This document shows, piece by piece, positions 1 through 64,000 of a stretch of DNA of 64,000 nucleotides. Made by a program: the position numbers and the translations under genes. Origin of the DNA: Microbulbifer taiwanensis (GTDB taxonomy: Bacteria; Pseudomonadota; Gammaproteobacteria; Pseudomonadales; Cellvibrionaceae); the NCBI RefSeq assembly GCF_014904815.1, contig NZ_JACZFR010000007.1, positions 1 through 64,000 of the forward strand, read 5' to 3'. The notes beneath the pieces were generated by a model, which did not search any database, was not told the DNA's origin, and saw nothing but the letters and a program-made list of their open reading frames with translations. The number at the start of each line of letters is the position of its first letter. Position 1 is the first letter of the stretch.

Positions 1-66
1 GTCGTCCCGGCGCGCGTCCACCTCGCGAGTGGGCGCCCGCCTTGGGGGGGGCGGGGGTGCTTCCCA

Positions 67-1665
67 TCAACTGCTGTAGTAGGTCGCCGCCCCCGGGCCC
101 ACAGGCAGTCCCAGGGCGAATACCCAGATAAAGAAGAGTGCCGTCCAGCAAATAAAGAAAAAGATGGAATAGGGGATCATGGTGGAGATCAGCGTGCCCA
201 TGCCCAGGTCTTTCTTGTAGCGGGTGGCGAAGGAAACGATCAGTCCGAAGTAACTCATCATCGGCGTGATGATATTGGTCACCGAGTCGCCGATGCGGTA
301 AGCGGCCTGGATGACTTCCGGCGCATAGCCTAGCAGCATCAGCATGGGCACGAAGATTGGCGCGGTCACCGCCCACTGGGCCGAGGCGCTGCCCAGCATC
401 AGGTTCACGAAGCCGCACATCACAATAAAGAACAGGAACAGCAGCGGGCCGGTGAGGCCGATACTCTGCAGCGCGTCCGCACCCAGCACCGCGAAGATGG
501 TGCCCAGGTTGGTCACCTTGAAGAAGGCCACGAACTGCGCGGCGAAAAACACCAGCACGATATACATGCCCATGGTGCCCATGCTCTTGGACATCGCATT
601 GATAACGTCGCGATCGTTGCGCATGGTACCGGTCACACGGCCGTAGACGAAGCCGGGAACCGCGAAGAAGACCACGATCAGCGTAACTATGCCCTTCAGG
701 AAGGGGGAGCCGGCCACGGCGCCTGTTTCCGGATCCCGCAGCACACCCCACTCGGGAACGATGGACAGCGCCAGCAGCGCGCAGACTCCGACTACCGCCA
801 GGCCGGCGAATTTCAGGCCGCGTTTCTCCTCCGCAGTCAGGGCTCCCATCTTGTCCTGGGACAGGTCGACGGCAGCCTCTTTCGGATCGTATTTGCCCAG
901 TTTTGGCTCGACGATGGCGATGGTCACCCAGCTGCCGACGATGGTGATCAGGAAGGTGCTGGCGATCATAAAGAACCAGTTCACCTCCGGGCCCACGGTG
1001 TAGGTGGGATCGATCATATGGGCGGCGGATTCGGTGATGCCGGACAACAGCGGATCTACGGTGCCGATCAGCAGGTTGGCGCTGTAGCCGCCGGAGACAC
1101 CGGCAAAGGCCGCCGCCAGGCCGGCCAGTGGATGGCGGCCGAGGGAGTGGAAGATCATGGCCGCCAGCGGAATCAGCACCACATAGCCCAGCTCAGACGC
1201 GGTATTGGACAGGATGCCGGCGAAGACCACGATAACGGTTACGGTGCGCTTTGACGCCTGCATTACCAGGCCGCGCACGGCGGCGCTGAGCAGCCCCGAG
1301 TGCTCGGCCACGCCGACACCCAGCAGCGCCACCAGCACTGTACCCAGCGGCGCGAAGCCGGTGAAATTGGTCACCAGGCTGGTGACGATGATCCGCAGCC
1401 CCTCGCCGCTGAAGAGGTTGAACACCTCGATGATGCCGTCGGGCGCGCGGCCTGCGGCGCCCACCGGGCGCGGGTCGGCGACGGCCAGGCCGAAGTAGGA
1501 GGCGATGCCGCTGATCACCACCACGCCGATGGCAAACAGCGCGAACAGGGTGATCGGGTGGGGCAGCAGGTTGCCCAGCCACTCCACGGTGTCGAGGAAG
1601 CGGGTGAAAGCGGTCCTGTTGGCGGGTGGAGCCTGCCGCTCGCTGGAGGATGTGGTTGTGGTCAT
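67..1665 (-). CDS. AbgT family transporter
   Basis: A 532-residue polytopic inner-membrane protein of the AbgT family. Members of this family move p-aminobenzoyl-glutamate, and some export sulfonamides, using the proton motive force. The protein is almost continuously hydrophobic after residue 25, with roughly a dozen membrane segments and a cytosolic stretch near residues 255-285. The length fits the family. The start is preceded by a good GAGGAGAG ribosome site. It is divergent from the acyl-CoA ligase gene, with about 230 bases between them. The substrate cannot be told from sequence. Confidence 0.88.
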   Translation of the reverse strand: MTTTTSSSERQAPPANRTAFTRFLDTVEWLGNLLPHPITLFALFAIGVVVISGIASYFGLAVADPRPVGAAGRAPDGIIEVFNLFSGEGLRIIVTSLVTNFTGFAPLGTVLVALLGVGVAEHSGLLSAAVRGLVMQASKRTVTVIVVFAGILSNTASELGYVVLIPLAAMIFHSLGRHPLAGLAAAFAGVSGGYSANLLIGTVDPLLSGITESAAHMIDPTYTVGPEVNWFFMIASTFLITIVGSWVTIAIVEPKLGKYDPKEAAVDLSQDKMGALTAEEKRGLKFAGLAVVGVCALLALSIVPEWGVLRDPETGAVAGSPFLKGIVTLIVVFFAVPGFVYGRVTGTMRNDRDVINAMSKSMGTMGMYIVLVFFAAQFVAFFKVTNLGTIFAVLGADALQSIGLTGPLLFLFFIVMCGFVNLMLGSASAQWAVTAPIFVPMLMLLGYAPEVIQAAYRIGDSVTNIITPMMSYFGLIVSFATRYKKDLGMGTLISTMIPYSIFFFICWTALFFIWVFALGLPVGPGAATYYSS

Positions 1666-1899
1666 CTTCTCTCCTCGATGTTCTCGTCCGTTCGCCAGCT
1701 CAATGTGGAATTGGCTGAAAAATGTGCTAAAAGCGGACGATCATACACAAAAGTCCGGTATTTCAGAATGGTTTTACGAGAATACGCCGCTTACTGCGGT
1801 CATTCATCCCGGGTCGGCTGACCGCTACCTCACAGGTAATGGCGTTGGGTCCGGCGCTGGGACATCGTCGTCGTATCAGGAAACACAATACCGGGAGCG

Positions 1900-3780
1900 A
1901 TGATGAACGAGCTGCCGCCGCTCACACTGGAGGCCATCCGCCAGTACGAACAGCTGCCCCAGCAGGAGCGCTTCCCGCTGGACACCATTCCCGCGCTGCT
2001 GGCGCGGGCCGCGGAGCGCTTCGCCGGCGACACGGCCATAGAGATGTTGATGACCGGCGAGCGCGGCGAGAAGCCGCAGTCACTCAGCTACGGCGCCCTT
2101 TTTCGCGAAGTCCTGAAGGCCCGCCAGCTGTTGCTGCAGCAGGGCTTCCGCCGCGGCCAGGTGCTGTCACTGCTGTTGCCGACGCTGCCGGAGGCACAGA
2201 TACTCGCCTTTGCCGCCCAGTGCGGCGGCATCGTCAACCCCCTGAATCCGCTGCTGGAGGTGGAGCATCTGGCGGGTATTCTGAATGCCACCGGCAGCCG
2301 CGTCCTGGCAGTGTGTGCGGCGACGCTGGCGCCGGAGATCTGGGTGGGGGTGCCGGCGCTGCTCGAGCGGTGCCCGGGGGTGGAGCAGCTGCTGGTGATA
2401 GGCCCGTCGGGGCGCTGCGTCGATATTCCCGAGCGAGTCCAGGTCCTGGACTACCGTGCGCGCATGGATGCCTGCCTGCCGGAAGCCTTGGTTGAACTGC
2501 CCGCGGCGGACGACGTCGCCGCCTACTTCCACACCGGTGGCACCACCGGCAGGCCCAAGATCGCCAAACTCACCCAGCGCAACTTCGCCTTTGTCGCCGA
2601 GCAGATGAGCGGTATCACCGGGCTGCCCAGGCACAGGCTGTTCAACGGCCTGCCGCTCTTCCATATCTACGGTGCCATGGTGGCCGGGCTGGCCAGCCTG
2701 GCGAACGGCAACTGCGTGCTGCACCTGACCCCCAGGGGCTTCCGCAACCCGCTGGTGCTGGAGAATTTCTGGCACCTGGTCGCCGCGCACCGCGCCAATA
2801 CGGTGCCATTGGTACCGACCCTGTTCAACCTGCTGCTGGATGCCGATATCGACGGACTCGACCTGTCCTGCCTGGTTGAAATCGGCAGCGGTGCCGCGCC
2901 CCTGCCGGCGGGGCTGAAACGGCGCTTTGAGCGGCGCTTCGGCCTGCGTATCGTCGAGGGTTACGGCATGACCGAGAGCTGCTGCCTGATCTCCCGCTGC
3001 CCCGGTTCGTCGGCACCGGAATCGCATACCGCGCCGGTGGGCAGCGTCGGCCTGCGCCTGCCCTACACCGACCTGCAGGTGGCCAGCCTGGTGGATGGCG
3101 GCGTGTTTACGTCGCCGAATGGCGAGGTGGGCAGCATCCTGATCCGCGGACCCAATGTCTTTGCCGGCTATCTCGACGAAGCGGACAACCGCGGTGCCTG
3201 GCACACTGACGATAAGGGGCATCGCTGGTTCGATACCGGCGACTGCGGTTACCTGGACAGTGACGGCCGGCTCACTATCACCGGGCGCGCCAAGGACCTG
3301 ATAATCCGCGGCGGCCACAATATCGACCCACAGTTGATCGAGGAACCATTGCGCCGTCACCGGGATATCGCCGAAGTGGTGGCGGTGGGTATGCCGGATG
3401 TGCGCGCCGGTGAGTTGCCGGTGGTGTTCGTGCAACCGCGCCCCGGCGCGGAGCCGGATGCCGAGGCGTTGCTGCAGTTCGCGGCGGAGGTTATCGGCGA
3501 ACGCGCCGCCGTACCCAAGCGGGTCTTCCTGCTGGAGCAGATGCCGCTCACCGCGGTGGGCAAGATTTTCAAGCCGGAGCTGCGCCGCCTGGCGCTGCAG
3601 GCTGCCGCGCGCGAACGGCTGCGGGGTGCGCAGCTGGATGCCTGTGTCACTGCGATCGTGGAGGCGGGGCAGCTGCGACTGGAGGTGAAGGTCGACAGCT
3701 ACTGGGCGGCGGAAGTCGAGACATTGCTGGGCCAGTTTGCGGTGTGCCTGAAAATGATTGAACAGACAGAAAATACCTGA
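1900..3780 (+). CDS. AMP-dependent acyl-CoA synthetase
   Basis: An adenylate-forming ligase of 626 residues that should activate a carboxylic acid (probably a fatty acid) to its CoA thioester through an acyl-adenylate. The phosphate-binding loop HTGGTTGRPK lies near residues 210-219, the GYGMTE motif near 354 and DTGDCGYLD near 444. The conserved GRAKD hinge follows. The catalytic lysine sits in TAVGKIFKP near 554. A tail of about 65 residues after the catalytic domain is longer than in common FadD enzymes. Two adjacent ATG codons could start it (1900 or 1903). The exported hydrolase gene begins 10 bases downstream, suggesting co-transcription. Confidence 0.85.
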   Translation: MMNELPPLTLEAIRQYEQLPQQERFPLDTIPALLARAAERFAGDTAIEMLMTGERGEKPQSLSYGALFREVLKARQLLLQQGFRRGQVLSLLLPTLPEAQILAFAAQCGGIVNPLNPLLEVEHLAGILNATGSRVLAVCAATLAPEIWVGVPALLERCPGVEQLLVIGPSGRCVDIPERVQVLDYRARMDACLPEALVELPAADDVAAYFHTGGTTGRPKIAKLTQRNFAFVAEQMSGITGLPRHRLFNGLPLFHIYGAMVAGLASLANGNCVLHLTPRGFRNPLVLENFWHLVAAHRANTVPLVPTLFNLLLDADIDGLDLSCLVEIGSGAAPLPAGLKRRFERRFGLRIVEGYGMTESCCLISRCPGSSAPESHTAPVGSVGLRLPYTDLQVASLVDGGVFTSPNGEVGSILIRGPNVFAGYLDEADNRGAWHTDDKGHRWFDTGDCGYLDSDGRLTITGRAKDLIIRGGHNIDPQLIEEPLRRHRDIAEVVAVGMPDVRAGELPVVFVQPRPGAEPDAEALLQFAAEVIGERAAVPKRVFLLEQMPLTAVGKIFKPELRRLALQAAARERLRGAQLDACVTAIVEAGQLRLEVKVDSYWAAEVETLLGQFAVCLKMIEQTENT

Positions 3781-3790
3781 GGAGAGTCCT

Positions 3791-4804
3791 ATGTTGCGAT
3801 GGCTGGTGCTTGCGGCCCTGGTGACCGCTATACCCGCGCTGGCGGCAGAGGGCGGACAGTCGCCAAAGACTTATCTGTCGGCGCAGTATCCGGTGGAGGT
3901 GCAGCGGGATCTGGTCTACGGAGAGGGGCTTGTGGAGGCCAGCGGCGCGGCGCGGCTTCGCGCGCTGCGCATGGATTACTACCACCCCGGCGGCAGCGCC
4001 GCACCGGCAAAACGCCCTGCACTGGTGCTGGCCTTCGGCGGCTCCTGGCACCGCGGCGGCAGGAATGCGCAAGCCATGCGGGACGCCGAGGGCAACCGCA
4101 ATACCCCCATGTCCGGCTACTGTCGCGCCTTTGCCGCGCGCGGCTACAGCTGCTTTTCCATCGACTACCGCCTGACCCAGGAGGACCCGGGCCTCGCCGG
4201 CGTCGCTGACAAGAAACAGCTGATGGATGTGGCCCTGGCCCTGAAGCCGGAGTACACGGCACATATCGACAGGGTGCGCGCGGAGATGGGGCTGGCGCCG
4301 CTGACCGAAAAGACCCGTATGCATTTCTGGCGCAGTATTCTCGGTGCCACCGAGGATATGGGGCTGGCGGTGGAACATGTTCGCACCAATGCATCGAAGT
4401 ACGGCGTGGACCCGGAGCGCCTCGCCATCGGCGGCTGGTCCGCCGGCGCCTTTACCGCCAACAATCTGGGGTTCGGCGCCGGCGCGCCGGTAAAGGCAGT
4501 GGTGTCCCTGTCCGGGGGCTTCTGGGGCTACGACCTCTACCGCACCCTGCAGGGCGGCGACCATCCGGCAACGCTGTTGGTGGTGGGTGAAAACGATTTC
4601 CCCGGCATACTCGCCACGGCGCCGCCGATACTGCAGGCCTTCCACCGCGCCGCGGTGGATGCCGAGCTGGCCTGGATGCCGGGGCGCGGTCACTTCTACT
4701 CCATGGAGGATCCCAGTCTCGCCGGCGACGGCAGCAAAAAGCCGCTGGAGCAGCGGCTGGCGGAATTTCTGTATCGGGGGCTCCAGCTGCAGGAGTTGCG
4801 ATAA
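3791..4804 (+). CDS. Exported alpha/beta hydrolase (esterase-like)
   Basis: A 337-residue serine hydrolase with a cleavable signal peptide at residues 1-18 (hydrophobic, ending ALAA). The nucleophile elbow GWSAG places Ser near 217. A likely acid is the Asp in GENDFPG near 268, and the His in GRGHFYS near 300 completes the triad. FGGSWHRGG near residue 80 resembles the HGG oxyanion loop of the BD-FAE/esterase group. I chose the ATG at 3791 because it gives the signal peptide and follows a GGAGAG ribosome site; an in-frame ATG at 3758 lies inside the preceding gene. It is probably co-expressed with the acyl-CoA ligase and may supply acids to it. Substrate unknown. Confidence 0.75.
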   Translation: MLRWLVLAALVTAIPALAAEGGQSPKTYLSAQYPVEVQRDLVYGEGLVEASGAARLRALRMDYYHPGGSAAPAKRPALVLAFGGSWHRGGRNAQAMRDAEGNRNTPMSGYCRAFAARGYSCFSIDYRLTQEDPGLAGVADKKQLMDVALALKPEYTAHIDRVRAEMGLAPLTEKTRMHFWRSILGATEDMGLAVEHVRTNASKYGVDPERLAIGGWSAGAFTANNLGFGAGAPVKAVVSLSGGFWGYDLYRTLQGGDHPATLLVVGENDFPGILATAPPILQAFHRAAVDAELAWMPGRGHFYSMEDPSLAGDGSKKPLEQRLAEFLYRGLQLQELR

Positions 4805-4808
4805 CAGG

Positions 4809-5543
4809 TCAGAAGCGGTAGCCGATGCCAATCGAGTAGACGAAGGGATCTATATCCACATCTGTCTTGATCACGCTGGTTCCGCTCGCGGTCGGAAAGC
4901 GGATCTTCGCCTCGCTGTCCATATCCAGGTACCAGACGGCGGCGTTGATCAGCCACTGGCTATTGCGGCCCAGGGCTATGTCTATACCCAGCTCGCCGGC
5001 CAGCCCCCAGGAATCGTCCAGCTCCAGGTCGGCATCGGCCTGGGCGCCCAGTACCATCATGAAATAGTCGTTGGCGCTGCTGTTGATGTTCTCGTCCATA
5101 AAAGTGGTGTAGTTGATGCCTAGGCCGACATAGGGCTGCACCCAGGAATCCGTGCATACCGGGAACCACTGCACCGTCAGCGTCGGCGGCAGCTGTTCGA
5201 CATCGCCCAGATTGACCTTGCCCAGCGGCGGCCCACCGGTTGGGTCCGGCAGCCCGGAGATTTTCAGATCGTGTTCGAAGGGGAAGGCCGCCAGCAGGCC
5301 CAGCCCCCAGTGATCGGCAAACAGCCAGGTGCCGGTAATGGTGGCGCTCTCGCCAGTATCCAGATAGAGGCGGCTCTCCGGTAGCTGGGTGCCGTCCAGC
5401 CGCAGCCAGTTGGAGTCGTCGTCAGGGTCCACCCAGCCGGCGCCGATCCGCAGGATGACGCTGCCCTGTTCGTAATCGGCCAGGGCCTGGCCGGCCCCGA
5501 GTGCCAGCGCCAGGGCGATGGCCAGAAGATTGGCGGCTTTCAT
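4809..5543 (-). CDS. ompW: OmpW family outer membrane protein
   Basis: A 244-residue outer-membrane beta-barrel of the OmpW/AlkL type, a small channel for hydrophobic molecules. The signal peptide is residues 1-21 (MKAANLL to AQALA). The motif SVILRIGAGWVDPDDD follows the signal, a large-loop strand region reads TLTVQWFP, and the chain ends in Tyr-Arg-Phe, the terminal aromatic signature for barrel insertion. I chose the ATG at 5543 because it starts the signal peptide; earlier in-frame starts add a non-signal extension. It is convergent with the hydrolase gene, whose stop is 5 bases away. Confidence 0.85.
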   Translation of the reverse strand: MKAANLLAIALALALGAGQALADYEQGSVILRIGAGWVDPDDDSNWLRLDGTQLPESRLYLDTGESATITGTWLFADHWGLGLLAAFPFEHDLKISGLPDPTGGPPLGKVNLGDVEQLPPTLTVQWFPVCTDSWVQPYVGLGINYTTFMDENINSSANDYFMMVLGAQADADLELDDSWGLAGELGIDIALGRNSQWLINAAVWYLDMDSEAKIRFPTASGTSVIKTDVDIDPFVYSIGIGYRF

Positions 5544-5732
5544 GTGAGATGGCTCCGTGAAGGGCAAGGGACTTCCATTTGTCAGTTTAGACACAGGTTC
5601 ACTTCGGCGACGCGCGACGGTGGATACAGGCGCCATCGGCGCGATGGCCACCGGGGCCAACTCGGCCGCGCGAATATGCCATAATCCGCACTCTCAACGA
5701 CAACCGATAGCAGTCAAATCAGCGGTGAAATA

Positions 5733-6434
5733 ATGAAAATTGGAGTTTTGAAAACCGACGACGTGCGCAAGGAGCTGGTGGGTGAATTCGGAGAGTACCC
5801 GGAGATGTTCGCCGAGCTGCTGCGCAGCCAGGATCCCAAGCTGGAATTCGTTACCTACGAGGTGCAGCGCGGCCACTACCCGGCGGATATCGACGAGGTG
5901 GACGCCTACCTGATTACCGGCAGCAAGACCGGCGTCTACGAGGACAAGGAGTGGATTCCGCCGCTGATGGAATTCGTACAGAAACTGCACGATGCCAGGA
6001 AGCCCACCATCGGCATCTGCTTCGGCCACCAGCTGATCGCCCACGCCCTCGGCGGCAAGACGCGCAAGTCTGGCAAGGGCTGGGGCATAGGTGTGCACAG
6101 CTATGAAATGCAGGAGACCCCGGCCTGGATGTCCGAGCCGATGCAGCAATTCAGCCTGCTGGTCAGCCACCAGGATCAGGTGGAGGAGCTGCCGCCGGGC
6201 GCCAAGGTGCTGGCCTCCAGCGACTTCTGCCCCATGGCCATGGTGCAGGTGGACGACCATATGCTCACCTTCCAGGCCCACCCGGAATTCACCAAGACCT
6301 ATTCCAGGAGCCTGATGGAGTTGCGCAAGGAAGCCTTCGGTGAGGAAACGGTGGCGAAGGGCCAGGCCTCACTGCAGAATGATATCCACGAGAGCACTGT
6401 CGCCAGGTGGATGGTGGAGTTTTTGCGCAAGTAA
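5733..6434 (+). CDS. Class I glutamine amidotransferase-like protein
   Basis: A stand-alone class I glutamine amidotransferase domain of 233 residues, related to the amidotransferase half of GMP synthase. It shows the nucleophile elbow GICFGHQ (Cys near 95) and the His-x-Glu pair in FQAHPEFT near residues 182-184, so the hydrolytic triad is intact. Such free-standing proteins hydrolyse glutamine or related gamma-glutamyl compounds, and their in vivo partner is often unknown. No synthetase domain or synthetase gene is adjacent. Transcription likely starts in the gap shared with ompW. Confidence 0.8.
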   Translation: MKIGVLKTDDVRKELVGEFGEYPEMFAELLRSQDPKLEFVTYEVQRGHYPADIDEVDAYLITGSKTGVYEDKEWIPPLMEFVQKLHDARKPTIGICFGHQLIAHALGGKTRKSGKGWGIGVHSYEMQETPAWMSEPMQQFSLLVSHQDQVEELPPGAKVLASSDFCPMAMVQVDDHMLTFQAHPEFTKTYSRSLMELRKEAFGEETVAKGQASLQNDIHESTVARWMVEFLRK

Positions 6435-6467
6435 TTTCTCTGCATCGAGGCGGGCGTCGTGCCCGCC

Positions 6468-7016
6468 TCACTTCCACTTGATATTGCAGCCTATCGAGGG
6501 CAGCTGCTCCCCACCGGGTTTCCCCCCCGCCAACACCGCATCCACCGCCGCGCGCAGATCGCGCCCGTTCACCGGTTCGTTGTTCCCCGGCCGGCTGCTG
6601 TCGAACTGCCCCCGATAGGCGAGTTTGCGATGCTCGTCGAACAAAAAGAAATCCGGCGTGCAGGCCGCGCCGAAGGCTCGCGCCACTTCCTGGGATTCAT
6701 CCACCAGGTAGGGGAATATATAACCGCGCGCGGCTATTTCCTCCTGCATTTTTTCCGGGCTGTCTTCGGGGTAGTTTTCGAAGTCATTGCTGTTGATGGC
6801 GATGATGGTCAGTCCTGCCTCACCGTATTGCCGGGCGAATTCAGACAGGGCCGGAGCCATGTGTTTTACAAAGGGGCAGTGGTTGCAGATAAAGGCGATC
6901 AGGATCGGTTGTTCTGGAAGATCGTTGCTGTCATGTAGGTTTCCCGCCGGATCCGGCAGGGAAAAACTCGGCATGGGACTGCCGAGGGGAGCCATACTGG
7001 ATGGAGTCAGGGCCAT
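6468..7016 (-). CDS. Thioredoxin-fold (AhpC/TSA-like) protein
   Basis: A 182-residue redox protein of the peroxiredoxin/TlpA-like superfamily. The active-site CNHC (Cys44 and Cys47) is followed by PFVKH, a hallmark of a cytosolic subgroup of thioredoxin-family proteins with unproven role. No signal peptide is visible, so it is probably cytosolic. The motif INSNDFENYPEDSPEKM near residues 75-95 is typical of this group. It is convergent with the glutamine amidotransferase gene and is followed upstream by the questin-oxidase-like gene on the same strand, 15 bases away. Confidence 0.82.
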   Translation of the reverse strand: MALTPSSMAPLGSPMPSFSLPDPAGNLHDSNDLPEQPILIAFICNHCPFVKHMAPALSEFARQYGEAGLTIIAINSNDFENYPEDSPEKMQEEIAARGYIFPYLVDESQEVARAFGAACTPDFFLFDEHRKLAYRGQFDSSRPGNNEPVNGRDLRAAVDAVLAGGKPGGEQLPSIGCNIKWK

Positions 7017-7031
7017 TATTTTCTCCTGGAT

Positions 7032-8006
7032 TTATTTTTTATAGAGACCTGTTGCGGCCTGCTGATAATCAGGCCAGCCATAAAAACTGTACTCTTGTGA
7101 GCAGCTGTAGGCGAGTTTGATCACATGGTCGTCGTCACTGTCGCAGGCACTTTTTCTTATTTCCCTCCAGGTTGCCCCCGATCCGTTGATTTCAGTGGCG
7201 ACAATACTTTTGGGTCCGGTACTTAAAAAAGCCACAGTGAGACCGGTCCAGAAATAGCGCAGCGCAATTTCGGGCTCAGGACAGTAGGGCAGTAGCAATC
7301 TAAGCGCATGGCAGCCGGTTACCCCGTGCAACAGTGTGAAATCCCCTGTTCCTCGATAGGCATTGATAGCCACCTTCGCAATATCCTCCAGCCCCAGCTG
7401 CTCCGGTTGAATCGGAGTATCCATCCATCCGCGCTGCTGTGTCACCGACTGCATATGATCGGCGATATTGCCCGGCGCCAGTGAGATCAACGGAAAGCGT
7501 TCCGCCAGTTGCGGCAGTATCTCCGACGCGTGCGCACTGGTGCGCTTCTCGCTGGCGGGCAGCGTGTGGTATTCCAGGTTCCAATACGCCAGGCCGCAGG
7601 CGACTTCCTGCTGGTGGCGGGCATCTATGCCGTAGGCGGTGCGGATCAGGGGGTGGAAGGCGGCGCTGGCGATGGCTGGTAACAGGGGCGGCAGTTCGCG
7701 GCGCAGGCATTCGGCTATACCGTGTTGCTTGATCTGGGTCTCGTAGTAGCGCAGGGCGCTGGGGAAGAGTTCCTCGCGATTGCGGCAGGCGGCGATGGAG
7801 ATATTGGGATCCGGCGGCTGCAGCCGGGGTCTCTCCAGGTGGGGGATAGAGCGGTCGAAGGCGTGGCGCATCTGTTCGTGGCTGGCCCCCATCTTGTCCA
7901 GTGCGATCAGCACCATCGGCAGGTGGTTGGCGAGGCGGTCGCCGTAGCGCACATGGTAGCGGCTGGCGGCCTCGAGCAGTTCTGCACAGTAACGGGTGAT
8001 GCTCAT
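7032..8006 (-). CDS. Questin oxidase-like protein (DUF4243)
   Basis: A 324-residue protein matching the DUF4243/questin-oxidase-like family by its N-terminus (ASRYHVRYGDRLANHLPM) and by scattered histidines in contexts such as GVTGCHALRLL. The fungal namesake performs a Baeyer-Villiger-type ring cleavage in anthraquinone metabolism; bacterial members have no established role. I chose the ATG at 8006, giving MSITRYCAELL, because the longer reading starts in the upstream divergent gene and has no family features. It lies in tandem with the thioredoxin-fold gene and divergent from the methyltransferase gene. Confidence 0.65.
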   Translation of the reverse strand: MSITRYCAELLEAASRYHVRYGDRLANHLPMVLIALDKMGASHEQMRHAFDRSIPHLERPRLQPPDPNISIAACRNREELFPSALRYYETQIKQHGIAECLRRELPPLLPAIASAAFHPLIRTAYGIDARHQQEVACGLAYWNLEYHTLPASEKRTSAHASEILPQLAERFPLISLAPGNIADHMQSVTQQRGWMDTPIQPEQLGLEDIAKVAINAYRGTGDFTLLHGVTGCHALRLLLPYCPEPEIALRYFWTGLTVAFLSTGPKSIVATEINGSGATWREIRKSACDSDDDHVIKLAYSCSQEYSFYGWPDYQQAATGLYKK

Positions 8007-8126
8007 AAGTGTCTCTCTACTTTCCCGCCTCATCCGCCGGGATGATTGTCTGTTCAAAAGTTGCCCACTATGAATATAGAATGCGCGCCCGGTCAGATCG
8101 GTTTGAGTATGGAGTGATATTGGCGG

Positions 8127-9341
8127 ATGGCGCAGACAGTTGAGTCGTTTCGGGCGGGCTTTCTCCCGCAGTGGTTCCGGGCGCTGGATTGCATGCTTGC
8201 GGCCAATCGCCACTGGTGGCAGTTCCAACCCTTCCATCACCGCCAGCTGTGCTGGCGGCGGAGTTGCCCGGCACTCTGTGCGGCCCTCGAGGCCCTGGGC
8301 GATGGCGAGCTAGAGCAGCTGGAGCGGGACGGCGCCGCTGCGACCGAGTGGTTGCTCCCTTGGATTGCGGACGGCCGGCGCCTGCAGGAACTGACCCTCC
8401 TGCCCCGCTTATTGCCCCGGGAACTCGCCTTCGACACCCGGCTCGACCACGGCATTCCCGGTCGCAAATGGCAGCAGATACTCGCGTTTGCGGGCTGTCT
8501 GCCGCGGAGCGGCGAGCCGCTGCTGGAGTGGTGCGCGGGCAAGGGCCACCTGGGGCGGCTGCTGTCGACCTGCGATCGGCGATCGGTCACCAGCCTGGAG
8601 TGGCGGCGGGACCTCTGTCGCGAAGGTGAGAGGCTGGCGGCGCGCAGCGACGCACAGATGCGTTTCGTGTGCTGCGATGCCTTTGCGCCGGAGGCTGGCG
8701 ATTGGGTTGGGCCCGGTGAGGATGCGGTGGCGCTGCACGCCTGTGGTGACCTGCACACGACGTTGATGCGCCACTGGGTGCGCAATCGCAGCGGCAGGCT
8801 GAGCCTGTCGCCCTGCTGCTATCACCTGGTGCGGGGCGAGACATTCACTCCCATTTCCGAAGCCGCGGCCCGTGCACAGGTCAAACTGTCCCGGGAGGAC
8901 CTGCGTCTGCCGCTGCAGGAAACTGTCACCGCCGGGGCCGGTGTACGCCGCCTGCGGCAGACGGAACTGCACTGGCGACTGGCTTTCGACGAGTTGCAGC
9001 GCGCGCTGCGCGGCGAGGACAGCTACCTGCCGGTGCCCAATGTGAAGAAGAGCCTTCTCTCGGGCAGCTTTGGCGAATTTGCCCGCTGGGCGGCGGAGCG
9101 CAAGCAGTTAACTCTGCCCGCTGCGATGGACGGGGAGGAATGGCTGGCGCGAGGGATGCGGCGCCTGGATTCTGTGCGGCGCATGGAACTGGTGGCCCAC
9201 CTGTTCCGCCGGCCGCTGGAGATATGGCTGGTGCTGGATCGAGCGCTGTTTCTGCTGGAGCAGGGTGCCGAGGTGCAGATCGGGGAGTTCTGCCCACATG
9301 ACCTGACACCGCGCAATATCCTGTTACAGGCGCACTGGTAA
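8127..9341 (+). CDS. SAM-dependent methyltransferase (Methyltransf_32-like)
   Basis: A 404-residue protein with a Rossmann methyltransferase core. The SAM-binding loop LEWCAGKGHLGRLL lies near residues 134-147. An LHACGDL motif and the SPCCYH motif near 227-232 match the family that includes eukaryotic GSTCD and METTL25-like proteins. The N-terminal 120 residues and the C-terminal 150 are less conserved and probably define the substrate, which is unknown. It is convergent with the MOSC gene, with only 8 bases between the two stop codons. Confidence 0.72.
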   Translation: MAQTVESFRAGFLPQWFRALDCMLAANRHWWQFQPFHHRQLCWRRSCPALCAALEALGDGELEQLERDGAAATEWLLPWIADGRRLQELTLLPRLLPRELAFDTRLDHGIPGRKWQQILAFAGCLPRSGEPLLEWCAGKGHLGRLLSTCDRRSVTSLEWRRDLCREGERLAARSDAQMRFVCCDAFAPEAGDWVGPGEDAVALHACGDLHTTLMRHWVRNRSGRLSLSPCCYHLVRGETFTPISEAAARAQVKLSREDLRLPLQETVTAGAGVRRLRQTELHWRLAFDELQRALRGEDSYLPVPNVKKSLLSGSFGEFARWAAERKQLTLPAAMDGEEWLARGMRRLDSVRRMELVAHLFRRPLEIWLVLDRALFLLEQGAEVQIGEFCPHDLTPRNILLQAHW

Positions 9342-9349
9342 AGGCCCGT

Positions 9350-10159
9350 CTACTCCACTTCTACCCTGTCGCCCACCTGGATCGCGAAATTGCTCGGTTC
9401 TGCGAGACGCGGCGCCAGGTTCTGGCCGAAATAGATCTTCCCTTTCTCCCCGCGCCGGTATTGGGCCAGGGTGCGCAGCGGCTCCTTGCCCGGCTCGCCG
9501 GTCAAGGGATCCAGCCCCGGTATCGCGCAGCGGGCGCAGGTGTGAGTGCACTCCAGCTCCAGCGTGCCGGTGGCAGTGTGGATACGAACCAGTTTCCAGT
9601 TGTCCTCGGCGAAAGGTGCCGCGCCGTCGATTACCAGATTGGGACGAAAGCGCAGCATGGATACCGGTTCCTCCAGCCGCGCGTTGAGGTCGTCCAGGGA
9701 GGCCTGGCCGATCAGCAGCAGCGGTGCGCCATCGGCGAAGCCGACCTGGCGATTCTCCCGCGGTGCCGTCAACGGGCGGGAGAACTCCTCCCCCATGGCC
9801 ACCAGGCGCACAGGGGTCTGTAACTGCTCACTCAGCCATCGCGCGACACCGTCTCCGGCGTCGCGGGCGGTGACGGTGTCTCCCCAGACGATGACCCGGC
9901 GCAGCCCGGCGGACTGGCCCGGTTGCGCTATCTCCACCTGCTCACCAGAAGCGCTCTCGATACGCACGCCGCCATCGATATTGGTGGCCTTCAAGCGCGC
10001 CATGGCGCGCAGTCGACGCTGGGTGACGAACTGATCGTCGCTGTCCACCAGCATCCAGCGGCGGTCGCCGGCGGCACCGAACCTGTCCAGGGACAGGGAT
10101 TCGCAGCTGTGGCCCTGCAGGGACTTGACCGGGAAGTGATAGAGGGCGGAGATGTACAT
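9350..10159 (-). CDS. MOSC domain protein (YcbX-like)
   Basis: A 269-residue protein with an N-terminal beta-barrel (residues 1-110, opening YISALYHFPVKSLQG) and a MOSC domain (about 120-265). The conserved cysteines in ECTHTCARC near residues 205-213 are where MOSC proteins bind or transfer sulfur for the molybdenum cofactor. YcbX of E. coli reduces N-hydroxylated compounds with molybdenum cofactor, but YcbX carries an additional ferredoxin domain that is absent here. A hairpin terminator separates it from ettA upstream. Confidence 0.8.
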   Translation of the reverse strand: MYISALYHFPVKSLQGHSCESLSLDRFGAAGDRRWMLVDSDDQFVTQRRLRAMARLKATNIDGGVRIESASGEQVEIAQPGQSAGLRRVIVWGDTVTARDAGDGVARWLSEQLQTPVRLVAMGEEFSRPLTAPRENRQVGFADGAPLLLIGQASLDDLNARLEEPVSMLRFRPNLVIDGAAPFAEDNWKLVRIHTATGTLELECTHTCARCAIPGLDPLTGEPGKEPLRTLAQYRRGEKGKIYFGQNLAPRLAEPSNFAIQVGDRVEVE

Positions 10160-10181
10160 GGAGAATCCTTACGGCAGATAC

Positions 10182-10203
10182 AAAAAAGCCCGCGTGTGCG
10201 GGC
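10182..10203 (-). terminator. Rho-independent terminator after ettA
   Basis: The stem GCCCGC/GCGGGC (10188-10193 and 10198-10203) has a four-base loop. On the minus strand it is followed by a run of six T. It lies between the end of ettA and the start of the MOSC gene. Confidence 0.7.
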
Positions 10204-10286
10204 AATTTTCATTCGGGCCATCCATGGCCCTCACCCTTCGGGCAGCCTGCGGCTGTGCAAAACGGCGCTCCTGCCGTTCTGTTATA

Positions 10287-11951
<1,665 letters not shown>

Positions 11952-12138
11952 TTAGGGTTCCACTAACGGAGTTGGAATAGGTCAGAAATTGCGCGCAACT
12001 TATCAGTTTGATGGAAAAGTGCAACCGCGCACCCTGGAGCAAAAGCCCGCCAACAGGCAACCGCCGCCAGCGCGGCTGACGGAGGCGGCCAACTGTGGTT
12101 AACTGCGGCCAAAGTCGTACAGAAACATAAGAAGAGAG

Positions 12139-13254
12139 ATGGATCAGCTAAAAATGGGTGAAGGCCCCCTCCTGTTTTCCCGCCGCGGCGCTCTCGCGAC
12201 CGCCACCCTCAATCTGCCCAAGGCGCTGAACGCGCTCAACCTGGAGATGATCGAGCAACTGTCGCTGAAGCTCGACGAGTGGGCGGAGGACGACAGTGTG
12301 GCTGTCGTGTGGATAGACGGCAGCGGCGACAAGGCGCTCTGCGCCGGCGGCGATGTGGTGGCGCTCTACCGCGAATCCGCGGCCTATGGTGAGACGCCGG
12401 ATTACGCGTTTACGACCGGCTTCTTCTCCCGCGAATACCGCCTCGATTACAAGATCCACACCTATAGAAAGCCCATCGTGGTCTGGGGCGGCGGCATCGT
12501 GATGGGCGGCGGTATCGGCATCATGGCCGGCGCCAGTCACCGCATAGTCACCGAGACAACGCGCTTGGCGATGCCGGAAGTGACCATCGGTCTCTTCCCG
12601 GATGTGGGGGGCAGCTGGTTCCTGAACCGCATGCCGGGCAGGCTGGGCCTGTTCCTGGGGCTCACCGGGGCCCAGTTCAATGGCGCCGACGCGCTGTTTG
12701 CGGGTATGGCGGACCGGATGCTGCCCGGGGATCGGCGCGAAACCGTACTGGTAGCCCTGTCCGGGCTGGAGTTCTTTGCCGATAGCGAGCGCAATCACCG
12801 CCAGGTCAGCGACTGCCTGAAGCGGCTGCAGCTGCCTCCGGAGGAACAGCCGCAGTCAAACCTGCGTGCGCACTATGACCAGATTCAGCAGCTGACCGAC
12901 TTTGCGACCCTGCCGGAAGTCTGTCGCGCCATCACCGCCTATAAAGGTGAGGACAAATGGCTGCAGAAAGCCGCCGCCACCCTGGCTGGCGGATCGCCGC
13001 TGACGCCCTGGATCGTCTGGGAGCAGCTGCGGCGCGGCCGCCACCTGTCCCTGGCCGAGGTATTCCGGATGGAGCTGGCGCTGGCGGTCAATCTCTGCGC
13101 AAGTGGCCATTTCAGGGAAGGTGTGCGCGCGCTGCTGATCGACAAGGACCGGCAGCCGCAGTGGCAGCCGGCGACTCTGGAAGAGATCTCCACCGAGGCT
13201 GTGGATTGCTGTTTCGAGGCGCCCTGGGCGGAGAATCCGCTGTCCGATTTGTAG
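12139..13254 (+). CDS. 3-hydroxyisobutyryl-CoA hydrolase (enoyl-CoA hydratase family)
   Basis: A crotonase-fold protein of 371 residues. It most likely hydrolyses 3-hydroxyisobutyryl-CoA to 3-hydroxyisobutyrate in valine degradation. CAGGDVVALY near residues 68-77 and MGGGIGIMAGASH near 121-133 form the oxyanion hole, and PEVTIGLFPDVGGSW near 147-161 carries the catalytic Glu/Asp typical of the hydrolase. Length and the long C-terminal helical part fit this family better than simple hydratases. The next gene is 3-hydroxyisobutyrate dehydrogenase, the following step, which strongly supports the call. Confidence 0.85.
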   Translation: MDQLKMGEGPLLFSRRGALATATLNLPKALNALNLEMIEQLSLKLDEWAEDDSVAVVWIDGSGDKALCAGGDVVALYRESAAYGETPDYAFTTGFFSREYRLDYKIHTYRKPIVVWGGGIVMGGGIGIMAGASHRIVTETTRLAMPEVTIGLFPDVGGSWFLNRMPGRLGLFLGLTGAQFNGADALFAGMADRMLPGDRRETVLVALSGLEFFADSERNHRQVSDCLKRLQLPPEEQPQSNLRAHYDQIQQLTDFATLPEVCRAITAYKGEDKWLQKAAATLAGGSPLTPWIVWEQLRRGRHLSLAEVFRMELALAVNLCASGHFREGVRALLIDKDRQPQWQPATLEEISTEAVDCCFEAPWAENPLSDL

Positions 13255-13255
13255 G

Positions 13256-13343
13256 GCCAAGCCGCGAGCGTACAAAGCGCAGCTTTGTTCTCGGCTTGGC
13301 GACCCGCCAGGGATGGCGGGGCCGGGGCCAGATCGAACGCTCT
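13256..13343. repeat. Intergenic inverted repeats between the valine-degradation genes
   Basis: GCCAAGCCG (13256-13264) pairs with CGGCTTGGC (13292-13300) around an inner AAAGC/GCTTT hairpin. A second short palindrome around CGCCAGGGATGGCG follows. There is no T run, so it is more like a REP-type palindrome than a terminator. Confidence 0.5.
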
Positions 13344-13460
13344 TTTGCCTCGCCACGGATGGCAACGCTAAGCCCGTTGCCTCCAAATTTTGCCTGCAAG
13401 TCGGTCGTGTCGCGCGGGTGGCGGCAGGGAACAAATAATAATCAACAAGGAGTGAGCAAT

Positions 13461-14363
13461 ATGGAAAAAATCGCTTTTATCGGCCTCGGCAATATGGGCG
13501 GACCCATGGCCGCCAATCTGGCCAGGGCCGGTTACGATGTGACCGCCTTCGACCTGTCCGAAACGGCGCTGGCGCAGGCAGTTGCCAATGGCTGCGCGCG
13601 CGGCGAGAGTGCCCAGCAGTCAGTGCAGGGCGTCGACGTGGTGATCTCGATGCTGCCGAGCGGCGACGCGGTCAAGGGGCTCTACCTGGGCGCGCGCGGC
13701 CTGCTGCAGGCGCTGTCAGAAAACGCCCTGGTGATCGACTGCTCGACGATTTCCGCGGTCGACGCGCGCCAGCTGATCGCCGCCGCCAGTGAGCGGGGTA
13801 TTCGCGCCGTGGACGCGCCGGTTTCCGGTGGTACCGCCGCGGCCGCCGCCGGCACCCTGTCGTTTATGTGCGGCGGCGACGCCGGAGCGGTGGACGCGGC
13901 GCGGCCTTTTCTGCAGGCGATGGGTGCCAGTATCTTCCACGCCGGCCCGGCGGGCTCCGGCCAGGTGGCCAAGATCTGCAACAACATGCTGCTCGCCATC
14001 CATATGATCGGCACCGCCGAGGCGCTGCAGCTGGGGGTGGATAACGGCCTGGACCCGACGGTGCTGTCGGACATCATGAAGGCCAGTTCCGGCGGCAACT
14101 GGTCGCTGGAGAAATACAATCCCTACCCGGGGGTGATGGACGGTGTACCCGCATCCAGCGGCTATGCCGGCGGCTTTGCGGTGGCGCTGATGCTGAAGGA
14201 CCTGGGGCTGGCGATGGACACCGCCGCCGGCAGCGCCTCCTCCACGCCGCTGGGGGCGCTGGCGAAAAACCTCTACCAGCTGCACGGCGGCAGCGACGAG
14301 AACCGGCGCCTGGATTTTTCCAGTATCCAGAACCTGTTCCGCCGTCCGGCGGGGGAGGGGTAG
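13461..14363 (+). CDS. mmsB: 3-hydroxyisobutyrate dehydrogenase
   Basis: An NAD-dependent beta-hydroxyacid dehydrogenase of 300 residues that oxidises 3-hydroxyisobutyrate to methylmalonate semialdehyde in valine catabolism. Visible are the Rossmann GLGNMGGPMA (residues 7-16), the substrate-binding DAPVSGGTAAA near 117-127, and GSGQVAKICNN near 166-176 with the catalytic Lys. I chose the ATG at 13461 because it places the Rossmann loop at the N-terminus after an AAGGAGTGA ribosome site. It acts directly after the hydrolase encoded just upstream. Confidence 0.92.
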   Translation: MEKIAFIGLGNMGGPMAANLARAGYDVTAFDLSETALAQAVANGCARGESAQQSVQGVDVVISMLPSGDAVKGLYLGARGLLQALSENALVIDCSTISAVDARQLIAAASERGIRAVDAPVSGGTAAAAAGTLSFMCGGDAGAVDAARPFLQAMGASIFHAGPAGSGQVAKICNNMLLAIHMIGTAEALQLGVDNGLDPTVLSDIMKASSGGNWSLEKYNPYPGVMDGVPASSGYAGGFAVALMLKDLGLAMDTAAGSASSTPLGALAKNLYQLHGGSDENRRLDFSSIQNLFRRPAGEG

Positions 14364-14526
14364 TGGTGAGCGGTTGGTGGCCGGTGGAACAAACGTACAA
14401 TTATCGCTGTCACAGGGACCCCTGCGGCGTTTACCTTCCACTTCTGTGACCCGGTAACTGTTCGGCGGGTAATAAGGCGGATAGAATCCGCGCAATTATT
14501 AACCAACAACAAATTGGGGAATTCCT

Positions 14527-15015
14527 ATGCGTAAGATTGCAAAAGGTGTAGCTGCACTGGCGCTGGTTTGTTCTTCCGCCGCCTCCGCGGAGGGCGGTTA
14601 CTGGGGCGCGACCGTGGGCCTGATGGACATAGACCAGAGAAACGTCGACAGCCCGCTCAATGTCGGCCTGCGCGGCGGCTATACGCTGCCGTCCGGCTGG
14701 GGCTTCGAGGCCGAGTACACCAACTCGCTGATCAGCGGCGAGGCGGATGTATTCGACGGTGACGTGGACGTGGATATCCAGACCCTGGCTGGCTACGGCA
14801 CCTACCGCTCCTACGGCGACCTCTATTTCAAGGGCCGTCTGGGCCTGCTGTACGAAGACGTCTCCGTGGGCCGCTTCAGCGAGGACGATACCGGCATTTC
14901 CCTTGGCGCCGGTGTGGGCTTCAACTACAGCCCCAATACCAATGTCGAGCTGGAATACACCATGATCGAGGAAGATGTCGGCTTTTGGTCCGGCACCGTG
15001 ACCCTGAATTTCTAA
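14527..15015 (+). CDS. Small outer-membrane beta-barrel protein
   Basis: A 162-residue exported protein with signal peptide MRKIAKGVAALALVCSSAASA. The mature part consists of alternating strands rich in Gly/Tyr (GGYWGATVG, GLRGGYTLPSGWGFEAEYT, GVGFNYSPNTNVELEYT) and ends VTLNF with terminal Phe. This fits an eight-stranded OmpA/OmpX-like barrel of the porin-like superfamily. Function is not known. A ribosome site GGGGAATT lies just upstream, and it stands alone between mmsB and glyA. Confidence 0.75.
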   Translation: MRKIAKGVAALALVCSSAASAEGGYWGATVGLMDIDQRNVDSPLNVGLRGGYTLPSGWGFEAEYTNSLISGEADVFDGDVDVDIQTLAGYGTYRSYGDLYFKGRLGLLYEDVSVGRFSEDDTGISLGAGVGFNYSPNTNVELEYTMIEEDVGFWSGTVTLNF

Positions 15016-15029
15016 CTATCCTCTCTCCA

Positions 15030-15051
15030 GGCGCGGTCGTCTGACCGCGCC
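15030..15051 (+). terminator. Hairpin after the small barrel gene
   Basis: A perfect 9-bp stem, GGCGCGGTC/GACCGCGCC, with a four-base loop lies 15 bases after the stop codon. It lacks a T run, so it may stop transcription weakly or protect the mRNA end. Confidence 0.45.
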
Positions 15052-15077
15052 GTCGACTCTGCGCAGTGCCGATTTCC

Positions 15078-15106
15078 TTGGTGTACAATGCGCGCCTTTC
15101 TATAGT
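15078..15106 (+). promoter_or_regulatory. Probable sigma-70 promoter of glyA
   Basis: TTGGTG (15078-15083) and TATAGT (15101-15106) are separated by exactly 17 bases and lie 42 bases before the glyA start codon. Confidence 0.6.
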
Positions 15107-15147
15107 TTCACCACTCTGTACTCAGCCCGCATTACCGAGGGAACACC

Positions 15148-16413
15148 ATGTTTGATTCATCCGTCACACTTGCCTCCTACGACCCGGATATCTGGGAAGC
15201 CATCCAGGAGGAGGACCGTCGCCAGGAAGAGCATATCGAGCTGATCGCCTCCGAGAACTACACCAGTCCGCAGGTGATGGCGGCCCAGGGCAGCAGCCTG
15301 ACCAACAAGTACGCCGAGGGCTACCCGGGCAAGCGCTACTACGGCGGCTGTGAATATGTCGACAAGGTGGAGACCCTGGCCATAGAGCGGGCCAAAAAGC
15401 TGTTCGGTGCCGACTACGCCAATGTGCAGCCGCACTCCGGCTCCCAGGCCAACTCCGCTGTCTATCAGGCGCTGTGCGCCCCGGGTGACACTGTGCTGGG
15501 CATGAGCCTGGCCCACGGCGGCCACCTGACCCACGGCGCGCGGGTGAACTTCTCCGGCAAGATCTACAACGCGGTGCAGTACGGCCTCAACCCCGAGACC
15601 GGCGAGGTGGATTACGAGGAAGTGGAGCGCCTGGCCCTGGAGCACAAGCCGAAGATGATCGTGGCCGGCTTCTCCGCCTACAGCCGCATCATGGACTGGG
15701 GCAGGTTCCGCGAGATCGCCGACAAGGTGGGTGCCTACCTGTTCGTGGACATGGCCCATGTGGCCGGCCTGGTGGCCGCCGGTGAATACCCGTCGCCGAT
15801 ACCCCACGCTGACGTGGTGACCTCCACCACCCACAAGACCCTGCGCGGCCCGCGCGGCGGTATCATCCTGGCCAAGGCCAACGAGGAGATCGAGAAGAAG
15901 CTCAACTCCGCCGTATTCCCCGGCGGCCAGGGCGGTCCGCTGATGCACGTGATCGCGGCCAAGGCGGTTTCCTTCAAGGAGGCCATGAGCCCCGAGTACA
16001 AGGCCTACCAGAAGAAGGTGGTTGAGAACGCCCGCGCCATGGCTGAAACTTTCCTGGATCGCGGTATCAATATCGTCTCCGGCGGTACCGACGACCACCT
16101 GATGCTGGTGGACCTGATCGGCAAGGAGTATACGGGCAAGGATGCGGACGAGGCCCTGGGCAATGCCAATATCACCGTAAACAAGAACGCGGTACCCAAC
16201 GACCCGCGCTCGCCGTTTATTACCAGCGGCCTGCGCGTCGGCACCCCGGCGATCACCACCCGCGGTTTCGGCGTCAAGGAGACCCAGCAGCTGACCCACT
16301 GGATCTGCGATGTGCTGGACGCCCTGGAGAAGGGCGACGCCGAGGCGACCATCACCGAGGTGAAGCAGAAGGTGCTGGATATCTGCGCGCAGTACCCGGT
16401 GTACAAGGGCTGA
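15148..16413 (+). CDS. glyA: Serine hydroxymethyltransferase
   Basis: A PLP enzyme of 421 residues interconverting serine and glycine with tetrahydrofolate, the main source of one-carbon units. The lysine forming the Schiff base is Lys230 in the strictly conserved [24 protein letters not shown] near residues 27-38 and the glycine-rich [12 protein letters not shown] near 53-64 are intact. Length is normal. It has its own promoter and is followed by a terminator, so it is probably monocistronic ahead of the nrdR-rib run. Confidence 0.97.
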
Positions 16414-16440
16414 TAGCTGCAATATCCGGATTGTTCGATA

Positions 16441-16463
16441 GCGGCCCTGCGGGGCCGCTTTTT
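16441..16463 (+). terminator. Rho-independent terminator of glyA
   Basis: The stem GCGGCCC/GGGCCGC with a short loop (16441-16458) is followed by five T, 28 bases after the glyA stop. Confidence 0.85.
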
Positions 16464-16541
16464 CGTGTTGGGCCGGTAGCGGGATGCCGCGCGCGCGGCT
16501 GTGGTAAACTGCGGCCCATTTTCAATCAGGGCCTATCCCCC

Positions 16542-17009
16542 ATGCACTGTCCTTTCTGCAGCGCAGAAGAAACCAAAGTTGTCGATTCCCGCCTGGTGGC
16601 CGAGGGCGACCAGGTGCGTCGCCGGCGCGAGTGCCTGGAGTGCCACGAGCGCTTCACCACCTTCGAGACCGCCGAACTGCTGTTGCCCAGGGTGATCAAG
16701 CAGAACGGCCAGCGCGAGCCCTTCAACGAGGACAAGCTGCGCGCGGGTATCCAGCGTGCGGTCGAGAAGCGCCCGGTCAGCACCGAGCGGGTGGAATCTG
16801 CGGTATCGCAGATCAAGCACGCCCTGCAGGCCACCGGCGAGCGCGAGCTGCCGGCGCTCGCCATCGGTGAGCTGGTGATGGAGCAGTTGCGTGAAATGGA
16901 CCAGGTGGCCTATGTACGCTTCGCCTCCGTGTACCGCCGTTTCGAGGATGTCAGCGATTTCAGCGAGGAGATAGAGCGCCTGACCAGCAAGCCTGTGGTG
17001 AAAGAATGA
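16542..17009 (+). CDS. nrdR: Transcriptional repressor NrdR
   Basis: A 155-residue regulator of ribonucleotide reductase genes. The N-terminal zinc ribbon has Cys3, Cys6, Cys31 and Cys34, followed by an ATP-cone domain (about 49-139, opening [17 protein letters not shown]) that senses ATP/dATP. I chose the ATG at 16542 because the first residues MHCPFCS are invariant. Its stop overlaps the ribD start (ATGA), so the two are translationally coupled. The nrdR-ribD pairing is common in gammaproteobacteria. Confidence 0.96.
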
Positions 17010-18133
17010 GCCAGTGCGAACTGATGGCGCGCGCGATACAGCTGGCGGAGCGCGGCCTCTACACCACCATGCCCAACCCCCGCGTCGGCTGTGTGATCGC
17101 CGATGACGGTGGTGAGATAGTCGGCGAGGGCTGGCACCGGCGCGCCGGCCTGCCCCATGCAGAGGTCGAAGCGCTGGACGATGCGGGCGAGCGCGCCCGC
17201 GGCGCCACTGTCTATGTGACCCTGGAACCCTGCAGCCATACCGGCCGCACCGGCCCCTGCGCCGACGCGCTGGTCGAGGCCGGCGTGGCCAGGGTGGTCT
17301 ACGGCATGCAGGACCCAAACCCTACGGTCAGCGGCGAGGGGCTGCAGAAACTCAGGGATGCCGGAATCGAGGTAGAGGGGCCGTTGCTGGAGGAGCAGTG
17401 CCGCGCCCTCAACCCTGGCTTTATCAAGCGCATGACCCTGGGCCTGCCGCTGGTGCGCAGCAAGTCCGCCATGAGCCTGGACGGCCGCACCGCCATGGCC
17501 AGCGGCGAGTCCAAGTGGGTCACCGGCCCGGCCGCGCGCGCCGATGTGCAGCGGCTGCGCGCGCGCAGCTGCGCCATAGTCACCGGTGTGGAGACGGTGC
17601 GCTTCGACAATCCCAACCTGAATGTGCGCGCCGACGAGATGGCGCTGGAGCTGCTCGCCGCCGAGCAGGCAGCGGAAGTACAGCCACTCAGGGTCATCGT
17701 CGACAGTAAACTGCGCACGTCGCCCAAGGCCTTTATTTTGCAGGGCGACGCCCCCACATTGGTGGTCACCACCGAGGCGGCGGACCCGTCGCGCCGCGAA
17801 CGCCTGGAACAGGCCGGCGCCGAGGTGCTGGTGCTGCCGGCGGGCAGCGACGGTCGTGTGGACCTGCTGGCACTGTTGCAGGAACTGGCGCGGCGCCAGT
17901 GCAACGAAGTGTTGGTAGAGAGCGGCGCCACCCTGTCCGGCGAATTCCTCTACCGCGGCCATGTGGACGAACTGATCGTCTATGTGGCGCCGAAGCTGCT
18001 CGGCAGCACGGCCAGGCCGCTGTTCGAGCTGCCCATCGAACGAATGGGCTCGGTGCTGCCGATTACCATTACCGATATGCGCGCGGTCGGACACGACTGG
18101 CGCATCACTGCGACAACCGATATAGAGCGCTGA
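17006..18133 (+). CDS. ribD: Bifunctional diaminohydroxyphosphoribosylaminopyrimidine deaminase / reductase
   Basis: A 375-residue enzyme performing the second and third steps of riboflavin synthesis. The N-terminal cytidine-deaminase-like domain has the zinc-binding HAEVEAL near residue 51 and [11 protein letters not shown] near 75-85. The C-terminal reductase domain (about 150-375) contains [11 protein letters not shown] and GGATLSGE-like motifs (here [12 protein letters not shown]). It overlaps nrdR by 4 bases upstream and ribE by one base downstream (TGATG), forming a tight translationally coupled operon. Confidence 0.95.
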
Positions 18134-18795
18134 TGTTTACCGGAATTATCGAAGCCGTAGGCGAGATCGCAGAGCTGCAGCCGAAAGGCGGCGACCTGCG
18201 GGTTCGCGTCAAGACCGGCAAGCTGGACCTGTCCGATGTACAGCTGGGTGACAGCATCGCCACCAACGGCGTCTGCCTGACAGTGGTGGACCTGCCCGGC
18301 GACGGCTACTGGGCCGACGTTTCGGCGGAGACACTGAATGTGGCCAGCGTCGGCGAGTGGAAACTCGGAGACAGGGTCAACCTGGAAAAGGCGCTGACCC
18401 CGCAGACCCGCCTCGGTGGCCATATCGTCAGCGGCCACGTGGACGGTATCGGCGAGGTGGTTTGGCGCAAGTCCGAGGCCCGCGCCGAGCGCTTCCGCCT
18501 GCGCGCGCCGGATGGCCTGGCCAGGTACATCGCCCACAAGGGCTCCATCACCGTCGACGGCACCAGCCTCACGGTCAACGCCGTTGATGGCGCCGAGTTC
18601 GAACTCACCATAGTGCCGCACACGCTGCAGGAAACGGTGATGGACACCTATCGCGCGGGAACCCGGGTCAACCTGGAAGTGGACCTGATCGCGCGCTACC
18701 TGGAGCGGCTGCTGCTCGGCGACAAGGCCGCCGAGCCGGACAGCGGCGGGCTGACGGTGGAGTTTCTGGCACAGCACGGTTTTTACAAGGCGTGA
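18133..18795 (+). CDS. ribE: Riboflavin synthase, alpha subunit
   Basis: A 220-residue trimeric enzyme that dismutates two molecules of 6,7-dimethyl-8-ribityllumazine into riboflavin and the pyrimidine precursor. It starts with the diagnostic [10 protein letters not shown] and has two similar lumazine-binding barrels (about 1-95 and 96-195), each with an ATNGVCLT- or DGTSLTVN-type motif. A ribD-overlapping ATG is the clear start. Some species call this gene ribC. Confidence 0.95.
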   Translation: MFTGIIEAVGEIAELQPKGGDLRVRVKTGKLDLSDVQLGDSIATNGVCLTVVDLPGDGYWADVSAETLNVASVGEWKLGDRVNLEKALTPQTRLGGHIVSGHVDGIGEVVWRKSEARAERFRLRAPDGLARYIAHKGSITVDGTSLTVNAVDGAEFELTIVPHTLQETVMDTYRAGTRVNLEVDLIARYLERLLLGDKAAEPDSGGLTVEFLAQHGFYKA

Positions 18796-18819
18796 TCCGG
18801 CTTCGGGGTGGCCCTGCTA

Positions 18820-18924
18820 CCGGGTGGCCCCTTGCGGGACAAGGGCTAGGCGCCCCCCTAAATACATCCCTGTAGGCTTGTCGGCGAGGTCCCTCTCGCC
18901 AACAGTCCCACAAGGGGCCACCCG
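18820..18924. repeat. 21-bp near-perfect inverted repeat upstream of ribB
   Basis: Arms at 18820-18840 and 18904-18924 match in 20 of 21 positions and enclose about 63 bases. The 3' arm ends 60 bases before the ribBX start. No FMN-riboswitch core was recognised here. It could form a long hairpin or be a mobile palindromic repeat. Confidence 0.55.
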
Positions 18925-18984
18925 GCATCAGGGCCTTTGCATCTAGCTGTGGGCCTGCCGACCGGCAACCAAAAAGAGAGATTT

Positions 18985-20100
18985 ATGGAACTCAATACGG
19001 TTGAAGAACTGATCGACGATATCCGCCAGGGCAAAATGGTAATCCTGATGGATGACGAGGATCGCGAAAACGAGGGCGACCTGGTGATGGCCGCGGAGCA
19101 GGTGCGCGCCGAGGACATCAACTTTATGGCCACCCATGCCCGCGGCCTTATCTGCATGCCCATGTCCCGGGAGCGCTGCGAGCAGCTGGACCTGCCGCTG
19201 ATGTCGCGGGACAACGGGGCCCAGTTCAGCACCAACTTTACCGTATCCATCGAGGCTGCCGAGGGTGTTACCACCGGTATCTCCGCCGCCGACCGCGCGC
19301 GCACCGTGCGCGCCGCAGTGGCCCGCAATGCCAAGCCGTCCGATATAGTCCAGCCCGGCCATATCTTCCCGATCATGGCCCAGCCCGGCGGCGTCCTGAG
19401 CCGCGCCGGTCACACCGAGGCCGGCTGCGACCTGGCGCGCCTGGCCGGTTTCGAACAGGCTGCGGTGATCGTCGAGATCATGAACGAAGACGGCACCATG
19501 GCGCGCCGCCCCGACCTGGAAAAGTTCGCCAAGGCCCACAGCCTGAAGATCGGCACCATCGCCGACCTGATCAATTATCGGGCCCTGAACGAGAAAACCG
19601 TCGAGTGTACCAACGAGCGCAAGGTGCACACCGAGTTCGGCGAGTTCAAGCTGCGTACCTACCTGGACAAGGCCCGTCGCGAGCGCCACTTCGCCTTTAT
19701 CAAGGGGGAGCCGACGCCGGAGGAACCGACCCTGGTGCGCGTGCACGTGGCCAACACTACGCGCGATCTTTTCACACTGCGCCGCGGCGATGAGAAATTT
19801 GCGCCCTGGACTTTACACCGGGCGATGAAGAAAGTTGCCGAGGAGGGCAAGGGCGTAGTGGTTGTGATCTGTCACAACGAGACCACCGAGGAAATTGAAG
19901 AGGGCATCGACTGGCTGATCAGTGGCAAGCAGCAGCGCCCCAGCCAGGATCTCGTCTACAAACAGGTAGGCACCGGCTCGCAGATACTGCGCGACCTGAA
20001 AGTGCGCAAGATGCGTCTGATGAGCGCGCCGTTTAAATTCAGCGCCATCTCCGGTTTCGATCTGGAAGTGGAAGAGTATTTGAACGCTGACCAGGAATAA
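18985..20100 (+). CDS. ribB: 3,4-dihydroxy-2-butanone-4-phosphate synthase fused to degenerate GTP cyclohydrolase II (RibBX type)
   Basis: A 371-residue fusion. The N-terminal half (about 1-205) is DHBP synthase, with [11 protein letters not shown] near residues 26-36 and [12 protein letters not shown] near 150, converting ribulose-5-phosphate to the four-carbon riboflavin precursor. The C-terminal half aligns with GTP cyclohydrolase II but lacks the three zinc cysteines and the EGRG motif: the segment that should read SECLTGD...CDC is ANTTRDL...DEK. It is probably catalytically dead for GTP opening, as in the RibBX variant known in Proteobacteria. A complete RibA is encoded 3 kb downstream. 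Start at 18985 after an AAAGAGAG site. Confidence 0.9.
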
Positions 20101-20113
20101 TCAAGGAAAAATC

Positions 20114-20584
20114 ATGAGCAATATTCAAGTGATCGAAGGCGATTTCGTCAACAGCCAGGGCAAGTACGCGCTGCTGGTCAGCCGCTGGAACAGTTTCGTC
20201 GTCGAGAGCCTGAAAGACGGCGCCCTCGATACCCTGCGTCGCAAGGGCATCAAGGATGAGGATATCACCATCTACTATGCGCCGGGCGCCTTCGAGTTTC
20301 CGCTGGCTGCACAGAAGCTGGCAGAGAGCAAAAAATTTGATGCAATCATCGCCCTGGGTGCGGTGATTCGCGGAGGCACTCCGCACTTCGAATATGTCGC
20401 CGGCGAGTGCACCAAGGGCCTGGCCCAGGTGTCCCTGAACAGCGGTATCCCGGTGACCTTCGGCGTGCTGACCGTAGACTCCATCGAGCAGGCCATAGAG
20501 CGCTCCGGCACCAAAGCCGGCAACAAGGGCTGCGAAGCGGCAGAAACCGCGCTGGAAATGGTTTCGCTGTTGGGCAAAATTTAA
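20114..20584 (+). CDS. ribH: 6,7-dimethyl-8-ribityllumazine synthase
   Basis: A 156-residue lumazine synthase that condenses the RibD/RibB products and delivers the substrate to riboflavin synthase. It has the conserved VSRWNSFV near residues 23-30, PGAFEFP near 57-63, and [14 protein letters not shown] near 80-93, with the catalytic His. Length is normal for the icosahedral or pentameric enzymes. It begins 13 bases after ribBX. Confidence 0.95.
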
Positions 20585-20588
20585 TTTT

Positions 20589-20630
20589 CGGGACTCGGGA
20601 CTCGGGACTCGGGACTCGGGACTCGGGACT
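20589..20630. repeat. Six tandem copies of CGGGACT
   Basis: A 7-bp unit repeated six times perfectly, just after the ribH stop and directly before a REP-type palindrome. Slippage here could vary the ribH-nusB distance. Confidence 0.95.
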
Positions 20631-20633
20631 CGC

Positions 20634-20686
20634 GTAGGGTGCGCCGTGCGCACCGAGAATTCCATGGTGCGCGCGGCGCACCCTAC
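20634..20686. repeat. REP-like palindrome, family A, copy 1
   Basis: The arms contain GGGTGCGCCGTGCGCACC and its imperfect inverse GGTGCGCGCGGCGCACCC, flanking a short GAGAATTCCAT centre. Related copies lie at about 39801, 59974 and 62038. Confidence 0.8.
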
Positions 20687-20708
20687 GGAAAACATATCGG
20701 ATCTGAGA

Positions 20709-21152
20709 ATGACAGTTACCGCATCCGCGCGCCGCAAAGCGCGTCACTTCGCCATGCAGGCCCTTTACCAGTGGCAGATGGCCGGCGCCAGCCTGAACTC
20801 TATCGAGGCCGAGTTCCGCGCCGACAACGATATGAGCAAGACAGACGTGGAGTACTTCCGCGATCTGTTCTACGGCGTGGCGAAAAACCTCGACGAGGTG
20901 GAGGGCGCTTTCACCCCGCACCTGGATCGCAATGTCGACGACCTGGACCCGGTATCGCGTGCGCTGCTGCGCATGTCCACCTACGAGCTGAAAAACCGTA
21001 TCGACGTACCCTACAAGGTGGTGATCAACGAAGCGGTGGCACTGGCGAAAAAGTTCGGTCCCACCGACGCCTTCAAGTTTATCAACGGCATTCTGGACAA
21101 GACCGCGGCAGACCTGCGCGCTGCGGAAGTGGCTGCAGACAAGAACAGCTGA
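20709..21152 (+). CDS. nusB: Transcription antitermination factor NusB
   Basis: A 147-residue all-helical protein that joins NusE (S10) at boxA to promote rRNA antitermination. It shows the conserved [17 protein letters not shown] start and FINGILDK near residue 125. I chose the ATG at 20709 because an upstream in-frame ATG would translate the REP palindrome; the family begins just before ARRKAR. The ribH-nusB order is typical for gammaproteobacteria. The repeats upstream separate it from ribH by about 120 bases. Confidence 0.93.
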
Positions 21153-21153
21153 G

Positions 21154-22119
21154 ATGCAGGCCACTCCGGGCGAGTTTGAAATCATCCGCGACTACTTCGC
21201 CGGCGCCCCCCGCGGCGAGGGTGTGGTGCTGGGCATCGGCGACGACTGCGCGCTGTTGCAGCCGCCGGCGGACGGCCTGCTCGCCACTTCGGTGGACACC
21301 CTGGTTGCCGGCAGGCACTTCCCCGCGGATGCAGACCCGGCGGCCATCGCCGCCCGTGCACTGCGGGTCAACCTGAGCGACCTGGCGGCGATGAACGCGC
21401 GCCCCCTTTGGTTCACCCTGGCACTGACCCTGCCGCACAGCGATGCGGAATGGCTACGCGGATTTGCCGACGGCCTACTACAGACTGCGCAGGCCTACGG
21501 CGTATCCCTGGTCGGCGGCGACACCACAAAGGGACCCCTGTCGATCACAATCCAGGTCACCGGCGGCAGCACTGCGCCGCTGCGCCGCGATGGCGCCAGT
21601 GTCGGCGATGCCGTCTATGTCAGTGGCCCGCTGGGTGCTGCGGCCGCGGCCCTGCCGCTGGTGCTGGGGCAGAAGCTGGCTGGCGACAGCGAGCGAAAAG
21701 AAGCGCAGCGGGCCTACTACTTCCCGGAACCGCAGCTGGCGACTGCCGCGGCCATAGCGCCGCTGGCCAGCAGTGCCCTGGATATCTCCGACGGCCTGCT
21801 GGCCGATCTCGGGCATATCTGCGAGCAGAGTCGCGTAAGCGCGGATATCGATTTACACGCATTGCCGGTGGCGGCAATAGCGCGGCAGCTCGCCGGTGAG
21901 GGCGCACTGGAACTGGCCGCTTGCGGTGGCGATGACTACCAGCTGTGTTTTACTGTCCCTCAGGAGCGTATTCCCGAGCTGGAGCAGCTCGGCCTCGAGG
22001 CGGTGCGTATAGGCACAGTGATCGAGGGCGCCGGCCTGAGTGACAACGGGGAAAGGGTGCGCGCCTGGCTCGATGGCGAGCGCTGGTTCCCCGAGTCCGC
22101 CGGCTACCAACATTTTTGA
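21154..22119 (+). CDS. thiL: Thiamine-monophosphate kinase
   Basis: A 321-residue PurM-like ATP-grasp-unrelated kinase that phosphorylates thiamine monophosphate to the cofactor thiamine diphosphate. Motifs include GEFEIIRDYF at the N-terminus, GIGDDCALL near residues 29-37, SVDTLVAGRHF near 47-57, VGGDTTKG near 118-125 and DISDGLLADLGH near 210-221. It starts one base after nusB and is followed by pgpA after 7 bases. Confidence 0.94.
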   Translation: MQATPGEFEIIRDYFAGAPRGEGVVLGIGDDCALLQPPADGLLATSVDTLVAGRHFPADADPAAIAARALRVNLSDLAAMNARPLWFTLALTLPHSDAEWLRGFADGLLQTAQAYGVSLVGGDTTKGPLSITIQVTGGSTAPLRRDGASVGDAVYVSGPLGAAAAALPLVLGQKLAGDSERKEAQRAYYFPEPQLATAAAIAPLASSALDISDGLLADLGHICEQSRVSADIDLHALPVAAIARQLAGEGALELAACGGDDYQLCFTVPQERIPELEQLGLEAVRIGTVIEGAGLSDNGERVRAWLDGERWFPESAGYQHF

Positions 22120-22126
22120 ACGGAAT

Positions 22127-22606
22127 ATGAAAAATCCCAGCTTTGGCCAACTGCTGCGCGACCCGACCATGCTGCTGGCCTTCGGTTTCGGCTCCGGCCT
22201 GTCGCCCAGGGCGCCGGGCACTTTCGGCACTCTGGCCGCGATACCCTTCTGGTGGCTGCTCGCCGATCTCTCGCCGGGCTGGTACCTGGGCCTGGTAATA
22301 GTCTCCGCGCTGGTGGGTTGCTACCTGTGCGGCGCCGCCGCAGAAAAGCTCGGCGTGCACGATCATGGCGGTATCGTCTGGGACGAGTTCGTGGGTTACT
22401 GGCTCACCATGTTTATGGCCCCCGCCGGCTGGGGGTGGGCTCTGTACGGTTTTGTGCTCTTCCGGATATTCGATATCGCCAAGCCGCCGCCGATCCGCTG
22501 GGCGGACCAGAAGGTGCACGGTGGTGTCGGAATTATGCTGGACGATATACTGGCAGGCATATTTGCGGCGCTGGTATTGCAGCTGACCGCCCTGTTCATT
22601 GTCTAG
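22127..22606 (+). CDS. pgpA: Phosphatidylglycerophosphatase A
   Basis: A 159-residue inner-membrane phosphatase that removes the phosphate from phosphatidylglycerophosphate in phosphatidylglycerol synthesis. GFGSGLSPRAPGTFGT near residues 20-35 and IVWDEFVGYW near 84-93 are the conserved catalytic regions. There are three to four membrane segments. I chose the ATG at 22127 because the longer reading would overlap thiL for no family reason. Confidence 0.93.
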   Translation: MKNPSFGQLLRDPTMLLAFGFGSGLSPRAPGTFGTLAAIPFWWLLADLSPGWYLGLVIVSALVGCYLCGAAAEKLGVHDHGGIVWDEFVGYWLTMFMAPAGWGWALYGFVLFRIFDIAKPPPIRWADQKVHGGVGIMLDDILAGIFAALVLQLTALFIV

Positions 22607-22615
22607 GGAAGAACG

Positions 22616-23248
22616 ATGCGCAATCTCCTCTTCACGCTGTGCCTGATCTTGCCGATGGTCGCGACTGCGCAGCAGGTGCAGCTGAAGGGGCTGTTCGGCA
22701 GCAGCGCCATGCTGGAAATCGACGGTCGCCAGCGGCTGCTGAAAGCGGGGCAGAAATCCCCGGAGGGCGTGCAGCTGGTCGAGGCCACTACCCGCTACGC
22801 ACGGGTGAAAATTGACGGTCGCGAGCAGAAACTGACTCTGGATGCGCCGGTGGCCGCCAGCTACGAGAAGGCCAGCCGCGCCGAGGTGCGCCTGAAGCCA
22901 GACAGCCGCGGCCACTACAGCACCGGTGCCTGGGTCAACGGCCGCAGCGTGTCGATGATGGTGGATACCGGGGCCACCAGCATCGCGTTCAACTATCCCA
23001 CCGCGCGCCGCCTGGGTTTGAATCTGGAGCGGGCGCAGCCGATTCGGGTGTCGACCGCCAATGGCATAGCCCGCGCCTATAAACTGAGTCTCGACAGCGT
23101 CACCATTGGCGGCATCAAACTGCACAATGTGGACGCCACTGTGCACGCGGACGATTTTCCCCAGGTCACCCTGCTGGGCAACAGCTTCCTGAGTCGGGTG
23201 GATATGGAGCAGCAGGGCGGCGTATTGATACTGCGCGCCCGCAATTGA
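22616..23248 (+). CDS. Exported retropepsin-like aspartic protease
   Basis: A 210-residue protein with a signal peptide (MRNLLFTLCLILPMVATAQQ) and one retropepsin-like domain (about 95-210) with the catalytic triplet DTGAT in MMVDTGATSIAFN near 118-130. The closing strand reads LLGNSFLSRVDME. This matches the clan AA single-domain proteases of the TIGR02281 type, which should act as dimers in the periplasm. Targets are unknown. It sits between pgpA and ribA in the operon, with gaps of 9 and 16 bases. Confidence 0.82.
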   Translation: MRNLLFTLCLILPMVATAQQVQLKGLFGSSAMLEIDGRQRLLKAGQKSPEGVQLVEATTRYARVKIDGREQKLTLDAPVAASYEKASRAEVRLKPDSRGHYSTGAWVNGRSVSMMVDTGATSIAFNYPTARRLGLNLERAQPIRVSTANGIARAYKLSLDSVTIGGIKLHNVDATVHADDFPQVTLLGNSFLSRVDMEQQGGVLILRARN

Positions 23249-23264
23249 TTGAAGAGGTATTAAG

Positions 23265-23873
23265 TTGACCATTCGCTATGTGGAATCCTCCAAACTGCCC
23301 ACGTCCTGGGGCATGTTTGAGATGCACGGCTTCGAAGATGTGGAAGCCGGCAAGGAGCATGTGGTGCTCACCATGGGGGATATAGACACGGACGAGCCGC
23401 TCCTGGCCCGCATCCACTCCGAGTGCCTGACCGGCGACGCCCTCTTTTCCCTGCGCTGCGACTGCGGCGCCCAGCTGCAGCACGCCATGCATCGCATCGC
23501 CATGGAAGGGCGTGGGGCCGTCTTCTACCTGCGCCAGGAGGGCCGCGGTATCGGCCTGCTGAACAAGATCCGCGCCTACCACCTGCAGGATTGCGGTGCC
23601 GATACGGTAGAAGCCAACGAGCAGCTGGGCTTCGGCGCCGATATGCGCGACTACTCCATCCTGAAGGCGATGGTGGACCACCTGGGAATCCAGTCCATTC
23701 GCCTGATGACCAACAACCCGCGCAAGGTGAAGGCGCTGGAGGAGCTGGGCATCAATGTGGTCGAGCGCCTGCCGCACCAATCGGGGCGCAATCCGCACAA
23801 TGTGAAATACCTGTCCACCAAAAAGGGCAAGCTGGGGCATCTGTTCGACGAGAACGGCGAAGAGCAGGAGTGA
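23265..23873 (+). CDS. ribA: GTP cyclohydrolase II
   Basis: A 202-residue enzyme that opens GTP and releases formate and pyrophosphate as the first committed step to riboflavin. Zinc ligands Cys54, Cys65 and Cys67 are all present (SECLTGD and RCDCGAQ), as are [11 protein letters not shown] near residues 92-102 and MTNNPRKV near 147. It starts with TTG at 23265 after GAAGAGG, giving [13 protein letters not shown]; no in-frame ATG precedes the conserved region. It supplies the activity missing from RibBX. Confidence 0.94.
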
Positions 23874-23894
23874 TTCGACGAATTACCTAATCCA

Positions 23895-23999
23895 GGGCGA
23901 ACATAAGGTTCGCCCGAAGAGTGTTCCTTCGTCATTCCGGCGCAGGCCGGAACCCGGGGGCCACAGAACTGGATACCGGCCTGCGCCGGTATGACGAGC
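23895..23999. repeat. Intergenic palindromes after ribA (families B and C)
   Basis: GGGCGAAC/GTTCGCCC (23895-23915) forms a hairpin. It is followed by a larger palindrome (23930-23999) whose arms contain CCGGCGCAGGCCGG and CCGGCCTGCGCCGG. Relatives of the first lie at 29632 and of the second near 43400. Confidence 0.75.
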
Positions 24000-24014
24000 C
24001 AACAAATGCTTGAT

Positions 24015-24041
24015 CAGCAACAGGGTTGCTGCTGGTTTTTT
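24015..24041 (+). terminator. Rho-independent terminator of the riboflavin run
   Basis: A perfect 7-bp stem CAGCAAC/GTTGCTG with a three-base loop is followed by six T. It ends at the stop codon of the convergent pullulanase gene. Confidence 0.7.
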
Positions 24042-27000
24042 ATCTCCGTTTGTTTTTTCCTTTGCGCCTTTCCACAAATACCGCGGTGCTTCGTCCGGGT
24101 AGGGTGAAGGTGCCCGTGTCGCGATCGAATTCCGCCTCGCGCAAGCGCGGATCGGCGGAGTGGCGCTGCAGCGGGTGCGGTTTCAGGCGCAGGCCGCGCA
24201 GGCCGTCGTGGCCGAACTGTACCGCCTCATCGTCGCCGTTGAACAGCACCAGTATCCGCTCGTAGCGATGATCCACTTCTCCGTCCGCATCCTGCAGCTG
24301 CATCGCGATCAGGCCGGGAACCTGTTCGGGTCCTGTATTGAGGAAGCTCAGGTGCCTCTCCACCGCCTCGGCAGTGGGCAGGCGGAACAGCGGTGAGCTG
24401 TTGCGGATAGCCAGCTGCTCGCGGAACAGGGCGATACTCCACAGGCGGTGCTTTTTCCCTGGTGCCAGCTCCGGATTGGCCAGCAGCGGCTGCATGATCC
24501 ACCAGCTCTCCTCGTTCTTATCGGCAATCGGCAGGCCTTTGCCCCAGTTGCCATTCTCAAAGCTGAAGTCCAGCGCATTGAACCAGTCGCCGGAGTTGTA
24601 GCTGTCCCTGTCCATGGACTTGGAGCGCAGGAATTCCTGCCCGGCGTGGATAAACGGAATCCCCTGGGCGAAGAGCACCAGCGAGTTGCTGAAGGATTGC
24701 ATGCGCACCCGCTCCTCCAGCGAAGCGGTACTGTTGGCCTTGATCTGCACGCCGTCGAACAGTGTTTCATTGTCGTGGGCGGCGATATAGTTGATCGACT
24801 CCTGCGGATCGGCGGTGTAACCGGTGGGCTGGCCGTTGTAAATCAGCTGTGCTCCAGTAATCGCATTGCCGTGTGAGTCGATCAGCGGGTAGTCCGCCAG
24901 GTTGCCGGCCAGGGAAATACGCACCTTGTCCGCCAGCGTCAGCAGGGTGGCGCGCTCGTCATCGCCGCCAAACTTCCCGTTGCTGTCGGTAAACAGCCCG
25001 GTGCCGAATCCCTGCTCCCCGTAGCCGCCGAACGGGTTGCCGCCGCGCACGCTGTCCCGCAAGCGGTCGTTGAAGGTGCCCACACCGGTGCCGGCCATAT
25101 TGCCCTGGCGCGCCTGTACGAAGCGCGCATCGTCGGCCACCTCGCCGAAATTCCAGCCCTCGCCGTAGAGGTAGATGCTACGGCCGTCGACACCGTCATT
25201 TTCCGGTGTCAGCGACTGCAGGGCCGCCTGGGCCTTGAGGATATTGTCGCGACTGTGGTGACCCATCAGGTCGAAGCGGAAGCCGTCCATCTTATAGGCC
25301 TTGGCCCAGGTCAGCAGTGAGTCGAGCATCAGCTTTTCCATCATCGCGTGCTCACTGGCGGTGTTGGCGCAGCAGCTGCTCATCTCCACACCGCCGTCGC
25401 CGTTGCGGCGGTGGTAATAGCCGGGGACGATTTTATCGAGGATGGATTTGTCGTACTGGCCGTAGGAACTGGTGTGGTTGTAGACCACATCCATCACCAC
25501 CCGCAGGCCGGCGCGGGACAGGCCCTGCACCATCTGGCGGAACTCGCGGATGCGCGCCACACCGTCGGGGTCCGTGCTGTAGCTGCCCTCGGGCACCGTG
25601 TAGTGCAGCGGGTCATAGCCCCAGTTGAAACCGTCGCTGTCGCGCACCGCGTTGACTGCCGCCTGCTGCTCTTCGCTGTCCGGCGCATAGACGGAAAGGT
25701 CCGGCGTCTGCACCTGTTGCGCCCGGTCCTCGTTGACGGTGGCGAAATCGAAAGCGGGCAGCAGGTGCACATGGGTCAGGCCGGCGCGGGCCAGGCGGGC
25801 CAGGTGACGCATGCCGTCGCTGCCGCGTTCGGCAAATGCCTTGAAGGTGCCGCGCGCATTTCCCGGCACCGTTTCATCCTCGATACTGAAATCGCGCACA
25901 TGCAGCTCGTACACGGAGATGTCCTCCGCTTCCTGCAGCCGCGGCTTGCGCAACCGCTCCCAGCCGCGGGGTTTCAGGTCGCGGTCGTCCAGGTTGATCA
26001 GCTGGCTCTTGCCGCTGTTGATGGACAGGCTCAGGGAATAGGGGTCGGTGACCAGGTTGGTTTCCACCCGGCGGCTGAAATAGGAGTAGACCTCCACTTC
26101 GTAGAGATAGAAGCTGCGGTCCCACTGCTTGTCCACGGCCGCGGACCAGACGCCGGTATTTTCGTCGCGGCTCATGGGCACCACCATATCGGCCGTTTCG
26201 CTGGCTGCGTCGCCAAACAGGTGCAGCTTTACGCTGCGCGCCGTCGGAGCCCACAGCTTGAGGGCGATGGAGGCGTCGCCGACGACAGCACCCAGTTCGC
26301 CGTCGTAGTAGAAGCGGTCGTCAAGGGCACCGGCCAGCTGTACGCCGGTGGCGTCGCGGACCTGGCCGTCACTGCCGTAGACTGCCAGTGCCAGCTGCTG
26401 TGTCACCAGCTCACCGATCGCCGGTCCTCCGGTAGGCAGCTGCAGCGCGGTGAAGTCGGACAGGTGCGGGAATTTCTGTTGCGCCGCATCGGAGAGGACG
26501 GCTCTTTTCAGTGCTATTTCGCCATCGCCGCTGACGCCGTCGCTCTCCAGTTCCAGGTCGGCGTCGGCGCTGTAGTGCAGCTTGACGGTGTCGCCATCCT
26601 GCAGGGCGAAATTCCAGGCGAAGGTATCGCCGTCGACCCAGTGCGCCCTGTCCAGGCTCAGGTCGCCGCGGGGAATACCGCTGCTGCTGACGGTGACCTG
26701 CTTTGTTGCGGCATCGAAGGCAAAGTAGATTGCGTCGTTGTCCTCGGCCACGGTGAAGGCGACGTTGTTGCCCTGGCTGCCGTAGCTCTCATCCCAACGC
26801 TCGTCGATGGCCACCTTGAACTCGTAGTCGCCGGCGGCGATATCCGCGCTAACAAAGGTGTAGATACCGTCGCCGTCGGCGTCCTGCATCCAGCTCTGCA
26901 AACAGTCCGGCTGCCAGTTGCCGGGGCAGCCCAGCTGGTGTTGGAAATTGCCGGCCACTGTGGCGATGGTGCTGTTGAGGCTGTCGGCAATCCAGTGGCT

Positions 27001-27381
27001 CTCGTGGTCGTAGATAAACTTGATCTCGCGCCCGGCGGACAGGTTGAGCGGAATATTGGCGCCGTTGCGCCATCCGCCCTGGCCGTAGTTCTCGTCCCAG
27101 CTGCCGTTCAGCGCTGCCTTGTACTCCCAGTTGCCGGTGGCAACGAAGAAGCTGCCCTGCCATTTGTCGTCGCTGGCATCGTAGTCCAGCATGCTTGCGG
27201 CGCACTCCGGCTGCCAGTCTCCCGGGCAACCGAGCTGGCTCTGGATGGTGCCGGGAATATTGACCGCCGAGGGCGGTGGTGTATCGGAAGCCTGCGTCGG
27301 CAGGCAGGTGGCGCAGAGCAGGCCACAGAGCAGGAATCGCGCGCCTGGTCGACTCCGGTGATAGGGTTTTATCGATCGCAT
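24040..27381 (-). CDS. pulA: Secreted pullulanase-type alpha-1,6-glucosidase
   Basis: A 1113-residue exported GH13 debranching enzyme (GH13_13 type). The signal peptide is about residues 1-31 (ends PTQA). Two tandem X25-like modules follow (about 42-125 and 130-220), each with QLGCPG(D/N)WQP(E/D)C, W(D)E and YGQGG or YGSQG motifs. A pullulanase N2-type region (225-350), a CBM48 (355-460) and the catalytic barrel come next: VVYNHT near 630, DGFRFDLMGHH with the nucleophile Asp near 699, YGEGWNFGE with the acid Glu near 740, and AAHDNETLFD near 865. The C-terminus is the DUF3372 all-beta domain. It should cut alpha-1,6 links in pullulan or branched starch outside the cell. I chose the ATG at 27381 because it begins the signal peptide. 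Confidence 0.92.
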   Translation of the reverse strand: MRSIKPYHRSRPGARFLLCGLLCATCLPTQASDTPPPSAVNIPGTIQSQLGCPGDWQPECAASMLDYDASDDKWQGSFFVATGNWEYKAALNGSWDENYGQGGWRNGANIPLNLSAGREIKFIYDHESHWIADSLNSTIATVAGNFQHQLGCPGNWQPDCLQSWMQDADGDGIYTFVSADIAAGDYEFKVAIDERWDESYGSQGNNVAFTVAEDNDAIYFAFDAATKQVTVSSSGIPRGDLSLDRAHWVDGDTFAWNFALQDGDTVKLHYSADADLELESDGVSGDGEIALKRAVLSDAAQQKFPHLSDFTALQLPTGGPAIGELVTQQLALAVYGSDGQVRDATGVQLAGALDDRFYYDGELGAVVGDASIALKLWAPTARSVKLHLFGDAASETADMVVPMSRDENTGVWSAAVDKQWDRSFYLYEVEVYSYFSRRVETNLVTDPYSLSLSINSGKSQLINLDDRDLKPRGWERLRKPRLQEAEDISVYELHVRDFSIEDETVPGNARGTFKAFAERGSDGMRHLARLARAGLTHVHLLPAFDFATVNEDRAQQVQTPDLSVYAPDSEEQQAAVNAVRDSDGFNWGYDPLHYTVPEGSYSTDPDGVARIREFRQMVQGLSRAGLRVVMDVVYNHTSSYGQYDKSILDKIVPGYYHRRNGDGGVEMSSCCANTASEHAMMEKLMLDSLLTWAKAYKMDGFRFDLMGHHSRDNILKAQAALQSLTPENDGVDGRSIYLYGEGWNFGEVADDARFVQARQGNMAGTGVGTFNDRLRDSVRGGNPFGGYGEQGFGTGLFTDSNGKFGGDDERATLLTLADKVRISLAGNLADYPLIDSHGNAITGAQLIYNGQPTGYTADPQESINYIAAHDNETLFDGVQIKANSTASLEERVRMQSFSNSLVLFAQGIPFIHAGQEFLRSKSMDRDSYNSGDWFNALDFSFENGNWGKGLPIADKNEESWWIMQPLLANPELAPGKKHRLWSIALFREQLAIRNSSPLFRLPTAEAVERHLSFLNTGPEQVPGLIAMQLQDADGEVDHRYERILVLFNGDDEAVQFGHDGLRGLRLKPHPLQRHSADPRLREAEFDRDTGTFTLPGRSTAVFVERRKGKNKRR

Positions 27382-27691
27382 AGGTTTTGTCCCGGTTATT
27401 CTTATTTCTCCCGTGGCCAGAGCAGACTCTGCCACGCTGCCATTGAATCGCGGGGACAATAGCCTGGCATCCTACCCCGGGGAGGCGGAGCCGCCGGGTG
27501 ACGGGGGAAGGGCGGGAAACGGGCGCCACGTCACAAAACTTTTATAAAAGTGTCACGGTGCGGCAACCGGGCTGGGACATTCTTGACCGCGAGTAGAAAG
27601 CGCGGTGGAACTTTGTACAGCGTCTATACTCAAACAATCAGGTTGAGGCGAGTCGAGAAAGGTGATGCACTCGTCGCAATCGGATGCGAAG

Positions 27692-27716
27692 GCCGGCTAT
27701 AAGCCGGCTTTTCTTT
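27692..27716 (+). terminator. Hairpin terminator in the pulA-rsgA gap
   Basis: The palindrome GCCGGCTATAAGCCGGC (27692-27708) is followed by TTTTCTTTT. Nothing protein-coding precedes it on this strand after pulA's divergent start. A TATACT at 27625 could begin a short transcript of about 80 bases that ends here. That transcript is speculative. Confidence 0.55.
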
Positions 27717-27730
27717 TATGGGGCTATCGC

Positions 27731-27760
27731 TTGCACAGTGCTGACCCCCAGTGCTAAATT
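27731..27760 (+). promoter_or_regulatory. Probable promoter of the rsgA leader
   Basis: TTGCAC (27731-27736) and an extended -10, TGC-TAAATT (27755-27760), are 18 bases apart. Transcription would start near 27767, about 25 bases before the leader-peptide ATG. Confidence 0.45.
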
Positions 27761-27792
27761 GCGCCCAAATATTCACCAGCGGAGGACGACTG

Positions 27793-27831
27793 ATGATTGT
27801 ATGCAGCCTTCGCCGGGCCCTTCAGCGCTAG
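27793..27831 (+). CDS. Candidate leader peptide of rsgA
   Basis: A 12-codon frame (MIVCSLRRALQR, stop TAG) preceded by a strong ribosome site GGAGGA five to seven bases upstream. It ends about 40 bases before a pair of mutually exclusive hairpins. The peptide has three arginines and one cysteine. The strong ribosome site, small size and position argue for a regulatory leader rather than a protein. No homologue is recalled. Confidence 0.45.
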   Translation: MIVCSLRRALQR

Positions 27832-27871
27832 AGCGCTTCCAGCCCGGCAATCAGGAACTATCCTAACCGTC

Positions 27872-27930
27872 GGGTTTCCCCTCGCCGGAAACCCTGTTGA
27901 CCGCTCACGCGGTTGCTATTGAGGGTTTTT
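27872..27930 (+). promoter_or_regulatory. Candidate attenuator before rsgA: two competing hairpins
   Basis: Hairpin 1: GGGTTTCC (27872-27879) with GGAAACCC (27887-27894). Hairpin 2: AAACCCT (27889-27895) with AGGGTTT (27922-27928), enclosing an inner ACCGC/GCGGT stem and ending in TTTTT. The two share bases 27889-27894 and cannot coexist. Hairpin 2 resembles a terminator and also covers GAGGG (27921-27925), the only ribosome site for the rsgA start. Leader translation could decide which one forms. Confidence 0.5.
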
Positions 27931-27933
27931 ACC

Positions 27934-29064
27934 TTGAGTAAATCACTGATTTCCCGCCGCCCCCTGTTCGGGCGCGGCAGTTCCGCTGTGCCGACTCCCG
28001 GCGAACGTCGCCTTTCCGCATTGCAGCGCTTGGGCTGGAAGCCCTATTTCCAGCAGCAACTGACGCTGGAAGAGCTCAACGACTGTGAACCGCTGCGTGT
28101 AATGGCGGTGCACCGCAATCAGCTGGACCTGGCTGGCGAGAATGGCGAGCGGGCGCTGCCACTGACGCCTGCGCTGGTCTCTGACGATGTGCAGCGGAGG
28201 CCCACCATCGGCGACTGGCTCCTGCTGGAACGCGGTAGTGGCAAATTCCTGCGCCTGCTGGAACGCAGCAGCCAGTTCCAGCGCATGGCGCCCGGTGCCA
28301 GGCAGTTGCAGATGATCGCCGCCAACGTGGACAGCGTGCTGATCGTGTCTTCCTGTAACAAGGACTTCAATCTGTCGCGCCTTGAGCGCTACCTGGCACT
28401 GGTACGCGAAGCCGGCTGCCGCCCCTACCTGGTACTGACCAAGGCGGACCTGTGCGCCGAAACCGACACCTATACGGAAGCGTTGCACGGCTACCCGGAT
28501 CTGCCGGTGGCGCTGGTCAACAGTCTGCTGCCGGACAGCGTGGCGCAACTGCGCCAGTGGTGCCTGCCCGGTGAGACCATTGCGTTATTGGGCTCTTCCG
28601 GTGTCGGCAAGTCGACCCTGCTGAACACCCTGTCCGGCGAACAGCTGGCCGCCACAGCCGGGATTCGTGAGGACGACAGCAAGGGCCGCCACACCACCCG
28701 CCACCGGGCCCTCTATCCGCTGGACTGGGGCGGCCTGCTGCTGGACAGCCCGGGCATGCGTGAGCTGGGGCTGGTCGACGTGGAGCAGGGCTTCGCCGCC
28801 ACTTTCGGCGATATAGGCGCTCTGGCCGGCAACTGCCGCTTCGCCGACTGCCGCCACGATTCCGAGCCAGGCTGTGCGGTTCAGGGCGCGATAGAGTCCG
28901 GCGACCTGGACGAGCGGCGTCTGCGCAACTGGCGCAAGCTGGAGCGGGAGCTGGCGCGCAACAGCCGCACCCTGGCCGAGCAGCGCGCCGGCGACCGCGC
29001 CCTCGGGCAGTTTTACCGCGAGGTGCAGGGACACGCGCGGGAACGGAAGCTGCGCGGCGACTGA
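27934..29064 (+). CDS. rsgA: Ribosome small-subunit-dependent GTPase A
   Basis: A 376-residue circularly permuted GTPase that helps late 30S assembly. An OB-fold N-terminus comes first (about 30-115). The permuted G motifs run TKAD (G4), GSSGVGKST near 219-227 (G1) and DSPGMRE (G3). A zinc knuckle CRFADCRHDSEPGC closes the family architecture. I chose the TTG at 27934 because GAGGG lies 8 bases before it; a TTG at 27913 has no ribosome site and lies inside the attenuator stem. Many genomes carry a second copy elsewhere, so this may be a paralogue. Confidence 0.85.
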   Translation: MSKSLISRRPLFGRGSSAVPTPGERRLSALQRLGWKPYFQQQLTLEELNDCEPLRVMAVHRNQLDLAGENGERALPLTPALVSDDVQRRPTIGDWLLLERGSGKFLRLLERSSQFQRMAPGARQLQMIAANVDSVLIVSSCNKDFNLSRLERYLALVREAGCRPYLVLTKADLCAETDTYTEALHGYPDLPVALVNSLLPDSVAQLRQWCLPGETIALLGSSGVGKSTLLNTLSGEQLAATAGIREDDSKGRHTTRHRALYPLDWGGLLLDSPGMRELGLVDVEQGFAATFGDIGALAGNCRFADCRHDSEPGCAVQGAIESGDLDERRLRNWRKLERELARNSRTLAEQRAGDRALGQFYREVQGHARERKLRGD

Positions 29065-29071
29065 TCCGACA

Positions 29072-29107
29072 GGCGGGGCGGCCATCCGCCGGTGGCCGCC
29101 CCGGCCG
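29072..29107. repeat. Palindromic repeat, family D, copy 1
   Basis: GGCGGGGCGGCCATCCGCC (29072-29090) is followed by its partial inverse GGTGGCCGCCCC. The same 19-mer recurs at 63617-63635. Confidence 0.75.
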
Positions 29108-29161
29108 CTCCAGGCATTTGCGGCGCCTGCGGCCCTACACTGTGGTGATGGAGGTACGGCT

Positions 29162-29632
29162 ATGTCCGAAACCTATATCGAAGCACCGGAAATCGTCGCG
29201 TCCAGCTGGCTGAATTCCGAGCGACCGCTGACATTGAGCGAATTGCGCGGCAAGGTGGTCTTGCTGCACGCCTTCCAGATGCTGTGCCCCGGCTGCCTGT
29301 TGCAGGGCACGCCCCAGGCCGCCGCGGCCGCGGAGTGTTTCGCTGACGAGCCCTTCCAGGCGATAGGCCTGCACACGGTGTTCGAGCACCACTCGGTGAT
29401 GAACCCTGATGCGCTGAAGGTTTTCGCGCGTGAGTTCCGGCTGGCATTCCCGATTGCGGTGGACCAGCCGGCGGAGAACAGCGCGGTGCCGGTGACCATG
29501 CAGAAACTCGGCTTGCAGGGGACACCGTCGCTGGTGCTGATCGACAAGCGGGGGCTGATACGGTTTTCCCGCTTCGGGCAGGTGAGCGATATGCAGCTCG
29601 GTGGGATGATTGGGCAGTTGCTGGCCGAGTAG
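29162..29632 (+). CDS. Redoxin (TlpA/AhpC-like) with CPGC centre
   Basis: A 156-residue thioredoxin-fold protein. The active-site CPGC lies near residues 42-45 in FQMLCPGCLLQG, and the cis-Pro loop LQGTPSLVLIDK lies near 119-130. No signal peptide is visible, so it is likely cytosolic. The family transfers thiol electrons or reduces peroxides; the exact substrate is unknown. A ribosome site GGAGG precedes the ATG. It is convergent with the DUF885 gene. Confidence 0.78.
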   Translation: MSETYIEAPEIVASSWLNSERPLTLSELRGKVVLLHAFQMLCPGCLLQGTPQAAAAAECFADEPFQAIGLHTVFEHHSVMNPDALKVFAREFRLAFPIAVDQPAENSAVPVTMQKLGLQGTPSLVLIDKRGLIRFSRFGQVSDMQLGGMIGQLLAE

Positions 29633-29654
29633 GGGCGAACACGAGGTTCGCCCC
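29632..29654. terminator. Hairpin between convergent redoxin and DUF885 genes
   Basis: GGGGCGAAC/GTTCGCCCC forms a perfect 9-bp stem with a five-base loop. It starts at the redoxin stop and matches the palindrome after ribA. It has no clear T run. Confidence 0.5.
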
Positions 29655-29660
29655 GGGGCA

Positions 29661-31514
29661 TCAGCTTGAGGAGACTTGTCCCGCCGGCGCCGCCTTGGCC
29701 GGGGTGCCGGCGGCGCCGGCGCTCTGGGCTTTCATCCAATCGTCCATGCGCGCTTCCAGCAGGTTCAGTGGCAGGGCGCCGGCGCCCAGCAGCTGGTCGT
29801 GGAAGGCGCGGATATCGAAGTTGCTGCCCAGCTGCTGTTCGGCGCTGGCGCGCAGTTCCTTGATCTTCAGCTGGCCCAGCTTGTAGGCCAGGGCCTGGCC
29901 CGGCCATACCAGGTAGCGGTCGATTTCCACCGTGACGTCGTGCAGCGGCTTGGCACTGTTGTCCATGAAGTACTCAATCGCCTGTTCGCGGTTCCAGCCC
30001 AGCTGGTGCATGCCGGTATCCACCACCAGGCGCACGGCGCGCCACATATCGTAGGTCAGGGCGCCGAACTCGCTGTAGGGATCGGTGTATAGGCCCAGGT
30101 CGTAGCCGAGGCTCTCGGAGTAGAGGCCCCAGCCCTCGACGAAACCGGTGTAGAAGGTGAGCCGACGCAGCGGGTGAATGTCCTTCTGTTCCTGCGCCAG
30201 GGCTATCTGCAGGTGGTGTCCGGGCATGGCCTCATGCACCGTCAGTGCTTCCATCTCCCACTTGGGGCGGCTGGGCAGGTTGTAGGTATTGGCGAAGAAG
30301 ACGCCGGCGCGACCGGCCTCGGCAGAGCCCGGCTGGTAGTAGGCGGTGGTCTGGGATTTTTCCGAATAGCCGGGGATGGGCTTAACGCCGTAGGGCAGCC
30401 GCGGCAGTGTGCCGAACAGGGCGGGCAGCTCGCCGTCGATGCGCTTGGCGATATCCCGGTAGCCCCGCATCAGTTCTTCCTTGTCGGAGTAATAGAAGCG
30501 CGGATCGGTGCGCAGGAACTCGGTGAATGCCTTGAAGTCGCCCTCGAAGCCGGTCTTCTGGATGATCCTGTCCATCTCGCCGCGGATGCGCTTCACCTCG
30601 GCCAGGCCGATGCGGTGTATCTCTTCAGGGCTCAGGGCTGTGGTGGTGTTGTCGCGCACCTTATGTGCGTACCAGCGCAGGCCGTCCGGCATGCTGGTAA
30701 AGGCGGTGTCGACCACGGCGCCGGGGATATAGTCGCGTTCGACGAACTCCGCCAAGGCGCGCCAGGCCGGTACCACTTCCTTGTGATATAGCGCGTAGGC
30801 GCGATTCTGCAGGCGGCGCTGCTGGCCGGCGGCGATAGAGCGTGGCATCTCGTTGAAGGCTTTCAGCAGCGGGCTCTGTTTGGGATCGCCGGGAATCAGT
30901 GCGCGTATCTGCCCCGGCAGGTCGCGCAGGGTGATCTGCGGCGGGGTTATCTTCTTCTCCAGGCCCTCCTGCATCAGCGCCCGGGTCTGCGTCACCAGTG
31001 CCGGCAGCTTTTCCAGCCGGGCCAGCAGGGTCTCGTAATCGGCTGCGCTGCGCTTGGGCATGCTGTTCAGCACACCGGGCACATTGCGCTGAATGCCGTC
31101 CATATGGCTGACCGGCAGCAGGTGGTCCGGGAACTGGAAGCCCTTCACCTCATTCAGCAGATCCTGGTACAGCAGCTGGTAGTCGAGCTGCTGGTTCTCG
31201 GGCAGCTTCTCGCTGTCGATATGGCGGCTGGCGGCCAGCATGCGGCGGGTCTGTTCGCGGCGGCGCTCTATGCCGTCCATGGAGGCGTCGGTCCAGCGGT
31301 CGTTGACGCCGGGGTAGCCCTCGTAGGTGGCCCAGCCCGGGAAGCTCTCCATGACCCAGCGGTAGCGCAGGTCCTGCAGCGCCTGCAGCTGTTCGCTGGC
31401 GCCCTTTTTCGGCAGGGCGTCGAAGACCTTCTCGAAGGCCTTCTCTTCCATCGCCGAGGCGCCGGTGGCGGCCAGGGTTGCGGAGAGCAGTAGGGTTTTG
31501 GCTAGTTTCGACAT
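29661..31514 (-). CDS. Exported DUF885 protein (putative metallopeptidase)
   Basis: A 617-residue protein with a signal peptide (MSKLAKTLLLSATLAATGASA). The HEAMPGHH motif near residue 425, the HExxPGHH signature of DUF885, suggests a zinc peptidase; a downstream Glu-containing helix (EGWGLYSE) supplies the third ligand region. Members are distantly related to M32-like carboxypeptidases, but activity is rarely shown. I chose the ATG at 31514 because it has a GAGGGGGA ribosome site and begins the signal peptide. It probably works in the periplasm. Confidence 0.8.
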   Translation of the reverse strand: MSKLAKTLLLSATLAATGASAMEEKAFEKVFDALPKKGASEQLQALQDLRYRWVMESFPGWATYEGYPGVNDRWTDASMDGIERRREQTRRMLAASRHIDSEKLPENQQLDYQLLYQDLLNEVKGFQFPDHLLPVSHMDGIQRNVPGVLNSMPKRSAADYETLLARLEKLPALVTQTRALMQEGLEKKITPPQITLRDLPGQIRALIPGDPKQSPLLKAFNEMPRSIAAGQQRRLQNRAYALYHKEVVPAWRALAEFVERDYIPGAVVDTAFTSMPDGLRWYAHKVRDNTTTALSPEEIHRIGLAEVKRIRGEMDRIIQKTGFEGDFKAFTEFLRTDPRFYYSDKEELMRGYRDIAKRIDGELPALFGTLPRLPYGVKPIPGYSEKSQTTAYYQPGSAEAGRAGVFFANTYNLPSRPKWEMEALTVHEAMPGHHLQIALAQEQKDIHPLRRLTFYTGFVEGWGLYSESLGYDLGLYTDPYSEFGALTYDMWRAVRLVVDTGMHQLGWNREQAIEYFMDNSAKPLHDVTVEIDRYLVWPGQALAYKLGQLKIKELRASAEQQLGSNFDIRAFHDQLLGAGALPLNLLEARMDDWMKAQSAGAAGTPAKAAPAGQVSSS

Positions 31515-31541
31515 GGGTCCCCCTCGAATCGGATACAAGAA

Positions 31542-31562
31542 AAAGGCCCTGATCGGGCCTTT
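31542..31562 (-). terminator. Rho-independent terminator of dxs
   Basis: AAAGGCCC/GGGCCTTT with a five-base loop lies 9 bases after the dxs stop. On the minus strand it runs into a T-rich tail. Confidence 0.75.
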
Positions 31563-31570
31563 CAAATTAT

Positions 31571-33499
31571 TCAGATAGCGGCCGCCTGGCCCTCGCAGTC
31601 CCCGCCGTTCAGCAGCTGCAGGCGCCGGCGGATCTGTTCCTCGATACCGGCGGCGTCGAGGCCTGCGGCGGCGAGCAGGTCCTTGTGTTTGCCGTGCTCG
31701 ATGATGGCGTCCGGCAGGCCCAGCTGCAGTAGCGGGATCAGGGTGCCGTTGCTGTTCAGGTATTCCATCACGGCGCTGCCGGCGCCACCGGCGACGGTGT
31801 TTTCCTCGACGGTGACCAGCAGCTGGTGGTTCGCTGCCAGCTCATCGATCAGTGTCTCGTCCAGTGGCTTGACCCAGCGCATATCGACAACTGTCGCGCC
31901 GAGTTTTTCCGCGGCGGCCGTCGCCGGGGCCAGCAAGGTACCGAAATTCAGGATTGCGACCCGGGCCCCGTCCCGTACCGGTCGACCTTTGCCCAGCGGC
32001 AGTTCGGACATCTCTTGCTGGATTTCTGCGCCCGGGCCGGTGCCGCGCGGGTAGCGCACCGCGGCCGGGCCACTGTGCCGATAGGCGGTGTAGAGCAGCT
32101 GGCGGCACTCGTTCTCGTCGCTGGGTGCGGCTATGGCCATATTCGGCAGGCAGCGCATATAGGTCAGGTCGAAGCTGCCGGCGTGTGTCGGGCCGTCTTC
32201 GCCCACCAGGCCGGCCCTGTCGATGGCGAATGTGACATCCAGGTCCTGGATGGCCACATCGTGTACCAGCTGGTCGTAGCCGCGTTGCAGGAAGGTGGAG
32301 TAGATGGCCACCACGGGTTTCTGTCCCTCGCAGGCGAGACCGGCGGCGAGGGTCACCGCGTGCTGTTCGGCGATGGCAACATCGTGGAAGCGTTCCGGGA
32401 AGCGCCCGGCGAACTCCACCATGCCGGAGCCCTCGCACATGGCCGGGGTGATGGCGACCAGTTTGTCGTCGCGCTCGGCCGTATCGCACAGCCAGCGTCC
32501 GAAGATATCCTGGTATTTGGGCTTTTTCTTCTCGCCGCCACTCTCCCCCGGATATGGGGCGACCTGCACCTTGGGCTCAGGCTCCAGCTTGTTCAGCGCG
32601 TGATAACCGACCGGGTCTTCCTCGGCGGGGCCGAAGCCCTTGCCCTTGGTGGTGACGATATGCAGCAATTGCGGGCCGCGCTGGGCGCGCAGGTTGCGCA
32701 GCGTGTGCACCAGGTCGTGCATATTGTGGCCGTCCACCGGACCCACATAGTTGAAGCCCAGCTCCTCGAACAGGGTGCCGGGGGTGATCATGCCCTTGAC
32801 GTGTTCCTCGGTGCGCCGCGCCAGCTGCCAGGCCTTGGGAATTTTCGACAGAATCCTGCGGCTGCCCTCGCGCATGCTCAGGTAGGTCTTGCTGGCGAGT
32901 ATCCTGGCGAAGTAGGTGGCCAGACCACCGACGTTCTTGGAGATTGACATGCGGTTGTCATTCAGGACCACCAGCATGTCCTTGCCGGTGTGGGCGGCGT
33001 GGTTCAGGGCCTCGAAGGCCATGCCGGCGGTCATGGCGCCGTCGCCGATCACCGCCACTGCCTTGCGCTCGTCCGGGGAACCCAAGGCCATACCCAGGGC
33101 GGCGCTGATGGAGGTGCTGGAATGTCCCACCCCGAAGGTGTCGTAGGGGCTCTCGCTGCGCTTGGGGAAGCCGGACAGGCCGCCCTGTTGGCGCATGCTC
33201 AGCATCTGCTCGCGGCGGCCGGTCAGTATCTTGTGCGGATAGGTCTGGTGACCCACATCCCACACCAGCCGGTCTTCCGGGGTGTTGTAGATGTAGTGCA
33301 GGGCGATGGTCAGTTCCACCACGCCCAGCCCGGCACCGAAGTGGCCGCCGGTCTGGCCGACGCAGTACAGCAGGTATTCGCGCAGCTGACTGGCCAGTTC
33401 CGGCAGCTGGCGCTCGTCGAGAGTGCGCAGTTGGGCTGGTTCGTCGATGGAGTCGAGCAGCGGTGTCTGCGGCCTTGTGCGTGGGATTTCGTCGAACAT
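31571..33499 (-). CDS. dxs: 1-deoxy-D-xylulose-5-phosphate synthase
   Basis: A thiamine-diphosphate enzyme of 642 residues joining pyruvate and glyceraldehyde-3-phosphate, the first step of the MEP isoprenoid pathway. Visible are [13 protein letters not shown] near residue 80, the ThDP-binding [17 protein letters not shown] near 152-168, [15 protein letters not shown] near 420 and the catalytic Glu in [11 protein letters not shown] near 372. I chose the ATG at 33499 ([10 protein letters not shown]); a longer frame runs into the upstream tandem repeat. It follows xseB and ispA, and a repeat-filled gap separates it from ispA. Confidence 0.96.
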
Positions 33500-33566
33500 C
33501 AAACGTATCAATTGCAACCGATGTATAAGAGGGGAGATTGTATGCCTGTGACGGGGATAAGCAAAC

Positions 33567-33766
33567 CAGTGCGGAATGCGGAATGATGAATGCGGAATTC
33601 GCGATCCGGCCAGGTGCCGCGGAATTGGCCTTAGCCGCGGTTGGACTTTCGGCACCTACGAGGCTGGTTCGCGGCCGGTGTGCGTCCCGGCTGGCACGGT
33701 GTCAAGACGCGTATTCCGCATTCATCATTCCGCATTCATCATTCCGCATTCATCATTCCGCATTTA
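33567..33766. repeat. Tandem 14-bp repeat and its inverted partner between ispA and dxs
   Basis: ATTCCGCATTCATC is repeated three times plus a partial copy (33713-33761). The inverted form GCGGAATGATGAATGCGGAA lies at 33577-33596 region upstream, enclosing about 110 bases. Together they could fold into a long hairpin in the xseB-ispA-dxs transcript. Confidence 0.8.
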
Positions 33767-33768
33767 AT

Positions 33769-34680
33769 TCAGTGACCGCGCTGGACTATGTAGTCGGCCA
33801 GTTGCTGCAGCAGGGAAGTGTCGCCATCCAGCTGCGCCAGTGCATCGACGGCCTGGTGGTGCAGTCCGTCCAGCTTCTCCCGCGCGCCGTCGAGGCCCAG
33901 TAGCGAAACATAGGTCGGCTTGTTGAGGGCGGCGTCGGCACCCTGGGTCTTGCCGAGGGTGGCGGTGTCGGCGGTGACGTCGAGGATATCGTCCTGGACC
34001 TGGAAGGCCAGCCCTATGGCTTCCGCGTAGCGGGTGATGGCCGACAGCTGCGTCTCGCTGGCGCCAGCGAGCAGGGCGCCGATTCGGGCGGAGGCGCGGA
34101 TCAGGGCGCCGGTTTTGAGGCGGTGCATGTTTTCCAGCTCGGCGAGGCCCAGGGCCCGTCCGACCGAGCCGAGGTCTATGGCCTGGCCGGCAACCATGCC
34201 GCGGCCGCCTGCAGCCTCTGCCAGTTCCTCTATCAGGCGCAGTTTGGCTTCGGCGCCGGCATCGCTCGAGAGCAGCAGTTCGAACGCCAGTGTCTGCAGG
34301 GCATCGCCGGCCAGGATCGCGCTGGCTTCGTCGAATTCGATATGGCAGGTGGGGCGGCCGCGACGCAGGTCGTCGTCGTCCATTGCCGGCAGGTCGTCGT
34401 GCACCAGGGAGTAGGCGTGGATACACTCCAGTGCGGCGGCGGCCGCGTCGCAGCCGGCCGGGTCAAACTGCTGCCCTTGCAGTGTTTGTGTACAGGCGTA
34501 GACCAGGGCCGGGCGCAGGCGCTTGCCGGGGCCGAGGGCCGCGTAGCGCATGGCAGCGAACAGTTTGTCCGCGCCACAGGTGGGGTGGGCGAGCGCACTG
34601 TTCAATGTGGCTTCGACACGGGCCGAGGCCTGCCGCAGGAAGGTCTGCAACTCTGCAGACAGGGGTTCTGCTGCGCTCAC
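33769..34680 (-). CDS. ispA: Geranylgeranyl/farnesyl-type polyprenyl diphosphate synthase
   Basis: A 303-residue trans-prenyl chain-extending enzyme, probably farnesyl diphosphate synthase. The first aspartate-rich motif DDLPAMDDDD lies near residue 97, and the second is VQDDILD near 227. The residues before the first motif are typical of the short-chain E. coli type. It begins directly at the end of xseB and precedes dxs, the usual xseB-ispA-dxs order. Confidence 0.94.
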   Translation of the reverse strand: MSAAEPLSAELQTFLRQASARVEATLNSALAHPTCGADKLFAAMRYAALGPGKRLRPALVYACTQTLQGQQFDPAGCDAAAAALECIHAYSLVHDDLPAMDDDDLRRGRPTCHIEFDEASAILAGDALQTLAFELLLSSDAGAEAKLRLIEELAEAAGGRGMVAGQAIDLGSVGRALGLAELENMHRLKTGALIRASARIGALLAGASETQLSAITRYAEAIGLAFQVQDDILDVTADTATLGKTQGADAALNKPTYVSLLGLDGAREKLDGLHHQAVDALAQLDGDTSLLQQLADYIVQRGH

Positions 34681-34932
34681 TCAGGCGTCTTCCGCACCGT
34701 CGTCGGCGTCGAAGGGCAGCTCGCGAATAGTGCCGCTCTCTTCCATCAGTACCTTGACCTTCTGCTCGGCAGTGGCGAGTTTCTGCTGGCACTCGCGGGT
34801 GAGCTTTACGCCGCGTTCGAAGTCCGCCAGCGCCTCCTCTAAAGGCAGGTCGCCCGCCTCCAGGCGCTCGACCAGCTGCTCCAGTTCTCCCAGGGCCTCT
34901 TCGAAGGTTGCCGATTTCTTTTTTGCCGCCAT
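34681..34932 (-). CDS. xseB: Exodeoxyribonuclease VII small subunit
   Basis: An 83-residue helical protein with FEEALGELEQLVERLEAGDLPLEEAL, the conserved XseB core, followed by an acidic tail. It binds XseA to form the single-strand exonuclease VII. Its stop adjoins the ispA start with no gap. Confidence 0.94.
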   Translation of the reverse strand: MAAKKKSATFEEALGELEQLVERLEAGDLPLEEALADFERGVKLTRECQQKLATAEQKVKVLMEESGTIRELPFDADDGAEDA

Positions 34933-35008
34933 TGCATCGCCTCATTCAATCGCCGGGCAACCTTAGCCGCTGGCGTCAGAAGGGTCAATTGGAACCCGTG
35001 TGCTGGGC

Positions 35009-36508
35009 TCAGTCCCCGTTGGATTGCGCCTGCACTTCGAGCGACATCAGGTAGTGCGCCAGGGCGCGTTTCTGTGTACCGCTGAAGCCGTAGCTGGGCA
35101 TTGGCGGTGTGGGGGTGTCGAAGTAGTCCGCCAGTGACTGCAGATTGTATTTTTTCGCCAGGTCCCGTAGTGGCACCTGGGCCTTATGGCAGCGGGCGCA
35201 GCCGTGGCGGCGGTAGAGCTCCTCGCCGCGCTGGGAGGCGCCGGAATCGATAACCAGGGGTTTGTGCGGTGCCTGTATCCGCGGCTTTTTACCCGCGGTT
35301 GCCCGCGCAGAGCGCCTGTTTTCACTCGCCACCCGGTAGATGGCGCCGACGTAGTCGTCGGAGATATAGATATTACCGCTGTCGTCCTCGGCGATGGCGA
35401 CGGGCCGGCCATGTACTTCCGACCTGTCCTCGCTGAGAAAACCCCAGAGGAAATCCCGCTGGCGGATATTGCCCCGCTCGTCCCAGTGCAGGGAGACCAC
35501 CTTGTAGCCGTCTTTGGTGCTGCGGTTCCAGGATCCGTGCAGCGCCACCAGGGCGGCGTCGCGGTAACCCGGCGGCTGGGCCGGGCTGCGCAGGAAGGTG
35601 ATGCCCAGCGGCGCATTGTGGGCGGGGAAGTCGTGCACCGGCGGGCGCGATGTGGCGATCTTCTCCTCGATCTCCACACTGGCGTCGACACCGAAGTCCG
35701 GGTCGGGCACCCGGTTGCCATTGGCGTAGGGCCAGCCGTAGAAGGCGCCTTTTTCCACCAGATTCAGTTCGCAGGGGGGGAAGTCATCGCCGAGCCAGTC
35801 GCGGCCGTTGTCGGTGGCGTAGAGGCCGCCGTCTTTCGGCGACCAGTCGAAACCGACGCTGTTGCGCAGACCGGTGGCGTAGATTTCCAGATCGCTGCCG
35901 TCGGGCTGGAAGCGCATTATGGTGGCGCGCCGGGGGTCTTCCTCTTCGCACACATTGCAGGTGGAGCCGCTGCTCAGGTAGATCCAGCCGTCCGGCCCCA
36001 TGGCGATGGTCTTGGTCCAGTGGTTGCCCTCGTCGGCGAGACCGTCAACGATCTTCAGGTAGCTGCCGGCCAGGCGGCCGTCCGAGTGATCGAAGGGCAC
36101 CCGGCCGACGCCATCGCTCTCGGCGATATACAGCCAGTCCTCGTGCAGGAAGAGTCCGTGCGGGCGGCGCAATCCGTCGATCAATACGCGCTGGCCGTCG
36201 GTGCGGCCGTCGCGGTCGTTGTCCGCCTGCAGCAGGGCCACACGACCGCGTTTGGGTTGCGAGACGATGACATCGCCGCGACGGGTTACGGCAAGCCAGC
36301 GGGCGTTTGGCACTGCGTCGGCGAAGAGTTCAACGTGGAATCCGTCGGCGACGTGAATTTGCTGCTCGACTGTTTCCTCGTCAGTTTCGGCGCCGCCGGT
36401 CAGCTGCTTCCAGGGCACGCTGACGCCGGGCGCGAACAGAACCAGGGTTGTGAGGGCTGTACCCAGGGCGAGTAGAAAAATTAGCGTGTATTTCAACAGG
36501 CTTTTCAC
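35009..36508 (-). CDS. PQQ-dependent sugar dehydrogenase fused to cytochrome c
   Basis: A 499-residue protein anchored or exported by an N-terminal hydrophobic segment (about 7-27). Residues 55-400 form a six-bladed beta-propeller of the soluble glucose/sorbosone dehydrogenase type (DGFHVELFADAVPNARWLAV, GPDGWIYLSSGS, TGLRNSVGFDW, ATDNGRDWLGDD, VALHGSWNR). The C-terminus (about 425-495) is a class I cytochrome c with heme motif CARCH near 434 and a Met-bearing PPMPSYGFS. It should oxidise a sugar or other alcohol in the periplasm and pass electrons to its own heme. Confidence 0.82.
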   Translation of the reverse strand: MKSLLKYTLIFLLALGTALTTLVLFAPGVSVPWKQLTGGAETDEETVEQQIHVADGFHVELFADAVPNARWLAVTRRGDVIVSQPKRGRVALLQADNDRDGRTDGQRVLIDGLRRPHGLFLHEDWLYIAESDGVGRVPFDHSDGRLAGSYLKIVDGLADEGNHWTKTIAMGPDGWIYLSSGSTCNVCEEEDPRRATIMRFQPDGSDLEIYATGLRNSVGFDWSPKDGGLYATDNGRDWLGDDFPPCELNLVEKGAFYGWPYANGNRVPDPDFGVDASVEIEEKIATSRPPVHDFPAHNAPLGITFLRSPAQPPGYRDAALVALHGSWNRSTKDGYKVVSLHWDERGNIRQRDFLWGFLSEDRSEVHGRPVAIAEDDSGNIYISDDYVGAIYRVASENRRSARATAGKKPRIQAPHKPLVIDSGASQRGEELYRRHGCARCHKAQVPLRDLAKKYNLQSLADYFDTPTPPMPSYGFSGTQKRALAHYLMSLEVQAQSNGD

Positions 36509-36630
36509 GACAATGGTTGATCCTGTAACAAATGTGGCTATAGTGGCTGCTTCTTCTCAGGGCGCCAGTTGTACCACAGGGGCGCCTCCCAGTCTTCGGC
36601 GCAACCTGCGCGTGGGATATTTCACCGGCT

Positions 36631-36648
36631 TGTGAGATATCTCGCACA
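36631..36648 (+). promoter_or_regulatory. Candidate GacA-type upstream activating site
   Basis: TGTGAGATATCTCGCACA is an 18-base near-palindrome that fits the TGTAAG-N6-CTTACA consensus at 9 of 12 fixed positions. It lies about 55-70 bases before the proposed start of the GGA-rich RNA. Confidence 0.35.
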
Positions 36649-36699
36649 CGAATTTCAGCCGTTTGCCTCTACTTTTTTCTCCCCCGCTGTCCATAATGT

Positions 36700-36828
36700 A
36701 ATTGCAAGGATGCATAAGGGACTGCACTTCAGCGGCAAGGGATTAAGGGATTGCGCCGCTCGCTCAACGGATTTGGGCACCATCCTGTGAGACGCACCGC
36801 CCGGGCCGGATTGCCTGGGCGGTGTTTT
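36700..36828 (+). ncRNA. Candidate CsrB/RsmY/Z-type CsrA-sequestering RNA
   Basis: About 125 bases carry six GGA motifs, several in single-stranded loops: TGCA-AGGA-TGCA (36703-36714), AAGGGAC next to it, a 6-bp hairpin AGCGGC/GCCGCT (36731-36760) whose loop holds two AAGGGAT motifs, and ACGGAT (36768). A terminator hairpin CACCGCCC/GGGCGGTG (36795-36824) has GGA in its loop and is followed by TTTT. Such clustering is the hallmark of RNAs that titrate CsrA/RsmA. A GacA-like site lies upstream. No protein frame fits. Promoter hexamers are weak (CATAAT at 36692). Confidence 0.5.
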
Positions 36829-37068
36829 ATTGGGCCCGCGCAAAACCCCGGATTTCGATCGCTCTCTGTTTTCCCTCCTCTTCCCCACTGATTTCCTTGT
36901 CTGGAAATTGCAACAATTATCCGCTTTAATCAGTTCAGCCCGGCAATAAATTTACAGTGCCGGCGGAGGGTGATGCATTCAGTAAGTCAGTGCTAGCAGT
37001 GTCCGCTTCCCTACAGTCGCCAATGCGCTGGTGGCCGACACCCTTCTCACCTTTGAATTCCTACAAGA

Positions 37069-37098
37069 GCCCTGCCGGGAGACCGGCGGGGCTTTTTT
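37069..37098 (+). terminator. Strong terminator before the HNH gene
   Basis: A 10-bp stem GCCCTGCCGG/CCGGCGGGGC with loop GAGA is followed by six T. The RNA it ends must start within 36830-37060; a 7-codon frame with a GGAGGG site at 36973 (MHSVSQC) is one candidate leader. The transcript itself is not otherwise identified. Confidence 0.75.
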
Positions 37099-37204
37099 GT
37101 CGTATCTCCTGGTGCCCTGCTTCCGGAAGAAGGTTGGGCGCGCCGGGGCGGCAGCTGCACCGAACAACCGGCTTTTTTCCATCCAACTGCGGGGAGGCGA
37201 GGTG

Positions 37205-37780
37205 ATGCAAGCGAGAATTCTGCGCCTGAATCTGGCGGGGCAGCCACTGGAGTGGCTGAACTGGCAGGAAGCGGCCTGTCTGTATGTGCGCGAGCTGGTG
37301 ACCTGGTCGCTGGGTGGGGTGGTGCAGCGGGTGCACGGCGGTATCAACCGCTACGGGGAGCGCTCTACCCTGGACCTGTCGGCGATCATCGCCTGCGGTG
37401 GAGAGCGCATGGCGCGCCCGCGCAGGCGGCCGCCACTGACCAATCGCGCGCTCTTCTACCGCGATGCCCACACCTGCCTCTACTGCGGCAACGAGTTTCG
37501 CACGGGCGAACTGACCCGCGACCATGTGCACCCGGTGTCCAAGGGCGGCAGGGATGTCTGGGAAAATGTGGTCACTGCCTGCCGCCGCTGCAACCAGCAC
37601 AAGGGCAACTGGCTGCTGGAGGATATCGAGTTGGAACTGCTGGCACTGCCGTTCTGCCCCAACGCCGCCGAGTACCTGGCGCTGATCAACAGCGAGCGGA
37701 TTCGCGGTGACCAGATGGAATTTCTGCGCAGTCAGTTCTCCCGCCGCAGGCAGGAGGGCTGGCTGGTATCGAGTGGTTAG
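37205..37780 (+). CDS. HNH endonuclease family protein
   Basis: A 191-residue protein. The HNH core near residues 90-140 has two Cys pairs (CLYC and CRRC) and the DHVHPVSKGGRDVWENVV segment containing the metal-binding Asp-His and Asn. The N-terminal 75 residues (ARILRLNLAGQPLEWLNWQ) are shared by a widespread bacterial HNH subgroup with no proven role; they are found in non-mobile chromosomal positions. I chose the ATG at 37205 with a GGGGAGGCGAGG site. It is preceded by a strong terminator, so it may be expressed by readthrough or its own promoter. Confidence 0.85.
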   Translation: MQARILRLNLAGQPLEWLNWQEAACLYVRELVTWSLGGVVQRVHGGINRYGERSTLDLSAIIACGGERMARPRRRPPLTNRALFYRDAHTCLYCGNEFRTGELTRDHVHPVSKGGRDVWENVVTACRRCNQHKGNWLLEDIELELLALPFCPNAAEYLALINSERIRGDQMEFLRSQFSRRRQEGWLVSSG

Positions 37781-37900
37781 TGATCAGTGGCGAGCGGTCA
37801 AAGGAACGACCACCAACCACTCAATTACAGCAACGACGGAGGGCGACCTTGATCATCAAAAGCGGATCCCGGTTCAAAGTATTGCCGCAGCGGGCAAACT

Positions 37901-38902
37901 TCAGGTTTCCCGGCTCACTGCCGCACGAATCAGGCTGGCCAAATAGTGGGAGAAATCGTGGCCGGCGTTTTCCAGCATCTTGGGGAACATCGAGATGGAC
38001 GTCATACCGGGAAAGGTATTGACCTCATTGAGGTAGATTTCGCCATCGTCGGTCAGGAAGAAGTCGATACGCGACAGGTCTTTCAGCTGTAGGCCGACAA
38101 AGGCGCGGCGCGACGCCTCCTTGATCCAGCCCAGTTGGGCATCGCTGAGACCCCGGGCCTCGACGTGGGTCACAGCGCGGCTGCCCTCGGCGTACTTTTC
38201 CTCGTAGCTGTAGAAGGTGTCTGCCGGCGCACACACCTCTCCCGGCGGGGTGATCACCAGCTCGCCCTCGTAGTTGTAGGCGGCCACCTCCAGCTCCCGC
38301 ACCGTCAGGCTCTTTTCCACCAGTACGTAAGGGGAGAGGGCGAACGCCTGCGCCAGTGCCGCGTCCAGTTCCTCCGCTGAGCTGACCTTGTAACAGCCCA
38401 CAGAGGACCCCTGGTTGGAGGCCTTGACGAATACCTGCCCCCATTCCTGCAGGGCCATGCTGGCCTTGCCGATCTCTTCCGCCTCATTGCTGCACAGGAA
38501 TTGGTAGGGGGTGTTGTCGATACCCAGTGCGCTGAGCCAAAGTTTGGTGGTGATCTTGTTGAAGCAGTTCTTGCTGGCCTCGGGGCCGCAGCCATAGTAG
38601 GGAATACCGTAGAGCTCCAGCAGTGACTGCAGGTCGCCGGTTTCCCCCGGGTAGCCGTGAATCGACGGAATGACGTACTGGACCTCCCAGGCCTCACCAT
38701 TCTCATCGCGCAGCATGCGGTCCTGAGACAGCTGGCGCACGCCGCCGTTGCGGTCGGTCAGGCGGCCGTTGCCGTCCATCTCCACGCGCACCAGGGCGAT
38801 ATCTTCTGCCTGGCGCAGCTGGCGCTCGATAAAGTCCGCCGTGCGCAGCGACACTTCGTGTTCGCTGCCACCGCCACCGCAGATAAGCAGGGTACTGATC
38901 AT
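37901..38902 (-). CDS. ddl: D-alanine--D-alanine ligase family protein
   Basis: A 333-residue ATP-grasp ligase joining two D-alanines for peptidoglycan. The N-terminus CGGGGSEHEVSL carries the substrate-binding HEVS, and the ATP-grasp region includes KASNQGSSVGCYKV and the metal-binding FFLTDDGEIYLNEVNTFPGMT near residues 285-305. It follows mepA by 27 bases on the same strand, a cell-wall pair. It is not in an mur cluster, so a second ddl may exist elsewhere. Confidence 0.88.
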   Translation of the reverse strand: MISTLLICGGGGSEHEVSLRTADFIERQLRQAEDIALVRVEMDGNGRLTDRNGGVRQLSQDRMLRDENGEAWEVQYVIPSIHGYPGETGDLQSLLELYGIPYYGCGPEASKNCFNKITTKLWLSALGIDNTPYQFLCSNEAEEIGKASMALQEWGQVFVKASNQGSSVGCYKVSSAEELDAALAQAFALSPYVLVEKSLTVRELEVAAYNYEGELVITPPGEVCAPADTFYSYEEKYAEGSRAVTHVEARGLSDAQLGWIKEASRRAFVGLQLKDLSRIDFFLTDDGEIYLNEVNTFPGMTSISMFPKMLENAGHDFSHYLASLIRAAVSRET

Positions 38903-38929
38903 TGTCTTGTTCCTGTACTTGGCTGGCGC

Positions 38930-39778
38930 TCAGGGCGCCGTCAAAACCTGTTCGCACTGCCTGGGCATCGGTTTGGGCTTCTTCTTCGGCTTGTCCGGCT
39001 TGGGCGCGGTGCCGCTCAGCATTGCGTAGAATTCATCGCTAAACCACCAGTCCAGGTCGCTGCCGCAGGGATCATTGCGCACCGGGTGCTGGGGTTTGCA
39101 GTTTTTCTCGCCTTGTGGGCAGGCGAGGCGCACATGGAAATGATAGTTGTGTCCCCACCAGGGGCGGATCTTGCGCAGCCACTGGTTGTCGTCCCCTGAA
39201 ATATTGCACAGCTTCCGCTTGATGGTGGGGTGTACGAAGATACGCGCGACCCGGTCATCCTCAGAGGCCAGGCGCAGTATCCGCGGGACCTGGTCGTTCC
39301 AGTTTTTTTCTATCAGGCGGTGATCCCGCTCATCGGCGAGCGGCACCGCGGAGATGTTGTCCCGCTCCCAGGCGGTCAGCGGGCGCTCGGCCGCGCGCCA
39401 GTCCTGGGAATACCAGATATCGATATCCAGCCCCGTCTGATGGCTGCGGTGGCCGTATCGGAAGGGGCCACCGCGGGCCATGGACATGTCGCCAATCTGC
39501 AGCCGGCCCAGGTTGTTGCGGGCGACACTGCTGGAAAAGTCCTTCAGGAACTCGATGGTGGCCGGATGTGCATAGCGGCGGCCGCGCCCGGTGCGCACCA
39601 GCTGGAATCCCTCACCGCGCAGCGGCATGGCCTCGGCGCCGCTGAGACAGCCGTTGGTGTAGGTGCCGATACTGGCGGACGCCTGGGACGAAGGGGTCTC
39701 CACGGATTCCCAGGGGTTGGCGGAGGCGCTGGTGGCCAGGACGGCGCCCAACAGGACAGCGGCGAGGGATAGATACAT
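38930..39778 (-). CDS. mepA: Penicillin-insensitive murein endopeptidase
   Basis: A 282-residue periplasmic LAS-type zinc endopeptidase that cuts D-Ala-meso-DAP cross-links in murein. A signal peptide covers residues 1-20 (MYLSLAAVLLGAVLATSASA). Zinc ligands lie in GHRSHQTGLDIDIW near 110-123 and in NYHFHVRLACP near 209-219. Six cysteines, as in E. coli MepA, could form the disulfides. It probably is transcribed with ddl. Confidence 0.93.
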   Translation of the reverse strand: MYLSLAAVLLGAVLATSASANPWESVETPSSQASASIGTYTNGCLSGAEAMPLRGEGFQLVRTGRGRRYAHPATIEFLKDFSSSVARNNLGRLQIGDMSMARGGPFRYGHRSHQTGLDIDIWYSQDWRAAERPLTAWERDNISAVPLADERDHRLIEKNWNDQVPRILRLASEDDRVARIFVHPTIKRKLCNISGDDNQWLRKIRPWWGHNYHFHVRLACPQGEKNCKPQHPVRNDPCGSDLDWWFSDEFYAMLSGTAPKPDKPKKKPKPMPRQCEQVLTAP

Positions 39779-39800
39779 TGGCTATTGAACTGCTACTTCG

Positions 39801-39852
39801 AAGGGTGCGCCGTGCGCACCGTTGGATTTGGCGGTGCGCAAGGCGCACCCTA
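39801..39852. repeat. REP-like palindrome, family A, copy 2
   Basis: GGGTGCGCCGTGCGCACC and its inverse GGTGCGCAAGGCGCACCC flank GTTGGATTTGGC. It lies between hisC and mepA. Confidence 0.8.
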
Positions 39853-39889
39853 AGCGTTTCCGGGATCCCGATAATTATAGAGGGGCGGA

Positions 39890-40966
39890 TTACTCAGTCT
39901 GTGAGCCGATTATCTCCTCGCAGTTCCGCAGCAGCGCGTCCATTTCCTCATCCGTGCCGATGGAGATACGTAAGTACTCACTGATGCGCGGCTTGTTGAA
40001 ATAGCGCACCAGTATGCCCCGCTCGCGCAGGGCCAGGTACAGAGCCTCAGCGCCAGGCCCGGGCGGCCGCGCCAGTACGAAATTGGCCTTCGACGGCACC
40101 ACGTCGAAGTCCAGCTCCCGCAGTGCCTGCACGGTGCTCTCGCGGGTGGCGATCACCTTGCCGCAACAGTCCGCCAGGTGGGCGCTGTCATCGATGGCGG
40201 CAGCGGCCAGGCGTTGGGCTATGGCGTCGATGGGGTAGGAGTTGAAGGAGTTTTTGGTGCGGTTGAGGCCATCGATCAGCGGCTGCTGACCCATGGCGAA
40301 GCCCAGGCGCAGGCCGGCCAGCGCATAGGACTTGGACAGCGTGTGTGTCACCAACAGGTTGGGGTAGCGGTCGATCAGCGGCACCGCACTCTCACCGCCA
40401 AAGTCGATATAGGCCTCGTCGATCACCACCACCCGCTCGGGCTGAAGTTGCAGCAGCTTTTCGATTTCTTCCAACGGCAGATAGCGCCCGCTGGGTGCAT
40501 TGGGATTGGGGAGTATCACGCCGGCGGCGGGGCCGCTGTAGTCCTCTACCGCCAGGCTGAAATCGTCGCGCAGCGGGGGCGTGCGGTACTCGATGCCGTA
40601 CAGCTGGCAGTAGACGGGATAAAAGCTGTAGGTGATATCCGGGAACAGCAGTGGCGCGTTATGGCGGAAGAAACTGTAGAAACTGTGCGCCAGCACTTCG
40701 TCGGAACCGTTGCCGACAAACACCTGTTCCGGCTGCAGGTCAAAGCGCTCGGCAATGACCGCGCGCAGCTCGCAGGACTCGGGGTCCGGGTAGCGGCGCA
40801 GGGCATCGGCCAGCTGTGCGTCGCCGAGGATTTCCAGGGCGCGCGGTGACGGCGGGTAGGGGCTTTCGTTGGTATTGAGCTTGATCAACTTGCGCCCGCG
40901 CGGCTGCTCGCCCGGCACATAGGGTTCCAGCTTTTCGAGCCCGGGGCTCCAGAATGGACTGCTCAT
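39890..40966 (-). CDS. hisC: Histidinol-phosphate aminotransferase
   Basis: A 358-residue class II aminotransferase making histidinol phosphate. KLNTNESPYPPSPRAL near residues 28-43, NGSDEVLA near 85, DEAYIDFGGES near 163-173 and the PLP lysine in THTLSKSYALAGLRLG near 210 are all conserved. Its start overlaps the stop of the FHA membrane-protein gene by 4 bases (ATGA). That coupling to a signalling gene, away from the his operon, is unusual and suggests a second hisC copy with a special role. Confidence 0.93.
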   Translation of the reverse strand: MSSPFWSPGLEKLEPYVPGEQPRGRKLIKLNTNESPYPPSPRALEILGDAQLADALRRYPDPESCELRAVIAERFDLQPEQVFVGNGSDEVLAHSFYSFFRHNAPLLFPDITYSFYPVYCQLYGIEYRTPPLRDDFSLAVEDYSGPAAGVILPNPNAPSGRYLPLEEIEKLLQLQPERVVVIDEAYIDFGGESAVPLIDRYPNLLVTHTLSKSYALAGLRLGFAMGQQPLIDGLNRTKNSFNSYPIDAIAQRLAAAAIDDSAHLADCCGKVIATRESTVQALRELDFDVVPSKANFVLARPPGPGAEALYLALRERGILVRYFNKPRISEYLRISIGTDEEMDALLRNCEEIIGSQTE

Positions 40967-42015
40967 GATTCTGCCTCCGCTGTGTCACCTTCCCCGTTGT
41001 CGGGAGCGACTGTCTCCTCATCGGTTTCTTTCGATTCTTCGTTCTTTTTTTCGATCGGGATATCAAACAGCGTCGGTGAGCTGGCGATGAACTGCTTCAT
41101 CGGCACCGGCTTGCGCAGCAGCAGGTCGTCGTACTTGAGTTCGGTGGAAATCTCCGGAATTTCACTGAAGTCATTCAGGCTGCCGATTTCCTCTGCCAGG
41201 CCCAGGCCGAGAAATCCCCAGGGCAGAACCAGGGCAGCGGCCCAGCGCCAGCCGCGGGAAAGGTTGGTCGCCAGGTAGCAGGCGCACCAGAGCATGGCCG
41301 GCAGCAGTATGGCCAGCACCAGGAAATCGAGCATTGACGTGGTGTTGGCCATGGCGAAATTGTAATTCAGCAGGCTGCTGAGCCACTCCCAGCCGGTAAA
41401 GACCAATGCGCCCAGGGCGGCGATCGACAGGTGAGTGAAGAAGTGCGTCTCGTGGCGCACCACCCGGCCGATAAAAGCCCAGGCACCGGCGTACACCAGC
41501 AGACCGATCACGCTACCGGACAGCAGATTGACCGCGATGGTCCACTCGTAGTTGCGCGCATAGCCGAGGTAGCTGACCAGCAGCGTGCACAGGGCCACGG
41601 CCAGCAACAGGCCGATGGCCCCGGCCGGGTGTGACAGCCCCGCGAAAAAACTCTCCAGTGAGTGCAGGGGCACGGCTTCCGGCAGCGCAGCCTCGCTGTG
41701 GCTGAGGCGCAGGTGGGTCTTGCCGAACTGCACCAGGTCGCCGGACTCGATCATGCGCTCGGAAACAGCGCCGGGCTTGATCGACTTGTCATGCAGGTTT
41801 CCCAATAGTTGGGTGCCGTTGACGCTGTTCAGGTCGTGCAGGTAATAGCAGCCGTCCTCGCCGAGGCGGATTTCCGCGTGGTGGGCGTCCGCGTGTACAT
41901 CCTCGAGGATAATATCGTTGTCGTAGCCGCGGCCGACGGTGAGCCTGTCGTCCTCCATGCGATAGCGGGCATGCACCCGGTGGGAGCGGTTGATCTCTTC
42001 GATAATCAGTGCCAT
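40963..42015 (-). CDS. Membrane protein with N-terminal FHA domain
   Basis: A 350-residue protein. An FHA domain (about 18-105) has the phosphothreonine-binding GRGYDNDI, HxxI-type HAEI and NSVNGT elements. Five hydrophobic segments follow (about 145-300), then a soluble tail that ends in an acidic, Glu/Thr-rich stretch. It should bind phosphothreonine partners in the cytosol at the membrane. I chose the ATG at 42015 because the FHA fold begins there. It overlaps the protease gene by 10 bases and hisC by 4, so all three are coupled. The kinases at 50-55 kb are candidate partners. Confidence 0.8.
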   Translation of the reverse strand: MALIIEEINRSHRVHARYRMEDDRLTVGRGYDNDIILEDVHADAHHAEIRLGEDGCYYLHDLNSVNGTQLLGNLHDKSIKPGAVSERMIESGDLVQFGKTHLRLSHSEAALPEAVPLHSLESFFAGLSHPAGAIGLLLAVALCTLLVSYLGYARNYEWTIAVNLLSGSVIGLLVYAGAWAFIGRVVRHETHFFTHLSIAALGALVFTGWEWLSSLLNYNFAMANTTSMLDFLVLAILLPAMLWCACYLATNLSRGWRWAAALVLPWGFLGLGLAEEIGSLNDFSEIPEISTELKYDDLLLRKPVPMKQFIASSPTLFDIPIEKKNEESKETDEETVAPDNGEGDTAEAES

Positions 42016-43319
42016 TGGATCTCGCTTGTGAACTTCTCGGTAAAGGCCGCGGCGGATTCCCGGGTAAATCCGGACAGGGTGAAATGGCTGACCAGGGCGC
42101 GGTTCTTCCGATCCACACTCAGGCTCAGGAAGAAGATGTCGTACAGATCCGGGAAGTCCTTGTAGCGGCGCACGCAATAGCTGGTGCGCGCGACTATCGG
42201 CTCCCGGTTCTGTTGCGGCTTGGAGACGGGTTCCTCACCGTCGCGCTTCTCTCCAACGCGCTCCTGGGCGGTAAAGGACTGGCGGCACCGGAAATTGGTC
42301 ACATCTTCCTCACCGGCCGCATTGCCGGGGTAAAAGCTGCTCATCTGCTGCTCGTACTCGGCGTAGAAGCGCGACGGCAGCAGGTCTTCTGCCTCCAGCC
42401 AGAAGAACTCATATTCCACCCGACCGGAGTTGAAATCATCGGCGAGAAAGACCACGTCCTGGCCGGTGCAGCCCTTGTCAATGCGCTTGACCGGATTGTC
42501 GTCATCTTCCTGGGTATTACCCCAGCACTGGATGGCCGGCACTATTTCCCCGACCACCTTGGCCTCGCCCAGGGCGCGCCGCTGCCAGTCCGCCTGCAAG
42601 ATGGATTCGATAATGCGCTGCTGGTTGTCGAGCAGTTGCCGGTGCGTCACTTCTTTCAGGTCCAGGGAGTTGCCCTCCTGGCGGAAATGCTTCTGCAGCG
42701 CAGCGAGCTTATCCACCGGCACCAGGAAGCTGACCTGGTTGCCGGCGGTGGCCACGTTGATGCCCACCACATGGCCGCGGGTGTTGATCGCCGGGCCGCC
42801 ACTCATGCCCGGGTTGATGGAGCCGGCGAAGTGGATGCGATCGTAGAAGCTGCCGCTGGCAATGCCGTTGTAGGTGCCGGGGATCAATGTCATGCCCAGG
42901 TCCAGCGGATTGCCGAGGGACACGATGGTCTCGCCCTTTTTCGGGGTGTCCGTGGCCAGCTGAATATGTTCCGCGCCGGGCTTGTCCTGGCGCAGCAGCG
43001 CCAGGTCGTTGATCACGTCTATATCCAGCAGCTCGAGATTGCCCTTGGCACCGTCCACCGACAGGTACTCCAGCTGGTACTTGTCCGGATCACTCACGGC
43101 CTCGGCCACCACGTGGTAATTGGTGGCAATCAGGCCGTCGGGGGAGATCTGGAAACCGGAGCCGAGCCCGGCCTTGGAGTTGGAGGATTTTTCAATCAGG
43201 CGAATCTGGTAGAGGCTGCCGCGATATTCACTGTAGAGCTGTTCGTAGCTCTGCGCTGAGGCGAATGCGGAACAACAACAAAACAACAGGGCCAGCAGGC
43301 GCGCGCAAAGGTTTGGCAT
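42006..43319 (-). CDS. Exported trypsin-like serine protease (S1C-type)
   Basis: A 437-residue protein with a signal peptide (ends FASA near residue 22). The catalytic triad is His69 (TNYHVV), Asp105 (VINDLALL) and Ser173 (NPGMSGGP). No PDZ domain follows; the C-terminal 230 residues are unfamiliar and contain several cysteines. It could be a periplasmic DegP-like protease without PDZ. Its coupling to the FHA membrane protein suggests it takes part in the same response. Confidence 0.8.
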   Translation of the reverse strand: MPNLCARLLALLFCCCSAFASAQSYEQLYSEYRGSLYQIRLIEKSSNSKAGLGSGFQISPDGLIATNYHVVAEAVSDPDKYQLEYLSVDGAKGNLELLDIDVINDLALLRQDKPGAEHIQLATDTPKKGETIVSLGNPLDLGMTLIPGTYNGIASGSFYDRIHFAGSINPGMSGGPAINTRGHVVGINVATAGNQVSFLVPVDKLAALQKHFRQEGNSLDLKEVTHRQLLDNQQRIIESILQADWQRRALGEAKVVGEIVPAIQCWGNTQEDDDNPVKRIDKGCTGQDVVFLADDFNSGRVEYEFFWLEAEDLLPSRFYAEYEQQMSSFYPGNAAGEEDVTNFRCRQSFTAQERVGEKRDGEEPVSKPQQNREPIVARTSYCVRRYKDFPDLYDIFFLSLSVDRKNRALVSHFTLSGFTRESAAAFTEKFTSEIQWH

Positions 43320-43398
43320 CTTGTTTGATTAAATTATGGGCAGAAGAGGATTGATATTACGGGATATAGAGTAGTGCAACAAGCGTGCAGGAGAGTGT

Positions 43399-43455
43399 TC
43401 GTCATACCGGCGCAGGCCGGTATCCAGTCAGTAGGGGGCGCCGTACGCACCAAAA
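43399..43455. repeat. Intergenic palindrome (family C half plus family A half)
   Basis: CGTCATACCGGCGCAGGCCGG followed by TATCCAG is half of the palindrome seen after ribA. GGGGGCGCCGTACGCACC is a degraded half of the family A repeat. Confidence 0.6.
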
Positions 43456-43458
43456 CAG

Positions 43459-45240
43459 TCAGAGATAATCTGCCACCCGTGGAAAAGCCTCCGCCACCTT
43501 GCCGTGCGACTCCAAGTAAAAACGCGTAAACAGCGCATCCGCCTCGTCCGCGGCCATAAACCCGTCACTGAAGCCGGGACTCACCGGATCCAGGTGCAGG
43601 CGCGCACAGCTGATCACATGGGCCACCAGCTGCGCCATATTCTCGTCGCCGACGGATATGCGAATGGTGGTGGGGAAAATATCCGCCGCCTCCATGGCTT
43701 CCGGCGACAGCTCCGAGTGGGAAGTGAGCGCAGGGCAGAGCACCATGGTGTTGGTCTGCCCCAGGCTGACCATCTGCCCGAATGCCGGCTCCAGCGCATC
43801 GAAGAAGCGCTTGAAGGCCTCGGTGGGAATTCCCGCCGCTTCCATATCGATGCTGAACAGCGGCGTGGGCAACTGGTAGCGCAGCAGCTGCACGCGCAGG
43901 TCGCTGTTGGGGTGCTGTGCCAGCGCATGGCAGTTGACGCGGATCTTCGGGTGGCTGGCGAAGAAGTGGCTCAGGCATCGGGTATTGATGCACTTGGTCA
44001 GCATACGCATCTCCAGGGTGCGCATGCCGCAGTGCACCTCCCAGGCCTTGTCCGCATCCAGGAAGGCGCCCTTTATATAGTACACATCCCAGAAGAGACA
44101 CTGGTTCCAGTTGAGCCCCCTGGCGCTGTCACCCTTGGGGATAAACATGCGGTGATTCTCGCCGATCACCACCCCGGCGGTGGCCGCGCCGGTGCCGCCG
44201 ATATCCTTGGTGTAGGAGTGCACCACAAAATCCGGTCGCTCGGCGCGCTCTTCGCGGCGCAGTGGCTGGTAGAGGAAGGGCGTGGCCAGGGTCGAATCCA
44301 GGCTCACCAGCAGCTTCTCCCGGTGTGCGGCGCGGCAGATGGCCGGCACATCGAGCATAGTGCCGTGGGGGTTGCAGGGGGATTCGATATACACATGAAT
44401 CCGCGCACCGCCTTTTATCGCCTCGGCATGATTGGCCTGCGTATCCCACAGCAGCTTCTCGAATTCATCGCCGCGGGTGCCGTCGAACCAGACCAGCTTG
44501 ATCGCCATCTTGTCCCGGCGGGCGTAAAAATCCTGTAACAGCTGGTGCACGCCGCCGTAGATATGTCGCGAGACGATCAGGATATCGCCGCGGGCCAGCT
44601 GATTGGAGAGCAGCGCATCAATCGCCGCCATACCCGAGTTGAAGTTCCACGCCATATACTCGCTGGCCGCGGAACCACACTCCAGGTCCACAATCGCATT
44701 GGCCAAGGAAATGGAGGTGGGGTTCAGCAGTCGCGAGTAGATATCGTGGCTCGGCTCGCGGCCGCGGAAGGCGTCATCCACCCACTCGGTGCAGGCATAG
44801 ATATAGGTGGCAGTGCGCGCAATTACCGGCGTCGCCGAGAAAATCGCCGGAATATTGTCGAACAGCGGGTAGCCGCCGCGGGTGGTGATATTGAAGTCGT
44901 CCCCCTGCAGGCTCTGGAAGCTGGCGCGCAGCGGGTTCTGCAGCGTGTCCAGCAGCTTTGCCAGCTGGAAGCTCATAAAGCGCTTGGCGTTGAAATAGGC
45001 GATCTTGTCCGATCTGTCCAGTTTGGCCAGCGTGGCCCTGGCCTGCGCCCACAACTGGCTCAGGTTGCCCTGGGCGCGGTACAGCAGTTCCGCGGTTTCC
45101 AGCAGCAGGCGCCCGTGCTCGGTATCCCCGTCGATGGAGAAATGCTGCAACTGCTCCCGCGCCAGCTCGTCGATGCTGGTGGCTTCGGTGCTGTTGCGGC
45201 GGGGGGAGAGGATTTTTGCGTCGGAAAGATTGGTGTCCAT
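43459..45240 (-). CDS. Long Cys/Met-metabolism-type PLP enzyme
   Basis: A 593-residue protein of the trans-sulfuration PLP family (cystathionine gamma-synthase/lyase group). The fold-type I core starts near residue 130. YSRLLNPTS near 168-176 and the PLP lysine Lys345 in HSYTKDIGGTGAATAG are conserved. The first 130 residues are an additional helical domain absent from ordinary 390-residue family members; the closing region (about 490-593) is also longer. The reaction (a sulfur-amino-acid lyase or synthase) cannot be decided from sequence. It is alone between the protease gene and the toxin island. Confidence 0.75.
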   Translation of the reverse strand: MDTNLSDAKILSPRRNSTEATSIDELAREQLQHFSIDGDTEHGRLLLETAELLYRAQGNLSQLWAQARATLAKLDRSDKIAYFNAKRFMSFQLAKLLDTLQNPLRASFQSLQGDDFNITTRGGYPLFDNIPAIFSATPVIARTATYIYACTEWVDDAFRGREPSHDIYSRLLNPTSISLANAIVDLECGSAASEYMAWNFNSGMAAIDALLSNQLARGDILIVSRHIYGGVHQLLQDFYARRDKMAIKLVWFDGTRGDEFEKLLWDTQANHAEAIKGGARIHVYIESPCNPHGTMLDVPAICRAAHREKLLVSLDSTLATPFLYQPLRREERAERPDFVVHSYTKDIGGTGAATAGVVIGENHRMFIPKGDSARGLNWNQCLFWDVYYIKGAFLDADKAWEVHCGMRTLEMRMLTKCINTRCLSHFFASHPKIRVNCHALAQHPNSDLRVQLLRYQLPTPLFSIDMEAAGIPTEAFKRFFDALEPAFGQMVSLGQTNTMVLCPALTSHSELSPEAMEAADIFPTTIRISVGDENMAQLVAHVISCARLHLDPVSPGFSDGFMAADEADALFTRFYLESHGKVAEAFPRVADYL

Positions 45241-45379
45241 ATTGCCCTCATCGCTTGCTGCTTATTGTTATAGCCCGATTGCAGTAGGCTGTGGGTGATG
45301 AGGATATGGGTGCCTTTAGGGGATTTGCATCAATTCGATGTTGGAGGTGCTTGTTATTAGCGTAAATCTTTAAAAGTGT

Positions 45380-45700
45380 TTAAAGTTTTCCATCTTTTCC
45401 AACACGCTTTAAAAATTCCTTTACCCCCTCTGATCTTCCCCCTGATAAAGCTTGTTTTAACTCAAAATATGAGTTCCTGATTTCATCAGGCCACCCCATT
45501 CCAGAATTCTTCCACTGATATACGCCTGGCACCTCATCTTCATTCATTTTAGATGTGGGTTTTCCCGATCTTATCTGACTTAAAAGATCTTCTAATGAAC
45601 TTTTTAGCTCATATATAGATTTGTCATTTCCACTGTAACTGGCCAGTTCAGAATGAAGTCGATCGGCAACTTTTACTAAATTGTAGTATTTGTTAAACAT
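45380..45700 (-). CDS. Candidate immunity protein for the displaced toxin tip
   Basis: A 106-residue soluble, AT-rich gene product (MFNKYYNLVKVADRLHSEL) with no known domain. Its start codon overlaps the stop of the preceding toxin-tip frame by one base (TAATG), the arrangement of toxin-immunity pairs. Codon use is unlike the GC-rich chromosome. The role is inferred from context only. Confidence 0.45.
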   Translation of the reverse strand: MFNKYYNLVKVADRLHSELASYSGNDKSIYELKSSLEDLLSQIRSGKPTSKMNEDEVPGVYQWKNSGMGWPDEIRNSYFELKQALSGGRSEGVKEFLKRVGKDGKL

Positions 45701-46176
45701 TATCCTACTGCTTTTCCTGCCGGAGTAAAGTCATCTTTATTTGGCGCTAAGTTTTGTTTAAGTCCGGATTTATCCAGATGACTCTTCCGTTGGTGCGATA
45801 GTAGAGGTATATCCATTTGCCCCTTCACTGGTTCCAGATTTGGTAAGTCCTCCTGGTACCCATTCGCCTTTATAGGCGCCTCCTTCATTACCGGTTGGCA
45901 TTTTGTAGCTAAACCTTTTATCGCCAGGAGGTAACTTCACATATGAAAATCTTGAGCCGCTCAAATCGGTATTTTTGCCCAGGTTCAATTCATCTCGCAA
46001 AATCTTCCTGCTGGAGCGGAAAATTCGGTGACCCCTATGAGGTGCTGGACTTTGACTTGGCCCTTGGGGAAGCGCCGGACGTCGGCCTGCAGAGCCGGGT
46101 CTTCCCAGATGAGGTCGGCCAGTTCCATGGCGCGGTAGAGTTGTTCTCAGGCAATGGTGGTGCAGTTGAAGTCTAG
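45700..46176 (-). pseudogene. Broken second toxin copy: scaffold remnant plus displaced C-terminal tip
   Basis: Reading on the minus strand, about 46174-46022 encodes ELADLIWEDPALQADV and flanks, aligning with MEVADLIWDDPTLRADI in the intact toxin (DNA around 46091-46174 matches 48301-48382). An in-frame TGA and a frame break interrupt it. A second frame then reads ILRDELNLGKNTDLSGSRF through TIAPTEESSG, an AT-rich tip with no known domain. A third frame continues to NKDDFTPAGKAVG and ends at 45700, where the next small gene starts. This is a decayed toxin copy with a displaced tip. Confidence 0.65.
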
Positions 46177-46323
46177 TATTTTTACCGGTCCGCGCTAGCC
46201 CCAACATGTGCTTCTGCGCTAAGTAATAGCTGGTGGACTGGAGCGTGCACATTCTACCTGAAAGTAAGTTGGGCGTCACTGTCATAAACTATAACGTCCC
46301 ACGCGCGGTTCCTCGATTAAATT

Positions 46324-46593
46324 TTAGTGTCTTTTGTAAAATTCTTTCAATTTTAATGCGGAAAGATAGGCGTTGTTGTAGGCGCCAATAAAATCTTGCT
46401 GGCATCCAGACCCGCTTATTCGCCTTGTTTGCAATTCGAGCTTAGATTTGAATTTTTCAATGAGTTGCTCAATCGCAACTTCTGCTTCGCTTGAGTTGGT
46501 GTCAGCCAAATATTCCATAGCTTTCTTAACCCTTTCCTCAATCGGAGGAATCCAGCCGGAATCTAAAAGTAATTCGAGTTTATTAACATCCAT
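46324..46593 (-). CDS. Small AT-rich protein, candidate orphan immunity protein
   Basis: An 89-residue helical protein (MDVNKLELLLDSGWIPPIEE) with no known domain. The AT-rich composition matches the toxin tips and their immunity genes rather than the chromosome. No toxin tip can be read directly before it. It could be an orphan immunity gene left from a lost cassette. Confidence 0.4.
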   Translation of the reverse strand: MDVNKLELLLDSGWIPPIEERVKKAMEYLADTNSSEAEVAIEQLIEKFKSKLELQTRRISGSGCQQDFIGAYNNAYLSALKLKEFYKRH

Positions 46594-46635
46594 TGTTTGG
46601 CACTTTTACTTGTAATTTATTTCATCTGAATAGAG

Positions 46636-46947
46636 CTAAAGCTCGCCATGGCGGTACTTGTGGCCTAGGCCTTTGATCAGGTTCAGTAGGCCGTATTTGT
46701 AGAGGAAGTTGTCGGCGAAGGTAATCTCCTGCGGCGAAAAGTGCTCTTCTCTAGACCCTAGGCGGCTTCTTCTAGACCAGTTAACGATGGCATAGCCGCC
46801 CACACAAGGGCCCGCATTCATGGCTCGTTCAATACAGATCATCTCGCTCTCCACATCTTCGTCTGCGCTGGTCATGGCGCCGGCGTGCAGGCCGCCCTCT
46901 ACCGGTGGTTTGCGGAACTCGGTGAGTGCATCGGCAAACCAGGGCAA
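46636..46947 (-). CDS. Unrecognised 103-residue frame, possibly toxin-scaffold remnant
   Basis: A frame starting at a TTG, with PVEGGLHAGAMTSADEDVESE and a tail reading LIKGLGHKYRHGEL. It is GC-rich like the toxin scaffold, unlike its small neighbours. It has no good ribosome site. I do not recognise it; it may be a fragment of another toxin or of a lost gene. Confidence 0.25.
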   Translation of the reverse strand: MPWFADALTEFRKPPVEGGLHAGAMTSADEDVESEMICIERAMNAGPCVGGYAIVNWSRRSRLGSREEHFSPQEITFADNFLYKYGLLNLIKGLGHKYRHGEL

Positions 46948-46998
46948 AACACCTAGGGGAAGTCAGTTTGCGCGCACCTGAAATAGGGAGTGCTACCT

Positions 46999-47364
46999 TT
47001 ACTCTACCTCAATATAAGCATGAGGAACGCCATCAATATCTTGTGTTGTGATTTGTTCAAGAGGAGTTCCGCTTACAGTGACGCAAAATCTTGCCAATAA
47101 TTTATTTAGTTTTTCATCAAAAATCCGCTCTCTTCGCTGATATTCAAGAGGTAAATCATCTGGAGGTATAGCTTCTTTGATTTTCCCATTTATTGCATCG
47201 TTGCATAAAGAAGAAAATGCCGCTTTTACTCCATGAGTGTCATATTGTGGGTCAAGATCTAGATTTAAATAATCCAAAAGTTCTTTGGCTATTCTTTTTA
47301 GTTTTTCTTGGTCGATATCTATAATTCTCCCAGTATTGGGGTCAATTCTTACTAATTTTTTCAT
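46999..47364 (-). CDS. Candidate immunity protein of the intact toxin
   Basis: A 121-residue soluble protein (MKKLVRIDPNTGRIIDIDQE) with no known domain. It starts 2 bases after the stop of the 563-residue toxin gene and shares its low GC. Position and size are what is expected of a cognate immunity protein that neutralises the toxin tip in the cytosol. The function is inferred from context. Confidence 0.55.
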   Translation of the reverse strand: MKKLVRIDPNTGRIIDIDQEKLKRIAKELLDYLNLDLDPQYDTHGVKAAFSSLCNDAINGKIKEAIPPDDLPLEYQRRERIFDEKLNKLLARFCVTVSGTPLEQITTQDIDGVPHAYIEVE

Positions 47365-47366
47365 GG

Positions 47367-49058
47367 TTACGGTCGCTTTATTCCTGTTGTTTTTGGAGCA
47401 GAGAATGCATTCCTATTTGTGATAAGCGTCTGTGTGGCTCCTCCAGGTTGAGAATATCCGCACTGAGTTGTCGGCGCAATCTTAGATTGGAAGACATCAA
47501 TATCTTGCAGCGCTTCAACTTCAACAATGTCAAATTTATCTGTTTGTTGGCTTTCCAGTGGGATTCCCAATTGATCGCTGATCTCGTCGTAGCTTAGCCC
47601 TTCCAGAAGATCAATATCCTTTTGGGTGGCAAAATATGCGGAGTGATCTCCGGGCATGGTGCCTTCAGGCACAATTTTATATAATTTTTGACCTTTTCGA
47701 ATCGTTATTTTTTCAGGCAGGGTGCTTCCGCTTTTAATTAGCTGCTCGGCGTAACCCACTGCAGTTTCCAAATCTGTTCCCTGAGATCTATATGATTCGA
47801 CGACCGCTCTTCCTTGAGGGGTTTGCATGGGAAGATTATTAATGCCGTGAGTCTTATAGGTTTTCCAGCTGTCAGGCTCTGGCCGTTCTCTTTTCGGAAT
47901 TTCAGTTCTGCTAGTTGGTTTTGACGATTCTGGTTTGGATGACGGCTTAGCATGGTTTGTCCTGCCTGGATTGACTTCTTTTACATCCGTAACGTCCTCG
48001 ACGGTGAAATCGCCAAATGAACGACTAGGTCCATTCCCCTTGGCCGAACTCCGACGTAATCGCTGTCTGACTTTCCTGATCTGTTCTGCGAACTCGACCA
48101 GTAGATCGCCGACTTTGCGGAACTTGGCCAGGTGCCGCGCCTGGCTTGCTGCGCCGACCGCCAGGCCGGCGCCGGCGGTGACGGCGGCCAGCACCAGAGT
48201 GAACAGCACTTCGAAAGCGGCGCCGCCGGAGACTTCGGTGAGCTCTATGGCGTGTTGGGCGCTGACATAGTCTTTGGCAAAGCGGGTGATATCGGCGCGC
48301 AGGGTCGGGTCATCCCAGATGAGGTCGGCCACTTCCATGGCCTGATCCAGCTGTTCTGTGGTGATGGCGGTGGGGTCGAAGCCCAGGGCCTGCACCAGTT
48401 CGCGCTTCTCTCCCTTCAGCTGTTCATCGGCATAGGCGGCGAAGACATTCTCGTCGTTTTCCCGGTTGCGCTGCAGGGCTCGGTGGCTGGCTTGCAGGCT
48501 GCGCAGCAGGCGCTGGGTGGGGCTGATGACGTCGCTGACCTCTTTGGCCCACTGGGCGAGGTCGACGCCGGCGTTCCAGAGGCCGTTGAAAAAGGCGCCG
48601 GTGTAGATCAGGGCACGATTGAACTGGGTTTCCCCGGCCAGCATTTGTGTGTGTTGGGCGGCCTCGACCTTTTCCTGGGCGATGATGGCGGCAAGTGCCT
48701 GGCGGATCCTGATCCGCAGTATGGCCCGTCTGTCCTCTTCTTCGCCCTGCTGTTCGCCGCTGCCGAGACTTACGAGGATCAACTCGTGGTTACAGAGGGC
48801 CTGGGCCAGCTCTTCGCGGGGGCAGAGGGGCGCCACTCCGCCGTCGAGCCGCTCCTGTCGCCAACTGTCCAGCAGGGGGAATTGACCCAGGTGATAGAAG
48901 TGCGCGCGGGCCTGCCCCAACTGGAAGCTGTCCACCCGGGAAAGGAGCCAGTCTGCCTGGGCGTGGTGCGTGGCGATGCTGTCAGTGAGGGGGATTCGGC
49001 TACCGCGATCGAGGCGGTAGCGGTTGCCCTGGGGGTCCGTCAGGTCGAAGTGCGACAT
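47367..49058 (-). CDS. Polymorphic toxin with TNT-like C-terminal tip
   Basis: A 563-residue mosaic. Residues 1-335 are GC-rich scaffold: an N-terminal domain opening SHFDLTDPQGNRYRLDRGSR, a helical middle, and a hydrophobic glycine/alanine-rich segment near 285-310 (VLAAVTAGAGLAVGAAS). From about 335 the DNA turns AT-rich and encodes a charged linker and a tip. The final 110 residues end in a pattern (Q-S-K-IAPT, then SQPGGATQ) that resembles the TNT NAD-glycohydrolase family's closing QPGG-Q motif; the match is partial. No signal peptide is visible. An immunity candidate follows immediately. Delivery route is unknown. Confidence 0.6.
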   Translation of the reverse strand: MSHFDLTDPQGNRYRLDRGSRIPLTDSIATHHAQADWLLSRVDSFQLGQARAHFYHLGQFPLLDSWRQERLDGGVAPLCPREELAQALCNHELILVSLGSGEQQGEEEDRRAILRIRIRQALAAIIAQEKVEAAQHTQMLAGETQFNRALIYTGAFFNGLWNAGVDLAQWAKEVSDVISPTQRLLRSLQASHRALQRNRENDENVFAAYADEQLKGEKRELVQALGFDPTAITTEQLDQAMEVADLIWDDPTLRADITRFAKDYVSAQHAIELTEVSGGAAFEVLFTLVLAAVTAGAGLAVGAASQARHLAKFRKVGDLLVEFAEQIRKVRQRLRRSSAKGNGPSRSFGDFTVEDVTDVKEVNPGRTNHAKPSSKPESSKPTSRTEIPKRERPEPDSWKTYKTHGINNLPMQTPQGRAVVESYRSQGTDLETAVGYAEQLIKSGSTLPEKITIRKGQKLYKIVPEGTMPGDHSAYFATQKDIDLLEGLSYDEISDQLGIPLESQQTDKFDIVEVEALQDIDVFQSKIAPTTQCGYSQPGGATQTLITNRNAFSAPKTTGIKRP

Positions 49059-49149
49059 ATCCGTGTCTGTAGTTGTTCTGTGTGCGTCGATTCTAGGGGC
49101 AGTTGAGATGCGGAATCAATCGAACCAGTCGTAATTCCTGCACTTCAGA

Positions 49150-49563
49150 GAGGGAAAGCCCTTGTGGCTGATCAGTAAGTGACCTGCCGTGTAATGCTGT
49201 GTAATGGGGTGTGATCGACCTGTAATCGGCGAGTCCGTAAAGTAGCGCACAGAGTTGAGGGGCTGAGCACGCCACAGTGGATTGAGGCGCTCCGCCTAGG
49301 GAAAGGCAGGCCCCGCAACATCGAATCCGAAGGATCGGATTTCTGTGCCCCAGTGGCACAGTGTGGAAAGGAGACCCATTCAGCGCAAGCTGAACTGTCA
49401 AGCCGGGCTCGGCAAACACAGAGCCTACGTCTGCCGAGATTTGGGGAAGGGCTTGACCGGGGCACGGATGCCTCATTTCGCTCTTGATAGTGTTGTTGTA
49501 ACCGTCGATGGCTGGGACCATCAATTCGGGCCGGTAGTAACGCAGTTACTACCGGCTTTTTTT
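49150..49563 (+). ncRNA. Unassigned large structured RNA candidate
   Basis: About 400 bases with no convincing protein frame but many perfect stems. They are GTTG-A-GGGGC/GCCCC-G-CAAC (49254-49263 with 49310-49319), inner AGGCG/CGCCT, AATCCGA/TCGGATT (49324-49341), CTGTGCC/GGCACAG (49343-49361), TTCAGC-GCAA-GCTGAA with a GNRA tetraloop (49379-49394), GTCAAGCC/GGCTTGAC (49397-49404 with 49450-49457) and, nested inside it, CTCGGCA/TGCCGAG (49408-49438). A 12-bp terminator follows. It does not show the conserved cores of RNase P RNA, tmRNA, 6S or SRP RNA that I know. A group II intron remnant cannot be excluded. Confidence 0.5.
49530..49563 (+). terminator. Strong terminator of the structured RNA
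   Basis: GCCGGTAGTAAC/GTTACTACCGGC is a perfect 12-bp stem with a three-base loop, followed by seven T. Confidence 0.9.
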
Positions 49564-49700
49564 ATGGAATTTTCATTGAATTGTAGTCGGGCTAATATTT
49601 CTCACCCGGTTTTATTCGAGTATGCTTCAGAGTGTGCGGTAATTCACAAAACTGATTTAACCTTAATAAAAAACACACTGACCATTTATAGGGGTGGACC

Positions 49701-50180
49701 ATGAGTGTATGTAACGATTTGCCGGTACTGGAATGCGATGTGCCGAGGGAGGGGATTGAGCTGGATCTCGTGCTGCAGCCGAGGGAACCGGTCAACGGCG
49801 AGCCGCAGTACTGGCCGCTGTACAACGCCGAAAACCCGGGGGAGCACTTCGGCAATATGCGCTTCCGCTTCGGCGGCAACCGCGGCCTGGTCAAGCTGAC
49901 CATTACGCTGGACCTGTCGGCAGTGCCGGGGCGGGAGCTGGAGTTCTCCAACTGCGGTCGCGGGCGGTTGGACGGCATTATCGCCCTGAGCCCGGATTTC
50001 CGTCACCAGTTCTGGTCCCGGGCCAGGCGGGTGCGTGGTGAATACACCAAGCTGGTGATCTGGATCAGGGACCGGGAGGATATTCCGGATAACTTCGCAT
50101 TCTTGTGGCTGTGTGAGGATGTGGATACTGGTATGCACTTCGTGTCCGGTGACCCTATGGTGCGGTACGAGCCGGAGTGA
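49701..50180 (+). CDS. Hypothetical protein (159 residues)
   Basis: A soluble protein with several predicted beta strands (IELDLVLQP, GLVKLTITLDL, YTKLVIWIRD) and no signal peptide. It ends FVSGDPMVRYEPE. I do not recognise a domain. It lies 137 bases after the structured RNA's terminator, on the same strand, and is convergent with the first kinase gene, whose stop is the next base. The GC content is host-like. It could be part of the kinase locus or work with the RNA; neither is shown. Confidence 0.7.
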   Translation: MSVCNDLPVLECDVPREGIELDLVLQPREPVNGEPQYWPLYNAENPGEHFGNMRFRFGGNRGLVKLTITLDLSAVPGRELEFSNCGRGRLDGIIALSPDFRHQFWSRARRVRGEYTKLVIWIRDREDIPDNFAFLWLCEDVDTGMHFVSGDPMVRYEPE

Positions 50181-52736
50181 TCAGTAGCAGATAGCGGTCT
50201 TCACGTCGGTGGAAACCTGGGGCTGGGTGCAGAGCTGCTGGAAGGCCGGCAGGTTGAACCACTCTGTGCTCATGCCCTGTTGTAGCAGCTTTTCTATATG
50301 ATAATTGGCAGATCTCGGTTCCTGGGCCAGAGCGTATACTTGTGCAGCCATGTAACTTGCATAGGTATAGTCGGGAGCTTGCTGAAGTAGTTCGTTTACC
50401 ATTGAAATGGCGGTTGAAAACTGGTCTAAGTTGGCAAGTGCGATAGCTTGATACCAGCGTTTTTCTAACGTATCGGCGTTGCTGGTAATTTCTAATAGCT
50501 GTTGGAAGCTGGCTTTTGCATTTTGGACGTCGCCTAGCACCAGATAAGTCTCTGCTATTTGACCCATCGTTGGGATGTCACTGGGTGCCGTTTCTAGTAT
50601 TTGCTGGAAGGTTTGCAGGGCAAGGTCATACTTTTCTTGTAAAAAGTAAGCGACGCCGAGGTTGGACTTTGTCCGCCAGCCGCGCAGCTCCTCGGGGATT
50701 GAGATGAAAGCCACTTCAGCAGCTGACAGGTTACCGCTTTCCAGTTCTATGCCTCCTAGCGTGGAATAGGATGACCAATGCTCCGGAAAAGTTTCTATGA
50801 TTCTTTCCAATACAGTGTGTGCCCGGGCGTAATCCCCGCTTACAGCATGATTCAGAGCAATCAGGTATAGGTTGTCGGCCGAAGGGTTAAGCGCGGCCGC
50901 CTCCTGCGCATAGCGCAATCCGGCCTCGTAGTCTCCCTGTGTAAACTGAAAACGCGCATACTTGGCCAGCAGAGCCGCGGACGGCGCCTCCTGCTCATGG
51001 ATTTTTTCTAGCAATAAATCGAACTGACTCTTGTCAGTACTATAGGTGCGCAACCAGATTTCCTGCTCCAGCAGTTGCTGCTCATCTATATTGCGGTGCT
51101 TTGCTCGCTCAAGCATCGCCAGTCCGCGAGATAGATATGGTGCGCTATCCGTCTGAACAAACAGCTTGGCAGAGACACTTGTATAAACTGCGTAGAGATT
51201 GGCATTGTTCGGATACTGCTCAATCATTGTTTCTATTAGCGTCAGGTCCTCCTCTTTGAGGTCTTTTTGCTCCAAGCGACTGAGAATGTCCAGATACTGG
51301 TTGTAGCTTGCATCCGGCATCAATTCCTGTTCGCCGGAGTCTTTTACATAGTTACGAGGAAACAAGGCTGCCGCGCTATTGGCAATACGGTATTCCGCCT
51401 CCTGCCGCTTATCTGTCAGGAAAGCAAAACTCGCCTGCTGCCTGATCCGGCTGTCCACGGGTCCAATCCGCTGCAATTCAACCTCACACCGCACCCGCGC
51501 ACACTCCAGCCGCGCAAACAGCGCATCGGTCACTCCTTTGTCCCGCAGCGCGTGCAGCTGTGCATCCAGATCCTGCCCCTCCTTGGGCGTAAAGCTGACC
51601 AGCGCGGAGGCCTTCAGCTGCGAAGCGGCATTCATCAGCGCCTGGCGCACCATGGTCGCGGTCAGCTGTTTGGCATTCTCCTCACCGCGCACCTCGCCGT
51701 TGATCTCCACCGGTAGCACGGCGATATATTGCGGCTCCAGGCGGGTGGCGTATTCCCAGCCGAAATAGCCGGCCACGCAGACGGCGGCGGTGCCGGCTGC
51801 GCCGATAAGCGCATTGAGCGCGCGGCGGTGCCGGCCCGGTGGCTTGCGCAGCAATTGGGTAACCGTGGCGGAAAGCTCCTGGGTGTCGGTATCGTCCGAC
51901 TGGTGCTGGTAGAGGAAATGGATCGCTTCGTAGACCTGCTGCGCCGATTCCGGCCGCTTTTCGGCGCGCTTGCTCAGCAATTTGTCCAGCAGCGCGGCCA
52001 GCGGGTCCGGCAGCCTGGCGTAGACCTGCTGCGGCGGTATATGGGGTTCGTTGATAATGCGCTGCGCCAGGGCCAGGGAGCCGCCCTGGCCTTTCTCGAA
52101 CGGCCTGGCGCCGCACAGGAGTTCGTAGGCGATGGCGCCGAGGCCGAACAGGTCGCTGCGGGTGCACAGCGGGTAGCCCTGCAGCTGCTCCGGCGACATG
52201 GCCTCGATGGTGCCGGCCACATGGTCCTCACGGGTAATACTATCGGCGTCGGGCTGCTGGGATTTGGCGATGCCGAAGTCGGTGATCTTGGCGATGCCGG
52301 TGAAGGTGATCAGGATATTGTCGGGCTTGAGGTCGCGGTGGATGATGCCGAGGGAATGGGCTTCGCCCAGGCCCTGGCAGATCTGCATCAGCAGGCCGAG
52401 TTTTTCCCGCAGCGGCGCGCTGTGTTCGCGCATCCACTCCTTGAGGGTGGTGCCCTCGACGTATTCCATCACCAGGGCTATGCCGCCGTCCTCTTCGAGC
52501 ACGTCGTAGAGCTGGACGATATTCGGGTGGTTGAGTTTGGCCAGCAGCTGGGCTTCGCTGTGGATGCGGGCACTGGCGGATTCACCGGCGGCGTCCCTGC
52601 GCAGTTTCTTGATCGCGACCTGGCGCTGCAGGCGGGTGTCTTCAGCCAGGTAGACGACGCCCATGCCGCCCGCGCCGAGAGTGCGCTCTATGCGGTAGCG
52701 GCCCAGTTGTGCCTGTTCCGGTTCGGCGACTTCCAT
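50181..52736 (-). CDS. Ser/Thr protein kinase with C-terminal TPR region (first)
   Basis: An 851-residue membrane kinase. The Hanks-type domain (about 12-275) has the glycine loop GAGGMGVVY, Lys43, HRDLKPDN with Asp135 and DFG with Asp153, so it should be active. A single membrane segment lies near residues 315-335. The rest is periplasmic by topology, with a TolB-N-like region (YIAVLPVEI) and helical TPR-like repeats near 600-840. It likely senses an outside cue and phosphorylates threonines in FHA partners. It lies 118 bases after the second kinase gene on the same strand. Confidence 0.85.
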   Translation of the reverse strand: MEVAEPEQAQLGRYRIERTLGAGGMGVVYLAEDTRLQRQVAIKKLRRDAAGESASARIHSEAQLLAKLNHPNIVQLYDVLEEDGGIALVMEYVEGTTLKEWMREHSAPLREKLGLLMQICQGLGEAHSLGIIHRDLKPDNILITFTGIAKITDFGIAKSQQPDADSITREDHVAGTIEAMSPEQLQGYPLCTRSDLFGLGAIAYELLCGARPFEKGQGGSLALAQRIINEPHIPPQQVYARLPDPLAALLDKLLSKRAEKRPESAQQVYEAIHFLYQHQSDDTDTQELSATVTQLLRKPPGRHRRALNALIGAAGTAAVCVAGYFGWEYATRLEPQYIAVLPVEINGEVRGEENAKQLTATMVRQALMNAASQLKASALVSFTPKEGQDLDAQLHALRDKGVTDALFARLECARVRCEVELQRIGPVDSRIRQQASFAFLTDKRQEAEYRIANSAAALFPRNYVKDSGEQELMPDASYNQYLDILSRLEQKDLKEEDLTLIETMIEQYPNNANLYAVYTSVSAKLFVQTDSAPYLSRGLAMLERAKHRNIDEQQLLEQEIWLRTYSTDKSQFDLLLEKIHEQEAPSAALLAKYARFQFTQGDYEAGLRYAQEAAALNPSADNLYLIALNHAVSGDYARAHTVLERIIETFPEHWSSYSTLGGIELESGNLSAAEVAFISIPEELRGWRTKSNLGVAYFLQEKYDLALQTFQQILETAPSDIPTMGQIAETYLVLGDVQNAKASFQQLLEITSNADTLEKRWYQAIALANLDQFSTAISMVNELLQQAPDYTYASYMAAQVYALAQEPRSANYHIEKLLQQGMSTEWFNLPAFQQLCTQPQVSTDVKTAICY

Positions 52737-52854
52737 AGCCTTTTATTCTTGTTGGTGGTTGTAAATTCCGTTACATCCGTTTCCCTGCCAGGTCCCGATC
52801 GAGTCTCTGGGAAGGTGGGGCGCAGCCTAGTTTACCGATTTACAGGCAAGCGTA

Positions 52855-55449
52855 CTATTTCTGTGCGACCTGGGTGTTTTCCTTTCTCTTGCTGCAGAGT
52901 TCCGGGAAGTCGCCGCGCAGGCCGGCGAAGTCGGTGCGCTTGCATACCGGCGCGAAGCGCTCGGTGTTGAGCCAGATGGGCGACATGCCCAGTTCCAGGG
53001 TCTTGCGGATATGCGCCATGGCGGAGTTGAGGTCGCCGCCGGTGATATAGATCTGGGCGCGGGCGTAGTTGACGTAGAGGTCGTCCGGGGCCTGGCGGCG
53101 GATCTTCAACAGGGCGTCCACGGCGCGGTCGGCCTGGCCGAGTTCGGCATGGGCGCGGGCGCGCATCAGTATGCCCTCCCAGTCCTCGCGCCCATCGGTC
53201 AGCGCCAGGGCGCGCTCGGCCAGTGCCTGTGCCTTCTGTGGCAGCTGCTGGGCCCGCGCTATCTCTGCCTTGTAGAGCAGCGGATCGGCATCTTTCGGTG
53301 CGCTCTCCACCACGCGGTCAAAGCAGTTCTGTGCGCGCTCGAACTGGCGCTCTATGTAGTGGGCGAGGCACAGGTTGTAGGTATCCATGGCGCCGAGCTT
53401 GTCCAGGCCGAGGCTGTTGAGTAGTCGAATGGCTTCCCCCGGGTTGCCGCTGTCCAGCTCTATGGCGGCGAGCAGGGATAGGGTATCGCTATCGTTATCG
53501 CTCAGCTGCAGTGACTGCAGCAGGTAGTCTTTGGCCTCGTCCAGGTCGCCGCGGGCGCTCAGGGCCAGGGCCTTCTGGCGCAGATAGGTTGCGCTGGTGC
53601 GCAGGGCCAGCGCCCTGTCCATGGCTTGCAGCGCCTTATCGTATTCACTGCGTGTCTGGTGGTAGATGGCGCGCAGGTGGTAGTAACTGGCCTGGTCGGG
53701 GATCGTCAGTTGCAGCTGCGAAAGCAGCGCCTGTGCGCGGCTTACTTCGTTATTGATGGCGGCCAGGCGCAGTTCGGCGGCGAGCAGGGCCGGGTGATCA
53801 GCAATTTCCCGCGGCGCGCGCCGCAGTGCCCGCTCAAATCGCTTGGTGGACTCGGCACTGCGGGTGTTGAACTGATGATCGATCACCAGCTCGCTGAGCA
53901 GTTCGTAATAGGGCGGGAAGCCAGGATTTTTTTCCAGCAACGCTTCCAGGGCGGATACCGATTGCTCCAGGCTGGTTTCATCGTGGCGCCGTTCGTACAG
54001 CTCCAGGTAGCGCTGGTAGTCGTCGGTGCTGATATTGAAGCGCGCTTCACTTTCCTGCGTCGGGTGGCCGGGCAGCAGGTAATTGAGCTGTTGCAGGGTG
54101 CGCGCGCGGCTCCCCAGGCTCTCCTGGATTTCCAGTGTGGTATTGCGGCTGGCGGCGACGGAAAAGTTTGCCGTGTCGATCAGCTCCAGCGAGGCCTCGC
54201 AGTGGACTCTTTCACAGGAGATCGTCGGCTGCAGCAGCAGCTGGGCATTCAGGGCCCGGGCCTGTTCCTGCAGCGGCTGCCCGCGCAGGCGTTCGGACTC
54301 GGAGTAGGGCACCAGGAAGAGGCCCTCGCGGTTCGAGAGGCCCTGCTTGATGGCGCTCAGCACATTGCTGACGAGGAGCCGGGCTTCGCGGCTGCCCGAG
54401 GCACTCTCCGCAGGTGCGACTATGGCGATGTATTTGCCTTTAGTCTCGCGCTGCGATTCCGGCAGCAGGACGGCGGCTGCCGCAACCAGCAATGTCATGC
54501 AGCCTGCGAGGGCGGCGCCCGCCAGGATTCTGCGGTGCCGGACCCTGCGCCGCTGGTTGCGGTGGAAGCCCTCGGCGGTGATGGTCACGGTGCGGCTGAT
54601 GGTACCCGCGGTATTGGCATCCAGGTCCATCTGTACTGCGTCCAGCTCCGCCGCCACTGCGGTGGCGTTCAGCGGGCGCTTGTCCGGGTTTTTTGTCAGC
54701 AACCTGTCGAGCAGCTGGCACAGTGCCGGGGGCAGGTCCGGATTCATTTTCGCCGCCGGTGGATGCTGGCTGTTGACGATGCGATCGACGATGATGAATG
54801 GACTTTCGTGATCGCCAAACGGGCTCTGCCCGCACAGCAGCTTGTAGGCCAGTACGCCCAGGGCGAAGAGATCGCAGCGGTTGTCGAGGTCCTTGCCCAG
54901 GGCCTGTTCCGGTGACATGGCACCCCAGGTACCGGCGACATGCTGCTCGCGGGTCAGGTCGCTGTTCTCGCGCCAGTTTTTGGCGATGCCGAAATCCGTA
55001 ATCTTGGCGGTGTTGTTCTCGTCGATGAGGATATTGTCGGATTTCAGGTCGCGGTGGATGATGCCGACCGTGTGGGCGCGGGCGAGACCGTAGCAGATCT
55101 GCCTCAGTAGCTGGATTTTCTGCTGCAGGTTGGGGTTGCGCTCGCGCTGCCAGTGCTCGAGGGTGCTGCCCTCCACATACTCCATCACCAGGGCGACGTC
55201 GTCCCGCTCTTCCACCACATCGTAGATCTGCACTATGTTGCTGTGGTTGAGCTGGGCTAAGAGTAGTGCCTCCTTGCGGATGCGCAGGTGTGCCGTGCTG
55301 CTGGTGGGGTTCTTGACCAATCGCTTGATGGCGACGCGGCGGTGCAGGCGTTCGTCGGTGGCCAGGTAGACCACACCCATGCCGCCAGAGCCGAGTTGCC
55401 CGGTTACCTTGTATCGCCCGATATAAAACGGTAATTGCTCTGACGTCAT
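52855..55449 (-). CDS. Ser/Thr protein kinase with C-terminal TPR region (second)
   Basis: An 864-residue paralogue of the downstream kinase with the same architecture: kinase domain (about 11-270; GSGGMGVVY, Lys42, HRDLKSDN with Asp134, DFG with Asp152), one membrane segment near 312-333, and a TPR-rich C-terminal half (about 470-850, many ALALRTSATY- and AEIARAQQLP-type helices). It is probably active. A short gap links it to the FHA/winged-helix gene upstream, so the three genes appear to form one operon. Confidence 0.85.
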   Translation of the reverse strand: MTSEQLPFYIGRYKVTGQLGSGGMGVVYLATDERLHRRVAIKRLVKNPTSSTAHLRIRKEALLLAQLNHSNIVQIYDVVEERDDVALVMEYVEGSTLEHWQRERNPNLQQKIQLLRQICYGLARAHTVGIIHRDLKSDNILIDENNTAKITDFGIAKNWRENSDLTREQHVAGTWGAMSPEQALGKDLDNRCDLFALGVLAYKLLCGQSPFGDHESPFIIVDRIVNSQHPPAAKMNPDLPPALCQLLDRLLTKNPDKRPLNATAVAAELDAVQMDLDANTAGTISRTVTITAEGFHRNQRRRVRHRRILAGAALAGCMTLLVAAAAVLLPESQRETKGKYIAIVAPAESASGSREARLLVSNVLSAIKQGLSNREGLFLVPYSESERLRGQPLQEQARALNAQLLLQPTISCERVHCEASLELIDTANFSVAASRNTTLEIQESLGSRARTLQQLNYLLPGHPTQESEARFNISTDDYQRYLELYERRHDETSLEQSVSALEALLEKNPGFPPYYELLSELVIDHQFNTRSAESTKRFERALRRAPREIADHPALLAAELRLAAINNEVSRAQALLSQLQLTIPDQASYYHLRAIYHQTRSEYDKALQAMDRALALRTSATYLRQKALALSARGDLDEAKDYLLQSLQLSDNDSDTLSLLAAIELDSGNPGEAIRLLNSLGLDKLGAMDTYNLCLAHYIERQFERAQNCFDRVVESAPKDADPLLYKAEIARAQQLPQKAQALAERALALTDGREDWEGILMRARAHAELGQADRAVDALLKIRRQAPDDLYVNYARAQIYITGGDLNSAMAHIRKTLELGMSPIWLNTERFAPVCKRTDFAGLRGDFPELCSKRKENTQVAQK

Positions 55450-55611
55450 GAATCTGGCTGAGTGGCCCTGTTGTTGCTCTCCGCCGTCCCTGGCAATTTA
55501 TCATTGTTTAATTCTGAAACCCGACGTCCGGTTCCCCGAGTCGGGCGACGGACCTGCATATTACCGCACTGGCCGCTCTCCCGCTCAATCTTCGCGGTTT
55601 GGCGTGCGCAT

Positions 55612-56604
55612 TCAGTCCACCTGCGCCTCTTCGGCCTGTACCGCGAGGGATTCCAGTTGCGACCCCTTGTAGATTTCAAAACGGCTGCAGCCGAGGCGGA
55701 TTTCCCAGGAGCGGCGCTCCACCAGGCCCGAGGTGTCGATCGCATCCGGCAGGGTTTCTGCAATCTGCTTGCGCGCGCGGAAAATCTGCGTGTTCAGGTG
55801 GTTGACCGTAATTCCGAGTTCGCGGGTGGCCACCTGGATGGAGACCCAGCCCTGGGCGTCGGCATCCGCACCCTGCTGTATATCGCGGATGCGGGCCCGC
55901 GCCAGGTAGAGCAGCAGGTAGTTGTGGATGCGCGCGGGCAGGGCCACCTTCATATCGTCTTCTTCGCGGCGCATCTGCAGCTGCACGTGCTCCTCGTGGT
56001 GGCTGACGGAAAAGCGCAGGTCGAAATCGGTGATCTACAGCTGTTGCAGCGAGAGTTCCTTGGTGGCGCCCTGGTTGTCGGCGATAAACAGCTGCCAGCT
56101 GTGCAGGCCGCAGTCGATGCGCTCCCCGTGCTTGATGGCGGTGGCGTTTTCGCTGCCGTTGGAATTGCCGGTCAGTTCGTACAGCCACTGGCCGGTGACA
56201 GGGCTGAAATGCAGGCTGGCGAGAGGATCGCGCTCGTCTGGCAGAAGGTGGTACTGCTCCAGGGGCTGCGCCTCGCCGGATTGAAGGTCGATCAGCAGGT
56301 TTTCCGGGGCGTCCAGGTTCTCGACAATCCAGAGGGGATTGCCGACGCGGCCGAAGGCGATCTGGTCGCCCTGCTGCAGGGGGTAATTCTTCGCCGGCAC
56401 CAGCTGCTGGCCATTGACCCAGGTGCCGTTGCGACTGAGATCGCGAATATTCCAGTGGCTGCCCGTCCACTGGATGGCGGCGTGAATGCCGGAAATTTCC
56501 GCGCTGGTGATGCGCGTATCCACAGCGCCCTGCCGGCGACCGATCGTGTGGTGGGCCATCAGGTATACAGGCTGATCCCTGTCTGGATGCTGCAAGCAGG
56601 CCAT
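55612..56604 (-). pseudogene. FHA/winged-helix regulator split by an in-frame amber codon
   Basis: A continuous frame of 331 codons broken by one TAG at 56035-56037. Before it, residues 1-189 hold an FHA domain (HTIGRRQGAVD, HAAIQW, LSRNGTWVNGQ) and a second beta-rich segment. After it the frame continues without another stop: ITDFDLRFSVSHHEEH, then a region from ALPARIHNYLLLYLARAR to the end resembling a winged-helix DNA-binding domain. The break lies between the two domains. Either the gene is mutated, the base is miscalled, or the stop is read through; a separate internal start at 55986 could make the second part. It precedes the kinase genes. Confidence 0.75.
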
Positions 56605-57083
56605 GGTTTAGTCCCTTTCCCCTTTCTTGGTGTTCTTGGGGGCTGTGCCGCTAACGCAACGGCAGAAATTGAATCAGGACAGGTGGCGCGCGTCCGACAT
56701 GGCCCGCAAGCGGAAAACCGGAGGGGTCGAGAGGAGGTTTTCTTTCGCCAGGCGCCGCCTAGCTACCGCTAATAAAGAATGCCATAGAAACTGCCGGCCG
56801 AGCCCCCTGGCCAGTGACAAAGCATTGTTAGCGGCGCTGGTTGGAGTTGTTATTGCGCCCTGTCTTGAGTAAGCAAGCGCTAACCAGCGGGTTGGCGACT
56901 GCTTTAGTGTTGTCGGTTCATTTATACCCATCTGCGGTGCGAATGCAACGATTGAATGCACATGCGGGCATTTTCGCTATTCATTTGCACTGGCGCGGTA
57001 ATCGTTGAGCGATCTTTGATCGGTTCGGACGCCGGTTGCGCGGGATTTGCAATCGTCCCCGATGGATATCTGCCGGCGGTGGG
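56605..57083. other. Intergenic stretch between the FHA gene and ectR
   Basis: About 480 bases without a supported gene. Inverted short words GTTAGCG/CGCTAAC and CGCTGGTT/AACCAGCG occur near 56828-56895. It should hold the promoter of the FHA-kinase operon and the end of ectR. No RNA family was recognised. Confidence 0.5.
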
Positions 57084-57773
57084 TCAGTTCCCGTCCTTTT
57101 CCGATGGCGGCAGCTGGCGGCTGTCCTTGCGATCCAGGTCCCCGACATCCAGTACCGGCGATGCATCTATATGCTCCGCGTCCATCATCAGTGCCACCCG
57201 CTGCAGCGAGGAGATGATCATCGACTGTTCCCAGTCGCGCAGATCGCGAAACTGGCGCACGAAATGTTCCTGTAAGGGGGTCGGCGCGTCCCTGAGAATC
57301 TCCATGCCTTTGTCGGTCAGGTAGGCGTGCACCTTGCGCTTGTCCTCGGAGGAGCGCTCGCGGTAGACCAGGCCGCGTTTCTCCAGCCGGTCGAGAATGG
57401 TGGTCACCGTGGCCTGGCTGAGGCTGATTTCCTTTGCCAGGGCGCCGATGGTCACCTGGCCCTTCTCGCGTATCGCCTGCAGCAACAGCAGTTGCGGCGC
57501 GGTCAGTCCGGCGGTCTTTACCAGCTGTTTGGAGTGCAGGTCGGTGGCGCGGATCAGGCGGCGCAGGGTAATCAGTACTTCTTCAATCTTGTCCATCAAT
57601 AGCAGGCTCTGCAGGTCTCGGCGGGAAAGTCGTTTGCCGCCGACTTTAGGCCCTGCCTGCATTTTGTCAATCGCTCGCTGCGACGCCCCGGTCCCGGGCT
57701 CAGGCCCGCCTGCGGCGCTGTCGCCCTCAGGCTCTGAAGGGTGTGATCTGGTTAACTCTTGATCAGTTTGCAT
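57084..57773 (-). CDS. ectR: MarR-family regulator EctR
   Basis: A 229-residue winged-helix repressor of the EctR group. The MarR domain (about 60-205) has the recognition region ISLSQATVTTILDRLEKRGLVYRERSSEDKR near 120-150. The first 55 residues are a low-complexity Ser/Gly/Glu-rich extension. EctR-type proteins repress ectABC-ask in halotolerant methylotrophs and marine bacteria; here the gene is divergent from ectA with about 150 bases of AT-rich DNA between. I chose the ATG at 57773. Confidence 0.85.
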   Translation of the reverse strand: MQTDQELTRSHPSEPEGDSAAGGPEPGTGASQRAIDKMQAGPKVGGKRLSRRDLQSLLLMDKIEEVLITLRRLIRATDLHSKQLVKTAGLTAPQLLLLQAIREKGQVTIGALAKEISLSQATVTTILDRLEKRGLVYRERSSEDKRKVHAYLTDKGMEILRDAPTPLQEHFVRQFRDLRDWEQSMIISSLQRVALMMDAEHIDASPVLDVGDLDRKDSRQLPPSEKDGN

Positions 57774-57800
57774 CGGGTATGGCCTTGCGATCTCGCATTT

Positions 57801-57871
57801 GTTTAGAGTACTATGCAAAAAATTATTTAGAGTAGTAAATAATTTTGATTTTAAAAGGTCAAATTTGACCT
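57801..57871. promoter_or_regulatory. Candidate EctR operators in the ectR-ectA gap
   Basis: ATTATTTA-6-TAAATAAT (57822-57843) is a perfect palindrome, and AGGTCAAATTTGACCT (57856-57871) is another, 12 bases apart. TTTAGAGTA also occurs twice directly (57802 and 57826). EctR binds palindromes overlapping the ect promoter in other species. Confidence 0.5.
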
Positions 57872-57926
57872 GAATAGTCCAAAATACGGCGCCAAAGCCA
57901 ATTTCTGGACGCGAAATGAAAATTTG

Positions 57927-58565
57927 ATGACTAAAGGTATTGATTTGAGCGCCACAAGCGTTACGACACCGCAGAGCGGAGGCTCGGAGAGCAAAACTGA
58001 AGAGCCCCCGGAAGAAAAGGTTCAAGCGCGGCAGGAATCCGCCAAAAGGGAAGTCCTGCTGCGCCGCCCGGTCAGTGAAGACGGTGCCGATGTGCACCGC
58101 TTGATCAGTCGCTGCCCGCCACTGGATGAAAACTCCCTCTACTGCAATCTGCTGCACAGCAGCCATTTCGCCGCTACCAGTGTCGCCGCCCAATGGGAGG
58201 GTGCAGGTGAAGAGAAAGGTGAACTGGCCGGCTTTGTCTCCGGCTACCTGGTACCGGAGCGCCCCGACACCCTGTTTGTCTGGCAGGTGGCGGTGGCCGA
58301 AGAGGCCCGCGGCCTGGGGCTGGCCGGGCGCATGATCCGCGACATACTGGGCCGCCCCTCCTGTGCGCAGGTCCGCTACCTGGAAACCACCATCACTCCC
58401 GGCAATGAAGCCTCCTGGGCGCTTTTCCGCGGCCTGGCGCGCAAGCTGGATACCGGCTGTGCCGAGTCGGTGATGTTCGACCGCGAGCGCCATTTCCGCG
58501 GTCGCCACGACAGTGAAATGCTGTTGCGTATAGGCCCGTTTTCCGGTTCGGCGATCAGGGGCTGA
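57927..58565 (+). CDS. ectA: L-2,4-diaminobutyrate acetyltransferase
   Basis: A 212-residue GNAT enzyme acetylating L-2,4-diaminobutyrate in ectoine synthesis. The core (about 42-200) has [11 protein letters not shown] near 64 and the acetyl-CoA loop [18 protein letters not shown] near 113-130. The first 42 residues form an acidic, Ser/Thr/Glu-rich extension that ordinary EctA lacks. The ATG at 57927 follows a weak ribosome site; a TTG three bases earlier could also start it. It leads the ectABC-ask-symporter run. Confidence 0.92.
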
Positions 58566-58621
58566 TTGCCGCCTTTTCCAATTTCTGCGAACTGACAACT
58601 AATCAATCAAAGGTTGCCATC

Positions 58622-59959
58622 ATGAAAGTTTTTGACGAAATCGAATCTGAAGTAATGAGTTATGCCCGCGCCTTCCCGCGGGTTTTCAACAAGGCCCAGG
58701 GTGAATACCTCTACGATGAGGACGGCACCCAGTACCTGGACTTCCTCGCCGGTGCCGGCACGTTGAACTACGGCCACAACAACCCGGTATTCAAGCAGGC
58801 ACTACTCGATTACATCCAGGCCGATGGCATCACCCACGGCCTGGACCTGCACACCAAAGCCAAGCGCGAATTCCTCGAGACCTTCTACGAGAAGATCCTC
58901 AAGCCGCGCAACTACAACTACGTCATGCAGTTTACCGGTCCCACCGGCACCAATGCCGTGGAAGCGGCGATGAAAATCGCGCGCAAGTACAAGGGGCGCG
59001 AGAACATCATCTCCTTCACCAACGGCTTCCACGGCTGCAGCATGGGCGCACTGTCCGCCACCGGTAATTCCCACCATCGCGGCGGCGCCGGCGTGAGTAT
59101 GAACGGTGTCACCCGCATGCCCTACGAGGGTTACCTGGGCGATGACATAGACACCACCGCCTACCTGGACAAGGTACTGTCCGACTCCTCCAGCGGCGTG
59201 GACCATCCGGCTGCGGTACTGGTGGAAACCGTACAGGGCGAGGGCGGCATCAACGCGGCCAGCGCCGAGTGGCTGCGCAACCTGCAGTCCGTGTGCAAAA
59301 AGCACGACGTGCTGCTGATCGTCGACGACATCCAGGCGGGCTGCGGCCGCACCGGCAGCTACTTCAGTTTCGAAGAGTTCGACATCCAGCCGGATATCGT
59401 CACCCTGTCCAAGTCCCTGAGCGGTTACGGCCTACCGTTTGCGGTAGTGCTGATGCGCCCGGAACTGGACCAGTGGAAGCCCGGCGAGCACAACGGCACC
59501 TTCCGCGGCAACAACCTGGCCTTCGTCACCGCCAGGGCGGCCATCGAGCACTACTGGAGCGACGACAAGTTCGCGAAAGAAGTGCTGCGCAAGGGGGACT
59601 ATATCGGCGAACGCCTGGAGAAAATCGTCGAGAAATACGGCGATGGCAACATGACCACTCGCGGTCGCGGCATGTTCCGCGGCCTCAACTGTGTCAGCGG
59701 CGACCTGGCCGGACAGATTACCCGCGAGGCCTTCAAGAACGGCCTGGTGATCGAGACCAGCGGTGCCGATGATCATGTGGTGAAGACCCTGTGCCCGCTG
59801 ACCATCAGCGACGAAAACCTGAAGCGCGCGCTGGATATCGTCGAAGCGGCGGTGGAAAAAGTGTTGAAGGGTACCGAAGTGCCGGAAGAGCGCGACTTCT
59901 TTGCCGATGACAGCGGCGAGACCGGGGACAAAAAGGCTGAGCTGGCCGGCGCCGCCTGA
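58622..59959 (+). CDS. ectB: L-2,4-diaminobutyrate transaminase
   Basis: A 445-residue class III aminotransferase converting aspartate semialdehyde and glutamate to L-2,4-diaminobutyrate. The PLP-binding [18 protein letters not shown] lies near residues 106-123, [11 protein letters not shown] near 235-245, and the catalytic lysine in [11 protein letters not shown] near 264. Length is slightly above the usual 420, with an acidic Lys/Glu-rich tail. It starts 56 bases after ectA. Confidence 0.95.
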
Positions 59960-59973
59960 AAGTTTTTCCAGCC

Positions 59974-60043
59974 GTAGGGTGCGTCGCGCGCACCATCCTC
60001 ATGTTGCTAATGGCACAGGGGCGGTGCGCACGGCGCATCCTAC
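59974..60043. repeat. REP-like palindrome, family A, copy 3
   Basis: GTAGGGTGCGTCGCGCGCACC-like and GGTGCGCACGGCGCATCC arms flank a 27-base centre between ectB and ectC. It may differentially stabilise the ect transcript. Confidence 0.75.
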
Positions 60044-60092
60044 AGTTGTATGTTTACCTACCTGAAGAATTGTTTGGTTAAAGGAATCAGAA

Positions 60093-60494
60093 ATGATCGT
60101 AAGAAGTCTGCAAGAAGCTGAAAAAACCGATCGCCGCGTGGTGTCCGAGGGCTGGGAGAGCACCCGCCTGCTGTTGAAGAGCGACAATATGGGCTTCTCC
60201 TTCCACATCACCACCATCTACAAGGATGCGGACCTGCACCTGCACTACCAGAACCACCTGGAGTCTGTGTACTGTATGTCCGGTGAAGGCGAAGTGGAAA
60301 CCGTGGAGGATGGCAAGGTCTACCCGATCCAGCCGGGCACCATCTATATCCTCGACAAGAACGACAAGCATATCCTGCGCGCCAAGTCCGAAATGAAGAT
60401 GGCCTGCGTGTTCAACCCGCCGCTGCACGGCAAGGAAGTGCACAACGCCGAAGGTGCTTACGAGCTGGATGCAGAAGAGGTTTCCGGTAAATAA
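60093..60494 (+). CDS. ectC: L-ectoine synthase
   Basis: A 133-residue cupin that cyclises N-gamma-acetyl-diaminobutyrate to ectoine. The iron-binding cupin region includes [15 protein letters not shown] near residues 52-66 and a histidine in NDKHILRA near 91. Tyr and Glu residues of the ectoine synthase active site (VYC, EGEVE) are present. Standard length. Start follows AAAGGAAT. The REP palindrome separates it from ectB. Confidence 0.95.
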
Positions 60495-60578
60495 ATAGAT
60501 GTTGTGGCGCCGAACCGGCGGCTCCTGCGCGGGGGTGTCGGTTCATTGAAAAGCTCAAAACACATCTACAGGAAAACC

Positions 60579-62024
60579 ATGAAATCACATACGGTGGAAA
60601 AAATTGGCGGCACGTCCATGAGCGACTATGCCGCAGTTCGCGACAACATCATTCTCAAAAACGGCAGGCTTGCCGCAGGGGAGGTCTACCAGCGCATCTT
60701 CGTGGTTTCCGCCTATGGTGGTATCACCGATCTGCTGTTGGAGCACAAGAAGTCCGGTCGCCCGGGCATTTTTGCGCTCTTCGCCAGCGCCGATGAGGAG
60801 CAGAGCTGGAGCGAGGCGGTAGAGTGCCTGCGCAAACGGGTCGAGGAAATCAACGCGAGCCTGTTTGACGACGCGGAACTGCTCGCCCGGGCCAATGCCT
60901 TTATCGGTGAGCGCCTCGCAGACACCGAGCGCTGCCTGGGAGATCTGGAGCGGGTATGCCGGCACGGCCACTTCGAACTGGAAGGCCACCTGGATACCGT
61001 CAGCGAAATGCTCGCCAGCCTCGGCGAGGCGCACAGTGCCTGGAACACAGCGCAGCTGTTGCGCAAGGAGGGTATAGAGGCGCGCTTTGTCGACCTGACC
61101 GGCTGGCGCGACGGTGAGCACCTGAATCTGGACGACCGTATTCGCCGCGCTTTTGCCGATATCGACCTGAGCAGAGAGTTGCCGATCGTCACCGGCTACG
61201 CCCACACCCGCGACGGACTGATGAAAACCTTTGCGCGCGGCTACAGCGAGATGACCTTCAGCCGTATTGCGGTAATCACCGAGGCCTGCGAGGCAATCAT
61301 CCACAAGGAGTACCACCTGAGCAGTGCCGACCCGCGCCTTGTCGGAGAGATGCAGGCGGTGCCGATCGGCCGCACCAACTACGACGTGGCGGACCAGCTG
61401 GCCAACCTCGGCATGGAGGCGATTCACCCGCGCGCGGCCAAGGGCCTGCGCCAGCAGGAGATACCGCTGCGTGTGATGAACACCTTCGAGCCGGAGCACG
61501 CCGGCACCCTGGTGACCGGCGACTACGTCAGTGAGAACGCCTGTGTGGAAATCATTGCCGGGCGCAAGAATATCTATGCGCTGGAGTGTTTCGACCAGGA
61601 CATGATGGGCTGCATGACCAATTACGACCGCACCATCAATGACATCATCGCGCGCTTCAAGGGCAATGTGGTCACCAAGGACATCAACGCCAATACCATC
61701 ACCCATTTTGTGGCCAACAACCTGAAAACCGTCAAGCGCATCCGCAGCGCCATCGGTGAGCAGTACCCGGATTGTGATATCCAGGTGCGCAAGGTCGCCG
61801 TGGTCTCCGCTATCGGCAGCGATATGAAGGTGCCGGGCATGCTGTCCCGCGCCGTGGCGGCACTGGCCCAGTCAGGCATCAGCGTGCTGGCGGTACACCA
61901 GTCGATGCGCCAGGTGGACATGCAGTTTGTGGTCAACGAAAACGACTACGAGAGCGCCGTCAAAAGCCTGCACCAGGCGCTGGTGGAGGTCTATGAGCAC
62001 GGTGAGGCAATTTGCGCGGCGTGA
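60579..62024 (+). CDS. ask: Ectoine-specific aspartokinase
   Basis: A 481-residue aspartate kinase of the Ask_Ect type that feeds aspartyl phosphate into ectoine synthesis without the normal lysine/threonine feedback. The N-terminus VEKIGGTSMSDY carries the conserved nucleotide-binding motif; FARGYSEMTFSRIAV near residues 210-225 and FNTFEPEHAGT-like (NTFEPEHAGT) near 295 are typical. Two ACT domains occupy about 345-480. I chose the ATG at 60579 after AAGCTCAAAAC; the upstream frame has no family residues. It lies 84 bases after ectC. Confidence 0.9.
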   Translation: MKSHTVEKIGGTSMSDYAAVRDNIILKNGRLAAGEVYQRIFVVSAYGGITDLLLEHKKSGRPGIFALFASADEEQSWSEAVECLRKRVEEINASLFDDAELLARANAFIGERLADTERCLGDLERVCRHGHFELEGHLDTVSEMLASLGEAHSAWNTAQLLRKEGIEARFVDLTGWRDGEHLNLDDRIRRAFADIDLSRELPIVTGYAHTRDGLMKTFARGYSEMTFSRIAVITEACEAIIHKEYHLSSADPRLVGEMQAVPIGRTNYDVADQLANLGMEAIHPRAAKGLRQQEIPLRVMNTFEPEHAGTLVTGDYVSENACVEIIAGRKNIYALECFDQDMMGCMTNYDRTINDIIARFKGNVVTKDINANTITHFVANNLKTVKRIRSAIGEQYPDCDIQVRKVAVVSAIGSDMKVPGMLSRAVAALAQSGISVLAVHQSMRQVDMQFVVNENDYESAVKSLHQALVEVYEHGEAICAA

Positions 62025-62037
62025 AGATTGTGCGTTC

Positions 62038-62089
62038 GTAGGGTGTGTTGTACGCGCCGCCGGGATTGGCGGTGCGCACGGCGCACCCG
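62038..62089. repeat. REP-like palindrome, family A, copy 4
   Basis: GTAGGGTGTGTTGTACGCGCC-like left arm (degraded) and GGTGCGCACGGCGCACCC right arm, between the aspartokinase and symporter genes. Confidence 0.7.
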
Positions 62090-62120
62090 AAAAGATTAGA
62101 AAAATAAATCGATAAAAAGG

Positions 62121-63548
62121 GTGACCGCCGTGCTGGCCAGCTTTCTGTTTTTCCTCGCCATCTTTGCCGCCATCGGCTTGAGTTCCTACCTGAAAAGCCG
62201 CGGCACCAAGAAAGACTACTACCTCGCCAGCCAGGATGTGCCTCCCTTCCTGGTGGGCCTCTCCGCCGTGGCCACCAACAACAGCGGCTATATGTTTATC
62301 GGCGTGATCGGCTACACCTACGCCACCGGCCTCGCCTCTATCTGGTTGATGGTCGGCTGGATACTGGGGGATCTGCTCGGCTCCCTGTGGGTGCACAAGT
62401 CCCTGTGCCGGGCGACGCGGGAAACCGGTGAATCCAGTTACGCCGGAGTGATCAGCCACTGGGGTGGATCGCGTTCTACCGCCTGGCAGCGCCTGGCGGG
62501 ATTGCTCTCCCTCCTCTTCCTGCTCGCCTATGCCAGCGCCCAGCTGGTGGCCGGCAGCAAGGCGCTCTATGTATTACTGGACCTGCCGATCTGGAGCGGC
62601 GCCGCAATCGGCGGCCTGATCGTCGCTGCCTACTGCCTCGCCGGCGGTATCCGCGCCTCCATCTGGACGGATGCGGCCCAGTCATTCGTGATGATCGGGG
62701 CCATGGGCACGCTGCTGTTCGTGGCCACCCAATCGGTCGGCGGCATAGGCGCGGCGATCGAATCCATGGGCCAGGTGGAAGGATTTCTCAACTGGTATCC
62801 CCAGGACCTGCTGTTGCCCGGCGCCGCCGGTGGTGTCATCTTCGCCCTGAGTTGGCTGTTTGCCGGCCTGTCGGTGATAGGCCAGCCGCACGTGATGGTG
62901 CGCTTTATGGCGCTGAAGTCCGAAAACCGAATGGTGCAGGCGCGCTGCTGGTACTACCTGTGGTTCACTGCCTTCTACGCCATGGCCACCGGCGTGGGCA
63001 TGCTGGCGCGTATCATCCTGAGCGATCCCGGCAGTTTCGATGCCGAGCTGGCGCTGCCGATGATGGCCATGGACCTGCTGTCGCCGGTGTTCGTGGGCCT
63101 GATACTGGCCGGCGTCTTCGCCGCGACCATGTCCACTGCGGACTCCCTGGTACTCAGCTGTTCCTGCTCCCTGACCCACGACCTGCTGCCGCAGCGCATC
63201 GAGAAAACCTGGATGCTGAAAGTGGCTACCCTGCTGATTACCGCGGTCGCCGTCATCTGGGCGCTGGTGAACAAGCAGAGCGTGTTCAGCCTGGTGGTCC
63301 TGTCCTGGTCTTCCCTGGCCTCGGCTTTTGCACCGCTGCTGATAGTACTGGCCCTGGGCGGGCGGCCAACGCAGAAGGTGTGTATCGCCATGAGCCTGAT
63401 CGGACTGGGCACGGCGCTGCTGTGGCGCTGGCTGGGCTGGCACGGGCACATTTACGAGGGTATGCCGGGCATTATTGCTGGTCTTGCGGTATTCGGTGTG
63501 GCCAGGTGGCTGGTGCGGGAGCCGCTGCCGAGTGGCGCCAACGCCTGA
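62121..63548 (+). CDS. Sodium:solute symporter family protein
   Basis: A 475-residue secondary transporter of the SSS family (related to PutP) with about 13 membrane helices. YYLASQDVPPFLVGLSAVATNNSGYMF near residues 36-62 is the family's first re-entrant core, and ATMSTADSLVLSC near 335-347 contains the sodium-binding Ser/Thr. It ends the ectoine run, so uptake of ectoine, proline or another osmolyte is plausible but unproven. The start is GTG at 62121 or, with better ribosome-site spacing, GTG at 62130. Confidence 0.85.
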   Translation: MTAVLASFLFFLAIFAAIGLSSYLKSRGTKKDYYLASQDVPPFLVGLSAVATNNSGYMFIGVIGYTYATGLASIWLMVGWILGDLLGSLWVHKSLCRATRETGESSYAGVISHWGGSRSTAWQRLAGLLSLLFLLAYASAQLVAGSKALYVLLDLPIWSGAAIGGLIVAAYCLAGGIRASIWTDAAQSFVMIGAMGTLLFVATQSVGGIGAAIESMGQVEGFLNWYPQDLLLPGAAGGVIFALSWLFAGLSVIGQPHVMVRFMALKSENRMVQARCWYYLWFTAFYAMATGVGMLARIILSDPGSFDAELALPMMAMDLLSPVFVGLILAGVFAATMSTADSLVLSCSCSLTHDLLPQRIEKTWMLKVATLLITAVAVIWALVNKQSVFSLVVLSWSSLASAFAPLLIVLALGGRPTQKVCIAMSLIGLGTALLWRWLGWHGHIYEGMPGIIAGLAVFGVARWLVREPLPSGANA

Positions 63549-63559
63549 GTCCTTTTATA

Positions 63560-63663
63560 GGTCGATCGCGGCCATGGGCCTCTCCTGCTGAGGGTCGAAA
63601 CACAATTTGCAGGAGAGGCGGGGCGGCCATCCGCCCGTGGTCGCGATCAATGCACAAAAAAGC
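63560..63663. repeat. Large intergenic palindrome with family D repeat, copy 2
   Basis: Arms GATCGCGGCCATGGGC and CCCGTGGTCGCGATC enclose an inner CTCTCCTGC/GCAGGAGAG hairpin. The 19-mer at 63617-63635 is identical to the one at 29072-29090. Confidence 0.7.
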
Positions 63664-63760
63664 CCGGTAGCCTTGCGGCTACCGGGGGGGGCGCCCCCCC
63701 CCCGGGGCCCGCAACCAACCCAAAAAAACCCCGGGTCCCCTGGCGCCCCCCGGGCTTTTT
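63656..63760 (-). terminator. Terminator hairpins with abnormal G/C runs after the yceI gene
   Basis: CCCGGTAGCC/GGCTACCGGG (63663-63686) with an adjacent A run looks like a minus-strand terminator. Next to it are runs such as G8 and C10 (63683-63710) and a second GC hairpin, CCCGGG...CCCGGG (63731-63755), ending in T5. The runs look like sequencing or assembly noise on a terminator. Confidence 0.4.
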
Positions 63761-63774
63761 ATTTGGTTGTCGGC

Positions 63775-64000
63775 TCAGATCTTGACGCCCTCGATATCCA
63801 GGATCATCTCCACCTTCTGGGAGGCCGGGCCCAGGTTGTAGTCGATGCCGAAATCCTTCAGGGCAAACTCGGTGGTGCCGGTAAAGCCCTGGCGATAGCC
63901 GCCCCAGGGGTCCTTGCCGCCGCCGATCTCGGTCACGTCGATGGTGATCGGCTTGGTGACGCCGCGCAGGGTCAGTTCGCCGCTGAGTTTGGCCTTGCCT
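63775..64000 (-). CDS. YceI family protein (C-terminal part)
   Basis: The last 74 codons of a lipocalin-like YceI protein; the rest lies beyond the window. Visible are KAKLSGELTLRGVTKPI, the TEIGGGKDPWGGYRQGFTG strand pair and the closing LDIEGVKI. YceI proteins are periplasmic and bind isoprenoid-like or lipid ligands. The stop is a TGA at 63775-63777. Confidence 0.85.
   Translation of the reverse strand, partial: GKAKLSGELTLRGVTKPITIDVTEIGGGKDPWGGYRQGFTGTTEFALKDFGIDYNLGPASQKVEMILDIEGVKI

Follow-up and report, generated by a model that had tools for sequence, protein, structure and literature searches.

Organisation of the locus

The stretch of DNA analysed here (the window: 64,000 nucleotides at the start of contig NZ_JACZFR010000007.1 of Microbulbifer taiwanensis) contains a free-standing RNA gene at positions 49188-49563 of the forward strand. 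The gene begins with a promoter array of four boxes, continues with a structured RNA of about 310 bases, and ends in a terminator. The transcript predicted from these features probably spans positions ~49249 to 49560 of the same strand, both ends being approximate. An earlier sequence-only reading had treated all of 49150-49563 as RNA. Most of this stretch stands as such, but its beginning does not: conservation starts around 49188, the first hairpin (49150-49163) is not conserved, and positions 49190-49226 correspond to the conserved promoter-like array.

We extracted the copies of the locus, which range from 394 to 695 nt in length (429 in the window), and based most counts on 58 of them. 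This set leaves out duplicates (L001, L025, and L027, as well as L010 and L014, which duplicate copies in L053 and L055), four short partial matches, and the copies of the divergent genome G034 and of the sister-genus genome G054, which are discussed separately. The array (49190-49226, forward strand) has four boxes with a period of 10-11 bp: TGTAAT at 49190-49195, TGTAAT at 49200-49205, TGTGAT at 49210-49215, and TGTAAT at 49221-49226. Exact boxes are found in 50, 50, 50, and 47 of the 58 copies, from the first box to the fourth, and a search of the M. taiwanensis genome with the first 34 bases of the array, allowing up to three mismatches, gives this single place. The array boxes are followed by GTANAGT, which includes a -10-like element (TAAAGT, 49238-49243, forward strand; consensus TANAGT); positions 49237-49239 are kept in 57-58 of the 58 copies. 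This arrangement points to a promoter and to an RNA start near 49249, and a regulator bound to the TGTAAT array would switch on such a promoter near 49240. The TGTAAT half-site resembles that of the GacA box (TGTAAG-N6-CTTACA, as given in the excerpt of PMC4950607), but the array is a direct repeat and not a palindrome. We found no GacA box with up to three mismatches between 47487 and 50502, which places the RNA outside the RsmX/Y/Z group in the narrow sense. In the sister genus the array is kept only in part, as judged by eye.

The intrinsic terminator (49530-49563, forward strand) has a 12-bp stem at 49530-49556 followed by a T-run, as had been noticed earlier. Its support comes from its conservation among copies, because shuffles of the region also give terminator-like sites (1.3 on average). 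The gene has its own putative promoter, recognised by conservation, and its own terminator, and is non-coding as judged on its 3' region.

No Rfam covariance model, including those of CsrB, RsmY, and PrrB_RsmZ, matches positions 49050-49720 at E-values up to 10, and none matches the 64-kb window at the gathering score, which led us to reject the identification with a known Rfam RNA. There is no tRNA or tmRNA in the window either; the earlier reading had not matched the sequence to RNase P, tmRNA, 6S, or SRP RNA. The RNA thus belongs to a family lacking an Rfam model. No such RNA is described in the titles and beginnings of abstracts of the open-licence literature on small RNAs or CsrA in Microbulbifer, and a word search of the main text of a study of predicted RsmA-binding RNAs (PMC5568370) did not retrieve this genus. 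The result is a genus-wide RNA family that escapes Rfam and yields testable predictions on its loops, stems, and promoter.

Structure model of the RNA

All the stems proposed from the sequence alone are present. The RNA would fold into a chain of hairpins, several of which have ANGGAN loops, with an additional unpaired GGA in a central domain. The following elements are all on the forward strand. The 5' domain (49254-49319) is closed in our model by a helix between GTTGAGGGGC (49254-49263) and GGCCCCGCAAC (49309-49319), both arms of which we read by eye in the 58 copies. This is the least certain part of the model, because both the single-sequence fold and the consensus fold of copies prefer other pairs. 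The minimum-energy fold (-133.6 kcal/mol, compared with -108.8 for the structure model) uses other long-range pairs, and the consensus fold of the 38 insert-free copies pairs AGGGGC with the start of the 26-base element described below instead of forming the closing helix. The 5' domain and the part that comes after it also vary in length among copies. A hairpin in this domain, GCCT-AGGGAA-AGGC (49294-49307), has GGA in its hexaloop. It is followed by AATCCG-AAGGAT-CGGATT (49324-49341), with an ANGGAN hexaloop, by CTGTGCC-CCAGT-GGCACAG (49343-49361), whose loop lacks GGA, and by the hairpin with the GNRA tetraloop GCAA that the first reading had also picked out (TTCAGC-GCAA-GCTGAA, 49379-49394). 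In the latter, 95.7% of the cells of the covariation alignment are paired and two of the six pairs changed on both sides.

The central domain (49397-49457) is formed by an 8-bp helix that encloses one of 7 bp (49408-49414 with 49432-49438), so that the stem at 49408-49438 lies within a longer one, as claimed before. Seven of the eight outer pairs and five of the seven inner pairs changed on both sides, even if the inner helix is paired in only 73.9% of the cells. A possible pseudoknot between 49405-49408 and 49423-49426, which shares position 49408 with the nested helix, is suggestive only: 81.2% of its cells are paired, and one of its four pairs covaries (17 G-C versus 11 A-U). The GGA in the internal loop of this domain (49445-49447) is present at the aligned columns in 47 of the 58 copies. 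The next hairpin, GGGGC-ACGGAT-GCCTC (49459-49474), has an ANGGAN hexaloop whose GGA is found in 56 of the 58 copies. The last one, GATGG-CTGGGA-CCATC (49507-49522), carries GGA at the end of the loop (52 of 58 copies); 99.5% of its cells are paired, and its pairs hardly vary. Between these last two GGA hairpins, ahead of the terminator, lies a 26-base element, GCTCTTGATAGTGTTGTTGTAACCGT (49480-49505), that is probably mostly single-stranded.

Comparative evidence for a conserved non-coding RNA

The folding energy alone is only mildly unusual (z = -2.09, with 3 of 100 shuffles as stable), and the evidence for the RNA comes from comparison. We built a covariance model (R1) that covers the 3' region with 151 positions and 31 pairs, and measured covariation in an alignment (A1) of 39 of the 52 distinct sequences. 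Pairing is preserved in 90.3% of the cells. Shuffles preserve it in 85.5%, and versions in which the structure was slid never exceed 45.4%. Fifteen of the 31 pairs changed on both sides, where the shuffles give 10.2 on average and only 2 of 500 reach this value; cells changed on both sides number 86 versus 28.5 in shuffles. The number of further pair types (38 versus 35.3) is not above that of the shuffles, 62 of 500 of which reach it. Each control has a weakness: the shuffles are lenient because the copies are related, whereas sliding keeps the relatedness but favours a structure derived from the consensus. By eye, the sister genus shows rewritten stems in an unchanged order of parts.

We rejected the possibility of a coding region. 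Of the frames through the 3' region, even the best stays open in only 31 of the 58 copies, and the spacings between landmarks vary by single bases among copies; in the window and some relatives, one frame does read through the 26-base element. Taken together, genus-wide presence and covariation confirm by comparison that the RNA is real. The sequence-only reading had offered three interpretations (a new regulatory RNA, a group II intron remnant, or the RNA part of a toxin-antitoxin system) and named Rfam searches and covariation among homologues as checks. Both agree with the first interpretation; the two others fail, as detailed below.

Distribution and copy number

BLAST found the RNA in 47 of the 48 Microbulbifer genomes, that of M. 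taiwanensis included, the one miss being an 80% complete genome (G034). The covariance model recovered it in all 48, G034 included (E = 3.8e-11). In the 144 genomes of the family that were searched, its one clear match outside the genus is in a sister-genus genome (G054, E = 4.7e-19), where the RNA adjoins the same protein-kinase gene (48% identity). The remaining matches in genomes of the family are weak (E of 1e-4 or worse). A sample of 390 genomes of the order, searched with stricter filters under which weak matches are lost, gave ten Microbulbifer genomes and G240 (E = 8.2e-4) at E-values up to 0.001. We judged the weak matches in G076, G122, G080, G062, G108, G087, and G240 to be due to chance: the DNA of the first five shows no array, terminator, or neighbours of the locus, and G087 has no match to the proteins of the window. 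A 23-base pattern from the conserved element matches 29 contig stretches, all from Microbulbifer. BLAST gave no match in plasmids and phages, and the exact pattern none in viral contigs, leading us to reject spread by mobile elements.

Some genomes encode several copies. Two have five each, within 26 kb (G024) and 20 kb (G036), and three have two each (G029, G035, and G039). There are also weak second matches in G008, G020, and G034. The five-copy regions (G024 C2:249971-275740 and G036 C1:4975744-4995108; L052-L055) also hold homologues or fragments of the toxin gene of the window, and G024 has lone fragments of the promoter array. A gene in L055 encodes what we take to be an IS256-type transposase.

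GGA hexaloops suggest a CsrA sponge

The copy of the window has nine GGA, eight of which lie outside stems in the structure model. We counted hexaloops with GGA at loop positions 3-5 (xxGGAx) on 4-bp stems in 57 copies (one copy, whose box was not recognised, is missing from this comparison). They make up 115 of 481 loops. In 50 dinucleotide shuffles, the average was 6.0 of ~250 loops and no shuffle exceeded 11. No other triplet is as common as GGA at these loop positions. To lessen the effect of shared ancestry, we also counted distinct hairpins in the 58 copies: 43 have GGA, on 21 different stems, while the next triplet is found on 11 stems. Nearly all of these distinct GGA loops (40 of 43) begin with A. 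The contrast with the surroundings of the gene is strong, with 114 ANGGAN loops in 20,434 nt of RNA (5.6 per kb) versus 7 in 184,960 nt of flanking sequence (0.04 per kb; 578 segments, both strands), and the antisense strand of the RNA has none even of the looser xxGGAx loops. The species-specific inserts that lengthen some 5' domains again hold GGA hairpins (e.g., CGTT-AAGGAA-AACG). In the sister genus, the hairpin corresponding to 49459-49474 has a replaced stem (GGTGC/GCACC) and a kept GGA loop (AAGGAA).

The excerpt of PMC7652899 describes the enriched form as the loop that RsmE/CsrA binds, and for this reason we favour the reading of the RNA as a sponge that sequesters CsrA (RsmA), to which we give a probability of about 0.77. 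At least one xxGGAx hexaloop is present on a 4-bp stem in 44 of the 58 copies, and on a 3-bp stem in 56; 40 copies have at least two on 4-bp stems, so that multiple GGA in hairpin loops of the ANGGAN form, as expected of a sponge, are common. CsrA itself is also encoded by most of the hosts: genes of its family were found in 42 of the 48 Microbulbifer genomes, M. taiwanensis included, and in the sister genus. Even a protein search found none in the other six; in G001, counted among the 42, csrA runs into a stretch that was left out, and the six misses may share this cause. By analogy with the Csr/Rsm RNAs, CsrA dimers would bind the GGA sites and be drawn off mRNA leaders, freeing these mRNAs from repression.

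The RNA shares with CsrB/CsrC of Escherichia coli and RsmX/Y/Z of Pseudomonas its free-standing nature, several ANGGAN loops, an intrinsic terminator, a host CsrA, and multiple copies in some species. Multi-copy csrB genes are described as usual in the excerpt of PMC6262261. In contrast to these RNAs, that of Microbulbifer lacks an Rfam match, has TGTAAT direct repeats instead of TGTAAG-N6-CTTACA, and contains a central domain with a possible pseudoknot, a nearly invariant 26-base element, and an insert of variable length. Sponges that are not activated by GacA exist, such as RsmW of P. aeruginosa and CsrC of Yersinia, which is under PhoP (excerpt of PMC4950607); the RNA would resemble them in this respect, the sequences having been compared through Rfam. 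It differs from RsmW, for which the same excerpt gives a 3'-UTR origin and bands of 400 and 120 bases. Judging from its sequence, the locus most likely encodes a CsrA sponge of the CsrB/RsmZ type that represents a new sequence family and carries a further conserved module. We discarded a candidate match to RF00166: the best one in the M. taiwanensis genome (27.2 bits, for a cut-off of 44) corresponds to a terminator-like hairpin behind a gene, and matches below the cut-off are also found in 8 of 14 control genomes.

Several observations count against the sponge. Among them are the lack of a nearby GacA box, the six genomes without a CsrA match, the folds that disagree with the structure model, and the further pair types that do not exceed those of shuffles. 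The density of plain GGA is modest (11.5 per copy versus 8.0 in shuffles). In addition, xxGGAx hexaloops on 4-bp stems are missing from 14 of the 58 copies, of which 12 have one on a 3-bp stem (the shuffle control covers 4-bp stems) and two have none. These 14 copies form a single clade of 11 genomes, the same 11 that have at least five CsrA hits (5 to 27), compared with 0 to 2 in the other 37. The pattern should be regarded as one event and not as a statistic, because the copies belong to one clade. The genomes rich in CsrA are G009, G021, G029, G030, G031, G035, G039, G041, G043, G044, and G045, and the number of hits per genome in the genus ranges from 1 (or none found) to 27. Five of the hits of G035 lie within 17 kb, and this stretch (L136) also has RHS-repeat, pre-toxin, and integrase-type genes.

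A nearly invariant element near the 3' end

No stretch of the RNA is better conserved than the 26-base element (49480-49505). It is identical in 54 of the 58 copies, and the highest mean identity of all 20-base bins (0.99) is found over positions 49484-49503. Its first 17 bases are also present in the sister genus, whereas the divergent copy of G034 lacks part of it. Consensus folding places a 4-bp hairpin at its start (CGCT-CTTGAT-AGTG), the pairs of which hardly vary. The element is more conserved than any GGA site, and a plain sponge needs no such conservation. That it is kept almost letter for letter suggests that a specific partner reads it in the same way.

Its position roughly corresponds to that of the RNase E site in E. 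coli CsrB, which lies directly ahead of the terminator in an unstructured segment, beside two CsrA sites (excerpt of PMC5027483), and suggests a site of turnover. In both RNAs, a segment close to the 3' end has little structure. Given this rough coincidence, our guess is that the element may govern turnover or bind another partner. An extended scheme, possible but tentative, is that the RNA has two functions: it would act as a sponge and, through a sequence-specific module made of the central domain and the 26-base element, would pair with RNA or bind another protein, and the regulator of the gene would recognise the TGTAAT direct repeats. If this is true, the sponge sites weakened where CsrA multiplied (5-27 hits) while the 26-base element stayed, and a second function can outlive the first.

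The same conservation, including that of the 17 bases of the sister genus, could be expected if the RNA were primarily a base-pairing small RNA, with the 26-base element as the seed for one or several mRNAs, the GGA hairpins being secondary, and CsrA only stabilising or tuning it. We searched both strands of the M. taiwanensis genome for an 18-base part of the element, allowing up to three mismatches. It occurs in 4 places, the locus included, while the reversed control occurs in 7, and we thus retained no antisense target for this part. Base pairing also leaves the spread of ANGGAN hairpins unexplained, and we regard it as an unlikely primary function. Alternatively, the extreme conservation of the element, together with the central domain, its possible pseudoknot, and its CAGAGYCU loop (conserved, as judged by eye), could betray another kind of structured RNA, such as part of a ribonucleoprotein, an aptamer, or a catalytic RNA, whose GGA loops serve another protein. 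There is no Rfam match at E-values up to 10 to favour such a class, and the enriched loops have the form reported for RsmE/CsrA (excerpt of PMC7652899), making this alternative very improbable.

Independence from the neighbouring genes

A gene encoding a protein of 159 residues (49701-50180, forward strand) follows the RNA, of which it is not a part even if it nearly always adjoins it. An ORF of this kind, with a DP-containing C-terminus, lies downstream of the RNA on the same strand in 45 of 47 genomes, and also in L115 and L116, which extends the order RNA-terminator-protein noticed in the window to most of the genus. Such regularity is what one would expect if the RNA were the 5' leader of this gene and its terminator a regulated attenuator. 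Yet in the 700 bases that follow each of the ten extra copies of the RNA (four in G024, four in G036, one in G035, and one in G029), no ORF of this kind begins. Moreover, in G035 and G029 the copy beside the ORF scores lower (95.3 and 118.8 bits) than the distant one (157.7 and 150.4 bits). Because of these two facts we regard the RNA as independent of the gene, and since the terminator also ends 137 bases ahead of the start codon, a leader seems quite unlikely.

The order RNA-terminator-protein is likewise the only argument for the two readings that failed, a group II intron remnant and the RNA of a type III toxin-antitoxin system with the 159-residue protein, and we consider both practically excluded. 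The intron was rejected since there is no match to Rfam group II models, the promoter-like array and the terminator of the RNA are conserved, and the gene neighbourhood is shared, with a protein-kinase homologue in 44 of 52 loci. The toxin-antitoxin system was rejected since the RNA has no tandem repeats, whose lack had been pointed out from the start, since the protein has no match to a ToxN-type toxin, and since ten copies lack the protein. Apart from the promoter array, the only tandem repeat is a low-scoring one (2.2 units) that straddles the end of the RNA (49559-49582). The window copy of the protein matches neither Pfam nor NCBIfam, toxin families included, and against solved structures a profile search reached only E-values near 1. 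Its relatives diverge fast: they have ~155-165 residues, 21 of them are 20-76% identical to the protein of the window, and S, D, P, and P are invariant at the C-terminus in 22 aligned sequences.

A polymorphic toxin to which the RNA had been tied in the first description is an incidental neighbour: a homologue lies beside the RNA in only 4 of 47 genomes, that of M. taiwanensis included (in flanks of mostly 1.5 kb), and we rejected the link. At 50181-55449 of the window, two neighbouring genes encode Ser/Thr protein kinases of 851 and 864 residues that carry TPR repeats at the C-terminus, and an FHA-domain protein is encoded at 40966-42177.

A second GGA-rich small RNA

A second GGA-rich small RNA gene lies at 36631-36830 of the window. 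The predicted RNA (~36704-36830, ~125 nt) is preceded by a GacA-like box, TGTGAGATATCTCGCACA, and a -10-like element, CATAATGT, and ends in a terminator. It has no Rfam match, and has homologues in all 48 Microbulbifer genomes, with two or three matches in G004, G012, G013, and G014. Its box in the window has three mismatches, and such matches are no commoner than by chance, but a perfect TGTAAG-N6-CTTACA box stands just upstream of the RNA in 18 of the 48 genomes. The two RNAs are alike in being GGA-rich, in their terminators, and in their genus-wide distribution, while the second is shorter, has the GacA box in these 18 genomes, and has fewer GGA loops (1.5 xxGGAx per kb in 23 sequences). 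Since we also take it for a sponge, the rate of GGA loops is not a universal mark of sponges. The two genes are found on the same contig within 25 kb in 42 of the 48 genomes. This suggests that the Csr/Rsm circuit of Microbulbifer includes at least two sponge genes, usually close together and under different promoters, and the two sponges, one of them behind a GacA-type box, may answer two inputs.
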